From NCBI RefSeq assembly GCF_019649055.1, contig NW_026570223.1:1922001-1986000 (forward strand): a DNA stretch of 64,000 nt, written 5' to 3'. The first letter of the stretch is position 1. The number at the start of each line of letters is the position of its first letter. Position numbers and translations under genes: made by a program. Of the stretch, positions 1 through 64,000 are shown one piece after another. Below the pieces are notes generated by a model that saw nothing but the letters and a program-made list of their open reading frames with translations, was not told where the DNA came from and searched no databases. This DNA comes from Paramacrobiotus metropolitanus (taxonomy: Eukaryota > Tardigrada > Eutardigrada > Parachela > Macrobiotidae).

Positions 1-502
1 GAAATCCCGATTTTCAAAAGGAAACCCGCACTCCGTCGGGTACCGCCCGCTGGAGGGTTAAGTGATCTTTTGTCATCACCAAGTAAAACGACAGTCTTCG
101 TCATATAGAAATGAAGCCGTAAAAACTTACACATACGCACAAAAAACCACGCGTTCGTTGTCGTCGCTTCGGCACGCTACCCTACAGCTGTGTTGCGCAA
201 TCTTACAAAATACATTAGAGTTTACGCCTCAGTGTAGACAACGTATGTAGCGTTGCGCCTTGCCTTTCTCTACCTGTTCTCGTTTCTAATACAAATTTAT
301 CAATGTTTTATTTTTCCTTTTCAGATATCTTGCGAAATATCTCGTAAGTTCCAGATAGTCCATTTGTATCTCATTGCCACTATCGGACTGTATCACACAC
401 TGCGATATGGTTTCATTTTCAGACAAACTAGCTGATCGACGGTGATGTTGAGTGTGCTCACCTAGTTGTGAGTCCCATGGGGAACGCTGCGAACGTGACA
501 CC
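1..502. other. 5' flank of the sphingosine kinase gene
   Basis: No gene is supported here. Short open frames occur on both strands but none has family-like sequence or good splice context. The stretch presumably contains the promoter and 5' UTR of the sphingosine kinase gene that starts at 503. I see no clear TATA box. The open frame entering the kinase exon runs upstream to about 452 but has no ATG before 503. Confidence 0.5.
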
Positions 503-3500
503 ATGTCGGAGCAGACAATCACGGCACGGCTAACAGGCCAGTTTAGCCTGTTAGGATCTCGTAAAGTGTACAATGTATACTTAACCGATACCTCCATCAA
601 ATATGCCCCGGCGGAGGGGAATGCCAAATGGAAGGAGGTGTTGTTGGATGACGTGGTGGGAGTACACTGTATGCGCGGGAAGAGCGCGGATGATCCGCAG
701 GTGTATCTCTCCTTCTTCGTGTACAAACGCGGACGGACTTTGATGGGCGGCGTGGATCCTGTACGGAAACGCCAGGGTCTGACGTTCGTTGTGGGCGAGG
801 CGGCGGTCTTCGAGGAGAATTTGCTCGTGGCAGACAAATGGCGAAATGCCATATACAGGCTGATGCGGAGTGCAGGTAAGGAATGAGCCTATTACTAATA
901 AATAGTACTTAATACATTATTAATCAGTTGAATAATCACTTGGCCACTTATTATATTTTCCCCTTAATACTGTTTTAAAATTAAAAAACAAACGTTAAAA
1001 ATATTTCTAAGATGTGCAGAACTGCAGATTTGTGTGTGATAACTTCTTCTATTGATGCGCTGATTTCAGGATGATGTCGTAGTGAACTGGCTACCTAAGG
1101 CGTAAACCAATGTTTGTTCGTTGTGTAATGTACAGTTGGTGAAATTATTCCGTAACTAGTGTTTTCTTTGCCAAGATTTAATAAACATGCGCATAAATTT
1201 TTGTGTTTTTTGCAGTTTCTGGATTGCGAGATCCCCATTCGGGAGTATGGCTAGTTGTGATTAATCCTGCCGGTGGACCGGGCAAAGCGGAGAAGCTTTT
1301 CCGTGAACGCGTCGTTCCGATTTTTGCCGAAGCTGCCATACCATTCGAAGTTATCGTGAGTGGTGAGCATACAGTTTTTCTTTGCCAAAGGCGTATGATT
1401 GTAATGTGGAATGTTAGTATTAAATATTACGTCTCGCACAAATAATTGTGTTTTCAGAACGAGCTGGCCATGTCATGGAGATCATGCAGACACTGGATTT
1501 GAGTAAATATTCGGCGCTCATTGTAGTAGCAGGCGATGGTAAGTTCTGTCAGCTTCGTTTTTCCTTGGTTAATTAAATTCATATGGCATACTCTGTAAAA
1601 TTGTGCCAACAGTGACGGCTACACTTTTGAAAACCGGTTTTGCGCAGTAGTTTGTTTGTTTAACAATAAAGTTTGGACTTACGTTAAGTATGTCGTTCTG
1701 TTTGGAATTGTTAGATTCATTTTCTTGGGTGAAAGTACATATACCGTATCGGTACCAAAAAAAAGTCAATGATGCAATTCAGTGATTCACCAAAAATCAA
1801 GGCGTGCGTTCTGTTGGGTTTGCCAACAGTAATCCTGCACACATCATTACTGAGTATATTGATATTAGTATATTGAGTAGAGTGTAGAAATTTATTTCAG
1901 AAAGTTATCTGCGAGATATTATTGGCAAGTGGATATAAGATATTTGATAGGAAAGAAGTTGCGTACATTCTCGATAATGGTGAAATTTTCTAAAACGGCT
2001 ACGCTAAGCTGCGGTATCAGCGAACAAATGAAGCCCAGTATTGGTGCTTGAAAGAGTTGGTTTTTTGAACTGTTTTCCCATAGGTTTGGTTCACGAAGCG
2101 CTCAATGGTTTGATGATGCGCCCAGACTGGGCGGAAGCCGTACGGATACCGATTGGTCACATTCCAGGCGGATCGGGCAATGCCTTGGCCGCCAGTATAC
2201 ATGAGGCTTCAGGGTAAAAAGCGGTGATCTGAACAAATTTGAATAAATACCGTAGTACTTCGAATATGACTTTCTGTGAATGGCGGCACCCACGAGGCCG
2301 CAACACTTTGAATATCTTCGCTTCGCAGTGAATATTATCGGGGTGTTCCGTTTCGTGTAGATAAAAAATTTTTTTATTCGGCAATGGCCACTTCACAGAA
2401 TAAAAAGCCAGCGCTGGTACATACTAATTAAAATTTAAAATGATAGAAATTTAAATGTTAAAAAATCAACCAGGATCATTGTTGTACGAAAATTTATCCC
2501 GCGCATTCAGTATTCCCAAAACCGCTGCTGCATTTCTTCTAACAACTGCCAGACATTGTTAAACGCTGTTTGTATGTCGTATAGTTGTAGTTGTTGTATA
2601 GGAGTGGTTCGAGTATAAAGTGCTCACCAATGTATGAACCAAATCGGAAAGTGCACTATAGTATCTCCATTAACGCACATGATTTAATTTTTTAGAACAA
2701 GACCTTGAACGCGGGACTTTAAGATCAGCTTGGTTTGCGCTTTTCTGGAAATCTTTCCCGTTTTATTCGATTTACTAAGGAAAACAGTTAGATGAAACTG
2801 TAGAAACAGTGTGCAGTAGTTTGTTTGATAGAAACCTTTCTCTTGTTGACAGGGAACCATTCCGAACAGAATTCGTTAAACATTCCGCATTGCTGTTAGC
2901 CAAAAGTGTTCCCACTCCATTGGATATCGTGTACTTGGAAACTCCGTGGTACAGCCGCTATGGATTTCTGTCGGTTTGTTGGGGCCTCATCGCCGATATT
3001 GACATCGAATCGGAGAAGTATCGCAATCTGGGGGAAACCCGGTTTACTGTCCAGGCGGTGCAGCGAATTACTGGTATGAAATCAGTCCATTGTTTTGTTC
3101 ATACCATTAAAGGCTATAATACTAATTACTTGGAAAATTGAAGCAATACTAATTACTTGGAAAATTGAAGCGATATTTTTCCTTTCATTGGTGTTAACTT
3201 TTAATATAACATGTAGACAAGTTGTATTTTACATATTGGCGGTGTACATAGTATGGCATGAGTAAAGTTAATAAGTGCGAAATTTAGGTTTTGTAATAAA
3301 TTACATCGAGAAGCAACAGCTATCCAGTGTATTTAGTAACAGCTGCTATTGTTGTTTTACTTTTCTGTTGTGAGCTGTATCACCGTACGTAGCATCTGTA
3401 TTAAATGATGAACTTACAGTCTGGAGAACATGACCTATGTGGGAAACAAAATACCGTCGAAGCGTGTGCCAGGTTTGACAGCATTAAATGCTTTTTGATC

Positions 3501-4018
3501 TCATTTTTTTAGATCTACGAACATACTCCGGTGTCCTGTCCTATCTACCGGCCGATTCCCCAGCCAGCGGTGATGCTCCCGCCCCCCATTCCTACCTCTC
3601 CGATGCTCACCTCCCCAAACCGTCCACCGACCTGCTGGTCCCCCTGTCCGAACCCGTTTCGTCCACGTGGACCACCATTGACGGCGATTTCATCACCGTC
3701 TGCCTGGTGGTCATCAGTCGTTTAGCTGCTTCCAGCGCCGGTATTCCCTGGGCGAAGCTAAACGACGGTCTGGGTTATCTGTTCTGGATTAAAGCCGGTG
3801 CGCCCAAGATGGCGGTGACATCCTTTCTCCTAAATATGGACAGCGGCAGCCATTTGGCGAACAGTCATGTGCAGAAAGTGGCGGTGCGAGCCTTTCGGTT
3901 GGAGCCGCGGGAGAAGGATGGCATTCTGACGATTGACGGGGAGAAAGTACAGTATGGAAGTATTCAGGGACAGATGCTGCCCTCGCTGGCCACGGTGCTA
4001 ACGAGGAGGAGCGTATAA
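503..4018 (+). CDS. SPHK: Sphingosine kinase, 6 exons, 485 aa
   Basis: Exons: 503-875, 1216-1362, 1458-1538, 2084-2213, 2853-3073, 3513-4018; all introns are GT-AG and the phase is continuous to TAA. The enzyme phosphorylates sphingosine to sphingosine-1-phosphate using ATP, usually in the cytosol or at membranes. Seen in the sequence: about 120 N-terminal residues typical of animal SphKs, then the DAG-kinase-type catalytic core with VVINPAGGPGKAEK (about residue 138), VVAGDGLVHEALNGL (ATP-site GDG near residue 200) and IPGGSGNALAAS (about 226). The C-terminal part opens with LRTYSGVLSYLPA and ends with the family-like LATVLTRR. The length lies between human SPHK1 and SPHK2. I chose ATG 503 because it has A at -3 and the upstream frame has no ATG. 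A 27-bp tandem duplication (3118-3171) lies just inside intron 5. The gene is convergent with the P450 that follows. Confidence 0.95.
3118..3171. repeat. 27-bp tandem duplication in SPHK intron 5
   Basis: A unit beginning AATACTAATTACTTGGAAAA is present twice head to tail with a period of 27 bp. It begins about 45 bp after the 5' splice site of SPHK intron 5. No function is evident. Confidence 0.85.
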
Positions 4019-4501
4019 TACGCGTGATTTTTGAATTTAAAGAAAGGAAAATTGCGTTTTGTTTTGTAAATGAAGTTTAATAATTTTTTTTGCCGAAATT
4101 CTGTGTTACATTCCCGAAAGTTATTTAAATTGCTTTATAGTAAACTGATGACTGTGCAGCTGCACCGGTGTAGCTACCGTTTGATTCTTTTTATTTTGTT
4201 TGACAGTTGGTTAGGAAATGAAATGTTGCAGAGTTTTATTAGATTATTAGATGTGGAATTAAACAGCTGGACAACTGGGGCGTCGCGAAACGGCATTATA
4301 ATGAAAACCATTTCGCAGGTCAGATATTTTTTGTTTAACTAAAAGCGTGCTTTCAAAAAGCGAACTCAGGTAGAAAAGGAACGCTTTTTAACTCTTAAAA
4401 TATTTATAAGACACCTCAAAGAAAAACAACTTGGTACTTAGTACCGAGCAGGAACCAAAAAACATGATGGTTTTTCCGGTAGAACCATACGTGAAATGCA
4501 T
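4019..4501. other. Convergent 3' region between SPHK (+) and P450 (-)
   Basis: This 483-bp stretch separates two converging stop codons, so both 3' UTRs must lie here. On the minus strand AATAAA occurs at 4235-4240 and again at 4189-4194, about 260 and 310 nt after the P450 stop; either could serve its polyadenylation. I see no AATAAA on the plus strand for SPHK, only an ATTAAA near 4256. No coding sequence is recognised. Confidence 0.5.
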
Positions 4502-7415
4502 TCATAGTCTTCTCGGCGTAATGGCCAACTCGAATCTTCCCGGCACGTTGACCTGCCCAAAAATGACATCATTGGGGGAAATGTGGCAGTCTGGAGCCGC
4601 CCTCACGTCAAAATGTTTGAGGATATTAGAGAAAAACAAAAACAATTCCATTCTGGCCAAAGATTCCCCTAGGCACATTCGTTTTCCTGCAAAAAAAGAA
4701 ACATGAGTGATACTAATGATTTCGCGCACAACAAATAAAATTTAAAAGACACAGTTTGTGTAATTGATTTTTGTTAATTGAGTGACACAATTACCTGAGG
4801 CAAAAGGCATAAACGCATCTGGGCGAAATATTCGTCCTTTCTCATCAATGAAACGCTCGGGTCGGAAAGTTTCCGGTTGGGGGAAATACCGCGCATCATG
4901 ATGGACACCGTACATGTTGACGGCGATATGGGAGCCTTTGGGGATGAGATAGCCATCGTGGATAATGTCGTCGGTGACCCCACGACCTGTTGCCGGGACA
5001 GCCGGGGAATTTCGTTGCACTTCCATAATTGTCGCTTCCGTGTATGGGAGATTAACTATGTGAAAATGTATAGATGTTAGATTATGTATTGTAGTAGCAG
5101 CACGTAACTAATTATTAAACTTTAATTAGTACTTTATTCGTAAGGGGCTTATAACCTTATACCGTACAATACCTATCAGCTTTAATTTAATTTTCTATAA
5201 TTCCCAAATGTCTTCATTTATTATTTCTAGTACATCATATTGTATACACATTTAGAGTTTTCAAACGCGCGGACCTTTGTGCTCCATTGTGACTAGCTGG
5301 CTGTTTCCCAAAAGTTGGTCAATTTCTTCTTGAACTTTACGCTGAACTTCCGGGTGCTCGATCATATATAGCAGACACCAGCACAGTGTCCCGGCTGTGG
5401 TATCCGTGCCGGCTCCAAATAGAGTTCGTACCGAAATAACCAGTTGCTCGTCTGCAATTTAAACTGGAATGTAAGAGAAATTTTCCGCATAATAATACAA
5501 AAAAGCAAGATATATGGGTAGTAATTATTTATTGTAAGGACCGTATACATACGAGTATGTACATTTACCGTCGAATGTGCTGTTTGGATTGTTCTTCTCC
5601 AACTCCTGCGTCTGCAGAAACGCCGTTACATAATCCCTGACACCATCCGATGTCTCCTTAATCCCATGTTTTTTTATCAGTACTCCAATAAACTCATGCA
5701 ATTCATTGATATTTCTCATCAGCGCTAAATAGTCTCTCCGAAATTTAGAAAACGGTATTAATCTCAGTATGGGAAAGATTTGCAATGGTCGATTGAAGCC
5801 GGCGAGGATATTGTTCTCGGCAAACAATTCCATCAACCGGAGAAAATGTTTGTCGTTATGCTCGAAACGTTGACCAAAGGTCACACTGCAGATGACGTTG
5901 GCCAGGCTCTGGCCAAAGAGAATTTTCGGATTGAAGGGTTTGCCGTTGGTATCCGAGAATATCTTCAGCACTTCGGTTACTTGATCTAATATAGTGTCCT
6001 GGAGAAAGGTCTTTCCCATGCCCAGATCGCGCAGCGTACTCAATGCGAAACGACGCTGTGTCCGCCAGACATGGCCATTGGATAAACCCAATCCTGCAAT
6101 TTTTTACTAAGTTCATAAACATCCCTCTAATAACTACTGCATTTGTGGATATCACTACTTATTGGTACTCGCACTGCCGTTCCAATAAGAAATTGCTGTA
6201 ATAATTTATAATGTACTTTGTATGTATGTATTTATTGTAACGGTAACTTATGCCTTATGTTTTTTCTAAACGATAACGGGTTTTTTTGCATGGTAAATAT
6301 CAATAATAGCACGCAATTGCATTTACGTATGTTTTGGTGGTATTCTAGAGATTTGCTATATTAAATTAAATTAATGACATATGAAAGTGGAACATTAGCA
6401 AGATAAATCTAATGGTAAGCTGTAAAGACTAAGGTATATATATTGCACGTGACTTTTATACTGCTCACGAAGATTTGTCGACGCGTTCTTGACCGGCTAG
6501 ATATGACTGAACGATAACTGAAGAGCAACAGCATTATTAACCTTTGTTGTTATCGGTCGCCCGAAATAAAAACAGATCTGGTCGATCGGAAGTTCTTTCG
6601 TCTGCTAGCAAAGCCTTTATTCCGGGCACATCATTTACGACAACGGTTAAAAAGGGTCCAAAATAACACCCTAAAAGTACAATACAACATACATTGTTAG
6701 CATTTCAGACGATAAAATACTCGTATATCATGCTGCCACCCAACAAAGATAGTATGCGATTTAAACGAAATTACGTGGGTGTACTGCATTTCGCACTGAC
6801 AATACGTAATTACGATTATTAATTATATACATAACCATTTCTTTTAACTCACTATAGATATCTCCATATTGTTGCCACATTTTTTGTAAATTCAGATGGA
6901 ATGCCGCTTCCATCATGACAATACGTAATTACGATTATTAATTATATACATAACCATTTCTTTTAACTCACTATAGATATCTCCATATTGTTGCCACATT
7001 TTTTGTAAATTCAGATGGAATGCCGCTTCCATCATGACAATACGTAATTACGATTATTAATTATATACATAACCATTTCTTTTAACTCACTATAGATATC
7101 TCCATATTGTTGCCACATTTTTTGTAAACTCAGATGGAATGCCGCTTCCATCATGTATAAGTCTCCAATAATTGGTAAACCTAAATATTTGTACCAAGGG
7201 CAAAATAATATAATTTTTAGGTAAAGTGCAAAACAAAATGGTACGTATTGTATCGGCATAAATTCCATACTGAATGGTCCAGGCGGCAGTTTGGATTTTC
7301 CCTTTACAGACACCTGTCGTCTGTGAACCATCATCCCGGTCAAGACACATGCCAATAGTCCTGAAATCCCGGCCACAGCTAGGCTGAGGGTCGAAAAGGA
7401 TAAAAATTCCAGCAT
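4502..7415 (-). CDS. Cytochrome P450, CYP2-clan type, 7 exons, 503 aa
   Basis: Exons in transcript order: 7415-7271, 7180-7091, 6670-6542, 6093-5569, 5451-5275, 5055-4795, 4686-4502; phase continuous to TGA. This is a microsomal-type haem monooxygenase. Seen: an N-terminal hydrophobic anchor (about residues 8-27), a basic stretch, then the proline hinge LPPGPFSLPIIGDL formed across the first intron; C-helix [15 protein letters not shown]-helix [10 protein letters not shown] with the oxygen-activating acid and Thr; ExxR as EVQR; FRPERF; and haem loop [11 protein letters not shown] with the axial Cys near residue 447, split by the last intron. Full length for a CYP2-like enzyme. Exon 3 (6670-6542) is short and was found by homology; its 5' splice site GTTAAT is weak. 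Family-level substrate cannot be assigned. The 3' part of exon 2 lies inside a 119-bp triplication. Confidence 0.93.
6797..7153. repeat. Three 119-bp tandem copies spanning P450 exon 2 and its 5' splice site
   Basis: Copies start at 6797, 6916 and 7035. I see one base difference between them (position 7129 is C; the other two copies have T). On the minus strand each copy holds the last 63 nt (21 codons) of P450 exon 2, the donor GTGAGT and about 56 nt of intron. The copy at 7035-7153 is the functional exon end. The other two lie inside intron 2 and lack an AG acceptor immediately before the exon part, so they are exon fragments with decoy donors. Confidence 0.95.
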
Positions 7416-10400
7416 CGTTGCGTAATGATCAGTAATAATGGTCGACTTGCGGCGAATGCTCGTTTACAAAATAAATCTGTTTTACAACAGTAACAAAACC
7501 ATATGAAACCGTCAGTACTGCATGTAGTACAGAATAACAACCAAGGTCAAGGCTGAAATGTCGAGCCACGAAAACGTCTGGCCTGTGCAGATCTTGTTTT
7601 TGAAACGGTGTAAACAATTGCGTACACGCAATGAGCTGGCTACCGGTACCGGTGAATTTTTGATATGCGACGGTTAGAACTCAGATTCCAAACAATTCTC
7701 GGAAAGTCTTAAGAAATGGCATTTGAATTCCGCTATAAGGCATATCGAGATGCACACGTGCACGTAGACGTAGAGATGAACTGTGGTGGTATTTATCTGC
7801 CCAACGTTGGTGAGTTGTCTAAAGATTACGGCCGATGTCTGTCCTTGAGGAGGTGTGACTTAAACTCGAGGCAATGAACTTTCTTGTCAGCTGTTCACGT
7901 AAACCGCGGAATCTGCGCTTTACGTGCAGATACTGAACAAAGTGCACATAGAACTATCTATATGTTACTGCGTGACCAGCACAGGCGTGAAACGGTGGTT
8001 TCGTTATTGGATTTAACAAGGTATAACCGTATAAGACTGATTGAAAACCAATCAGATTACCGCGGTAAATGTTAATTTAAAAATTCAAGGAAAATAGACG
8101 ATCCAGGCTGCAGTTTTATGCTGACTTTGGTTCACGACGAATTCCGATATGCGCATTAGCGTTGTAACATGACCTGATGCCATATATACTCGTAGTTATT
8201 ATGTTCACTTAAAAAAAGTACGAGTATTGGAAGTTACTCGTTGATCGAATATTTTTACTTTAACCTCTTCTTCAGTGCTGTTTACGTTGTTTAATTTTTA
8301 TTATTTTTATTATGTCTGCTCAGCTGTGTATTGTAACATTGTTGTGTTTGCTGGACTTTTAATGTATTTACTCGCACAGTTTGATAGATAGATGAACGCT
8401 GTAACACTCGCTATACCGATATATACATGCCATGTTACTAATTTAGCCACATGCGAAATATTTGTAATTTAATATGCTATAAACGATTACGGTGACAAAA
8501 TTAGTGAGATCATGTATCTGTAAAGTACAACAACACGTACAAATGTCATACGCATACGAACAGTAACTTGGACTACCGGTACCGGAAGCGTTTACGCGAA
8601 AAGCTTATCAACTCTTTGCATGTTACGTTGGTTTTTCCTGGATTAATTCTAACTTCTAAACAATAAGAACAACTACGCCAACGTTTTGCGGTTTTGGACA
8701 ATAAGGTGTATCAAAGGTCCACTGTCTTCCACCTGCAGCGATGTGCTGCAGTTAGGACTGAAAGCAGCAGTACACTTTCCCAGTTGCGTTTAAGATCAAA
8801 TTTGCTTGTCCATGCGTTTTTGGTGTGTGCTTGACCTGCAAGGTTAGGGCAAACAACATAAATAATTACGCAGATCAAATTTACTTCCATATATTTCTGA
8901 ACGTCCCTTGAGCCGCTTTACTTTCCGTCTACGTCTGCACAAAAGTGCATCCAGCGAATTATCCCGAGTACAGTAATTCTGTGTATCGTATTGCTTGACA
9001 GTCCGTACTCCGTAGTTTTTTTTTCGTACTTGAACGTGCCGCACTCATTAACGTAAGTAACGCTCATATATATAACAGCCCATGGCGGTTGATGATACAG
9101 AGCGAGTGGCGTACAGGCACATCCTGTACTGTACACCCACACGTCGGGTCAACTGCTATTAAATTTGAAAGGTAATCGATATTAACCTTTAAAGCTTACA
9201 TCAGATGCTAAAAATGGTAGCTAAACTCACTGAGTGCTGATCGTACATCCAGACGACCTGTCATTTATTATTTATGGTCCAACTAACAATCTGTCTTGTT
9301 TTCATAGACCTTTTGTTTCTTACTATTTCTACCCGTAGTTTTCCTAGAATGTTTTCTATGGGAAATTGCAGCGCCTGTCGTCGGTGTAAAACACCGACAC
9401 CGAAAAACAGAAAATTTCTTTTTACTGTAATATCCCAGACAAAACTGTGAAAGCGGAAGTTGCGGGACTGAATATTGTACATCGTAAACTTGTAAAACCC
9501 AGGTGCAGTATATACTTTTGTACAGAAAACAGCATACAAAAATCAAGCCAAGCTTTTCGAGACTAGCTGGAAAAAACTGCACCGTTATCTTAAGCTGCCC
9601 CGTGACCTTGTCGTGACCTTTCATTACTTGACTTTCTTCGTTAGGTTGTGCAGTTGTTTTAACTCAACGGTATTACATTCCGATGCCACTGCTTCTTTCC
9701 AACATCGTCACAAGAAGATTAACTTGGTCATGTAATCACCAATCATGTAAACGTCCGCACCGGTGTGCGTATATATGTGTACTTTATACGCATTCTCCGA
9801 CGCGGGATTACTCTCACCGGTAGTGCTTATTTGCCGATAGTTAACCGACAAAGTACACAATGTCGCTTTAAACGTTTCTCTCATAAATCCTGGGAGCGCT
9901 AACAAAAGAATCATGGTCGAGGTAATCGATGATAAAACACACTACCACGGAAGCTATTTAATATTGATTTTCTTTCGTTTCTTTCCCTGTACCCAGCTAG
10001 ATATAATGTACTGTGCAGGCGCAACGCGCATATCTTATTCAAAATCCTTCCAGACGCGTCTCTCTCCCTCCCTGGATAATCAAGAGTGACCGCATCTTCC
10101 ACGATTCGCACACAGGGAGAAAAATCGCTTTAAGATTTTCCACGACTCATCGAGGCAGTCTTAATGGTACAATACCTGGGATTTGAAAAGGGGAAAAACG
10201 GCCTCGAACAGAGTCGGCGTTATTTACATACAGTTGCTCATTGCGCGCGCGCGTTGTCCACATATTGTTATCGAATTATCGATCACACCGGTCGGTCGCC
10301 GGGTTTAATAACGCCGGTGACGCCCGAACACCGGGGTTTTATCAAAAGCCGGCGTAATGAAGCCTAATAAATCGATATAATAACCAGAAGGTGATCCCCC

Positions 10401-10670
10401 GGCCCCGGCGTAACGCTTCTCAATTGGCAACTTTTAACACGTCTCTCTCCACAAAATGCCTATGCCCCGCTTTTTTATACCACCGGAAATGTCCCTCTAA
10501 GCGGCCATAACACGCAAATTTTTTCTCCTGCGCATCGTGCCATTATTCCGCCATGCCGCTTTGTATATAATTAAGGCCGTAATGTTTTTCGTCAGGAATC
10601 GTTTAAATTCTGCTGTGTCTTCTTATTATCATACTCTTTAGTTTCTTCCTGCATATGATGCCGGTGTGAA
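7416..10670. other. Intergenic region between divergent P450 (-) and guanylate cyclase 1 (+)
   Basis: About 3.25 kb with no recognised gene or RNA. Open frames are short, overlapping on both strands and unlike any family I know. It should hold the 5' control regions of both flanking genes. A GC-richer patch lies at 10240-10360. A short inverted repeat (GTCGGTGT/ACACCGAC) sits at about 9378-9397. A candidate TATA box for the cyclase lies at 10564. Confidence 0.5.
10564..10570 (+). promoter_or_regulatory. Candidate TATA box of guanylate cyclase 1
   Basis: TATATAA lies 107 bp before the start codon at 10671, in a sensible place for a core promoter with a 5' UTR of roughly 75 nt. This is position and sequence only; no transcript evidence is available. 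Confidence 0.4.
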
Positions 10671-13600
10671 ATGCTAATGCGGCGCATCGGGTGGCGGTTG
10701 ATTGTTTTGATTACTGCTATACTGATGCATGGTCAAGCGGCGCGTGCGGCCTATCAGTTCAATGTGTGCCTCATCGTCGAACGCGGTACAAATGGGAAGT
10801 TGTTCTACGATTTTGACCGATCCCGTGCCGCGGTGGATCTAGCGGTGGCCTACGCCAATGATGTGATATTACCGCAGAATTTCTCACTCCAGACCATCTT
10901 TAAGGATATCGGCTCGACATGCACGCCGAAGAATCACGCCATGACCTATGTTATTCAACTAAGGGACGCCGGCATTGACTGTGATGTTTTTATTGGTCCA
11001 GGTGACGTTGTGAATTATGGAACGTGTTATGCATATTATAATTTTTATTTTATTTTTTCGTATTTTTGCATTACAGTACGACAGATTATTAAACTTTAGT
11101 TGGTTATTTCAGTTTTTTTGCATATAGCTCAGTTCATTTATTTCAGATTTTAGTACAGCACTTATAAGGTGCCCGAATCCATATAATTATATGCATTTTA
11201 TACCTTATATGTAGAATACTGCGCAATGCGCATATTACATATCTGTACAGTACTTGGCGAAACAATTTTGGTTGTGTAACAAACTGCTTGGTACAACACC
11301 GAACCGAACATGTAACTACACAATTTTAGCGTATAAATATTGCTGTCTAATGTGTTTTGCTGTTTTCGGTAATTAGCTAAATGTACAATGTTGTCCTTAC
11401 ATGCTGTGGTATATCGAGCAGCAATTTCCCGTGGGCATAGCGCCATGACGCATTTGGAGCTTACTTTGCAAATATGTAATATCTATATGTGTAATAATAA
11501 TGGTATTTGCGGATCACTGAAGTTTACTTAAAAAAGTTCTCTGCAGCTAACAGTACAATGCTAGAAAATTCCCAAGATGGATATACAGCTCGCATATAGC
11601 GCATCCCAGGTTCAGACAATCGTTTAAGCTCCACTAAAAGATAATTATTCAGAAAGTCCCTAGTATAAGTAAAAATTTATTCTGAACAAATCCATGTCAA
11701 ATCAGACAACTACCTCAGTTACAACCGCTGTGCTTCGAATTCGATCTCGAGATAATTTCCCAGAAGTAGCTAATATTTTGCTATCTCAATACTTTGTAAT
11801 TTGCAAACATAATGATAGTCGCAATACTGGCATGCGAGGCTTTGGTGCAAACCAGCTGATTGGAAAAGCGGAGAACTACTGTGAGGTATTTCCCAAAACT
11901 CAGTCAGTGTCCTTAAGTGTAAATTGTGTCCGGTTATTGATTACATTAAATTTTTAATAGTGTTCTCGTTACTAGCACCTTCATTATGGGAAATTTGGAG
12001 ATATAACGCGAGAATTTCGTCGAATGCTCTTATAGTTAGCACATGAGCTTTCAGCACGTACGCTCCAGTTTAGGACCTTTCATCGACAACCTTCCCAGTT
12101 GCAATTAAATAACAATGCTCAACTCATTTATCGTCGTAAACTGCCGACGCAGTCGGCTTTTAACCCCGAAAATGCAGTAACAATTATGGACGCTCAGTTA
12201 GCGTACCGAACATGAAGTAAATTAATTATGCATTTTGTTAACTATACACTGCTTCCCGGAAACGGAAACGATTTAGAGTTATATCAAATAGCGGCGATTT
12301 CCCTAAATTATACCTCCGTTCGTTGTGACGCAACAATCACACCGACGAGCCTCCCGAAATCTTCAGCAACTGCATAATTACAAAAAACTTTTTCTTGAAG
12401 GCATTACTATTACTGGTCTTTTTGCTCGGGCACATACACATTATTTTCTAATTGCCGACATCCCACTAGATGATCCGACAAAATTTCAATTTTTTCCGCA
12501 GTCTATAGACGTATGTGTAAATTTAAAAAGCGGTGAAAGATGTGTGGGATCTTCAAAGTTATGCATTGAGAGCCTAATAAACAATTTTGAATGATTTTCT
12601 CTCGCATATGCAGCACACGCAAATCGTAATCATGCAGTTTTCTGCGATCATGTTTGACTGCGAATTTGTCCCGATTATTTCGGTGCTCGGCATGTGAAAA
12701 ATTTACAGACTTACGTATGTAGTACACGTAACAAAGAACCATATCTTTTATCCTGTTGACATTAATAAGTTATAATTTTCATTCACAACAACCAACGTGC
12801 AGCTGCTTATAACCGTGCATTTTCTTTCACGATGTACATATGCTCGTAGGTTGTGGATCGGCTGCCGAATCAATATATGATTACGTGGCTTACTACAAAA
12901 TCCTCATGATCGGCTGTCCATGTAAGTATGCTGCCAATCTTACAATTAATTGTACGATTATATTTAGTACTCCTTTCATCGCTGTCGGATACCGGCATTC
13001 GTCACGTTTCGCGAAATCTCAACTAATTATATAGGGGGCAAAACTAAACGTGTTCCACCGTTTCCGGCTACTGCTGCCGTCACCCGGATGGAGTTTTACG
13101 TTGTGGCTGAACATGGTGCTTATGTACCGCGCCAGATTTAACCATATGTATTGCCGTAACGTCACACTCCAGGCGGGTGACGGCAGCAATACAGGGGAAC
13201 CGTGGAACACGCTTAGTTTTGCCCCCTATATTAGTTACGCATTACGTATCCGTACTGGATGTAGAGCACGGCGGTAGGAACGCCAGACATTTAAACTGTA
13301 CAGAGTACATGTCATGTTTCGCACAGTAGTAATTAGTTTTACTCGTATATGTGGTACAAATATTATAATAATATTATTACAGGTTTTTTTATTGTAAATT
13401 GGGTACCGTATTCGCATTTATCAGTGTACGAGAGATATGTACAGAGATATGTACAAGCCTCTTGAGATTCGGCAAAGCTGTTTCGAAGATCGCAGCATTG
13501 GTGCATTTTTTTTAAAATTTTAATATTTTGCGTACCGTCAACAGTCACTGTCGAGAAGTTTTCTGGATGTAATACCGAAACCTAAAAACACTGGTAAAAA

Positions 13601-16600
13601 ACTTAAACGAACCGGCCACCAATTTTCTTTGTCCTACTGTTTGGTAGCCTTAATTTGACCAATGCCTAGTTGCAAATTTCACCTCACAATTAGAGCCCCA
13701 GGGATATCCAGCAAACTCTAACGGTAGCCGTCACCAGATGGCGGATTCACTGCTTTTGCTGTTTTGGGCATGTGAGTCCGACTTGCGTTCTTCAAGACGA
13801 AATTCGTTTGTTATGTTTAAATATGCAATCAAGTATGCACAGTTGCACATCCGTAGGGTCATCGGTTTATGCCTCAACATGAGCCTAATCACCATCCGTT
13901 CAGTTTCAGTTGTTTTCATATTTCAGCAGTCTTGATTTGGTTGAGAGGTTTGCATTTGGTATACTATTCTAAGTTTCTAACACCAATCGAATTATCAACG
14001 TTGCCCAAAACAGACAACCGCTTTCAAGTTTGTCCTTTCATAATGAACCTCGAGTTCGCGAGGCTGCAGAACATGGCAGATTTCGTGATTCTCCAAGTGT
14101 GGTCATTCTTTTGCAGCGGCTGGCGTCGGTATCGCCGCCTCCCTGGACCAGTACCCCTACCTGGCCCGCATCTCCATCACCCACCAGAACACCGCGTCGG
14201 TCCTGATCTCCTTCCTCCGTCGGCAGAAGTACACCAGTGCCACGATTCTGGAGGATCAGGATAACAGCTTCTACCAGCAGCTGTCGGCCATCATGGACGG
14301 CCAACTGGAGAAGGCGCCGGATCTGTCGCAGAACACCAAGCAGACCGCCATCTACTCCACCACCATCACGGATGACCAGATCAACAATCTGCTCACCAGC
14401 AATATCGCCCGCTCCCGAGGTAAACGTCTAGCCGACATTTTGCTGTGTGATGGCGCGGTTATCGCTGTGTAATGATACATCGCGGTGTGAAAATCGATGC
14501 ACATCGGAATTCTTGTTTATTCTGCAGTTTTCCTGCTGCTGGCGCCGTCCGTCACCGTCCGCAGAATAATGGTAAAACTAATAAACATTTTTTATGTTGC
14601 CGTTTTATCGGTAATTAAAGTAGATATCACAATTGTTTTACCAGTGCAGTAGTGTGAAAATTCAACGTAAGCCGCAAAGTGACATTTTTAAAAAAATTTT
14701 ATTTTTGGTTTGACACTGTATCCGAATAATTGACGCACCGCTTCCTTGGATGACATATTCAGAAACCATTGGAACGAAAGCCGATAGTGCACAATGCTGC
14801 AGATTTGTTGACATAAACCGATGTTAAAGTGTCTCGGTAACATTAAATATGACATGTTTACACAGAGAAAATCATGAATGGTGCATAATTATTTATTACA
14901 ACACAATCGTGTCATTTTTGAAAATACCCGGGATATTGGTCCTGGGTTCCGCCATGATTTGTATACTACTTGATCTTTATGGTCTGCTGCAGATTGCCGC
15001 CAGTGGACTGGGAATGACATCCGGTGATTACGTAAGTTATGCATTAAACGATTAACCGGGATTGTTGTGTTAAAAACGTTATCAGGTTTTGAAAAACATT
15101 CGAATTGTGTTCCTGTAATTCGGCTAACAGTGGATTTCTAATTTCTGCAGGTCTATCTGTGCGTGAACCTGTTCGACAGTACAACTTGGGGAAATTTTTC
15201 GTACGCAGCCGGCGATGGACTGGATGATGTAATTCACCATTCCGGTTAAACAACTGAATTATTTTAATTATTTTGTGTTATTTTTTATTGCAGGTCGCAA
15301 AAGCTGCTTTCCAGTCCATGCTGATGGTCTCGTTAGACCTGCCAACCACCGTGCAGTACGATATTTTTGCTCAACAAGTGGTGAAGTTGTCAGCGCAGAA
15401 CTATGGTTACGTCTACAATTCCTCGCAAGATGTAGGTTCTTACCATAATCATGGAATTTTTTGCCTTTACGAGAATCGATTCACATGACTGTGTCTCTCG
15501 TCAAGGTGGACATTATCACCAGCCACTTCTATGATGCCGTGATTATGTATGCCAACATGATGAAATATATAATCAGGAATAATATGGATTATACCGACGG
15601 CAGTCTAGCGGCACAGCTGACGAACAACTTCAATTTCACCAGTCCCGTCAGTCAGCTTGTCAGTCTGAATTCAGCCGGTGATCGCAGCAGCAATTACGTC
15701 ATCAGGAATTTTGATGTTGTCAAGCAGGATTTCGAAGTCAGTCGTCAATGCCGCATTAATAATGCCATTGCTAATTAAATCCTACGCTGTGATATTATTC
15801 CAGCTTTTCCTCTCCGTTCTCGCTAACGGTGACCTTTCGCTGCTGGGACAACTCAGCTGGCCGGATGGCCGCCCTAGTCTGCCGCCAAATACACCGTATT
15901 GTGGATTTCTGGGAGAAGAACAGAAATGCGTTTACCGTAAGTATTCGATATTTGGAATTTGTATTTGTGATTATGGTAACACTGATACTGTAATAGCAAT
16001 TAACTTTTCGATCGAGAAGGTAAGATTCCCAAGTACTACTTCTTCTATTATAACCAAAACACGAGTTATTAAGACGGGAGATGGCTATTTAGCATAAGGT
16101 TTAAGGATAGCATAAGAGCAAAATTTTGCTTACAAGTAAACATAATTAATTATATACACGAGTATATGAGGAATGATTGATACATATTTTCTACATCATA
16201 ATTTGTTTTTACTTGATTGTCTTATATAGATATGCCAAAAAGCGCTCTCGCCGCTGCCGTTGCCATTCCCGTCGTGCTGGTACTTGTCGGCAGCATCGCG
16301 GGAACCATCCTCGTCCGACGGTAACACTTAAGCAATTGAGAACACGTTAATTTGACTAATTTTCGCTATCTCATTGCTTACCTACAGCTTGTTATTAACC
16401 TGGAGTGCGTTGTTTACTTACGTTTTCAGTTAAAGGAGTGTCTCATCTTATATCCAATTTTCTTTTTGAAGTATGGGTTTGCTCAAACGGGAGATTAACG
16501 AATCAGTGTTCGCTGCAGGTACCTCAACTCCACTCAAGATCCCTTCTGGTGGAGAATCTTCGAGCACGAGATAACGATTGTCGGTGTGGGCCTGAAATCG

Positions 16601-19600
16601 GGAGCTAGCAGCCAGTTTGCATCGAACATGCAAAGCAAACCATCGTTAGGCGTAAGTTTCCCAGAAGTACAGGAAGACGTGATGCAGCCAAAACCGTACC
16701 CATTGTTTTCAAATGCTGAATATAAAGTCATAAAAATAAACCTATAGCAATTAGCTAATTGCTGATTAGCATACCCATTAGTTTTTGATTTCGTTAACTT
16801 AAAACTGTACCTTCTCAAGATTGTTGCGTAATCGGAAGGATAAAATCAAACTATGCACACACCTTCGCATCTTGGGCACGTAACAGTAATTGTGAATTGA
16901 TGTGATTGTATGCGCAGGCCAATCAAGACGCCGAAACGAAGAGTGTTGATGAGAAAAAGGAAGACGCAATGTCCGTTGCCTCTAATGCTGTGGTCAAACG
17001 GGCAACGTACAATGGATCAACGGTGGGATTACGGGAACTACCGGAGCCGAAACAACGTGTTAGCGGAGCACTGGGGAAGAGCCTTTTACCGGTACGCTGC
17101 CGTTAAACTTGTCCTTGCGCAGTTTGATGCTTAAATGGTAATTACATCTAAATGTTTTACAGATTAAGCGCATACAACACAACAACGTTCTCAAGTTTTA
17201 TGGGATCGTTATCAGTGATGACAATACATGCGAAAGCGTCGTCGGAGACTTGTGTTCCAAAGGATCTCTGACGAAACTGCTGTATCGCGACCGGATGCAG
17301 TTAGACTGGAATTTCAATTGTGCCTTATTTAAAGATCTTACTGCAGTGAGTGACGATGATTAACGGAAACCTTGTTAGAGACTTTGGCGCTTTCATCACC
17401 TTAATTAGTTCGTTGTAAATCACACTGCTTTTCGAACACAAGCTGCTTCTTTATTGGAAGGACCATAGTACGCGTTGAGAAAACTTTTCGCGTTAATGTT
17501 GGAAAAAAAGTGTGGGGATATTCAGTTGTGCCCTTTTTATGTAACTGGTACGATAGCATACAGAGTTGGCCAAGTAAAAATTATGTGGCATGTGACCCAT
17601 TGTAAACCTTGTATGAACTTGGATAACCGATAAATTTTTTTCTGTATTTCATAACGGGCGTTTCCGTTCGTGCTACAAGGTCACATTTATCGGCCGTGCT
17701 ATAACCAGATCGATATTTTTAACCGCTTATTCAAATACATTAAATCAATTTAAATCTACGGTAGGTCAGAAAACGCTTTGTGTCTCACCATAAAAATGCA
17801 CCTTGTTTGCTTGAAAAAATCCATCCTTGGTGAATCACGGAGAAGATTAGGACATCTTATTATTTTCATTTCGCACTTGGTTTCGTGCAACTGCAGCACG
17901 GTGCTGAGCAGTTGAGTCCGACTAGGTAGATTCTTTATCTTGTATCTGTTCTGTAGCGTTTTTAGTTATTGTGAATTTCTTTGTAAATCTACTCGCAAAT
18001 ACAGTAAAGATCAAGAAAGGGTAGCTAACACCCATAGTTCTTGCTCCGATAGTTATCCCTTTCTTTGTACAGGGTTTTGCACCTCTAGTACACTGCAATT
18101 TTATCTGTGATACGTATATATGTTTAAATTAAAGCGCTCTTATTTTTGGTAGTTTTACTTATTTTTGGGTTTCTGTGTATGTGTAAGTTTGGACATATTT
18201 TTGTACTTATTGCTTTCTTGCCCATATTGCAGGGAATGAACTATCTTCATCTGTCAAATCTGCAGACACATGGAAATTTATCGTCACATGTGTGCCTTAT
18301 AGACAGTAACTTTGTTTTAAAAATTGCCGACTACGGCCTGGGGCATTTCCGGACGGACGAAGAACTTATGCCGATATTTGACAGCGATGAAAATCGCGAT
18401 TTTACCAAGTTATTTTGGAGATCGCCTGAATTGCTCAGAATACGAATGCCTCCACAAGGGACACAAGTAATAAATCCTTTTTATGTTCCTTTTTGCTTGT
18501 TAATGACAAATCCGCTCTTTTATTTCCTTGCAGAAAGGTATGAAGATTCCTGCAATCCACTTTTTCTGCAAATCTGAAATTGATGACAGCGATAGTTTCG
18601 TGCATTCTTGTATCCTTCATTTGTAAAAATCTTGAAGAACTGTCGTTGCAGGAGACATATACGCTTATGCCATTATCCTGCAACAAATTGTGCTCAGAAC
18701 CTTGCCATTCAGAAGTCCCGATGCCAGTAAAAACAATCTTACACCTAAAGAAATTTTACTTGAGGTTAGCGAAAACCAAACGTGCAGCCTTGTATGTCGG
18801 ATTGTCGGCATTTTACATACAGGAAATCCAGTCAAACAGGAAAATTCAATGTTACAATATCTGTAATAGGAAACTGGTTATACTATGTGGCTTTTTGTGA
18901 TTGGATATTGTTGAAAATATTTCTACAAAGTTTTCCTACTGGATTGTCAAAAAACCATTAATGCATTTGACCGCCCAGTACATAACCGCGCGATTTCTCG
19001 TAATTCAGTGCGACGAACACAAAACGCAGTATCGACGCTCTGGATATCATTAACAAACTTGTATCCGGAAATCTCCAGTTCTCAAGTTTAACAGCCCCTC
19101 AAGTAGGCCGCCATTGACGCTGTAGTACATAGTAAACGACTTTGGAGGAGTGATCCGCCTGTTTGATCGGGCCTGTCCTTTCTCTACGGACACAAAAGCC
19201 AAAAGGCAGAATATGTCCGGGTGTTAATTTGTTGTGTGTTGTAGGTAAAGAAAGGCACAATGCCGCCTTTACGGCCTCGAGTGCCCATCTCCTCCTGTCC
19301 GCCGGCCTTTGTCGACCTAATCGAACAGTGCTGGGATGAGAACCCTCTCAGTCGGCCGCCCTTTATCCGGATCCGCGAAACACTCTTGAAGATCCTTGGC
19401 CGCTCCGGCGACAATATCGTCGATAATCTTATCCGCTCCATGGAAAAGCATGCTGCGCAGCTGGAGTACGAGGCCGACACGAAGATGCGCGAGTTCATGG
19501 AAGAGAAGCGCCGGTCGGACGATATTCTGAGCCAGTTGTTGCCCAAGTAAGTGCTTTCTACTTGTAGCATCACATTCCTATTCTATACGAAGTTCTTACA

Positions 19601-22600
19601 AAATCAAAGCACGCAACTTACATTACACGCAATACGCACAAAGCTCCTTTCTTGTACATAGATTGTATTTGGTGGGATTAATGTAAACATGTAATCGCAG
19701 TTTTATAATTGCGCGGTTGCCTTTCTGATTCGGTTTTTACAATGACTACATTACAATTGTTTTCTAGGTTTGCGTATGTTAATCGTGTTCCACTTGCAGA
19801 AACGTGGCTGCTGCTCTGGCTAAAGGTCAAATCCTTCAGCCGGAAACGTTCACCAGTACAACGGTGCACTTTAGTGACGTTGATGGTTTTGGTGATCTGG
19901 TGGCTGAAGCCGTCCTACCCAAGGACACCATCGCCATTTTAAATACTTTATACTTGACCTGTGATAGTTGCGTGGAGAAGTACGATGTGTACAAAGTGGA
20001 AACCGTTAAGGATGCCTATCTGGTAAGCCTTCAATTTCTCAGACCCTCCGTTAACCTATAGCTTGTTATTAGATATACAATACTGTTAGTATTACCACTA
20101 ATACCATTATTAGCGGGCTACTCTGCAGTGTTCTCCTACTCGTAGATTGTTAGTGGTCTTCCGAGCCGCAATGGTTTGAAGCATGCCGGAGAAATTGCCA
20201 CACTGGGACTAGTGATGCGACGGGAAGTGTCAGCCATTAAATTTGCGGGACTGACTTTTGAACCTAAAGCCAAACTGCGCTTGCGAGTTGGTATTCATTC
20301 AGGTGAGCGATTTATTTCCAGCCCAAAAGATATACGAACTGGTAACGCAGCGAAGTGAACAGATCAAGGTTAATATGAGAGGAATACTGCTTTAAAAGCC
20401 TCACGAACTTGACATGAGCTAAAATTGGTTGCGTAATACGTAGTACATTTTTACGGTAGATGTGTACTGCACGAATTGCGATCTAAATTAGCTTCAGGTT
20501 ATTGCTTGTACAAAATTGATCGAATATACTCACAGACAACCACTAGCCCTGCACCACTTCCATTTAGCCTTCGATATATTTAACAACTCCATACAACGCG
20601 GTCACTTTTGCCGCATTTGACGGGATTAAGCTCTCTCAACTACCGTTGTAGTCCAGTATAAAGCGTCAAGTTTTTTCATTTTCCCTGACACATAATATGG
20701 GTCCCAAGCGTCGGTTAAAACATAGCGAACGATATGACTGTCAGGCTAGTCTGTTTGACTTTCAAGGGTGGAAATGACGTAGAGCTGTAGAGTATTGGGA
20801 AGATAGGTCACTGTACATATGGTTGCACTTTGACAACTTAAGCATCAGTATCTACACTAAAAGATAATCCAGACGCCTTCAGATTTACTCCATAAAGGCG
20901 TACCGCCTCGAAACCGAAAAGCTTTGTTCTAACGGAATAAAGACTTTTTTCAAAAATCTAGATTTCTCGGAAACGAAGCGTAGCTAGGGTTAATTAACTA
21001 AGCATGTATTTCCGGTCTCTTATCTGGAACTTTTTTCCCAGATATTGGTGCTTTATGGGTAATACTTGCAAAATGTACAGGGAACAGTTGTTTGTCTGCC
21101 CACTGCATTGGTACATACCGATCGAGTCCTGCTCAGGTCTGAACGATTGCTTCCAGTCCTTAATTTCCGCTCGCTTTCTCCGCTTTTTATTGTAATGACA
21201 ATTTCCGTGAGGTTGGGGTGCCAGGATGGGATTGTTTGATTAACTGCTTGGGAAAGTAGCGGGATTGTGCATTTCTTGTCTCCTTTCAGAAGAATTATAA
21301 TATCTATATAATTACAGGCTTTACATCGTACAATAGATTTTCAAACTTCTACCGATAGATTAATATTGGTCAGCACTACCATAACAAAAAAGTGATAACC
21401 AGAAAAATGCACATTAATTTTGTGCATTGGCAGACCGAAGCGGTGCATTTTTTTAAGAACGTACGAATGCACATACAAGTATGCTGCATCTCCATGCTTA
21501 TCGGTAAAGCACTGAATAAACTTATACAGTACTTTATTTATTAAGTAACAATGAATTTGTTAAATGACTTTGCAACAAACGCACGTAACCCACTTCCAGC
21601 TTTTTTTGGAAATGGCTGTAGTTACTGGGCGTAACAGACGGACATTCATTTTTGCGTTTTCGCTGAATAAGATCTTCGCTGTGCTCCGGCCGAAAATGTG
21701 GATTTTATGTGGTGCAACATAATTAAGGAAAACAGTGGTTCTTTTGTTGTTCGTTAATTATTGCAAAACAATTGATCGTCCTTAAACATTAACAACTGAT
21801 TGTGGCGGCACTGAAACACGATTGGTCGATCGGAGGCTCAGTAGAAGTGTTCATATCGCAACTGATTGACCGACTGATCAATTTGAATATCTTGTTCCAT
21901 TAGGACCATGTGTTGCTGCGGTCATTGGAACAAAAATGCCCCGTTATTGTCTGTAAGAAAAACCGCTGATGTGCATTTTGCTGTAGATTTTCCTAATATC
22001 GAATTGTTTTTTCAGTTTTGGTGATACTGTCAATACGTCCAGCCGAATGGAATCCCATGGAGAACGTATGTGCCGATTCATGTATTGGTGTACAGTATAT
22101 TTCTGTGTTTTGTTTGGGGAAATTGCTTACCAAACGGTTGTTATCGCAGCCGGAAAAATTCAGTGCAGTTTATCAACAAAAGAAATACTGGATAAACTTG
22201 GTGGATACATCTGCTTTTCCAGAGGGGAAATTGAAGTTAAGGTAAATGCGATAATTACCCATCATGCAGTGCAGTTGTCGATTGACCGACGATTAGGTTT
22301 TTCCTTCTGGAACGTGTTATCTTATTTTGCATTTTTAATTTTTGGAAGCACTGCTTTGCTGATTTGTTGAGTTATCAGCACCAATGTGGTGCATGCAGTG
22401 AGATCTTATTACGTTTTGCCTATATGAAAATCTGATCGCTTTGGCATGGGCAAAACAGTACCCTGGACGTTTCGAACTGTTTTAATGATGCTACCATAAT
22501 TGTTTTACGAGTATCAATGTTCACTTAAATCAAACTTCTGAAATTTGTTTAGTTTCGTTGATTTGATTTTTGTATTTGATTTTATTGTGTTTATTTTAAG

Positions 22601-22779
22601 TTTTTATCTTCAGTACGTTACTCTCCGTCGTTTTGGTTAATTTTTGAGTTTCAGTAAGACTTTACATTGCGCACCGACGGTACCGTTTTAATTTAAAATA
22701 TAAAAATGAAATCTTTTCGCTTTTGCAGGGTAAAGGATTGATGGAGACGTTTTGGATTGTGGGCAAAGATAGCGATTAA
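10671..22779 (+). CDS. Receptor guanylate cyclase 1, 23 exons, 1074 aa
   Basis: Exons: 10671-11001, 12850-12921, 14117-14419, 14528-14571, 14993-15031, 15151-15228, 15294-15431, 15506-15736, 15804-15936, 16230-16320, 16519-16651, 16918-17091, 17163-17345, 18233-18466, 18534-18537, 18652-18764, 19245-19546, 19800-20022, 20146-20302, 21904-21952, 22016-22065, 22150-22241, 22729-22779. It makes cGMP from GTP at the cell surface. Seen: signal peptide (about 1-26), natriuretic-receptor-like ligand domain to about 456, one membrane helix (461-484), kinase-homology domain (532-800; HGNL and ADYGL instead of HRD and DFG), a signalling helix with EEKRRSDDILSQLLPK (about 850-867), and the cyclase domain with FSDVDGF, YKVETVKDAY, VGIHSG and YCLFGDTVNTSSRMES. 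The guanine-selecting Glu (KVET) and Cys (YCLF) and both metal Asp are kept. Unusual: DIVG is DVDG, the kinase Lys is Arg (VGLREL), and exon 15 is 4 nt long. AATAAA at 23048-23053 could end the transcript. Ligand unknown. Confidence 0.93.
13021..13236. mobile_element. Foldback MITE in intron 2 of guanylate cyclase 1
   Basis: A 216-bp inverted repeat. The outer arms read TATAGGGGGCAAAACTAA inward from both ends and continue through ACGTGTTCCAC/GCGTGTTCCAC. An inner pair around GCTGCCGTCACCCG carries the pairing almost to the centre. The GGGGGC ends are flanked by TA on both sides, which suggests TA target duplication. It has no coding capacity. The superfamily is not certain. Confidence 0.8.
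18534..18537 (+). other. 4-nt micro-exon AAAG of guanylate cyclase 1
   Basis: Between TTGCAG and GTATGA lies AAAG. Joining ...GGG ACA CAA + AAAG + GAGACATA gives GTQKGDIYAYAI, matching the family-conserved GTxKGDVYSF segment of the kinase-homology domain. Without these four bases the frame is lost. The flanking introns are 67 and 114 nt. The paralogue has the same micro-exon at 31387-31390. Confidence 0.88.
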
Positions 22780-24270
22780 AATTTTTTTCGTTCCTTTCTG
22801 CACAGTTGGAATAAGAATATCTGTGTAAAATTTTTCGTTCTCTATAAATACGGATAACGGATAATTGGTTCGTTTTACGGATAACGGTAAATGATTTCAT
22901 CTGGGGTGACTGATACGATTTGATATGTGGATGCTAAATTCGGCTACGGTCAGTGTCGTTGTGGCCTTAATATTCAACCTCTCCGCGCTCTCCACAACTT
23001 AAAATCGACTCATGCTTAATGTATTTTTCATAGTGGCCTTAATTTACAATAAAAGATGATAAATTAAAAAAACGTTATGAATACCTTGATGGGAATGTCG
23101 ATGCTTGAAATGTGGCACAACTTCATCGAACATTGACATTTCTGGCGGAAGGGTTTTCGAAATGTTGCTGGTTCCATTAAAAACAAGCGCGTAAATAATT
23201 AAATTTTAAATTACCGTGCCCTTCCGCATTGTAAAGCGATGAAATATGGATTCGATAATTGACCATGAATATTACGAAAGCTGCGGAATGAGTTCACTTT
23301 TGGCAAAAAGTCGCTGCGTTAGGTATCGGTGTGTACAACGATATGCAAATGCAATAATGCACTGTTTATATAGAGTGCCGGTATTTGATTATTTAATCAA
23401 TACCCATGTGCGCACATGATTCCAGTCCCCAACGGGCAATTGTTTCTTTAGGAAAAACTTTGATGGTTTAATTACTTTTTTCGTAAATTTTTTTAAAGAT
23501 AACCTGTAATTTGTATTTTTCAGAGAAATTGAATTCGCATTTGTATTTTTCACGTGCAAACTCAGGAATACGTATGAGTATCTGTATAAACAATCGATCA
23601 CGTAAGACTTTGAATTAATTATGTGTCCGCTTTTAGAACAGGAAAGTCAAAAATGACCTAGCAAAAAAAAACTGTTGAAAAATGCAAAACAGCTTTCCCT
23701 ACTTAGCACATGGTGTCCCTTTCATCTGTGGAAAGGATAATTATCCGGCAGCCCTTTTGGGCATTTGTATACTGCACGCAGCCAATACTGGTCATGCATA
23801 ATGTAATGGCACTAAGCTGGTGTTGGTTTACAAAACAAACACTACATGCGCGTATAATACAAGAATAACGTTATATCCACCGACGGCTGCTGCAGCTTGT
23901 CAATGGTATTTTCATTGTCGAGTAGTCTTAACACTGACAAAGTTTTTTCTCACCCGTTCAATCCGTGGGATCGATACACTGCAGCCCGCCGACAGGTGGG
24001 GGGACGTTGTGATGCCAATAAAACGCGGCCGTTTCGTGCCCATTATCATGACAGCGTTTTGGAGTTTTAGCTGGTTACTTATCGCACAACGCGTGTGCTG
24101 TATACTTATTGCCATATACTATCCCATTAAATTAAGTGTGCACTCCAATTAAGCAGGGATGGGCCGGTGGGCCGCTAATTACAATGTCGAACACCTATAT
24201 ATACACCATGTCCAGAATGTTAAAGCGTCCTAGACACAATACCAAGCGTGTATTATGCCGTGCCGGTATC
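22780..24270. other. Intergenic region between the two guanylate cyclase genes
   Basis: About 1.5 kb. A plus-strand AATAAA at 23048-23053, 270 nt past the upstream stop, is a candidate polyadenylation signal. The rest is AT-rich with no recognised gene. The 3' end should contain the promoter of the second cyclase; see the TATA entry at 24196. Confidence 0.5.
24196..24203 (+). promoter_or_regulatory. Candidate TATA box of guanylate cyclase 2
   Basis: TATATATA lies 75 bp before ATG 24271. If used, transcription would begin near 24225, which excludes the upstream in-frame ATGs at 24184, 24208 and 24217 and supports 24271 as the start. Confidence 0.35.
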
Positions 24271-27200
24271 ATGTTGCGCTGGATGGTTTTGGTATGGTCC
24301 ACACTGCCACTGGTCAGCATGGAGACGCTGCTGGCGTGTTTTATGTCGGAAGGCGGTAGTGATGATCTGTTTTATAATTATCAGCGGTCCGCCGCGGCCG
24401 TGGAGTTGGCGCTGGAGTATACGAATCAGGTTCTGCTGCCGGGAAATATCACTATACAGCGGCTGCACGTGGATCTGGGTCCCACATGCCCCGATAAAGT
24501 GCATGTGGTCAGTTATGCCATGCAGCTGATGGAGAGCGGTATCAAGTGCGATGTCTATGTTGGACCGGGTAAATAAATCTAGAAACTTTTGCTGCACGAA
24601 ATTACTGCTGACTGATTTATAAAAAATTATGAATTTATAAAAAAAATGAATTTAAAATGAATGAATGAATTTATAAAAAACCCGTGATTGTCAGACTTGA
24701 ATTTCTTGGTGTATCATCTTCATGGAAATTTATCTAGCTGTTTTTTCTAATAATCAAATATTTTTAATATTTTAAAAATCAATCTGACTATATAAATTGC
24801 ACCCGGATCCGAATGATATTGTACTTTGTATTAATACCGGCATTTAATTATTGGTCGTATGCATACACTACAATTTACAAATCTCCGCATTTCAAAAAAT
24901 ATTTCCTTGAATGGTTCTTTGTGGCATCACAAGTTCACAATTGTAAGGGAGTTGCATTGAACAGAAATTAATTATACCGATGGAGCTTAACGAAGCCGTG
25001 CAGTGCAACCGTGCTTTGTCAATAAAATGATTTTATCAGTGGACATATCTGTGCATATCGTGATACGAAAGCCATAACGTTTTAAAATTAATAATGTTGA
25101 GTATGCGGCTATCGCGTGGTAGAACGTAGGTCATACAAGAGCAGTGCAGTGGCTAATAGCGGAAATTCACAATAACGTACGTATGTGCATGCTGCGCATA
25201 TCCCGTTAAAATGCGTCAAGAAATGTAACAAAAAAGGGTTAATTTTTTCCCTTAAAATTTTAACAGTTTTTTCTTCAGTTTATGTAGTGGAATTACGCAG
25301 CAGAAAGCTATATTGCGTCATATTATCTGCATCTTGACAAGGTAGTAAATCTGACGAGACATTTTTTCACAGGATGCAGTGCCGCAGCGGAAGCATTATA
25401 CGATATTGCCACCTACTATAAAACTTTAATCATCGGCATGCCAGGTAGGATAAGTAGAGCCTATTTAGTGTGCGGTGGGGGCACTTTTCCGGCGATTAAG
25501 TAACACAAACGCAAAAACTGGCTTATTCTAACCGTTCCCTATTCAACTTCGTATCAGCCGTTTACGGAACTTTTAAAGCGGCAAAAATCAGGTTTAGGAT
25601 TACTTAATCTTCTTAAATCAAAATTACATATATGACATAATATTAGCTAATTTTTGCACTTATTTTTTAAATTGCACTGACTGAAATTTTCAGCAGATGT
25701 AGCTCGAAAATTTAATTGCTCGGAAATATGTATGTTGACAATTTCGGCGCGATTTCTTTATCCTAACCCGATTGCTTAGCCGGTGGAGTGGGGACGCTGG
25801 CACCGAAAAAAGACTACTCGTATCTGACACGTATATCCCTGACACATGTCAACACCGCACAAGTCCTTCTCCGGTTTCTCCGCTGGCGCAACTACACCGA
25901 CATCACCATTATTCAGGATACGGCGACCAATTTTTACCAGCAAATGGGCATGGTCTTCCAGATTATTTACGATTCCGACGCCATGGACTTAGCCGTTACC
26001 ACTAAATGGCGGATGATTAATTCCAGTAATGTGGACGAGGTTGGCACGAAACAGTTTCTGGAGGAGAATCAGAACCGCTCCAGAGGTGTGGTGTTTATTT
26101 GAACGGCTACAGTAGCGTTAGTTAAGAAGTCCATATAATCCAATTTGTTGCAGTGTTTCTCTTATTGATGCCATCGGCGGCACTCCGAAAACACATGGTA
26201 TACAAACGGAACTATTGATTAACTCTGTACTGCACCTTTTTTACGAATTTCACCTTTTTCTATGCATTGCAGATATGGGCGGATAAGCTGGGAATGACTA
26301 ATGGGGAATATGTAAGAATAACATCGAGCGGTATTTTTGCTTAAAAGCCGACTGGAAATGGCAAATAAATTACAAAAAAATAATCGAATTAATCTATAGT
26401 TTAAAAAAGGTAAAATTAATATTTCTTTCTTTTACAGTCGTCAGTAGTTTCATTTCGAAGTCAACTGGGAATGGCAAATAAATTCCAAAAAAAAATTAAT
26501 CGAATGAAATCTATAATCAAAAAAGGTTAAAATGGATATTTTCATTTCCAGCCGTAGTAATTGTTTTATGAAATTTAAGGCGGGTGTTGTTGTTTCTGCG
26601 AATCGAATATATTTATGTAGGTATACGTCGGAGTTAACATATTCCCGAGCCGGATTTGGGGAAACTTCTCATCCGAAGTCGGCGGCAAAAACGACGAGGT
26701 AATAAAATATTGTGCGCGGTTTGTTGTTCCACCTGTGCCTTGTCCAACCGTCACTGCACAAATGTGATGTTTGAAGGTGGCGAAGAATGCTTATCGATCG
26801 CTGTTAATGGTTGGCTTATCTCTCACTTCCGGCGGCTCTTACGAAATGTTTTCTTCCGCTGTCAAAAAATTATCCACCACAGTGTACAATTATACATACA
26901 AACCGGAGGATGAGGTAGGTTTTTGTTGTTGTATATTGATTTTTAACAGGGTTTTTTGTCGTATATCCAAATAGATTCATTCCATCTGTCGTCATGAATT
27001 ACCGTTTTTAATGGAAGGTTTCTGTTCCCTATTCGACTTTTATTATTTACCGGCACTCCACATTATGATCATAATGACGATTTATTTGTTATATGGTTGT
27101 CTTTGTTATGGCGACAGATGGCGACAGCAAACGAAACAATTTTTTTAAATACTAGCTAGCACTTTGAATTTACGTAGAAACCGTTTTTCTTTTTTACGAG

Positions 27201-30200
27201 TACATAATTACTGTATTATTCTGTTCAATCACTATTTTTTAAATGTTTGCCTTACCAGGGCACATTTTCCGGGTCCAAATTCAGAAAAATCTGATCTTTG
27301 GCAGGAACATAGTATACCATCGTAGTGTATAAAAAAAAGTAATTTCAGCTGCTGACACTCAAAGGGCGTGGCCAAACAAAATTAATTAGTAAGTAATAGT
27401 CCATACTATTGCACTGCACTAGTGTAGTACTCAAACAGCTGTTTGTATCAGTGTAATAATAAGTAATAAATCAGGAACTCATCTTCTGCCGAATGACAGT
27501 GTACGACTACAGCACGCTTAAAAAATAATGAACTTTAATATTTAACAAGTTTCGGGAGCACACTGCACACAGTGAGGAAATTAGCAAAATCCAGAATCCA
27601 AATACAGTGACAGTATGAGGTACGTACTGTTGCACTACCGCAAAGAATCGCAGCCACAGAATGGTTTTTCTACTGTGTCGTCTTAACGTTCGCACATGAA
27701 ATTTTCCATTAACCATAATGTGGCAAAATGTAACGTTTCTGCAAGAGGTGAAACTTTCCTGATATGCTTATTTTATAAAAATGCTACGTTTCTGCAAGAG
27801 GTGAAACTTTCCTGATATGCTTATTTTATAAAAAGCCTGTGCGGGTATTGCGCTAGTGCATTGTAGGAGCATGCAGTATTACTCACTTATTAATTTTGTT
27901 TGGCCCCGCCCTTTGGGTGTCAGCAGCTGAAATTATTTTTTTTAATATACTACGATGGTATACTATGTTTCTGCCAAAGATCAGATTTTTCTGAATTTGG
28001 ACCCGGAAAATGTGCCCTGGTTAGTTTAAAAAAGTTTTGAAGACTTGAGTACTTCACTTTTACATTATTCAAATACGCACTCTAAAGTGTGGTAATTTAT
28101 TTATGTAAAATGTTAACATTGTTTTATTCGGATCCAGGTGAACATCGTAACCAGCCATTTCTACGACTCAGTTATCTATTATGGATCACTCATTCGTGAT
28201 GCGGTTAATGCCGGGAATGATTACCGTGTCACCGAAAACCTTATTGCACTGTATCAGGATGGAAATTATTCCTTCCAGAGCCCGGTGAACGATCTGGTCC
28301 ATATTAACCAAATCGGCGACCGGCAAAGTGCCTACAAAATCCAAACTTACGATTACCTACGTGGTGACTTTGATGTAAATTATATTAATTTTGTATTGCA
28401 ACTTTCCAATAAAATCTATTTAGTTTTTTTAAATATCGGCTTCGATTTATGCAAATTACAAATATACGGTAAGTGTAAATTTCTTCTGGAATCTTTTTCC
28501 CAAAACTATTCTTTCAAATTTTAATTCTTAGAATTCGTAGTCTAGATTCATAAATCTTATTATTGTTTATTTTTTTTTATTTATGTGTTTGTAACACGAT
28601 TTTGCATTAATTATAAGAAAAATTTTTACGGTTGAAATATATTTTTGCAAAATAGGATTTTGTGACGGTCACACCCAACTTTGACTTCGTTATCCGCGGT
28701 GAGATTTTCTGGCCCTCGGGCAACGCATCCCTCCCGGACAACACCCCAACATGCGGCTTCAAGGGCAATAATCCAGCCTGCATCAAGCGTAAGTGTCCAA
28801 CACTATAATATGACGAATAATTACCATACTTTCACTCCGTTTTATGACAAGTACCACTTTGCATGACCTTTTTGCAGCCGTACCCCCCGCTACTATCGCC
28901 GTTAGTGTGGTGATTCCTCTGGCTGTCATTCTCGCGGGAGTGATTGTGGGAATTGTCCGCTTTCGCAAGTGGGTACTTGTGATACCGTCGCAATAACATA
29001 CATACACGTATTGATTGATTGTTTTAAATATTGCCGGCGATAATTATCGGCTTCACCGGTCATAGTGCGAAAAACAGTACAGATGGATTATTGATTAGAA
29101 AAATATGCGCTGCTTAATGGACGCGGAATTGTTGTTGCTCGATGACCTTCCGGGCTGTAGCGGCTGTGTTCTCTATAGATATGTGGAACGGAATTCCGAT
29201 CCATTCTGGTGGCGGATATTTGTTACGGAGCTGTCGATTCAGGGAAATACGACCAAGTCTATGGCCGGAAGTCAGGTGGCCTCCACAATCAAAAGCCACG
29301 TATCCATGGTAAGTCGCCATTGCGTCATGTGTGAACGTGGATTAAAACTTGTGAATGCATGAATATTGCATGCTCAAGTCAGCACCGCATTCCAGAATAA
29401 AAAATGAATCCTCCTTCCTCAAAATTTATTTTCACATTAAAATACGGTGCTGGCGCAGTGAACGAAATCTGATGTTAACAAATTATGATGGCATTTGCGT
29501 CTCTTCTGCTGCTGCCGGCCGACAGTGCGTTTGTAGACGTCTGTTATAATTAGAAACCGTTAACGTCTGGAGCTGTTGTAGTGCGTTGGCACCTTGGCGA
29601 ATCACTCGATCCCCTCAAAATTCGTTACTGTACTGAAAACTTTAGACTTGTCTGAACAAAATAAACTAGTACTACTCGTAGATTCTCTCAAATGTAAGTT
29701 TGATTTACCAATATTTTTAGAAAAATTGTCGGCATTAAGTACGAAGTTTGATATGTATCGGATGAAAGTAGACACTTAGCCACCGAACTGTGGTACGCTG
29801 ATACTCGATAGTATGTACTACTACCGAAATTAAGAATTTATTTCGTAAGTAACACAATTAATACATACAATAGATATATAGAATACTGATACATAATAAA
29901 TATAATATATTTATTTCTCGATATATGCTTATGTATATTTCTAATATACGTATTTTCTGATGTACTGAATAATTTTTATATTGCCGTAGGTGGACAAGCA
30001 ATCGGTGAAACAGGATGACGACGCGACGACATATGTCAAAGCCGTATCAACACCTGGAGCACCCATTCGTGCTATTTACAACGGAAATGTCGTCCAGCTG
30101 AAACAGCTGCCGGAACCGCGGCTAAGAGTTACTCCCGTTCTAGGCAAAAGCCTCCATTTGGTAATTCACGTTTGGTGAAAATACAGCAGCATTCTTTTTT

Positions 30201-33200
30201 CTGTCTCCTTTAAAGGACAATTATATATCATTAAAAGCTTTATTATCCAAAGCACTGACTGATAAAATTTTGCTGATATCACATCATAATTTAAAAAAAA
30301 AATAAATCTGAAGTCGAACAAATATAAGTTAGAATTAACATGCCAAAAAATTAAGTCATGTACGTAATTGAAATAGCTGGTGCACAATCTCGAGCAGCAG
30401 TATTACTGTAAATTATTAATCGTTTTAATGACTGCACTGACCGATTAAATAGATTAAACGGATCCAGCATCAAAATGTGCAGAAATTTTCCGGAATTGCG
30501 GTTAATGATGACAACCACTGCGAATTCATAGTGGGGGAAATGTGTTCCAAAGGGTCGCTGACGTTCCTCTTACAAGAGAATCATATGAATCTCGACTGGG
30601 AATTTAAAGCTGCCTTGTTTAAAGATCTAACAGCGGTAAGTCGCGTTGTTCGAAAAAACAAGCAATGAGAGGAAATGTATAGTAACTAACAGGGACAAGT
30701 ACCGTATTTATTTAAAAAACCTATCAGTACTACTGTATTACTCCAGTAAAATAACTTGAGATCGAGGGCTAATGTACATTGTACACATCATTGTGACATC
30801 AACGATCGTTTAATTCATCGTATTCTTAGTACGGTATTCAAAATTAATGTAATGCCACTAGGGCGGTTATAACGCTAAACTGAATACGCAACAGAATATT
30901 GGAAAACTTATTTATTTATAAGATATATTTCATAATAATTCTTAATTCCACTATAAAATGAATGTTTACATACTGTTGCTTACTAGCCTATTTGTTTTTT
31001 AATAATCTTCTGACATTTTCTTCCAACAGGGCATGAATTACCTGCATTCCAGCAGCCTGGTATCCGTGGGCAATTTAACCTCGCATACCTGTCTGGTGGA
31101 TAGTAATTTTGTCCTGAAGATATCCGAATACGGCATGTACTACTTCCGCCAGGAAGAGGATCTGGCGCCGGTGACCGAGCACGATCGGGAGGGCCGCGAT
31201 TACGAAACGCTCCTCTGGCGTGCACCAGAACTCATGCGCCGCCACATGCCACCGGAAGGGACACCGGTAAGCGGAAACAGCTCCCCAATATTGACAGACC
31301 GGGGTCAGATTTCACAATCTGAAGGTCAATGTTACTATGTAATAGACAAATACAAAAAAATAATGCTGTATTTTTTGTTTTTGCAGAAAGGTACAAACAT
31401 CTCGTAAAAGGAATCGGCATGCATAGCAAAAGAGGATAGCAAAATTTTACATCAAAATTCATACTTTTCAGACGAGAAATATATGTCGTTCATTAACGGG
31501 TTATGTAATTGTTGTAGGTGATGTATATAGTTATTCCATAATTGTCCAACAAATATTGCTCAGAGCACCGCCGTTCCGGAATGGATTTCATGATCCCGGT
31601 TTGACCACGTTGCTGGACAGAGAAATTATTATGGAGGTTAGTAACTTAGTAGTACACATAAGAGGCATTTACTCAGTCGATTTTATATCAATTAATAATC
31701 ACTACATGGCCGGATTTCGCAAGTCCTTAGTGGGTATTCAGGCTGCCCGCGAAAATGTTTGCGAATGCGCGCTGTTCACAACTTTTTTTGAATACTGTTT
31801 GGCATTCTGTGGCCAGGTGGCCACATCCCTTAATTGCATGCAGGATATACGTAATAAGAGAATCGTAGTTCGGTGACGTTGGCACTAATCAACTTGCATC
31901 AACTTGCTTTGTCCATGAAAGCGGAGGCCGCCGCATATCAACAAGCAAATAGAAGAGAATAAATTTTTCTAAAAAAATTAGCTTTAGTATCGTAACTTAC
32001 TCGCACATTACCAATCGTATAGATTAAACGCGGTACCGTGCCTCCCTTGCGACCACGCATCCCGCTGACAGCCTGTCCGGCGCATTTCCGTGACCTTTTA
32101 GAGCAGTGCTGGGATGAAAATCCACTGTTGCGCCCGGCGTTCCAGCGCATCCGAGAAGTCCTGACCAAACTGCTTGGACGAGCGGGCGATAATATTGTTG
32201 ATTACCTGATCCGCACCATGGAGAAATACGCGTCCAAACTGGAGGCGGAGGCCGAGGAAAAAATGCGTCAGTTTATGGAAGAGAAACGCCGATCGGAAGA
32301 TATCCTCAGCCAAATATTGCCCAAGTGAGAAGAAGTTTGAATGTATCGTTAGTGAGGAAAATTTGTCAAGTTGTCTGTTGTGCGGAAACGGCAAACCATT
32401 CAAGGCTGCTCCTCATATTTATATGTATTTATATATAAATATTATCACCACTACGCATAGTACAAATGGCGATTATTGTGAGCTTCGTAGTGGAATGGAT
32501 TGCAGAGCCGGATTAACCCACGGGAGTTTATAACAGAGCGTTACAAAATTTCGTTTACTAAATTTCGTTTACAAAATTTCGTTTCGTTTTGCGTTACAAA
32601 ATTGGTTTCGTTTTTTTTTGTTAAACGCAGAAATTAAGGAAATTTATTTTTGGTCAGATTTTTGTAGTCGTTATTTTCCGCTATAGATCCGTAGCGGAAA
32701 TAATTATTATTTATCTGTATATACAAATTGTGTACTGTCTGCGTTAAATGTAAAAAACTTCAACGGATTGTAAGTAAAGCAGGTCGAAGCATCTGCTGTT
32801 GGTTGTCATTAAATCATTAGATTGAGTACTTAATTAGGTGTTTTTTTACTGTATGTGATGCAGATCAATTGCTGAACGGTTAACCAAAGGTCAAACAGTG
32901 ATCCCGGAAACGTACGGCAGCACAACGGTGTATTTCAGTGATGTGGACGGTTATTCAGAGCTGACCACTGAAGCCACCACACCTCTGGATGTTGTCCAGA
33001 TTCTCAACACCTTGTATACTGTCAGCGACACGATTATCGAGAAATTTGATGTGTACAAAGTGGAAACGGTACAGTATGCATGCAGTGCATTTTGCCGAAA
33101 AATATGATCTTGCTGTCATTATGCAGGTGCAATGTTTTTTCAGGTTAAAGACTCCTATTTGGTGAGTGTAGAATCTAAGCATTAGTAATGCTTGATATCG

Positions 33201-34557
33201 CAGCATATTATGCCTTCAAATGTTAAGGATGTTTGAAAAATGGAAGCATGGAATACTGTGTTGCTTTACGAAATTACAGCGTATAGATAATTTATCATTG
33301 TACAGACATCTGTGAATACTGTAGGGATCGTGATACTAAATGTTAAACAGAAAACGCTGCGTAGTTGAACGCTTCCTCAAGATACCAGTAATTTTAAAAT
33401 TCTCGGATATGTTTTTAATTTGTAATGTTTGTATGTTTGTAATGTTCAGTAATTGTGTAATTTGCAGGTTATAAGTGGGCTTCCAGTACGCAACGGCATA
33501 AACCATGCTTCTGAAGTGTCTTCCTTGGCTCTGACCCTACGCCGTGAAATAAATTCCCTAAAAATATCGGGTTTAAGTTTTCAGACTAAGCGAAAACTCC
33601 TTTTGCGTGTTGGCCTACATTCAGGTACGGCATACACATGCTCGATGCCTGCTCGACGTTTATTCAATTTAAATTAACAAATATTAGTAGGATTATGCTT
33701 AGTGCTTTTAATATAAAGAGATCGATAGTAGAATTTTCGTGTAATACCTGCGCTATGTTCCGTTTTGGTGTTGCTGATTAGCATGGCGAGCTTGATTTGA
33801 TAAACTGCATCGAACAGCCAATCTGTTGAAATTCAACGGATTACGAACAGCTGCAAAAAAAAAATTGCAAAATTGCTGCGGTTTTGCAAATAAAATAGCA
33901 CCAAATTTAAGCAGCAATATAAAACAGCCAATAATACAGTTAAACCGCCGATGCTTTATCATATTGTGCTTACAGGTCCCTGTGTAGCGGCAGTGATCGG
34001 ATTAAAAATGCCAAGATATTGCTTGTATGTATGCATTCTATAATGTACGCATAATGCGCAACACCGGCCAAAAAATTTATTAATCTGGGACTTTTATTTT
34101 TGAAGATTCGGAGATACAGTGAACACCGCCAGCCGAATGGAGTCCCACGGGGAACGTATGTACCATACTAACAGACCATACTATATATACTAACAGACCA
34201 TACTACCATACCATTTTCTAGTTGAAGGACAACGTAGTCCTTCAACTACTTAGAAAATGGTATGGTAGTATGGTTTGAAAATGCTACTCGTATAAGTTAC
34301 GTATACGTAACTTATACGAGTAGCATTTTCAAACCAGTCTGTGTGTGTTACTTATGTTAAGCTTTTATAAACGTTTATTAGAATTTTAACTAACCATCTG
34401 TTTTTAAAATGCAGCTGGAAAAATTCAGATGAGCATATCGACAAAAGAGTTACTGGACCAAATTGGCGGCTACATTGTGGTAAGCCGGGGCGTCATTACC
34501 GTCAAAGGCAAAGGTCCTATGGAGACATTCTGGCTGGCTGGACGCGATCGGGAATAA
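24271..34557 (+). CDS. Receptor guanylate cyclase 2, 23 exons, 1067 aa
   Basis: Exons: 24271-24568, 25373-25444, 25780-26085, 26154-26197, 26273-26311, 26621-26698, 26777-26914, 28138-28374, 28656-28788, 28878-28968, 29179-29308, 29990-30160, 30453-30635, 31030-31266, 31387-31390, 31518-31636, 32023-32324, 32864-33068, 33144-33161, 33468-33624, 33976-34024, 34106-34155, 34415-34557. Same architecture as the upstream paralogue: short signal peptide, ligand domain, membrane helix (about 451-476), kinase-homology domain, signalling helix and cyclase. The guanine-selecting Glu (KVET) and Cys (YCLFGDTVNTASRMES) and both metal Asp remain; DIVG is DVDG here too. The kinase Lys is kept (VVQLKQL) but the DYG Asp is Glu (SEYGM). 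It differs by an extra intron isolating the 18-nt exon VKDSYL and by lacking the last intron of the paralogue. Start: ATG 24271 aligns best with the paralogue; 24184 would add 29 residues. Confidence 0.92.
26346..26570. repeat. Imperfect tandem duplication in guanylate cyclase 2 intron 5
   Basis: A unit of about 114 bp is repeated with mismatches; both copies carry GGAATGGCAAATAAATT or a one-base variant and end in a pyrimidine tract with AG (TTTTACAG, TTTCCAG). The copies therefore duplicate acceptor-like sequence ahead of the real acceptor at 26620. No coding role is evident. Confidence 0.7.
27255..28020. mobile_element. Non-autonomous DNA transposon with about 145-bp inverted repeats in guanylate cyclase 2 intron 7
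   Basis: Both ends read CCAGGGCACATTTTCCGGGT inward; the first 50 bp are identical and similarity continues for about 145 bp. Each end is flanked by TTA (27252-27254 and 28021-28023), a possible 3-bp target duplication as made by PIF/Harbinger elements. The interior has no transposase and contains a 53-bp tandem duplication starting at 27733 and 27786. It lies wholly inside an intron. Confidence 0.85.
27733..27838. repeat. 53-bp tandem duplication inside the TTA-flanked element
   Basis: Two head-to-tail copies start with ACGTTTCTGCAAGAGGTGAA at 27733 and 27786 and are nearly identical. They lie in the loop part of the foldback transposon. Confidence 0.9.
31387..31390 (+). other. 4-nt micro-exon AAAG of guanylate cyclase 2
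   Basis: AAAG sits between TTTTTGCAG and GTACAA. Joining ...GGG ACA CCG + AAAG + GTGATG gives GTPKGDVYSYSI, the conserved kinase-homology segment, and restores phase. The flanking introns are 120 and 127 nt. Same position and same four bases as in the upstream paralogue. Confidence 0.88.
33144..33161 (+). other. 18-nt exon VKDSYL carrying a catalytic Asp, guanylate cyclase 2
   Basis: GTTAAAGACTCCTATTTG lies between TTTTTTCAG and GTGAGT. It encodes VKDSYL, the counterpart of IGDAYM, with the second metal-binding Asp of the cyclase site. In the paralogue the same residues are continuous with the previous exon (19800-20022). Its 18-nt length means skipping would keep the frame but remove the Asp. 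Confidence 0.85.
34197..34336. repeat. Two adjacent hairpins, one a 66-bp perfect palindrome, in guanylate cyclase 2 intron 22
   Basis: First hairpin 34197-34274: arms beginning ACCATACTACCATACC pair over about 34 bp with a 4-nt bulge and a loop of about 6 nt. Second 34271-34336: a perfect 66-bp palindrome with no loop, centred on GTTACGTATACGTAAC. They share four bases and together fill much of the 259-nt intron. Confidence 0.92.
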
Positions 34558-35108
34558 TATTTGCGATACGCATTCGGTTGTCTTTTTTAAATTGGCCTCA
34601 AATTAAAGGCTAGTTAAATTTGTTCTTGTTAAATATTGCATTGTTTCTCAGCTCCGTTCCTCTTGATATACATATTTTTGTCAGATTGGTAGTTAATAGT
34701 TATACTGCATTCTGCCGGCACTGAACGCTGTGATGCGAAGTTGTATAAATTTTTGCTATGTTTGAATGGTCATATTTATGAGAAAACAGACAGTTCACAC
34801 AGATAGAGAAATATTGTATCGGAATTTAAGAAACCGTTTCGAAATGCAGTAGAAGTATGCTTTTTGTTAGTCAAACATTTCTCATCGCACATTTCAATTT
34901 AAACTTTAACACGATAAAACTTTAAAAGATTTTGGAGATAAAGAGTACTTTGTACTAAAATAACTACCAAGCACTGTCAGTCGCAGACTGAATGAGGCAC
35001 GGTTTGGAATATCAAATAATTAAAACCATAAAACTTTAAACCATGAAACATGAAAACGCTCTGCAAGAGCAAAATTAGCACCATCACCCCTTGGGAAAGG
35101 GATGACAA
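34558..35108. other. Convergent 3' region between guanylate cyclase 2 (+) and SLC12 (-)
   Basis: This 551-bp stretch holds both 3' UTRs. An ATTAAA near 34600 could serve the cyclase. I see no AATAAA for the cotransporter on the minus strand and nothing coding. Confidence 0.45.
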
Positions 35109-38100
35109 TCAGCAGTAGTAGGTCAGGACGTTCTCCTGGTTGCCGCGAATCAGCAGTGTTGGCGGCAGACCGGAGGTCATCATATCCAGAATGGCCAAGT
35201 ACAGGGTAGCCGCGCGGTTCTGTTTGGGCAGCGGCATGGTCAACACGTTCAGCACAGATTCCGATGAGTGTTCCCGCAACAACTCATGCAACCTGAAAAT
35301 GCAATTCATCCAGTTAAATCTCTGACAGAGAAACCCAGGCAGTTGTAGCCACCGAAAAAATGAAGTTGGAAAGTACCGCGTCGAGTGCGAAAAGTTATTA
35401 CGCAAACGAAAGTATGCTCCTGTCTCGAACATGGAAAGAAATGGTTTTTGAATTTTCCTACGGTACCTGATGCTGCGTATGGTCCTCTTGCCATACTCGA
35501 GCATGTCCGATTCCATAATGGTGGCTGGGCCAGGAGCGCGCGCTCGGGCACTCATGTTCTCGTATTTGTACTTGAAAATCAATTTGTTAAAATCATCCAA
35601 GCTGAAACCACACAGCACCGTCAGCTTGACCACTCAAAATATTGCATTTAATAAGTACATGCTGCGGATTTAAGATTAGTGCACATAAAAGCAGATTATA
35701 GGAAAGAATGCTGTTCGATAAAAAAATAAATCTACAATGAGGACTTGTAGAATAAACTGAGCCCAACATCGAAAAGCGCTATAGGAAACAGCGAGATCAG
35801 TTTAGCCTAAAAAATCAGCAGTCACCTTTCTTGTGAAGGTTGTGTGTCGATATCAATAGCCACCACATCCACTACGGCAATCCGGAATTTTTCCAGCAAC
35901 TGCAGCATGTTGTATCGAGCACTGTCGGCGTTGTCATCCGGTCCAATCAGGCAGAACACTTTCAATTTGCATCCTGACCACGGGCTTTTTTGTGTCATCA
36001 AATACGGAACCAGCAACGTCAAGCCTAAAAAAATGCGCAAATGCAGTATTATTCTTCCCTCACGATACTTTTATAACGGCAATTATACAGATTCACTAAA
36101 AACGTTGATAATCACTCAACCGCCGTCATACTACGATAGTCACTATGCTCTGAAATATCGCACACAAAATACGGGAACGAGTTGTTTGAAACACACCTCC
36201 ATCGTCATACAGCCACCAGACATGGATTTCCCCTACAATTTTCTTCTTCTTTCCGGGCTCCAGTTTTTCGGCCAGTTCCACTCTGGCTTTGAGAATTGGA
36301 TCATCAGTTGGTTTCACTTCCAGAGGAATAGCCTGAATTTTATCCGGTTCGGTATCATCACTTCCATCCGCTATTTTAAAGAAAGGACTGCCATTACAAA
36401 TATGTACATAATGGTAATTCGATAGGAATAATACAAATAGAAAAGAAAGAAAAAAAGAAGAAAGGAATAGTTAGAAATAATTATTTCTAACAAAATCATT
36501 CATTAATCGAATTAAATTTTTGACACCGAAAATAAACCGGTGCTTAGAATAAAATAAACATACAAGTACCACAAACAAAGAACCAAACACAACAAATTTT
36601 ACAACAACATTTTACAATAAAACAAACAATAAAGTTTTTATTTGACACAACGCAAAAGGTTTGAATGCCGCTTATGCCACATAATGATAAGTAGAGGAAA
36701 ATATTAAACTCCCGTACTGGAAGACGCCGAAATGTTGTTGTCATTGACCAGCTGCTCAAAATTGACTACATCGCTTATGTCGAATCCATCACGGGCGTAG
36801 CTGAAAATTCGACAGTTATTAAAAAATAATCCGGTGCACGTGGTAGGGCAAAAAGTTCTTATATTAGCCTACAAAAGAATGACTCCGCGCCGTGAATCAA
36901 AAGCATAATGGATGACGTTGATGTATTCTTCCATGGAGTCTTCATTCCAGTTCGTCCAATTGCGGTGGTATCCCATCATCACAATATTCGGTCGCAATTT
37001 GCCCAATCCCGATGTCTGGATCAGTGCGCGAGTGCCCTCCTCAGTATCTGCCGCCGCATAGATTTCGTAGAAGGCGCGAATTTTCCGCCGGAAAAACCAC
37101 TTGTAAGTTTCTTGTTCCAGTGTGGAACGATCGGCGATCGGTTCATGCTACATAAAAAGCAAAAGCATAATTTCTTCTTAGCTTACAAAACCAATGCACT
37201 ACGATTTACGCTTAGACCTATCCGCTGTTCAGCCTGCAAGGAAAGGAGGCAACTACAGACGCATCAACCGTAACTCCGTGCGAGTTAGTCACTAACTCGC
37301 AACTGTAGAAGTACTCGTACTCGTACTTCTATGCCAAAGTAAAGCAGTAGAAACAGTTAATTTGCGTTTGTTACATCTGCGTTACATTTGAGTCACATTT
37401 GAGTAATTTATTACATTCGAATTTGAGTTCATTAACGCTACCGAAATGTATGATAATTACGTTTTAGCCATCAGTACTGTACTCTTCATTCCCTGAACCA
37501 GCTTCTCGGAGTGTTCTAGACGTAATGTAATATCGCTATCAATCCTTACCACCATGACGTGACCGCAAACCAGCAGTCCGGTGCCGCGTGTAATGGCGTT
37601 GGCCATGTAGACCAGCGCCGGTCGGACGCATGGCAGACCGGTGAGGACTAGGATCTGTGGACGATAGGTTTTGACGTGCTCCGGTGTTTTTTGCAGCTTA
37701 TACGTGTCCGTCAGGGCGGCACGGTAGATGTTAGCTTGACCGGAGGTTCCCCAGTTCACTTGTGGTTTTTTGTAAAACACGAAGAGATACACCAGACCTA
37801 AACAACAATCGACACAAACACATGCAGCTAAAGTCCAAACGAACAGCTACGAGTAGGCTTCCAACTTCGCTTGTACAGTCTGGCTACGCCAAGTTCGGAC
37901 AAGTAAAAAAATTCTCCACTGAAGCCACTTTAAAATTTTTTTAATTCTTGGATGATATTAATTTTATTGGTTTGTTAATTATTGTATTACACTTTAAGGC
38001 AGATTTACCAACAGCTCCAAGAGCGATAATTGCTGATTTCCAGTCCAGTGCGAACATAAATCCGAAACAGACGATAGCTGTGGCTAAACTTAGCCACATA

Positions 38101-41100
38101 TTGTAATACCTGAATATTGGTCGCCATCCTAAAGTACCAAATTTAAATTTAACACAAATTGTATCGAATACAAAAAGGAAGTGAGACCGAATCCGATCGA
38201 CTGTTCGTACCTGGCGCTTGAGAAAAGGAAGCATCAAAGGTGGCGTAGTTCACCAGTGCAAACGTGGCCAAATAGCAGTTTGACACCACGTTAGATATAA
38301 ACTGAAAATCGGCTGCGAAAATTCACCAATTAAACTAATTACGAAGAAAAAGCCATTAAAACAATAAAAAAAGTGACGACTTACAGGGCATCAGGAAGAT
38401 CACACCAATCAACATTGTCAGCACATATCCGCGGTACGGTTCGTCATGTTTGCCGTAACCTTTCCCAAAGTAATGAATACCCGGTATGATATTATCGCGG
38501 CACAATGCCTATAAACGCGGGAGATTTGTCAAAATTACCTGCAGAATTTTTGTATAGGATACCAAACAAAATGCAACACTCCTATTTATTTATTATTGGT
38601 TATTATCGTGGTGAATAACACCAGATTCATGTCGAACCTGGAAGACCTTTGGAGCAAAATGGATGCAGCCAACCGATGTGCTGATGGTAGACGCAAAGGC
38701 AGCCGCATATATAATCGGTTCCCAGTGCCCGATAACGCCCATAATCTGCATAATCGTATTATTTTATTGACAGTATAGTTGCGATTTGCATCTTTTCTCT
38801 TTGTGAGGCACAGGATGGGATCTCTCGTTACCAACCTCCATATTGTTGATCATCCCATCTTTACAGCTCATATCGAAACGGCAGTGCGTTAAATTTCCCA
38901 GTTCTAAATCGGCTACACTCCCGCTGGCATGCCGCAGTGTGACCGACGCGGACACCCAACCCAGAATCAAGTAGACAATCGCAGCGACCAATGTGGCTAC
39001 AATCGTGCCTGTAATACGTTCGTTCTCAGCATAAATGTTTGACGCAAAGAAAAATATATATATTTAACAAACAGTTCCATTAAATTTAAAATAATACGCA
39101 ACCAAAAATCCCTATAAATACTTCTATACAAACAAGCAAACCATATCGATTTCCTTGTTGTATAGCTAAAATATTCTGACCTTTGGGAATGGCGCCGGCT
39201 GGATCCTTCAAGTCACCGGTGATGGATGTACCAGCCAGAATACCACAGAGGGACGGAAAAAACACGGCGAATACTGTCATGAAATCCTGAGCACCGAACT
39301 GATCCGGCTGAAACGCCGGCTGGAAGTTTTCCCAGAATAACCCGCTCGAATAACCAACAAAACCCCGAGCTTCATCTTCTTTATTAGGCGGGACAATTGA
39401 TCCCACTATCCTGTAAATGATACACACAACTGCGTCGCCTGAAATTCAACTGCTCGTATATTTACTATTTGAAATTCAAAATGAGCCTATCAATGCTACG
39501 GCACAATTTAGGCATCGGCAGCCGTACTCGTACGAAAAAAACGCATAAATTAAAATTATTAGCTACATAACAATATATTAACAACTATTGTATTGCTTGT
39601 TAAAAGCACTAATTTCCAAGATATCGTGCAATTTTTTCGTAGCCTTGTCAATTTTTTTCCTTTGGACTGCGCTATGCCAATAGCAATCGACAAATAACCA
39701 TGTTTTTGGATCGGTGATTAACACTTCCGCATTGACAACCTGCAGACTTTTTGGAATCTCTATACCTGGCGGCTATTATTAAGATTTCGAAATCATACTG
39801 GTTCCTATAAGTAACTAACGCATACTTACACATCACCGACGCCAATCAAGAGCAGCAGCAGACAAAGCCATTTGAGCTGCAAAAGGCCAAAATTTCCCCG
39901 GTAGGTATATTAATTAATTCCAACAGGTCCCACGAAAACGGCTAGCAGCCGGATGTGTGTACGTACCCTGGAGGCAATAACCATGCCCAGCAGCGCAAAT
40001 CCAGTTAACACGACAATGGCCATCACGCTGATGATCCGGGTATCGTCCAAGTGATTAATCATGTGGAGATTGGATTTCTATCAGGATGCAGAAATTACCC
40101 AAATGATTACTGCGCTGACGGGCGCCAGTTTACACGGTTATTAACGCAATTTATTTATTTTAATTTGAATTTTAATTTTCGGCTTACACTTAAAAGAGCC
40201 GTCACCAGGTCAGCAAAACCCTGCACGTTAAGCGAAACGTTGATGGTGTTGGCCAAAGTGATGATGACTCCTGCAAGGAAATAAATAAATGAAATACTAT
40301 TTTGCACGAAAAGCAAACCAAACATATCTAGAAAAATAACAGCTAAAACCCCGAGAATCGAGGCAATAAGTACACTTTTCCCAATTTAAGACTTTCAGAT
40401 CAGCACCATCATACTACTGTCACAACAGTAGTTGGCAGAAAGTACAGTGTGCATAAATTCTGTAACGATGCTTTCCAAAACATAACTGTTTTACGGTACT
40501 ATTGATTACTGAAGAAGAGTTTATCTTAATTTGTCATTTTACATTTAATTCACCTCACCTATAGCAGCGCCAAATTGCGGCCCCAGACTCCGTGCCATCA
40601 TATAGTATGTTCCACCAACTAAAAAGAACAATGTTCTTATTTCCACCGTCTTATAAAGCAAACGTCAAAGGCTTGAAGACTTTTTCAGTTTTCATATCTT
40701 GTAGAAGCTTCACTGATTACATCGGAAAAAAACAATCTTTACAGCCTCTCTAGTACGAAATTTTCTTACAATGGGCAAATTTACAGCTTTGGTACGAGTA
40801 TGACATTCATTGGTAAGTATTTTTTCATCCACACCTACCACACCTTATTTCATATTGTTGGGACATACATCCAACACAACTTTTAATTCCAAGAAAAGCA
40901 ATTCCATTATAACATAAATGAAATGCAGCACAGCTTAAAAAAGGTTTACCGCCGATATCCCCGTTTGTTGTAATGGCAGACATCGATAAGGTGGTCAGCA
41001 GAGCAAGAATCAGCGTAATCAACACAATTACCGTATACAAGCCTGTGAAACAAGAAACAAATTGCATATCACTATTCGGTTATGCATCGAGTGTTTTCCT

Positions 41101-44100
41101 GAAGACAGGAGACCTTCTAAAATATGCAACTAACCCATTCCTGCTTGGGCATTCATCCACGCTAACCGCAAAAACAGCTGTACGGCCCACATGTCTTGCA
41201 GTGTCCATAGCTAAAGGGAGTAATTCCACGTAAATACATAAGTACTGAGGAGCACAACCACTTTTAGCAAAAATCGTTTAATATAAAACTAAGCCTTGTA
41301 TAGTTATGTGGTTTACTATGAAATCAATCAAATTCAGCCAAAACTACACTTTATTTGCAATGTTTTCGACATTTAATAGTTGGCTGGTTAAATTAATTTT
41401 AATTTAAACAGCAAAATAGTCCACCACCAGAAGCCGTAGAGTCAAGGGAAGCTGGAAACTGAAAACTCTCTGGATTACTTGAATCTGGACTGGTTTACTT
41501 CAAACAAAAAAAAACAAGCAAGCTGAATTTTTTTACGTGTATTTCTTGGGAAAGTAAAGGTAACAATCTAGAAAGTGTCGAAGTTTCCCGTTTAAAAACC
41601 AACACCAATTTGCGAAAGTTAACATCCGTCCGACATTCAACGTTCATATGGTTTTACATCTACTGTCTTACTAAAGAAACATTTCATCAATAAAATGTTT
41701 AATCATCTATCCTTACCACAACTCCCTGGATCCAGCCCAACTTGCCATCCACATTAACGAAATTTTCATTTCCGGTCTGCCGAACCAGTTCATTCTCCGC
41801 GTTTTCCTACACGCATACACGCAGCATGTCATCCATCACCTGCGCGGAAGTAATTGTCAACAACAACCCCCCACCTTTTCCCGTCGTAGATCATCCAGGG
41901 TGGCCCGCTGGCCACCACCGGCTTCATCGTAATTCAAGGCCGATGGCAATGTCTCCAGCGGATCAAATCCCATGCTGAAGCGCCGTTGCATATGCGGTGG
42001 GAGGGATGCCAGGGAACCGGCACGCGCGGTCATTTGATCGAATACTGACGTCGACGGAATACGGGCTTTACTGCGACGATGGGAACGCCGCACCTGGACA
42101 GGATCGTCCATGTCAGGAGCGGGCAGTGCCGGCAAGGAACGATCTTCGTCCAATTCCTCATCCTGTTCACGATATAAGATTATAGCGTGCAAAGAAATCG
42201 AATAAACCGCTACAAGTTTAACTTTTGTAAAACTTGAATTGTTGTTACTGCAAATTGTTTATCATATCTTTTAAGCTTATCATACATTTATACGGACGGT
42301 GGCGCATTTATGGCTTATTAAAAAAGACTGCTGTCACAACAAATTATACGAAATAGTGTACTTATGCAAAAAAGTGTTGCGGTAGACTAGCGTAGCTGCA
42401 CAGGTTAAACCGTTAAACCAGCGTAGATTCTGGTGTTTATCGTTTATCATCAATACGGGGAACACTGTACCTTTGTACTAAAATTGTCGATGTATTGTGC
42501 ACCTATTGCAGCTAGAGTAGTTTAAAAGTGAACATTTATTACAATTATTACTAACAATTATCGTATGGCAGGAAACACTCTAGATCTTGCCTTGCATCAG
42601 TATCTACCTATATTAATGATTATGCTTCCTTAATTGATTACTCCAATAAAATCACGCGAGCTGCTGGGTGAAAATGAACAATACAGACCTACAAAAAATG
42701 CGATCGAGTCGGTACCGTAAATCATTCCTTTACCTCATCAAAAAGTTCGAAGCAGGGGAAGCTGATGCCCCTCTGCATGGCCGTAGCACGATCCGCCAGC
42801 TCATGCTGAACATCCTCCATGCTAATGTGCGACTCTACGGCGAACGAGGCCGTCTTCTTTTTACCATCCAGCCGCGGCGTAGGCGCATCGCGAAAATTAA
42901 CATGGCTGGAATTGCGGCGGACCCCGTGGCTGGTAATGCTGTCCGTGGAGGTGATACGGCGCAGCGTGTTCATGACCATCTCCACCGGCTTATGCAGAGT
43001 GTCCATCATCGTCTCGCTGCCCACATGGAAACGGTGCCGAGCAGCCGGGTCGGCATTTCCATCCAGGTGATGCCGCGATGAACTGATTTTGGACGCTTGC
43101 CGGCGAATAGGCGGGAGACGGTCGTGTTCCTCATCCTCTTCCTGCTCAAGAATAAACCCAGTAATAATTACGAGGCTTATGTAACAGGTTTGCAATTTCA
43201 GTTAATGGTAAGTACATGGGTATATACACGTATTTTGGTACACAACAATTTGTTATAGTGATAACTGCTTAACAAAAACAAGCCGCAAATCAGAAAAAGA
43301 ACGAAGCCTTAGCACACGTGCGGGAATTATGCAAAACAGCACAGTAAATGCTTTGCAAGTGTACACGTTGTGGCAATCAATAATTTTTGTTAAGCGAATT
43401 TTCTGCATACGAGTACGTTGATTGGAACGAGCTTCGTTTCATCTTCGCATTAGCGGAATGCATTATTTTAGCTGCATAAGGTCCATTTCAGTACGCGTAC
43501 ATTCAGAGGTGTCGCATTTCACTTAAAAGCATCCACATCTGACACTATTGTAAAAACTGGCACCCAAAAGGATACTACCGGCATTCGATATTTTCTGCAT
43601 GCGTTCAAGTGTGCGCTTCCGATATGCGATGCACTATATATTTTGAAAGCTTACAATCTCGCACAAACTCTGTGGTGTTTCTTCTTGATAAACAAATGCA
43701 GACAAAAACAAAGCTACAAGAATGGAACATAGCAATGCTGTTTTCTAACGCTATGTTTATACGAAAGTCCCACACATAATCTATGCGCGCAGTATGCATT
43801 ATTTGAAATTATGACTTCAAAATGATCTATTGATTTATTAAATTGGAAAATTAGTAAGCAAACAGACAACAAATTAAACCATTCGGCTCCTGAAAAAATG
43901 TAATCGATAATGCAGATTGAGTTATATATTTATTTAGAAAATAATCATAATCAAAGCGTAGACATGAGAACTTTACATATACCTGCGTCGAATCATCAGG
44001 AACTAGCGTCTCAACAATCTGAATCTGCATCATTCATCCACAGGAAGTAATACCGTAAAAATGCCAATCTCCCAGAATACACACATAAATGTTAATGACA

Positions 44101-45870
44101 TCAAGCAAGCGAAACGATGCAGAAGAGTGTACAGGACTGCAGAGACAACGAATGTCACCCGTTCATTTTCGCGAGATATGGTGTCTTATAAGGAAATGTC
44201 GCAATGCGGCAGGCCGCAACAGCCGGACTGAGAAATAAAAAGGATCATCCCGATCGTGACAAATGCCTTCCGGCAGATGCAACGGGACTTCGTTTACTAT
44301 GATTACGTGTCCAAGTTAGGCTAATCCTGTATCGATCAGAATAATCCACCAACTGTATATACAGTCTAACCCGATTAGAGGCATAATTTCACCGGAAGAG
44401 AGAGGAAAAAATATTGAATTATTCTTTTTATGTATTGGGTGCAGTACACCTGCCAAGACTGTCATGATCAGACACAATAGCCTAATCACAGCGTAGCATA
44501 TGCAGACTTAATAATATATTCTCAATGCAAACGAATGGCACGACATACAATCGGGCGGAAGTGGTCAGCGGAAATGATTTAACATTCTGCAAGAATGTAT
44601 AGGCCGGCTCATGTGAGCGCCCGGGCTGTGTTGTTGATCAAACTGCCGGAAATGATTGGAAAAAGCTAATCTTGCCTTATGAATCCTTATTGTCAGTACC
44701 GATGTACCGGAAGCAAAGTCTAATGAACAATATTTTCATAGTTAAACAATGCGATTTAATTAGTGTTGAACAAAATTAACGTTTTAAATTTTTATTGGTC
44801 ATCCTTGGGGGCGAACAACCACTCGCGCACCCCAATATTAGGAGGCCAGTTTTCAGGAGTAAACATTTTATCCGACTCATGAGCATAAGAACGTTAGAAA
44901 CGTTAGAAACTGTAATTATTACATATTGTACAATGTATTGCGAAGTTTTTGACCACATCAACGTTAAGACTTTCAATACAGGTGTGATGTGGTAAAATGT
45001 CAGGTAAATGAGAGTTTCGATCAAAATCAAATTTCTCTGTATCTACAGACACACTGTCGATATGTAAAGCGCATTGAAGATTACGATATGCGTCTACAGG
45101 AGCCTGCTTGAAAGAACGTTTTAAAATATAACGGCAGCAGCAAAATCTAGATTTTTAATATTCTCGGACACTAACACACATTTATCCTGTAACTGTAAGG
45201 TATCTACAACAAGCTTGATTCTGTGTACTTATGCCGCCTTTTGCTAAATCGGTATCATTACAGTCACTGTAATACATTACTGCTTTTGCATTTTGAATGC
45301 TGTCCGGTCGACTGCAGTAATGTAAAACGTACTGTTCTTTCTTACACAAAATTTAAATTTGGACCGTAAAACAATCTAGCAAAAAATAGGCCATTTGTAA
45401 TGATATTATAAAAAAGACTAAATAATACTTCTATCATTAATCCTGGCGACACACCCTACAATCCCTTATTAATATCTGCAGGCATTAATCAAAGCAAACG
45501 GGACATTATGATAAATGACATCAAATTAGTAATTACCACTGCTGACTCTTACTTCAGCCATGAAATTGGGATTAACCGCACCAGTGCGCGGCGTCCGCTC
45601 CGACACGGCGTCGTCCTGATCGGAGACAATCACGCGCTTCTCCTCATCCGCCTCATCGGCGTCGCTGTGCAATGCAAAGCCCACACGGGACCGTGACCGG
45701 TTAACGTTGCCGGCCTCCTTCTTCGGGCTCAACGAATCCACCGAACCGCGATACTCCTGTTGTTGGCCAGAATGGTGCTCGTGTTCGCGGTGTGTGTTCT
45801 GCGGCGCATTATGCCCAACAACATTCACCGTAACCTGTCCGTCGTCGTTCTTACGCAGAGGATGGTCCAT
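35109..45870 (-). CDS. SLC12: SLC12 cation-chloride cotransporter (NKCC/NCC type), 23 exons, up to 1242 aa
   Basis: Exons in order: 45870-45553, 43141-42734, 42162-41875, 41806-41717, 41210-41135, 41042-40950, 40618-40559, 40270-40188, 40077-39967, 39876-39830, 39410-39181, 39008-38836, 38745-38638, 38508-38385, 38312-38211, 38128-38009, 37797-37550, 37147-36873, 36800-36718, 36370-36197, 36024-35826, 35601-35467, 35292-35109. It is predicted to carry Na+, K+ and Cl- together across the plasma membrane. Seen: acidic cytosolic N-terminus (exons 1-3), membrane segments from GWIQGVVLWTLQDMW (TM1) through GGTYYMMARSLGPQFGAAIG (TM3), DPAGAIPKG and STISTSVGCIHFAPKVFQALC (TM8), then the C-terminal domain with GWRPIFRYYNMW, PQVNWGTS, VWWLYDDGG, EKFRI, LHELLREHSS and a final VLTYYC. 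The WWLxDDGG and VLTYY ends favour NKCC/NCC over KCC. Exons 2 and 3 are both phase 0-0 with similar acidic starts, so one or both may be optional. Confidence 0.92.
37279..37331. repeat. Two adjacent short hairpins in the SLC12 intron after exon 17
   Basis: 37279-37301 is a near-perfect palindrome with arms TGCGAGTTAGT/ACTAACTCGCA around one base. 37306-37331 has arms TAGAAGTAC/GTACTTCTA around TCGTACTC. The side-by-side layout resembles the larger hairpin pair at 34197-34336. Confidence 0.85.
41875..42162 (-). other. SLC12 exon 3, symmetric phase-0 N-terminal exon
   Basis: A 288-nt exon (96 codons) opening with DEELDEDRSLPALP and closing with TLDDLRREK. Its acceptor GAACAG and acidic start resemble exon 2. 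The donor GTGGGG is weak. It can be included or skipped without frame change. Confidence 0.6.
42734..43141 (-). other. SLC12 exon 2, symmetric phase-0 exon with an RFHV motif
   Basis: A 408-nt exon (136 codons) opening with EEDEEHDRLPP. RFHV (43022-43033) fits the RFxV/I docking motif for SPAK/OSR1 kinases that activate Na-coupled SLC12 transporters. The exon can be skipped without frame change. Confidence 0.6.
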
Positions 45871-47335
45871 CGCGCGTATCCAGATTATTTATCAACTGGT
45901 TGAAAAATCGCTGACGCTGAGCAAAACGATGGTTTGGACAAACGGCGGTTAAATCAGCGGAAAACTGAAGAAAAATGTTTTCTTAAGGAGACAAGCACGT
46001 GATCGTGCTCTCACTTTTTTCACAAATCCGATAGAAAAATTTCCCTTTAGGCATAAGGCTCGCATACAGTAACCTGTCTGTATTTTGACAGGTGTAACAA
46101 TAACACTTTGGTCTACGCAGAACATGTGCAAAGTGCGCTGCACCGGCGCAAAAAGTTGAAAAACACGAAAACCTGAGAAATAGTGCGAAAACCACCGCGA
46201 ACCGTAATTTTTATGGGTGAGCCTGTCTACTTACTGTAGACGAAAACTGTGTTACCTACCGAAGGATAGATTTTAACATGAGGAGAGAGAAGTGGCACGG
46301 TTGTAGCCGCACAAAACCGTGGATTCAGCGCATTGTCTCCGGTGAACGTGAGGCCTCGTATTGTCTACGGAATGATCCACCCATTCAGTGTCCAGCTGAT
46401 TAGGCAGCCGCCTAATGAATAACGCGGCTGACCGTGTACATATGGTAAGCTGTTAGCGCCATACACGAAATGCGGAGACAACACGATTTAAGTTATATTA
46501 ATTACAAATATAAGAACATTTTATGTTTATATGGACTTAAATTTATAGAAATTTATGCATATAAATTGGAAATACCAGCTCAGTACTAGTTGCCAGTTTC
46601 GAACTGATTAGATAATTATTTCATTGAATAAAAAAAGCTGTAACAAAAAAATGAAATTGCTATTAAACTTACCACTGTGGAATCAGTGTTCAATAATAAC
46701 GCACAATACGTGATGTGCGAATGCAGCGCTTGTATTGCAATAATTACAGATTTTTATTATTACGTAACTGAAGCTGGCTAGCGACTCCAACCGGATGCCC
46801 GTAAGTTCAGATGTAAAAATTAATATTGTATCGACATATAAATCTACTACTTTGTGAGTGGTGAACAACCGGCAGAAATATTTTCCTTAAATTCAGATTC
46901 ACATTTGCCGCAAACCATGAAATATCGCACATTTCTCGCAAAGACATACCAAACTGACCGCTTAATCGTGTAAATGTGGTGAAACAAGGCCATTTGTCAA
47001 GCATGACTTCTTAAAAGCAAAACATTTCTACTTATTACTGTCATGAAACCATTTAATGTCTACGAAAACATTTTTATGACAACGCAAACGTTCTCATACA
47101 GATATAATGATACTAGTGCGTGCTACTCTTCAAAAAATCAAATTGTAATATTTAAAAATTACCGTAGGCGCAAACGCGCTTAATTTTACACTCAACTGGA
47201 GCTTCCTTGATTACAAACCGAAAATGTTTTGGAAACTGTGTGCATGAAATTGATCTATATATTACATTTAATGACCAATAAGATTTATGCAGTACAGCTG
47301 GGCAAGTCAGTCAAAAAGTTGCAGCCAGCAACCAG

Positions 47336-47365
47336 TATGCAGTGCCGGCGGCAGACCGGAAGTCA
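47336..47365 (-). pseudogene. Possible relic of an SLC12 last exon
   Basis: A stretch near 47336 reading GCAGTGCCGGCGGCAGACCG matches the plus-strand reading of SLC12 exon 23 (around 35154) with about three mismatches over 28 nt. On the minus strand it would encode MTSGLPPAL, against MTSGLPPTL in the gene. Similarity fades on both sides and stops follow. It may be a decayed duplicate or chance. Confidence 0.35.
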
Positions 47366-47977
47366 TCGATTATCACATGCATATATATTCCAAATTGCTG
47401 TAATATGGACGCAAGTACTTGTACAATACATCAGGACCAGAAGACTGCCTGGTTAACGACATTGTTATCACATCCGAGACAGCTGCTGCCGAAGTTACCG
47501 GGGATGCCCCCAACATTTGAATAAGGATGAAGAAACTTTACGACCTTTGCGCAATATATGGAAAAACTATTATACATAATTATGTCGTCCAAGCGGCTCT
47601 GTTATACCAGCATGATCGCTTAAAGGTTTTCTTGGTTTTGGTGCTCTGCTTTCAGTGTAGAAGAAGTTTACTATCAGGATCAAAATTTAACCCTGAGATG
47701 TACATACTTTTTTTCAAATATACCCTCGTCAAAAAGTATTTTCTAAAGTACATCAAAATGATCGAACACCTCCGCAATCTATCACAAAATATATCCCCGG
47801 CATAGTTTTGGCAGCCGAGTAGAAATCACGTTTTACATCAACATCAAAATTTGTATCTAAGTTAGCCGTCTATGTTGGCGATAGCAAAAGCAAAATTTTA
47901 TTTTCTTAACCAATATGAAATTATCACCGTTCGATGCAAATAACAATGTTAAGGTAATTAATCTAAAGCGAAAGCTT

Positions 47978-49672
47978 TGTCGGTCGACCGACATTGGTCG
48001 CCTCGCCACATAACCTAAAAAGCAATTTCGATCCATGTGTGGCCGTTATAGAGTATCAAAGTTTTTCTGCAAACCTTGTTACGTAATCAGTTATGAAACA
48101 CATAGTTTCTGTGCAAGAACAAGAAGATCGGTCGACCGACAAGAATTATTACCTCCAAAGCTAAAGTCGCAGAAGTCGCAAAAACGAAAAAGCAAAAGTC
48201 TTTTGAAGCAAACTGCGCCAAATTAACTAGTTGGAAGCAAAGCTTTAACGACAAAGTTTAAAGAAGTACGCGAAACTGCACACGCGGTGACTGCAATACT
48301 TTTGCTGCAGACTACGCTAACTACAGGCCACTTTTATGCTGCTTCTGATTGGCTGTAAGGCAATTTCAATGTTCAACCCCAGATCACGTTCAGCGCCGTT
48401 GCGCTCAAATTGATTTCGACAGCCAGTTTTAGTAACGGCGATTTTCGACTTTCTCGCAGTCTTACCACGGTGTTTCCAGGCGATTTGTGATTTTGTTTTG
48501 ATCTCTACGATTTTTTGGTTTTATGGCTGTCGACAGCCAAATTAGATTTTAAAACGTTAATGGTCAATGCAAGCACTGGAAGTATTGCTGTTTTGTGCGT
48601 GGAGCTTGTCAGGCACGGCAAGTTATGAAAGCAGGTGCAGCACTTAACCCAGTCTGCACTGATGTGAGGACCCACACCAATGTTGGAGAAGTCCTAAGGT
48701 AAGAGCTAAGCGAATAGCCTTCCATACCAAGCATCATAAAATAAAATGTTTTGAAGTATTGTGTATTTTTTATTTGCAGATCCTTATAAAGCACTGCGTC
48801 GCTGGACGATTGTGCATGACGACATGCAGTAAAGCAACAGGTAATCGACGGGTAGAATGAAGCGCTATTTTGCCTAGAAGATCACAAAACGAGTTTTAAT
48901 TTATGGAAATAAGTAGTTTTGTTTTGTAACCATAACTTTTGTTTTTTCTTGTCGACTGAAAACGTCAGTAAAAAATTAGGCAACGTAAGAAACCGATCAA
49001 GTCATATTTTTAATGCAGACGATTTTTCTTTAGGTTTTATTAATGTGCAACGATGACAGATTTAACGTACTAAAATTTTGTTTTGTTAATTCTTTTGTCG
49101 TCTGATTGCATGTCGACATGCAAGTGCTTTGACGATGAGTTATTGCGTAATTAGGGATGCGTTGATGATAAGCTTATTACGTTTTTGAAATTCGTTTTGC
49201 CACGTTTCGCAAGCATTTTTCTTATTTAATTTTTAAATAATATATTTAAAAAAATAAAAGATAGTAAATCAGCGTGGTGTTTCTGCACTGTACTGATCAT
49301 TGAAGTTTTATTCGTAAAAACAATTCAAAATTTTTCTTGTCGAAGTGGCGATTCTCAAATTTGTTTTGGCCAAATGATTTCGTAACAGAAACACTACTGC
49401 TTAATTTAAGATATTTTTCTTACTAACTGCATGTCAACATGCACAGCAATTTTGTGGGTGGTGTATCAAAAGTATATGCATATGGTAGCGTTTTGTTGAT
49501 AACGAATGGTCTTACGTGAATAAAGGAAAATAATGTGCGACGAAACATATCATATGTACGCAAATCAGCCGTGCTGATCTTTAATGTTTTACAGGGCAGA
49601 TGAATTATTGCTCTATGCAGCTCCATGGCCGGAACGCAAATTTAGCGGGAAATGCGTGGATGTCGACATCCA
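47978..49672. repeat. Cluster of palindromes centred on GTCGAC
   Basis: Perfect palindromes at 47978-47993 (TGTCGGTCGACCGACA), 48128-48139 (TCGGTCGACCGA), 48524-48539 (TGGCTGTCGACAGCCA), 49106-49123 (TTGCATGTCGACATGCAA) and 49657-49672 (TGGATGTCGACATCCA). A sixth, with GTCAAC at the centre, is at 49428-49443. All share the GTCGAC core but have different flanks. No gene overlaps them. Confidence 0.9.
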
Positions 49673-50606
49673 TCATTGTACTTGTTATCCTGGTTTTAAT
49701 TAGCTGTTGATGCATTTAGTAGCCGCTTTTGCTGTCCATGCTGGCATTTTGGAATTTTTAGCACTCTGTCAGTTCACCGTTTACGCTCCTGACGCATTAT
49801 CCAGTTTGATTTTTTGGTCTGGATTTTTTGGTCTGGTTGGTGTTTTCATGAGAAAGTATGTCTCGGATGTTGGTTTTTTTATGTAGTACCAGTTATGTGG
49901 TATATGTCGAAATAAATACAAAATGATGTTCTATATCCATATCTAAATGTTTCATATTCGTAAGTATTATAAAACAAGGAGATCATCTGTAATATCTAAG
50001 TCTAATTCAAAAGTTACCATTAAAGTATATGGTTTTTCTGACGAGGGATACAAAAAATAGTGCTCGCATAACGAAGTGCAGGTAAGTGATAACGTACAGA
50101 TAGAGTGATGCAGGATGTAAATTTTTCATCATTTGTCTTTGATTTCGCACCGTTTTATAGAATATGGTACGGTGGTCGCACACTGGAAAGACGACGAAAT
50201 TTATCAGTACAGTAGCTGATATTAATCTCTTTACATCTATTTATGAAAGTGATGAGATTTTTTTAAAATTTACTTTGAAGTGCTAAGATATTTTCGGCAA
50301 TATAGCGGTAATTAATGTACTGGCAAATCGCTTTAATATGTAAGGTACAGTCAAGTGCACCGAGAACAAACACCAACCGATAAAATCAAAATGTCTAAAA
50401 ATCAGCTGATTACTGCGTATGGATTCCGCCATATAAAACTTGAAATAATTTGCAGATTACCGCTAGAAATCCCGGCATTAGGCTTTTGAAGTAATTAAAG
50501 CAACTATAGTGAAAGTGGCATCGTCATTGTGTACTGTGGTAATTAAAGGGCTGCATATTCTGGTAAAGCACCAAAGAAACTTAAGAAAGCATAAAATTTC
50601 CCATCT

Positions 50607-53600
50607 TTAGTATTCCCATTCTGCAGCACTGTGCTCGTCAGCGGAAGCTTTAAAGAGCCCGTTTTGTTCCGGAACCGCGTAACGTCCATTGGGCGCTTTC
50701 AGGGTAATCCGACCGGACTCCCGGAACTGGATGAAAAACGGTCGCGGTTCCTTTGCATCCGAGTTGATCACTTGGTCATCACCGACATTCAAGTAAAGCC
50801 CGTTTGGTCCTGCAGCATTATACAGCGTTTAATGCATTCAGGCTAATCAGTACTAGTTACATATATAGAACTAATAGAAGTATACATTTTTTTATCAGAA
50901 TGTGTTTCTTCGCGCTCGCTACACGAGTATCTTTTGCTAAAACTGCGCTAGCAAATCAGACTTTCTTTTCCGTAAAAGAAAATAAGCCGGTCGATGCAGC
51001 AAAAATCAAGTATCTGTAGGTCTTCGCAATATTTGTATCAATACTGCGGTTTGAAATTGTAAGTAGAAGTACTGCTCGGAACCGGTAAAGCGATCACAGT
51101 GCTATACCTAACAAAATCGCAAATTAACTATTACTGCTTTTTTTCCGTACATACCAGATATACAGCGAACACGCACTGAGAAAAAAATGTTCAGAGTTAT
51201 GATTTTTGAAAGGTCAATAAAATGTTTCCGGGGGCAAAGTTTAAGGGAACAGTCGCATAAAGCTGTATACGATACCTTCTAAATGTCATGGCGCTACTGA
51301 CCATGAGTTTTACGATATCGCAAATGATGGTACATTCTGTCGATCACATACCTTGTAGATAGATTGCTCCACTGGGAGCGTTTTCTAGTCGGATAGGTTC
51401 TATGGATGACTTATTACATTCCAGTTTGGTTGATGTTGCTGTTTTTAGTCCGACGAATCCGTAGACGGATCGTAGACCGATAATGGGCCGGTTTGAAATT
51501 AAGAGTTGGAATTGCTCGGCTGTGTCAACAGAATCTGACTGAGCAAACAGGTGTCCGGTCGGACGTGCTAGCACAAATTTGCCATTCTTCACTGACTTCA
51601 GGGACACCTTCCCGTCTCCCATCCATACCAGTTCAAATCCGCTTTCATCGCTCCTAAAAAATAAATGGAATCACTTGAAAACGCATAATCAGAATGAATA
51701 ATTAACATTACTGGTGCGTGATAAGGATCACATATTATAATAATAAATCCCGCTGGAAATTTCAATAGTATTTCTAGACCTTAAATGTGTCCCGTTTTCA
51801 GTGATTAATTTTCCAAAAAAAGAAAGGAAAGCTCTGAAGAAGAATACGGTATACTTCTATACAGCAAGCACCAGCATAATAAGCCATTGTGAAAATTATT
51901 GCATAAATGACAATTGTGCAGCATGTATAACGCCATGAATCGATTTCGCACTACTTGAAGTACTTGTATGCTAAAACAGTCAGAAAAAAATTTTAGAGTA
52001 GAATTAGTTGTGTTGTAGACGTACGTAGTGAACGAGTTATGTACTATAACACACCTTGGGAAATGATATAAACTAGCAAGATTGTAGTGAACGGGCTTAT
52101 TCTGTATCTTATACATTTTGTTCGTTTGTAGTCGAAAGTGATTGCAAAATACTGTAGTACGACTAGTATCATGAGCGTACTCCTTCCTTTATTATTATAC
52201 TCACCATTAACGTAATGTTTCTTTTTCGCTGTGTTTATTTTTTTTATGAAAGCACAGGCAACAAAATAACCAAACTGCAGTATATGAATTCGTTAAACGG
52301 TTCTGTGCCAAATCTGTGACTGACGGGTCAGCAGCAGTGTGATCTGTTTATTTATGGAAAGCACATGTGTGTGTGGATGTTTGCTAAACGGGCCTGGGTA
52401 TAATCAGCTCCCAACCACCGGAACATTCAACAAACAATCCCAAATCGCACCTTCTTTCGATCGGTTACTGGTTTATCTAATAGTTCCGGTGGTGGCCCAC
52501 ATGGCCAATACAGTGTCAATCGATATAAGGAATTTTTGGAAGAAATTATGTCAGAGTGAACTCACCCGGCATCCCCGTTGGCTTGTATACCATGGCTGCT
52601 CCCCTGTATACACCAGTATTTATTCAAACAGGTTCGCAGACGCCAACATTTGCTTGATTTGTCGCATTCCAGTTGAAAGATCTCGTTCTCTGATACACTA
52701 TCCTGGTTAGCCGAGAGGTCAACGCCTGTGGTAAACACAGCAGCACATTTTACATTCAATATCGCATAATAAATATGTATGTACGTACAGATATACGGTA
52801 GCAGTTACACCAGCACCACAAGTGTTGCAGTAGCATTTTTCCGACTACAACGGAAATGGATATTCTCGATGACTCATGGGTTACCCATGGGGAGAACGAT
52901 GCACAAGTGGGCCGCGTATATCGAGCTAGATTTGTGAACGAACCTTGAAGGACACTGGACAGTATAACAGCGCTCTTTCTGATGATACAAGTGGCCTTCA
53001 TTCAAGCGTTTTACGCGCGCGCGCCTGCGCCCATATTTCTGCGCAGCGATACAGGCAATTTAATTTGCCCGAAACCACCCGAAACTGATTATCCAATTAT
53101 GTATTACTTTATTATTTTTTTTTCAATTAAAATCTTACAGTAATCGCGTTATTATTTCGTTTGTAAATCTGTTTTTGGATTAATGTTTCACTTTCACTGC
53201 ACATTGATGGAAACCTAAAACTGAATTAAATAAAGCGTCAATGTTTCTGTAGAGCTCCTATTTTTGCGAAACACGTAACTATGCTGAGCATTAAAGTTTT
53301 CTTTAAAAGCACGGGGATTTTGGCAGCGGGCTATTAAAAGAAAAAGTTTTGAAATAAATATTCAATGCAGTGCAATATAAAGACACTACTCTAGTTCCTA
53401 CTCTATCTATTGTGTCATGAAATCGTTGAATGACAGCCAAAACACCAACAAAAGCTTAATTGCTCACTGCCAACAACATCCATCATTGAAAGCACAAACA
53501 TATGGTAAACAATATATGCTAATCCAATTGTGTCTGTCTGTCTGGAGACTGTCGACGATAACCGACCGGGAAAGATTATTTGTTTAAAACGCACTTAACC

Positions 53601-55306
53601 TAATTAATCTGACGAGTGTCTGCCACCTTGATGTATTATTCACATGCTGACTCGAAGGATACCGCTATGATCGTCACACTGTTCCGGCAGCAGCTGTACA
53701 CTCACTGGAAAAGCAACCCGAACAACTAAATGGGAAACGATCTGTCATCCCGTTAACCGCTCATCATCAATCCCTACGGAAATGAGTCAGCTCACAATCC
53801 TGACCCGAGATATAAACGAATTCCTTAAAGGTGACCCGCTGGCCGCAGCTGTGACTGACTCATCATATTCTCGTAACATACAATATCTGACAAGTACTTC
53901 AGAAAAGGGAGAAAATATTCTTTTAAATTTATTATTAGTAAAAGATTTTCAAAACAAAATTCTGCCCGCAGGTTTATTGCCGGCTTCGTTGAAAAATTGC
54001 TTTTTCGCCAGTAAAACCGATGGATATACGAAATTTTCGGCAAATAACAATAAATCTGACTCTACATATGATCAATTTTAATATTTAAAAAAAGTTCGGC
54101 TTCAGTACGTATTAAATAAAATTCTATAACATGCGGTAAGCTAGACACGTGCGATCAGTCAATTTGTGCACTTTGTCTTACTTTCTTCGCCGCGCAGACG
54201 TTATTAATTAAATCTGCACGTTATCCGCCAATTAGCCCGGGCAACGATGCAGTAGACCACAGCAATAAAAGCGTGAAACGCACATTCTGTATCTGGCTGC
54301 TTTACTCCAACCACCACCCCGCACTAGTGTGTACCCGGTTAACATATTTACTCGCTAACGAAAAACACATCTCACCTTGACGCATGGAGACCACTCGACC
54401 GTTACGGGCCAGCAGCGAGCACTGGGGCTGTGCGTGTTCCAGGATAAACAGCTCCGCCTTACTGATATTGGGATTCTTACAGCGCAGAGTCGCCTCATTA
54501 CCGAACGGTGACAAAAACTTCCCGCTGTTATCCCGCAGTGCCGCTTGTCCCCCATAAAACACCACGGTAAACAGCGTCGCCGGACTGATATCCGGGACCA
54601 ATTTGCCGTGATTATTCAGATACAGTCCACTGTAGGTTTTAATAACATAGCGCTGCTGGATGAATTCCAGTGTTAGCAACGATTCCTGTCCCCAAGGCAC
54701 ATCCTGATCACACTGGATCTCATCGCCGCGGGCGCGGGCATACCGTTTCCGTCCGATATTCCGCAGTGTGCAGACGGGATGGATGCTCATGTGAATTGTC
54801 CAGAATTCGTTGGGGACCGTCAGCCGACTAGTGCCGGAGAGTTTTTCTCCGTCGCCGCTGAGAAAATACTGGCTTTTCTCATTGCGCAACGCCCACCGCC
54901 CCGAGTGGTCATCGGCCTCCAGAATGGTAAAGTATTCCCCATCGCCCGGATGTTCCGCTTCACACGTCACATTCCCGTACTGATCAATCGACAGATATTT
55001 GCCCAGATGGCTTTTCAGGGCGATGACGTTGATGTCGCGCCCGGGAATCAGCGTCCAGAACTGTTTCTTCCGCAGCGACGTGCCGGTGACATTGACCTTG
55101 TTGCCGAATGTCTCGGCCGTCAGATAATGATTCTTGGAGTTAATCAATCCCACATTCCAGGTAAAGGTCAACTTGTCGTCGGGCTGCTGCATGGGATGGC
55201 CGTTGCCGTTGACGTGCATCGTGACGCCTTTGTTGATCGAATGTCCATTTGTGGCGCTGACTGGTTTCAGGAGATGGCGAAAACCGTTGGTGGCGATGGC
55301 CGTCAT
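50607..55306 (-). CDS. FSCN: Fascin, actin-bundling protein, 4 exons, 531 aa
   Basis: Exons in order: 55306-54376, 52725-52566, 51653-51352, 50809-50607; phase continuous to TAA. Fascin cross-links parallel actin filaments into tight bundles in filopodia and bristles. Seen: a nonconserved N-terminal tail of about 47 residues, then four beta-trefoil repeats. Landmarks are WNVGLINSKNHYLTAETFG, SLRKKQFWTL (the Ser matches the phosphorylated Ser of vertebrate fascin), GKYLSIDQYGNVTCE, KRYARA with DVPWGQESLLTLEF, VDLSANQD, CLNKYW, ISNRPIIGLRSVYGFVG and the C-terminal ASADEHSAAEWEY. The tail makes it longer than the usual roughly 490-510 aa. Exon 1 alone encodes the first two trefoils and much of the third boundary. 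Start ATG 55306 has A at -3. A minus-strand TATAAAA lies 195 bp upstream. Confidence 0.96.
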
Positions 55307-55501
55307 GTTTGGTTAGTGGTGATATAATGGAGAACAATGCCGGTAGCGAAAGGCTGTTTGCTTATTTACAAGTTACAGACCAGAATCCCGACATTGCCGT
55401 TTGCATAAGGATGAATGACAGACAGCCACTGTAATCACTGTTGCCGGCTGGTCAATTCAGTTTTTGACTGACACTGCTGTAACCGTGTACATACACGGGA
55501 T

Positions 55502-55508
55502 TTTATAA
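55502..55508 (-). promoter_or_regulatory. Candidate TATA box of fascin
   Basis: The minus strand reads TATAAAA about 195 bp before the fascin ATG. This would give a 5' UTR of about 165 nt. Sequence and position only. Confidence 0.3.
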
Positions 55509-56727
55509 AGTTCAATGCGGACGGGCTCGACCCACTGCGCACGGCAGACAGCCAATCGGGGGCGGGCAGTATGGCTGCAGTGTGTAACAGGCCAACAACT
55601 GGCCAAGGCGATACGGATCATACGATATCATCTGTTGCGGATCGATTAACAGCACGTTTTTCTCATCGATTAAACTAACTATTTGCGTAAAAAAATAAGC
55701 GAGTAGTTGTAGTGTTGTACACGCAAAACATCCATTAGAATTATTGACCATTTCATGAATTAAGTTTTTGCATTTCTGATCAATGGCGAAATTATGATAA
55801 AGTGTGCCGTAAGCAAAATCCTTGAAAAACTGAGCGCGAAATATAAGATTTATAAATTAACCGTAGTCCATAAAATATAATATTCAGTGATTCACGTTTT
55901 AATTGCGCTTTTTAACTAATGTACTCCGTTAGATAATTGACGAGTGATCAATCATTCTAACGAAAGTAAGCTGCTGTGTAGGATGTGTGTACAATACGAG
56001 TGAGTTCATGTGCCAAATGCGATAGAAATATTTTTTATAGTTTACTTTTTTGAGTGTTTGCAGTTACGTTGTATAATTCGCAATAAAAGTACAATTCAGC
56101 AGTGTTTCAGGAGCAGATCAGTCCTTTTTGCGGTATAACTATCTAGCATACTGAAGTGTCAATATGTTAATGCTCTGATTAATGCAATAGATATCGACGA
56201 AACCAGCGTGCATATCCAAGGTCATACCGTGCAATATAATGCATATATTAAATTTTGGTACTTGAGCGTGAAGCAGACCCGTCCCACCCTGAAAACATGT
56301 TGACAACATACACCGATTGCCACTGTTTTAGGTGTAAACGATGCGACCTTTCAAGTGGTTAACGGCTTGTCCTTTTTGTGTGATTAATTATCAGTTAGGC
56401 AGCTACAATGGCCGTTTAATATACTACATATAGATGTGTTGCAATAAACGATGTTTTACGATTTGCAAATTATACACTGCCCAGTGCCGATACCCAGCAG
56501 TGAATACGAACGCAGCGAGACTATGTACTATATTACTGTCAGATTTTTCATCAATCACGTTATCACAGATTTGCTGTGTTTTGTTTGGAACTATGGGTTA
56601 CAAAGAACGTTATCTCAGTTTTGCATGCACTGTGAATAACCCGTGCAGATGTATGTGTAATTTCGTGCTAGTCGCAGACTATCGCATATCAATAATCAAT
56701 AGATTCATATATCCTTACGTCCTTATT

Positions 56728-57094
56728 TTTTGGAAATTATCTCCTAAACGAACATTGATTTTTTCAAGAAGTTATTAATTTCATAAAATACAGGATCACA
56801 CAAACGTTCCTACCATTATCTTTAAAAAAATCACAAGTTTTGGAGAAAGTCTAAATAAAACTTTTGAAAGTTGTAGTACCTAAGGGTTTTTAGTACTTAA
56901 AAGTTGTTAGTTTTGGAAATTATCTCCTAAATCACCATTGACCTTTTCAAAAAGTTATTATTTTTATAAAATTGAGCATCACACAAACGTTCCTACCTTT
57001 ATCTTTAAAAAAATTATCAGTTTTAAAGCAGTTCTTAAAAAAGTTTGAAATGTTGCAGTACAGTACTTAAAATGTTGTTAGTACTTAAAGGTAC
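56728..57094. repeat. Imperfect 183-bp direct duplication
   Basis: TTTTGGAAATTATCTCCTAA occurs at 56728 and 56911, and CACACAAACGTTCCTACC follows at matching places in both copies. The copies have diverged in between. AT-rich, no coding potential. Confidence 0.8.
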
Positions 57095-57611
57095 TGTACT
57101 ACTAATTAAATTACTTATTTTGGCAATGCGTGAGTACTTTACAGTACTCAGTACGTAAGTTGTAGCAATTAAATGTAGTACTACTATCACTTAATCGCCA
57201 GCGTATTAATACAATAATATTAAAAGCTGTATTACAGTACTGTATACTGTACAGTATTACAGTTGTAGTACTGTACTATACCGTTGTAGTACTGTTGTAG
57301 TCTGTTTCGCAGCTTAGCAACCTAAACTACAGATCTGTGTATGTTATTTAAATTGTCAATTCCATCAAAATTATAACTTTTTTAAATTTTTGAAACCTCT
57401 AAGATGTTTTTAAAACATGTTCGAATACCTCAAAATAACTATTAATTTTTCCAAAGTCGGCTCTAAAGCTTTTACATTTCCAGAATTTCTAAACATTTCT
57501 AAATATTTGACTCATTCTTGCGCGGCCGTTACCTCTAATTTTTTGAGCCTCCAGAGTTTCGAATTTTAAAAATGTCTAGAAATGTCTGAGTACCTCAATA
57601 TCTCGCGGTCT

Positions 57612-59370
57612 TAAGGGGTTTGGCCCGGTACTTAGCACCAAATTTGAATGTATCCACGGCCAGTGACTAAACGAGACCCCCATCGACCTCGGGACTTTTT
57701 TTAGAGCAAATCTGACCTCGGGATAATTTTCAGCGCATTTTTCTGATATTGAAACCATTTTTCAAAATTTTTTTTTGAAAGAAAAAATTTCTGACTGCCG
57801 GGCCCCCATACGCCCCCCAATAACCTTGGGCGCCTGCAATGACGCCACTAACAAAACTCTTATTTTTGCATTTTGAACACTTTTTCTAGGTGAATCGATG
57901 TCGCTGATTCTAAATATGCTGTCAGAAAAATTGTATGAGTTATCTGAAGAAAGAATTTTTCTTTTTAAAAGTTTCAGGAAAATTTTGCAAAATTTTGTTT
58001 GTATAAAAATTTTTCTTTCCTTTGGCTCAAACAATTTTTCTAACAACATATTCAGAATCAGCGACATCGATTCTCCCAGAAAAGTGTTCAAAATGCAAAA
58101 TAAGAGTTTTGTTATGGCGTCATTGCAGCCGCCCAAGGTTATTGGGGGCGTATAGGCCCGTCAGAAATTTTTTCTTCAAAAAAAATTTGAAAAATGGTTT
58201 CAGTATCAGAAAATGCGCTGAAAATTATCCCGAGGTCAGATTTGCTCTAAAAAAGTCCCGAGGTCGATGGGGTCTCGTTTAGCCACTGTCCACGGCAACT
58301 TCCGCTGTCGCGCGCTCCCAAACCCTAATTCTCATAACGGTCCTCATACTCATAACCCTATTCCTAATTCAGAATTCATACTCAAAACGGCTTTCACAAT
58401 CATAATCATACTTTGATCCTACCGGTTATCATATTTTTGTTCATAATCATAACTCAAACCTTTACCGCTACTCATACCAGTGCGGTACTGCGCTTATTGT
58501 TATTAGCAAAAGCATTATATTGTTTATTAATCGTAAAAACCGTATTATTGACACTAAGTAGTAATTGCTGTTGCGCAAATTGTGCACCGTTCTTGAATTT
58601 TTAAAAATTTTTTTTTAATATCTGCTTTTGTCCTGGCTAGCAACGATTAAACTGCGTTATTACTCTTCCTGTGTTCTATTGCTGTACAGTGTACACGATG
58701 CTTTTGTCGAAATTTAGTTTTGTGGAAATGAAAAGTTAACAGCCCGTTCACTTTTTGTTTGGTGGAAGCTACGTAGTAAGCCCATTAACATTTCAGGTTT
58801 TTTCATCATTAGCACTACTTCAAGTAGTTTAAAAAATGGACGAAAGTGGACAATGGTAGATTTTTTTGCTCAGGTTTATATGCAGATTAAACTACTTAGC
58901 TTTCGTTACCCAGTTCAAGTTTGCTAAAGTCATTTTGTAATGAAGCCATTTTCGAATAAATATTTTTTCGCTACTAATTATGATGAAATAATTTTTACGA
59001 GTGGACGAAAGCGGGCGGTTGAGTAGACTTACATGAACACATAGTTGTAATTGAATATTACATTTTTGACACACCAGCATGAGTAATGGTTAAGATATGA
59101 GCTATAATTATGAATAAATTAATATGATGACCGGTAGGACCAAAGTATGATTATGATTATGAGGGCCCGTTATGAGTATGAGGATTCGAAATAGAGTATG
59201 GGGATATGAGGAGGGCCGTTATGAGTATGGATTCGGAATTAGGAGTAGGGTTATGAGTATGAGTATGAGAGCCGTTATGAATATTAGGTACATACCGCGC
59301 GTGCGAATTTGGTTCCCGTGTATGTACCCGAATTTGGTGCTATGTGCCGGGGCAAATCCCTTGATTGTCT
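57612..59370. mobile_element. Large foldback element interrupted by an hAT-like MITE
   Basis: The left arm (57612-57652 plus 58297-58490) pairs with the right arm (59066-59370). Both carry TTTGGCCCGGTACTTAGCAC-like ends, runs of CTCATACTCATAAC-type repeats and TACCGGT(T/C)ATCATAT. The arms are about 75-80% alike by eye. The loop between them, about 575 bp, shows no transposase. The left arm is split by the element at 57661-58288. Exact ends are uncertain. Confidence 0.7.
57661..58288. mobile_element. hAT-like foldback MITE with perfect 8-bp target duplication
   Basis: The ends read CAGTGACTAAACGAGACCCC and, inverted, CAGTGGCTAAACGAGACCCC, the CAGTG start typical of hAT elements. TCCACGGC directly abuts both ends (57653-57660 and 58289-58296) as an 8-bp target duplication, the length hAT transposases make. 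Arms of about 300 bp each fold nearly completely. No transposase. It inserted into an older foldback. Confidence 0.92.
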
Positions 59371-59379
59371 AATTTATAT

Positions 59380-60720
59380 GTAATTTCTAAATATTAGGCC
59401 TCGTCCCCAATCTGTAGCGAATCTAGCTACGGTACAGGACACCACCGTCCCATAATAGGAGTTACGCGATACGGTATGTCGGTTCTCGCTTCGCATATCT
59501 GGTTATCAGTGCAAAGATTCGGGACGGGGTGCTGCGTATCCGAATGCGTCCCGTTTCCACAACTCTCAGATACGGTATCCTGCGAACCGCATCTCAGAAC
59601 CCGTACCAAACCCGCGTCTCACATCAACCAAAAATTTTACGAGCGCTTTTTACGCATACCCTGAAATACAAAGAAAAACGATACGGTACGCAAAGCCACC
59701 TCCAGAGGTGGCTTTCCCTGGTATTTTTTTGTTGATGAGCGAGCATTTTTTAGTATTGCCATTGTGTGATGATTTCTTTTCGTGAGTTATTTACGTTTTA
59801 TGAAATTCCTAATCATTTTAAAACCCAACTGAATGCACAAAAAACTGAAACAGGAAATGTGACCAGCTCAAAACAATAAAAATTCTACCAGATAACAACA
59901 ATTAAGTACTACAACATCATGCGGCTACAGAGAAGCGGAATGGTTTCGAAAAACAATGGTTTCAAAAAACAATTATTCAGACCGAGTGTGTTTTGGAATA
60001 CGAAATTGGTTTGTATTCTTTACCATATAAAATACTGAATAGGAGCGCTCGGACAATGAAGATCTAAATTTTCAAATTTTGATCCATATGTACTACTTAT
60101 GTAGCTGCTCTAACGCTATTACTATACTGCAGCATGCTGGCTAAAATAAATAATTGCGCGGGTGGTGCGACTGATCTGACTCATCACCAGCTAAAAAGTA
60201 AGGACAATGATGCCAAAAACTTTCAATCCAGGGAACAACATCTAGCAATTCAGACTAGGAACTAACTAGAATGAGGGCATAAAAACAGCACAAGAATACG
60301 CAAATACGCAAATACAGCGATACGGAACCAAAGCTGAAGGTTCGATACAGAAAATGGAGAGCGAGCCCAGTTTCGATATGCGTAGCCTGTGCTGCATCTT
60401 GGTGATGCGCACCAAATAGTGTCCCATTTTTGAACTGTAGCGAAACTAGATACGGTGCTGTATCGCAACGAGATACGCTTTAGAAAGGGGACGAAGCCTT
60501 TAAATATCTAAAAGCCGCGCCGACGCGGACGAAGCGCTTTAAATATCTACAAGTCACTTGGGGCAGTAACCGAACCGGTTTAAGTGACTCGTGCTTGGAA
60601 CCGTTAGAAAGGAAGTGACTTCGATGTCAAGTCGAACCACATACGGAACCGAACCGGTCGAACCGTTGACATCTCTACTCACATGGCGGCTCGGTGATAC
60701 TGGTGGTAGCTTGGGCATTC
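59380..60720. repeat. Repeat-rich segment with recurring GATACGG
   Basis: GATACGG or a one-base variant occurs at least six times. CTGTAGCGAATCTAGCTACG near 59412 is echoed near 60436, and GGACGAAGC followed by TTTAAATATCTA occurs twice near 60490-60550. An 11-bp hairpin with a 2-nt loop (AAAGCCACCTC/GAGGTGGCTTT) is at 59692-59715. This is probably decayed mobile or satellite DNA; no gene is seen. Confidence 0.6.
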
Positions 60721-62039
60721 ACTAACCTCGAAATCTAATAAACATGTATTAATTTTATTTTAATAAATACTGAAGAGCTTGACTGATGGCTGAAAAAATC
60801 TTATAATTAGTATCTAAAGATGCAGCCTGCAAAGACACCTTGGGCGACCGTTAACTGTTCCCCGCAAGTTTCCATTAATTCTGCGCTAAAAAATGGTATC
60901 TTATGGGCATCGTGTGCAGATATATGACCCCATTCAATCCATTTTATCACCGTAAAAATATTTTCTGTGGTACCAAAAAAATCAAGTCTTCAGTTCGTTA
61001 GATCGGTAATATAAAGTTACATTAAAAACGCGATAAAGAACCATGAAAAAAGAAAAACTTACGGGGGCTTTCACAGTTTTCAGAAAATGGTCGAATTTAA
61101 CCGGAAAGCTTGAAAAAATTCCGCATTTCCAAATGTTTAAAATATTTTCGTAGCTGGCCTCGCTGGGTTTCATATTTGAAATATTTCTCAAAATCTTTTT
61201 TAATGCTTTACGAAGTATATTTTGTATTTCTTTAATTCTTCCATACCTCAAACACAACTGGTCGCGCGCTAGCGCGACCGATACTTGTTATATGAATACT
61301 AATCATCTGTGCCAGAACTTCGGCCCCTCTCCTTTGAGGCAAAGGATCTCGGCTTCTACTTCACCAATTTTGCTACTTTAAAGTGCATAAGAATTCTCGC
61401 AGCGCAGCGGTGGATCTAAGATGGTTAACCTTTTGCCAAAATCGTTTGGCTGGTTCCAGTGGTCAGCCATAAGCTTGTTCCCATGGACGCGATAAGAAAT
61501 GCATACTGTTCTAACACAAAACTTGACCCAGAACAGTAGAAATATCTGTGCTCCTACTCAACAATACTTAAAGCACAATGCAAAGTAAAAAATTCATGAT
61601 AAAACGGCAGTAGCAGCCGACAGCGCAAACTGCAACTTATGTAGAGTATATGTTTCGATTAATTTCGTTTCGAGTATATGTTTCGATTAACTTATGTAAA
61701 ATCACTACAGCGTGTCAAAATAATTATTGCTAAATACACGTACAGGTTTCGCAATATTTTGACAGTTTGTAAGCAACTAGAATTCAACACATCCTTGGAA
61801 TTACTTAATTCTTTTAGTCATCAGCCAATATTCATCCGTGCTCGGCTTGTAATATTATTATTATGCTTCCCTCCCGCCGGCACACATTCGACAATTACTG
61901 TACCACTATTACCGTGCTGCATGAAATTTTGTTAGATCGTAATAGTATGGGACGCGATACACATTACGGCACATTTGTTCTTACAATAGAATGTAAGATA
62001 AACAGTAGACGCACATTTCGTCATATATATACTGGGAAT
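60721..62039. other. Intergenic DNA without recognised genes
   Basis: A 91-codon minus-strand open frame (61257-60982) has lysine-rich sequence unlike any family I know. A small GC-rich hairpin (GGTCGCGC/GCGCGACC) lies near 61260. I see nothing else. Confidence 0.5.
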
Positions 62040-62041
62040 TA

Positions 62042-62952
62042 CGAGGGCCATTCAATATATTCGTAGCACTGTGGTTGCAAATAATTCTCAGAATTATGAT
62101 CTAATTTTTTTAAAAACTGTATCATTCATAACTAAATCATAGGGCAATGGCCGAGGTGATACCGCCTACGGCTGGCGGTTGGCATCCATCTGTATAAGGC
62201 TACCCGGAGTGAAAAAAAGTTGTCTTGAAAGTGCGCATGTCAAGTTATTATTGCAAAATTTCTTAGAGAAAAACTGTAGAGTTTCTTTTCATGTTGAGTT
62301 ATTTGTTCTCTTCCTTAATTCATCGCCACTACGTTGTACTATTACGGACTGGTTACTACGATGCAGCTTCGAGCACTCCGCTTTCTCAACTGAGGGACCA
62401 CTTTCAGGAGTCTCGATCCTTGTCTAAAAAGTACTTGAAATAAAAGCCATGATCGAGAAGCATCTTGAATGAGCTAGAAAGAAGCAGCAAATGGGCAAAA
62501 TATTCCAGTAGAGGTAGCGTTGAGTAGGGACTGCAGCACCTCGCTCCGGAGATTTGAAAACTGACTTTCACTCGAAATTATCCATATGGTTTTAACGCGC
62601 ACAATCAGTCTTCCACAAGTTCATTGCTTTAGTTCTCGCCCTCAAGCTGACGTATCCTTAGAAACTCAATTCATTAGCATACCTTAACCTTTTATGAGTT
62701 TAAAAAATTTTAGAGTTTTAAGAAATCTTTCCGTAGCAAAAACTGAAAAAATCATAAAGAGCTCCAGGAAGATTGACATGAGTCGATCTCTTCTCTACCG
62801 TGTAACTTCTTTGTGGATCCATTTCAAGATTTAGTACATAAATGTTTGCAGTGTATATAGACTGTAGAAATATACTTTATGGCAATAGTGAAATAAAAAA
62901 AATTCAGTGGAAGATGGCGCGGCAGCGCTACGAATATATTGAATGGCCCTCG
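62042..62952 (+). mobile_element. Decayed mariner-like element, 911 bp
   Basis: Perfect 26-bp inverted ends begin CGAGGGCCATTCAATA and are flanked by TA at 62040-62041 and 62953-62954. Inside, on the plus strand around 62240-62427, the reading HVELFVLFLNSSP...TDW followed by STEGPLSG resembles the helix-turn-helix end of mariner transposases (HxEL, SxP, W, then STEDEPRSGRP). No intact transposase remains, and the element is shorter than the usual 1.3 kb, so it is internally deleted and inactive. Confidence 0.75.
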
Positions 62953-62954
62953 TA

Positions 62955-64000
62955 TATGCAGCTTTATTTAAAACCATAATTAATGCCTTCTGTTTAAACG
63001 TAAATTTGATTGCTTCAGGCTTTATAACGTAGACTGACAACATTTTCACACTTTTTATGTGCAATGGCGCTTCACCTTTGTTTGTGATTGAATTTGCTCT
63101 GTATATGTAATTTAATCGTTTGTACATAAATTATTATTCTGATGCCACTGTTCATACATTTACTCAAGCGGTCGGCATAAAGCATTGCAGATAATTCGAT
63201 TTTGGGATTAGCATTTTACCTTTATTTCCCATGTTGGTTTTCGCAGTTACAGTATTGTAGGTCCATTGTGCCCTATTCATAAAAATTTTGGTTGTAAAAT
63301 TCTTGATATGGTTCATAATAATGAACGAGGTTACTGATAGGAGCTGTGACAAATCGACTGTCCGCAACCGCAATTAACGATAATCGCAATATGTTTAGAA
63401 ACTGCACAAAGCTGCCATGCGGTATTGCTCATGTTATCAGCAACGGCATAATTAAAGTGAAAGCACGGATGCCCGCGCTTTCCACACACTGTACTGTCTG
63501 TACATACCATAAATTACCATTATTCAACGTGCTTTCATTACAACGACGACAAAAATCAGTTTCTACGTGCAGCGTTCAAAACGCTCATATTTTTGAATGT
63601 TGGATCCGAATACACACAATTTGGATCGCATTTATGCATTAATCTTTGAAAAATTCGAAATGCAGTGAAAATACAAAACTCAAAAACATCTTTGCTTGCA
63701 AAGACACATATACGTAAGTCGTAACTAAAGAGTATAAGAGACATTGCATAATAGAATAGCTATTCGACAGACATATCACAGAAAATTTAAGATATTTACT
63801 AGATATCGCCTTGTTCTAGAGTTTATTGGTCTTTGCAGAAATAATAATTGGTCGTTTGCTTTCTCGTTACTTCCTGGGTATCACACCAACTGTAGACTTG
63901 TTAAATCTTTATAATCGTCACGCTGAGCGCAATAACTGATTTTCATTTGCATGAACAGAACCGCATTTTGATCGCAAACTTTTATCGGAATAAATAGCAA
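62955..64000. other. Intergenic DNA to the window end
   Basis: AT-rich, with short open frames on both strands and no recognisable gene, RNA or repeat. Confidence 0.5.

Follow-up and report, generated by a model that had tools for sequence, protein, structure and literature searches.

A candidate four-nucleotide coding exon between two neighboring introns in receptor guanylate cyclase genes of the tardigrade Paramacrobiotus metropolitanus

We examined a 64,000-nucleotide stretch of DNA from Paramacrobiotus metropolitanus (contig NW_026570223.1, positions 1,922,001 to 1,986,000; hereafter 'the window'), which contains two tandem genes whose products match the kinase-homology (PF07714) and cyclase (PF00211) domains of receptor guanylate cyclases in Pfam. 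In both genes the tetranucleotide AAAG lies between an AG and a GT, at exactly the positions (18534–18537 and 31387–31390) given for it in a preliminary description of this DNA. The features of this region, all on the + strand, are as follows (window coordinates).

18233–18466, +: gene 1, exon preceding the micro-exon (kinase-homology domain, GMNYLH..GTQ, ending in phase 0)
18467–18533, +: gene 1, left intron at position P0 (67 nt, GT-AG)
18534–18537, +: gene 1, candidate micro-exon AAAG (a Lys codon plus the opening base of the Gly codon; AG|AAAG|GT); frame open with it, early stop without it
18538–18651, +: gene 1, right intron at position P1 (114 nt, GT-AG)
18652–18764, +: gene 1, exon following the micro-exon (GDIYAYAIILQQ.., GA GAC first, starting in phase 1)
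19245–22779, +: gene 1, remaining exons up to the stop, encoding linker helix and guanylate cyclase domain, with predicted splice sites (19245–19546, 19800–20022, 20146–20302, 21904–21952, 22016–22065, 22150–22241, 22729–22779)
31030–31266, +: gene 2, exon preceding the micro-exon (..EGTP, phase 0)
31267–31386, +: gene 2, left intron at position P0 (120 nt)
31387–31390, +: gene 2, candidate micro-exon AAAG (AG|AAAG|GT); frame open with it, early stop without it
31391–31517, +: gene 2, right intron at position P1 (127 nt)
31518–31636, +: gene 2, exon following the micro-exon (GDVYSYSIIVQQ..)
32023–34557, +: gene 2, remaining exons up to the stop, with predicted splice sites (32023–32324, 32864–33068, 33144–33161, 33468–33624, 33976–34024, 34106–34155, 34415–34557)

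In both genes, inclusion of AAAG restores the sequence GT(Q/P)-K-GD and keeps the reading frame open across the cyclase domain until the stop codon. The joined exons, which begin midway through the kinase-homology domain, translate without a break into 485 (gene 1) and 488 (gene 2) amino acids and match the Pfam Guanylate_cyc family with E-values of 1e-50 and 1e-53, bearing out the earlier proposal that these four bases are needed for Lys-Gly-Asp and for the frame. The best PDB match, in a search run with gene 1 only, was NPR1 (the alignment spans query residues 1–217); its chains have a single residue between GSQ and GD and align without a gap across the motif, so four nucleotides are required at this site. 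The window genes resemble NPR1-type receptors in having a guanylate cyclase domain after the kinase-homology domain, and are unlike them in belonging to a large expansion in this genome with a variable intron pattern. As the preliminary description had anticipated, skipping of AAAG would shift the frame and remove the cyclase, with stops 38 (gene 1) and 7 (gene 2) codons past the junction. It had also named the use of another splice site supplying Lys-Gly as a possible refutation. None of the single-intron joins tried in the two genes gave the one-residue spacing; they covered introns of at least 40 nt, with donors from −30 to +120 and acceptors from −120 to +30 relative to the exon ends. The sequence pattern and the frame requirement are established by this analysis; from them we infer that AAAG is used in the mRNA.

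The genome searched gives CAHS-like hits, in keeping with a eutardigrade. A search of it with the kinase-homology query gave 159 matches (366 candidates, 150 scored), of which 80 were cut out for inspection. These were the 70 rows at the top of the list, without the second exon of gene 1 itself, and 11 lower-ranking rows picked by hand, in most cases because the match ended early or oddly. A few of the remaining 79 matches are second exons of loci already among the 80. The 80 cut loci comprised 12 with both introns, 13 with P0 only, 17 with P1 only, 34 scored as uninterrupted by script and four unclassed. The uninterrupted group contains 16 loci by a first rule (hence at least 16) and 18 by a looser one, with L076 doubtful; the unclassed are L029 (which on inspection reads without interruption), L070 (a copy of L011 with a frameshift), L077 (degenerate) and L078. 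Two loci, L024 and L035, were assigned to the two-intron class by eye rather than by script. Near copies (L015/L016, L027/L028, L030/L031 and L044/L045/L054) were thinned to give counts of 11 two-intron, 26 single-intron and 16 intronless distinct genes, with four close C50 copies (L037, L041, L042 and L049) left unthinned.

An exon end in phase 0 followed by an exon start in phase 1 was found at 12 loci (11 distinct genes), and AG|AAAG|GT lies between the two at every one of them, as a segment of no more than 27 nt with AG and GT bounds that fits the definition of a micro-exon. This recurrence among 11 distinct paralogues supports the earlier suggestion that the micro-exon predates the duplication of the window genes. 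The same motif occurred within the intron in none of the 30 single-intron paralogues. As fused coding sequence at an exon border, the same eight letters are present at two of the 13 P0 loci (L010 and L046) and three of the 17 P1 loci (L020, L041 and L042). The four bases are AAAG in all 11 distinct two-intron genes, compared with 18 of 26 single-intron and 5 of 16 intronless genes (Fisher p 0.076 against single-intron genes and 0.0045 against both groups together, uncorrected for relatedness).

These counts bear on whether AGAAAGGT might stand in the introns by chance, with the missing residue supplied by some other splicing. Locus L075 does offer such a solution, in which the donor GTGG|GTATCG gives GSQVGD with one intron and the right spacing, and one-intron solutions also exist at L015/L016, at the cost of GSQ or of the Gly. 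Nine of the 12 loci, both window genes among these, nonetheless lack any one-intron solution with one residue, and the share of 5000 dinucleotide shuffles containing AGAAAGGT was 0.04% for gene 1 and 0.72% for gene 2, with a shuffle frequency of at most 0.0072 at each of the 12 loci. Chance occurrence was rejected on these shuffles together with the 12/12 versus 0/30 distribution, and a single intron with an alternative donor or acceptor was rejected since a motif-keeping option exists in L075 only of the 12 loci; we regard this explanation as extremely improbable.

The splice sites around the micro-exon score better, rather than worse, than 37 comparison sites. Its acceptor tracts have a pyrimidine fraction of 0.72 against 0.61 (p 0.008, uncorrected), close to the 0.68 of P1-only genes, and its donors match AAG|GTAAGT at 6.6 of 9 positions against 5.8 (p 0.012, uncorrected, with the invariant AAG counting in the score). 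The left introns have a median length of 90.5 nt (61–320) and the right introns one of 79 nt (55–284) over the 12 loci. We found no clear similarity between the flanking introns of gene 1 and gene 2 (z of 2.2 for the left and −0.2 for the right), although the 8-mer AG|AAAG|GT is kept, and a search for intron homology across 16 paralogue pairs, seeking precise intron loss, gave z values from −1.9 to 3.4 apart from three pairs of near-identical copies.

The possible on/off switch raised in the preliminary description finds no positive support in these sequences and appears very unlikely to us; on that reading, skipping in some tissues would shift the frame and either truncate the receptor ahead of its cyclase or send the mRNA to decay. 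Skipping does lead to a stop at all nine of the 12 loci that were translated (exons were joined in the window genes, and the other seven were read on into genomic sequence, making the stop position approximate), and animal microexons are often neural and regulated (excerpted text of PMC8797185); a frameshift, however, is a property of any skipped four-nucleotide exon. A UGC lies in the last 20 nt before the micro-exon acceptor in 8 of 11 cases, compared with 5/11, 4/12, 9/14 and 15/32 in four control sets, a mild excess, given without a significance test, that would fit regulation. Against it stand the high splice-site scores, the lack of clear similarity between the flanking introns of the two genes, the close paralogues missing one intron and the 30 that code this place with one intron. 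A search of this genome returned no SRRM_C (eMIC-like) match, which also weighs against a switch, though the gene's absence is not thereby established. In flies, the flanks of eMIC exons are described as conserved between species, a different comparison from that between paralogues (PMC8797185). The candidate exon resembles eMIC/SRRM-dependent neural microexons in being a very short animal exon with this mild UGC enrichment, and differs in showing no sign of flank conservation among paralogues and no evidence of regulation.

We believe that AAAG is very probably a constitutive coding micro-exon, consisting of the four bases left between two coexisting spliceosomal introns whose positions, P0 and P1, are 4 nt apart. 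P0 would interrupt the kinase-homology domain in phase 0 (GTQ|AAAG) and P1 in phase 1 (AAAG|GTGAT), so that AAAG would contribute the Lys of GTQ-K-GD together with the opening base of its Gly codon and keep the cyclase in frame. That 13 loci have an intron at P0 only and 17 at P1 only, at the same two positions, points to the micro-exon as the space between coexisting introns. Because both flanking introns are mostly short, each is probably recognized as a unit (intron definition), and since four bases leave too little room for both splice sites to be bound simultaneously, the introns are probably excised in turn, so that removal of the second would start from the normal exon border left by removal of the first. 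In C. elegans, microexon splicing has been tied to intron definition and is helped by short introns (PMC8378409, as excerpted). Stwintrons (PMC7730772) similarly have abutting introns and consecutive excision, which is only proposed here, whereas in these receptors four coding bases stay between the two introns.

A single gene family in this one genome is shown to contain every combination of the two introns (P0 with P1, P0 alone, P1 alone and neither), and the genes with both introns are shown not to be monophyletic: their grouping as a single clade was rejected in a 48-row tree from which five long branches had been dropped (p-AU 2.4e-6). The main tree (201 columns, with weak forks) covers 53 of 76 rows, after removal of near copies, of uninterrupted rows that are distant and of those whose third exon matched poorly; its root, L057, was our choice. 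Loci with both introns have close paralogues that lack one of them, as seen where L073 lies beside L075 and L002 beside L046/L052. The direction of the changes we infer from parsimony. Under equal costs and an intron-free root, one of the best reconstructions has three gains and three losses for P0 and five gains and one loss for P1; with costlier gains there is one gain and eight losses for P0 (gain cost of at least 3) and one gain and five losses for P1 (at least 2). In this history P1 is the more widespread intron. P0 most likely arose by a single gain at the root of a clade of 37 rows, and many losses of one intron, the other or both would have followed.

An old intron pair with repeated loss of either member is in our view the likeliest history, with equal-cost parsimony favoring some parallel gains. 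That the pattern arose by several parallel gains at the same sites (CAG|AAAG and AAAG|GT) rather than by loss of ancestral introns is possible, if rather unlikely: the equal-cost gain counts speak for it, as does the resemblance of both places to what we take to be proto-splice sites, whereas insertion at the identical base would be needed every time and the costlier-gain reconstructions leave a single gain of each intron. We somewhat favor a reading in which the micro-exon genes represent a surviving intermediate stage of what looks like intron sliding: the old intron P1 would have been joined by P0, the two would have coexisted stably with the 4-nt exon between them, and independent single losses would then mimic a 4-nt slide with a change of phase. 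Sliding across 1–15 nt has itself been proposed (PMC7730772 and PMC2891723), and the 4-nt separation would suit a slide between the P0-only and P1-only states with the micro-exon genes as a side product. We give this little credence, since the coexistence of both introns in 11 genes makes a slide unnecessary; intron sequences have also diverged too far for their homology to be tested.

The two positions satisfy the description of near intron pairs (within about 32–50 nt in homologous genes), which likewise lie a few nucleotides apart (PMC2891723). Such pairs are said, in the excerpted text of that source, to be typically mutually exclusive within a gene, whereas P0 and P1 appear to coexist in 11 distinct genes (12 loci). 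With all four states present in one family, two debated ideas become open to testing: that introns so close together can coexist, and that apparent 'sliding' is in fact a gain and a later loss with a micro-exon stage in between. If the micro-exon is such an intermediate, the mutual exclusion of near intron pairs, and hence their marking of single lineages, would break down as a working rule.

The rarity claimed for exons this short is in line with the excerpted PMC8831610 and PMC2891723, with the qualification that exons of 1, 4 and 5 nt are known in plants: 1-nt exons in APC11 and VPS55, a size-4 cluster in RECQ3 and a size-5 cluster in peptidase M1 (PMC8831610), and a 4-nt exon in Arabidopsis At2g39780 (PMC550657). 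Plant microexons are similar in being frame-keeping coding exons of 1–5 nt conserved across genes, some with paralogues without the flanking introns (PMC8831610); they are RNA-backed, whereas the present case is an animal receptor family, known from genomic sequence, with paralogues carrying each single intron. In open-licence PMC, with the longer result lists covered in their top entries, the precedents found for a 4-nt exon were these plant papers, and nothing was found there on microexons in tardigrades, on intron sliding together with microexons, or on guanylate cyclases in Paramacrobiotus. A maize insertion (PMC12494576) considered as a precedent turned out to contain no such exon. Very small exons are often overlooked in genome annotation (PMC8831610), so these receptors may well carry broken-frame annotation.

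Two further loci weigh somewhat against the micro-exon reading. At L053 the acceptor is poor (ggaaaag|AAAG), and L061 contains a second candidate 4-nt exon, TCCG, which would encode Ser-Gly.

The micro-exon AAAG of the two tandem receptor guanylate cyclase genes was found exactly where the preliminary description had placed it, between an AG and a GT at 18534–18537 in gene 1 and 31387–31390 in gene 2. Its claimed role in keeping frame was likewise borne out: in both genes the preceding exon finishes in phase 0 (GTQ or GTP) and the next supplies just two bases of its first codon, for Gly; joining them in frame requires an insert whose length is 1 mod 3. With AAAG included, the frame remains open to the stop codon for 485 aa in gene 1 and 488 aa in gene 2 (predicted exons, starting midway through the kinase-homology domain), and the joined products of both genes match the Pfam kinase and guanylate cyclase models. 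With gene 1 as query, NPR1 PDB chains aligned gap-free across the motif, one residue separating GSQ and GD. No clear similarity was seen between the introns of the two genes (z 2.2 left, −0.2 right), yet AAAG is identical in both, borders included.

We searched the genome (169.8 Mb, 533 contigs) for relatives, obtaining 159 matches to the kinase-homology query and 200 to PF00211, counted by exon rather than by gene, and cut 80 of the 159 kinase-homology matches as loci for comparison. An approximate CAHS-like query gave 17 matches in the same assembly (best E 6e-29), consistent with a eutardigrade genome, the CAHS family being one of eutardigrades. Four states were present at GTQ-K-GD: intronless, an intron preceding the Lys codon alone (P0; 13 loci), an intron within the Gly codon, behind AAAG, alone (P1; 17 loci), and both. 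Membership of the last set was defined solely by a phase-0 end and a phase-1 start, by which a script assigned 10 loci to it. A scan of these for AG/GT-bounded inserts of 1, 4, 7, 10, 13 or 16 nt then showed AAAG encoding Lys-Gly in all 10; it was identified by eye in two more (L024 and L035), giving 12 of 12 loci. With the near copies L015 and L016 counted once, 11 are distinct. The 8-mer AGAAAGGT occurred within the intron in 0 of 30 single-intron loci; as fused coding sequence at the exon border it appeared in 2 of 13 P0 and 3 of 17 P1 loci, as expected because one of the two introns is missing there. Its frequency in dinucleotide shuffles was at most 0.0072 of draws for each of the 12 loci. 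By eye, L024 and L035 (contig C166) carry an additional intron inside the APELL motif that creates an exon of ∼38 nt directly before the micro-exon, placing two very short exons consecutively.

Enumeration, within set bounds, of in-frame single-intron joins across the 12 loci gave none with one-residue spacing in nine. Such joins exist in L015/L016, each costing GSQ or the Gly of GD, and L075 has one good alternative (GSQVGD); these loci and L053, which has a poor acceptor, are the weak members of the set. L061 has a second candidate 4-nt insert, TCCG, beside AAAG.

In a 53-row tree built from 201 columns, genes 1 and 2 fall with L024 and L035 in a single clade of micro-exon genes (support 99/95), which upholds the earlier suggestion that the micro-exon predates their duplication. 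Taken together, the micro-exon genes are spread across the tree, and a constraint uniting them was rejected (p-AU 2.4e-6, 48 rows). Parsimony, with the root placed at L057 and its state set to intron-free, gave one gain of P0, at the base of a clade holding 37 rows (support 98/99), and eight losses when a gain cost at least three times a loss, and one gain and five losses of P1 when it cost at least twice; equal costs gave three gains and three losses for P0 and five gains and one loss for P1. Fresh changes are visible where L073 (P1) adjoins L075 (both introns), and where the intronless L002 adjoins L046 and L052 (P0). Near intron pairs are said typically to exclude each other within a gene (PMC2891723) and on that ground to mark single lineages; this tardigrade receptor family breaks the first part of that rule, and may illustrate a route to apparent intron sliding. 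For one plant microexon gene, PMC8831610 ascribes intron-free copies to reverse-transcription-mediated loss.

AAAG is invariant among the micro-exon genes (all 11 distinct ones); it is read in 18 of 26 genes with a single intron and in 5 of 16 that the first rule classed as intronless (Fisher p, uncorrected for relatedness, 0.076 against single-intron genes and 0.0045 against both classes together). The acceptor side of the micro-exon is richer in pyrimidine than 37 comparison sites (p 0.008, uncorrected) and its donor is better (p 0.012, uncorrected), partly because pyrimidine is low (0.52) ahead of the next exon in the same genes and because the invariant AAG enters the donor score. P1-only genes score near micro-exon genes (0.68 pyrimidine, 6.1 donor). 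These patterns fit, without proving, a requirement that one stretch provide a codon while also forming two splice-site edges.

Exon definition is considered sterically infeasible for microexons, and intron definition can serve the splicing of short introns, according to PMC8378409. The flanking introns have medians of 90.5 nt (left) and 79 nt (right), and the two are probably removed in turn. Skipping of AAAG would lead to a stop in all nine loci translated of the 12 (its place approximate in seven, where the frame was extended into genomic sequence). We think it very improbable that the micro-exon is a regulated switch, skipped in some tissues to truncate the receptor or cause mRNA decay: flanking introns of paralogues lack clear similarity, splice-site scores are high, and a search for SRRM_C found no match in the genome (which is not proof of absence). 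In favour of the switch, UGC near the acceptor is, by raw count, mildly commoner at the micro-exon than in four control sets (8/11 versus 5/11, 4/12, 9/14 and 15/32).

Microexons of 1, 4 and 5 nt, identified from RNA data, are described for plant genomes in PMC8831610, and a 4-nt exon is named for Arabidopsis in PMC550657. Among the open-licence papers listed, none concerned a 4-nt exon in tardigrade receptor cyclases.

Other differences separate the tandem genes. Another very short exon, of 18 nt (33144–33161, VKDSYL), is predicted in gene 2 where gene 1 is uninterrupted (..VETVKDAYL within exon 19800–20022), and gene 2 lacks the last intron of gene 1 (22242–22728), having a single exon there (34415–34557). 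By eye, its intron 34156–34414 contains long inverted repeats. The receptor guanylate cyclase set is very large (by exon, at least 159 kinase-homology and at least 200 cyclase matches) and often clustered, as at C3:1858506–1885222, ∼40 kb before the window. Near-identical receptor copies lie in inverted order at C50:793035–837048 and C50:979155–1017597, and also on contig pairs C118/C163 and C65/C474, reflecting either haplotypes left uncollapsed or a recent duplication; L070 on C118 repeats L011 on C163 with a frameshift. The window also contains an open frame, read from the sequence:

54302–55312, minus strand, open frame of 336 codons

By eye, we take this frame to be fascin-like in appearance.
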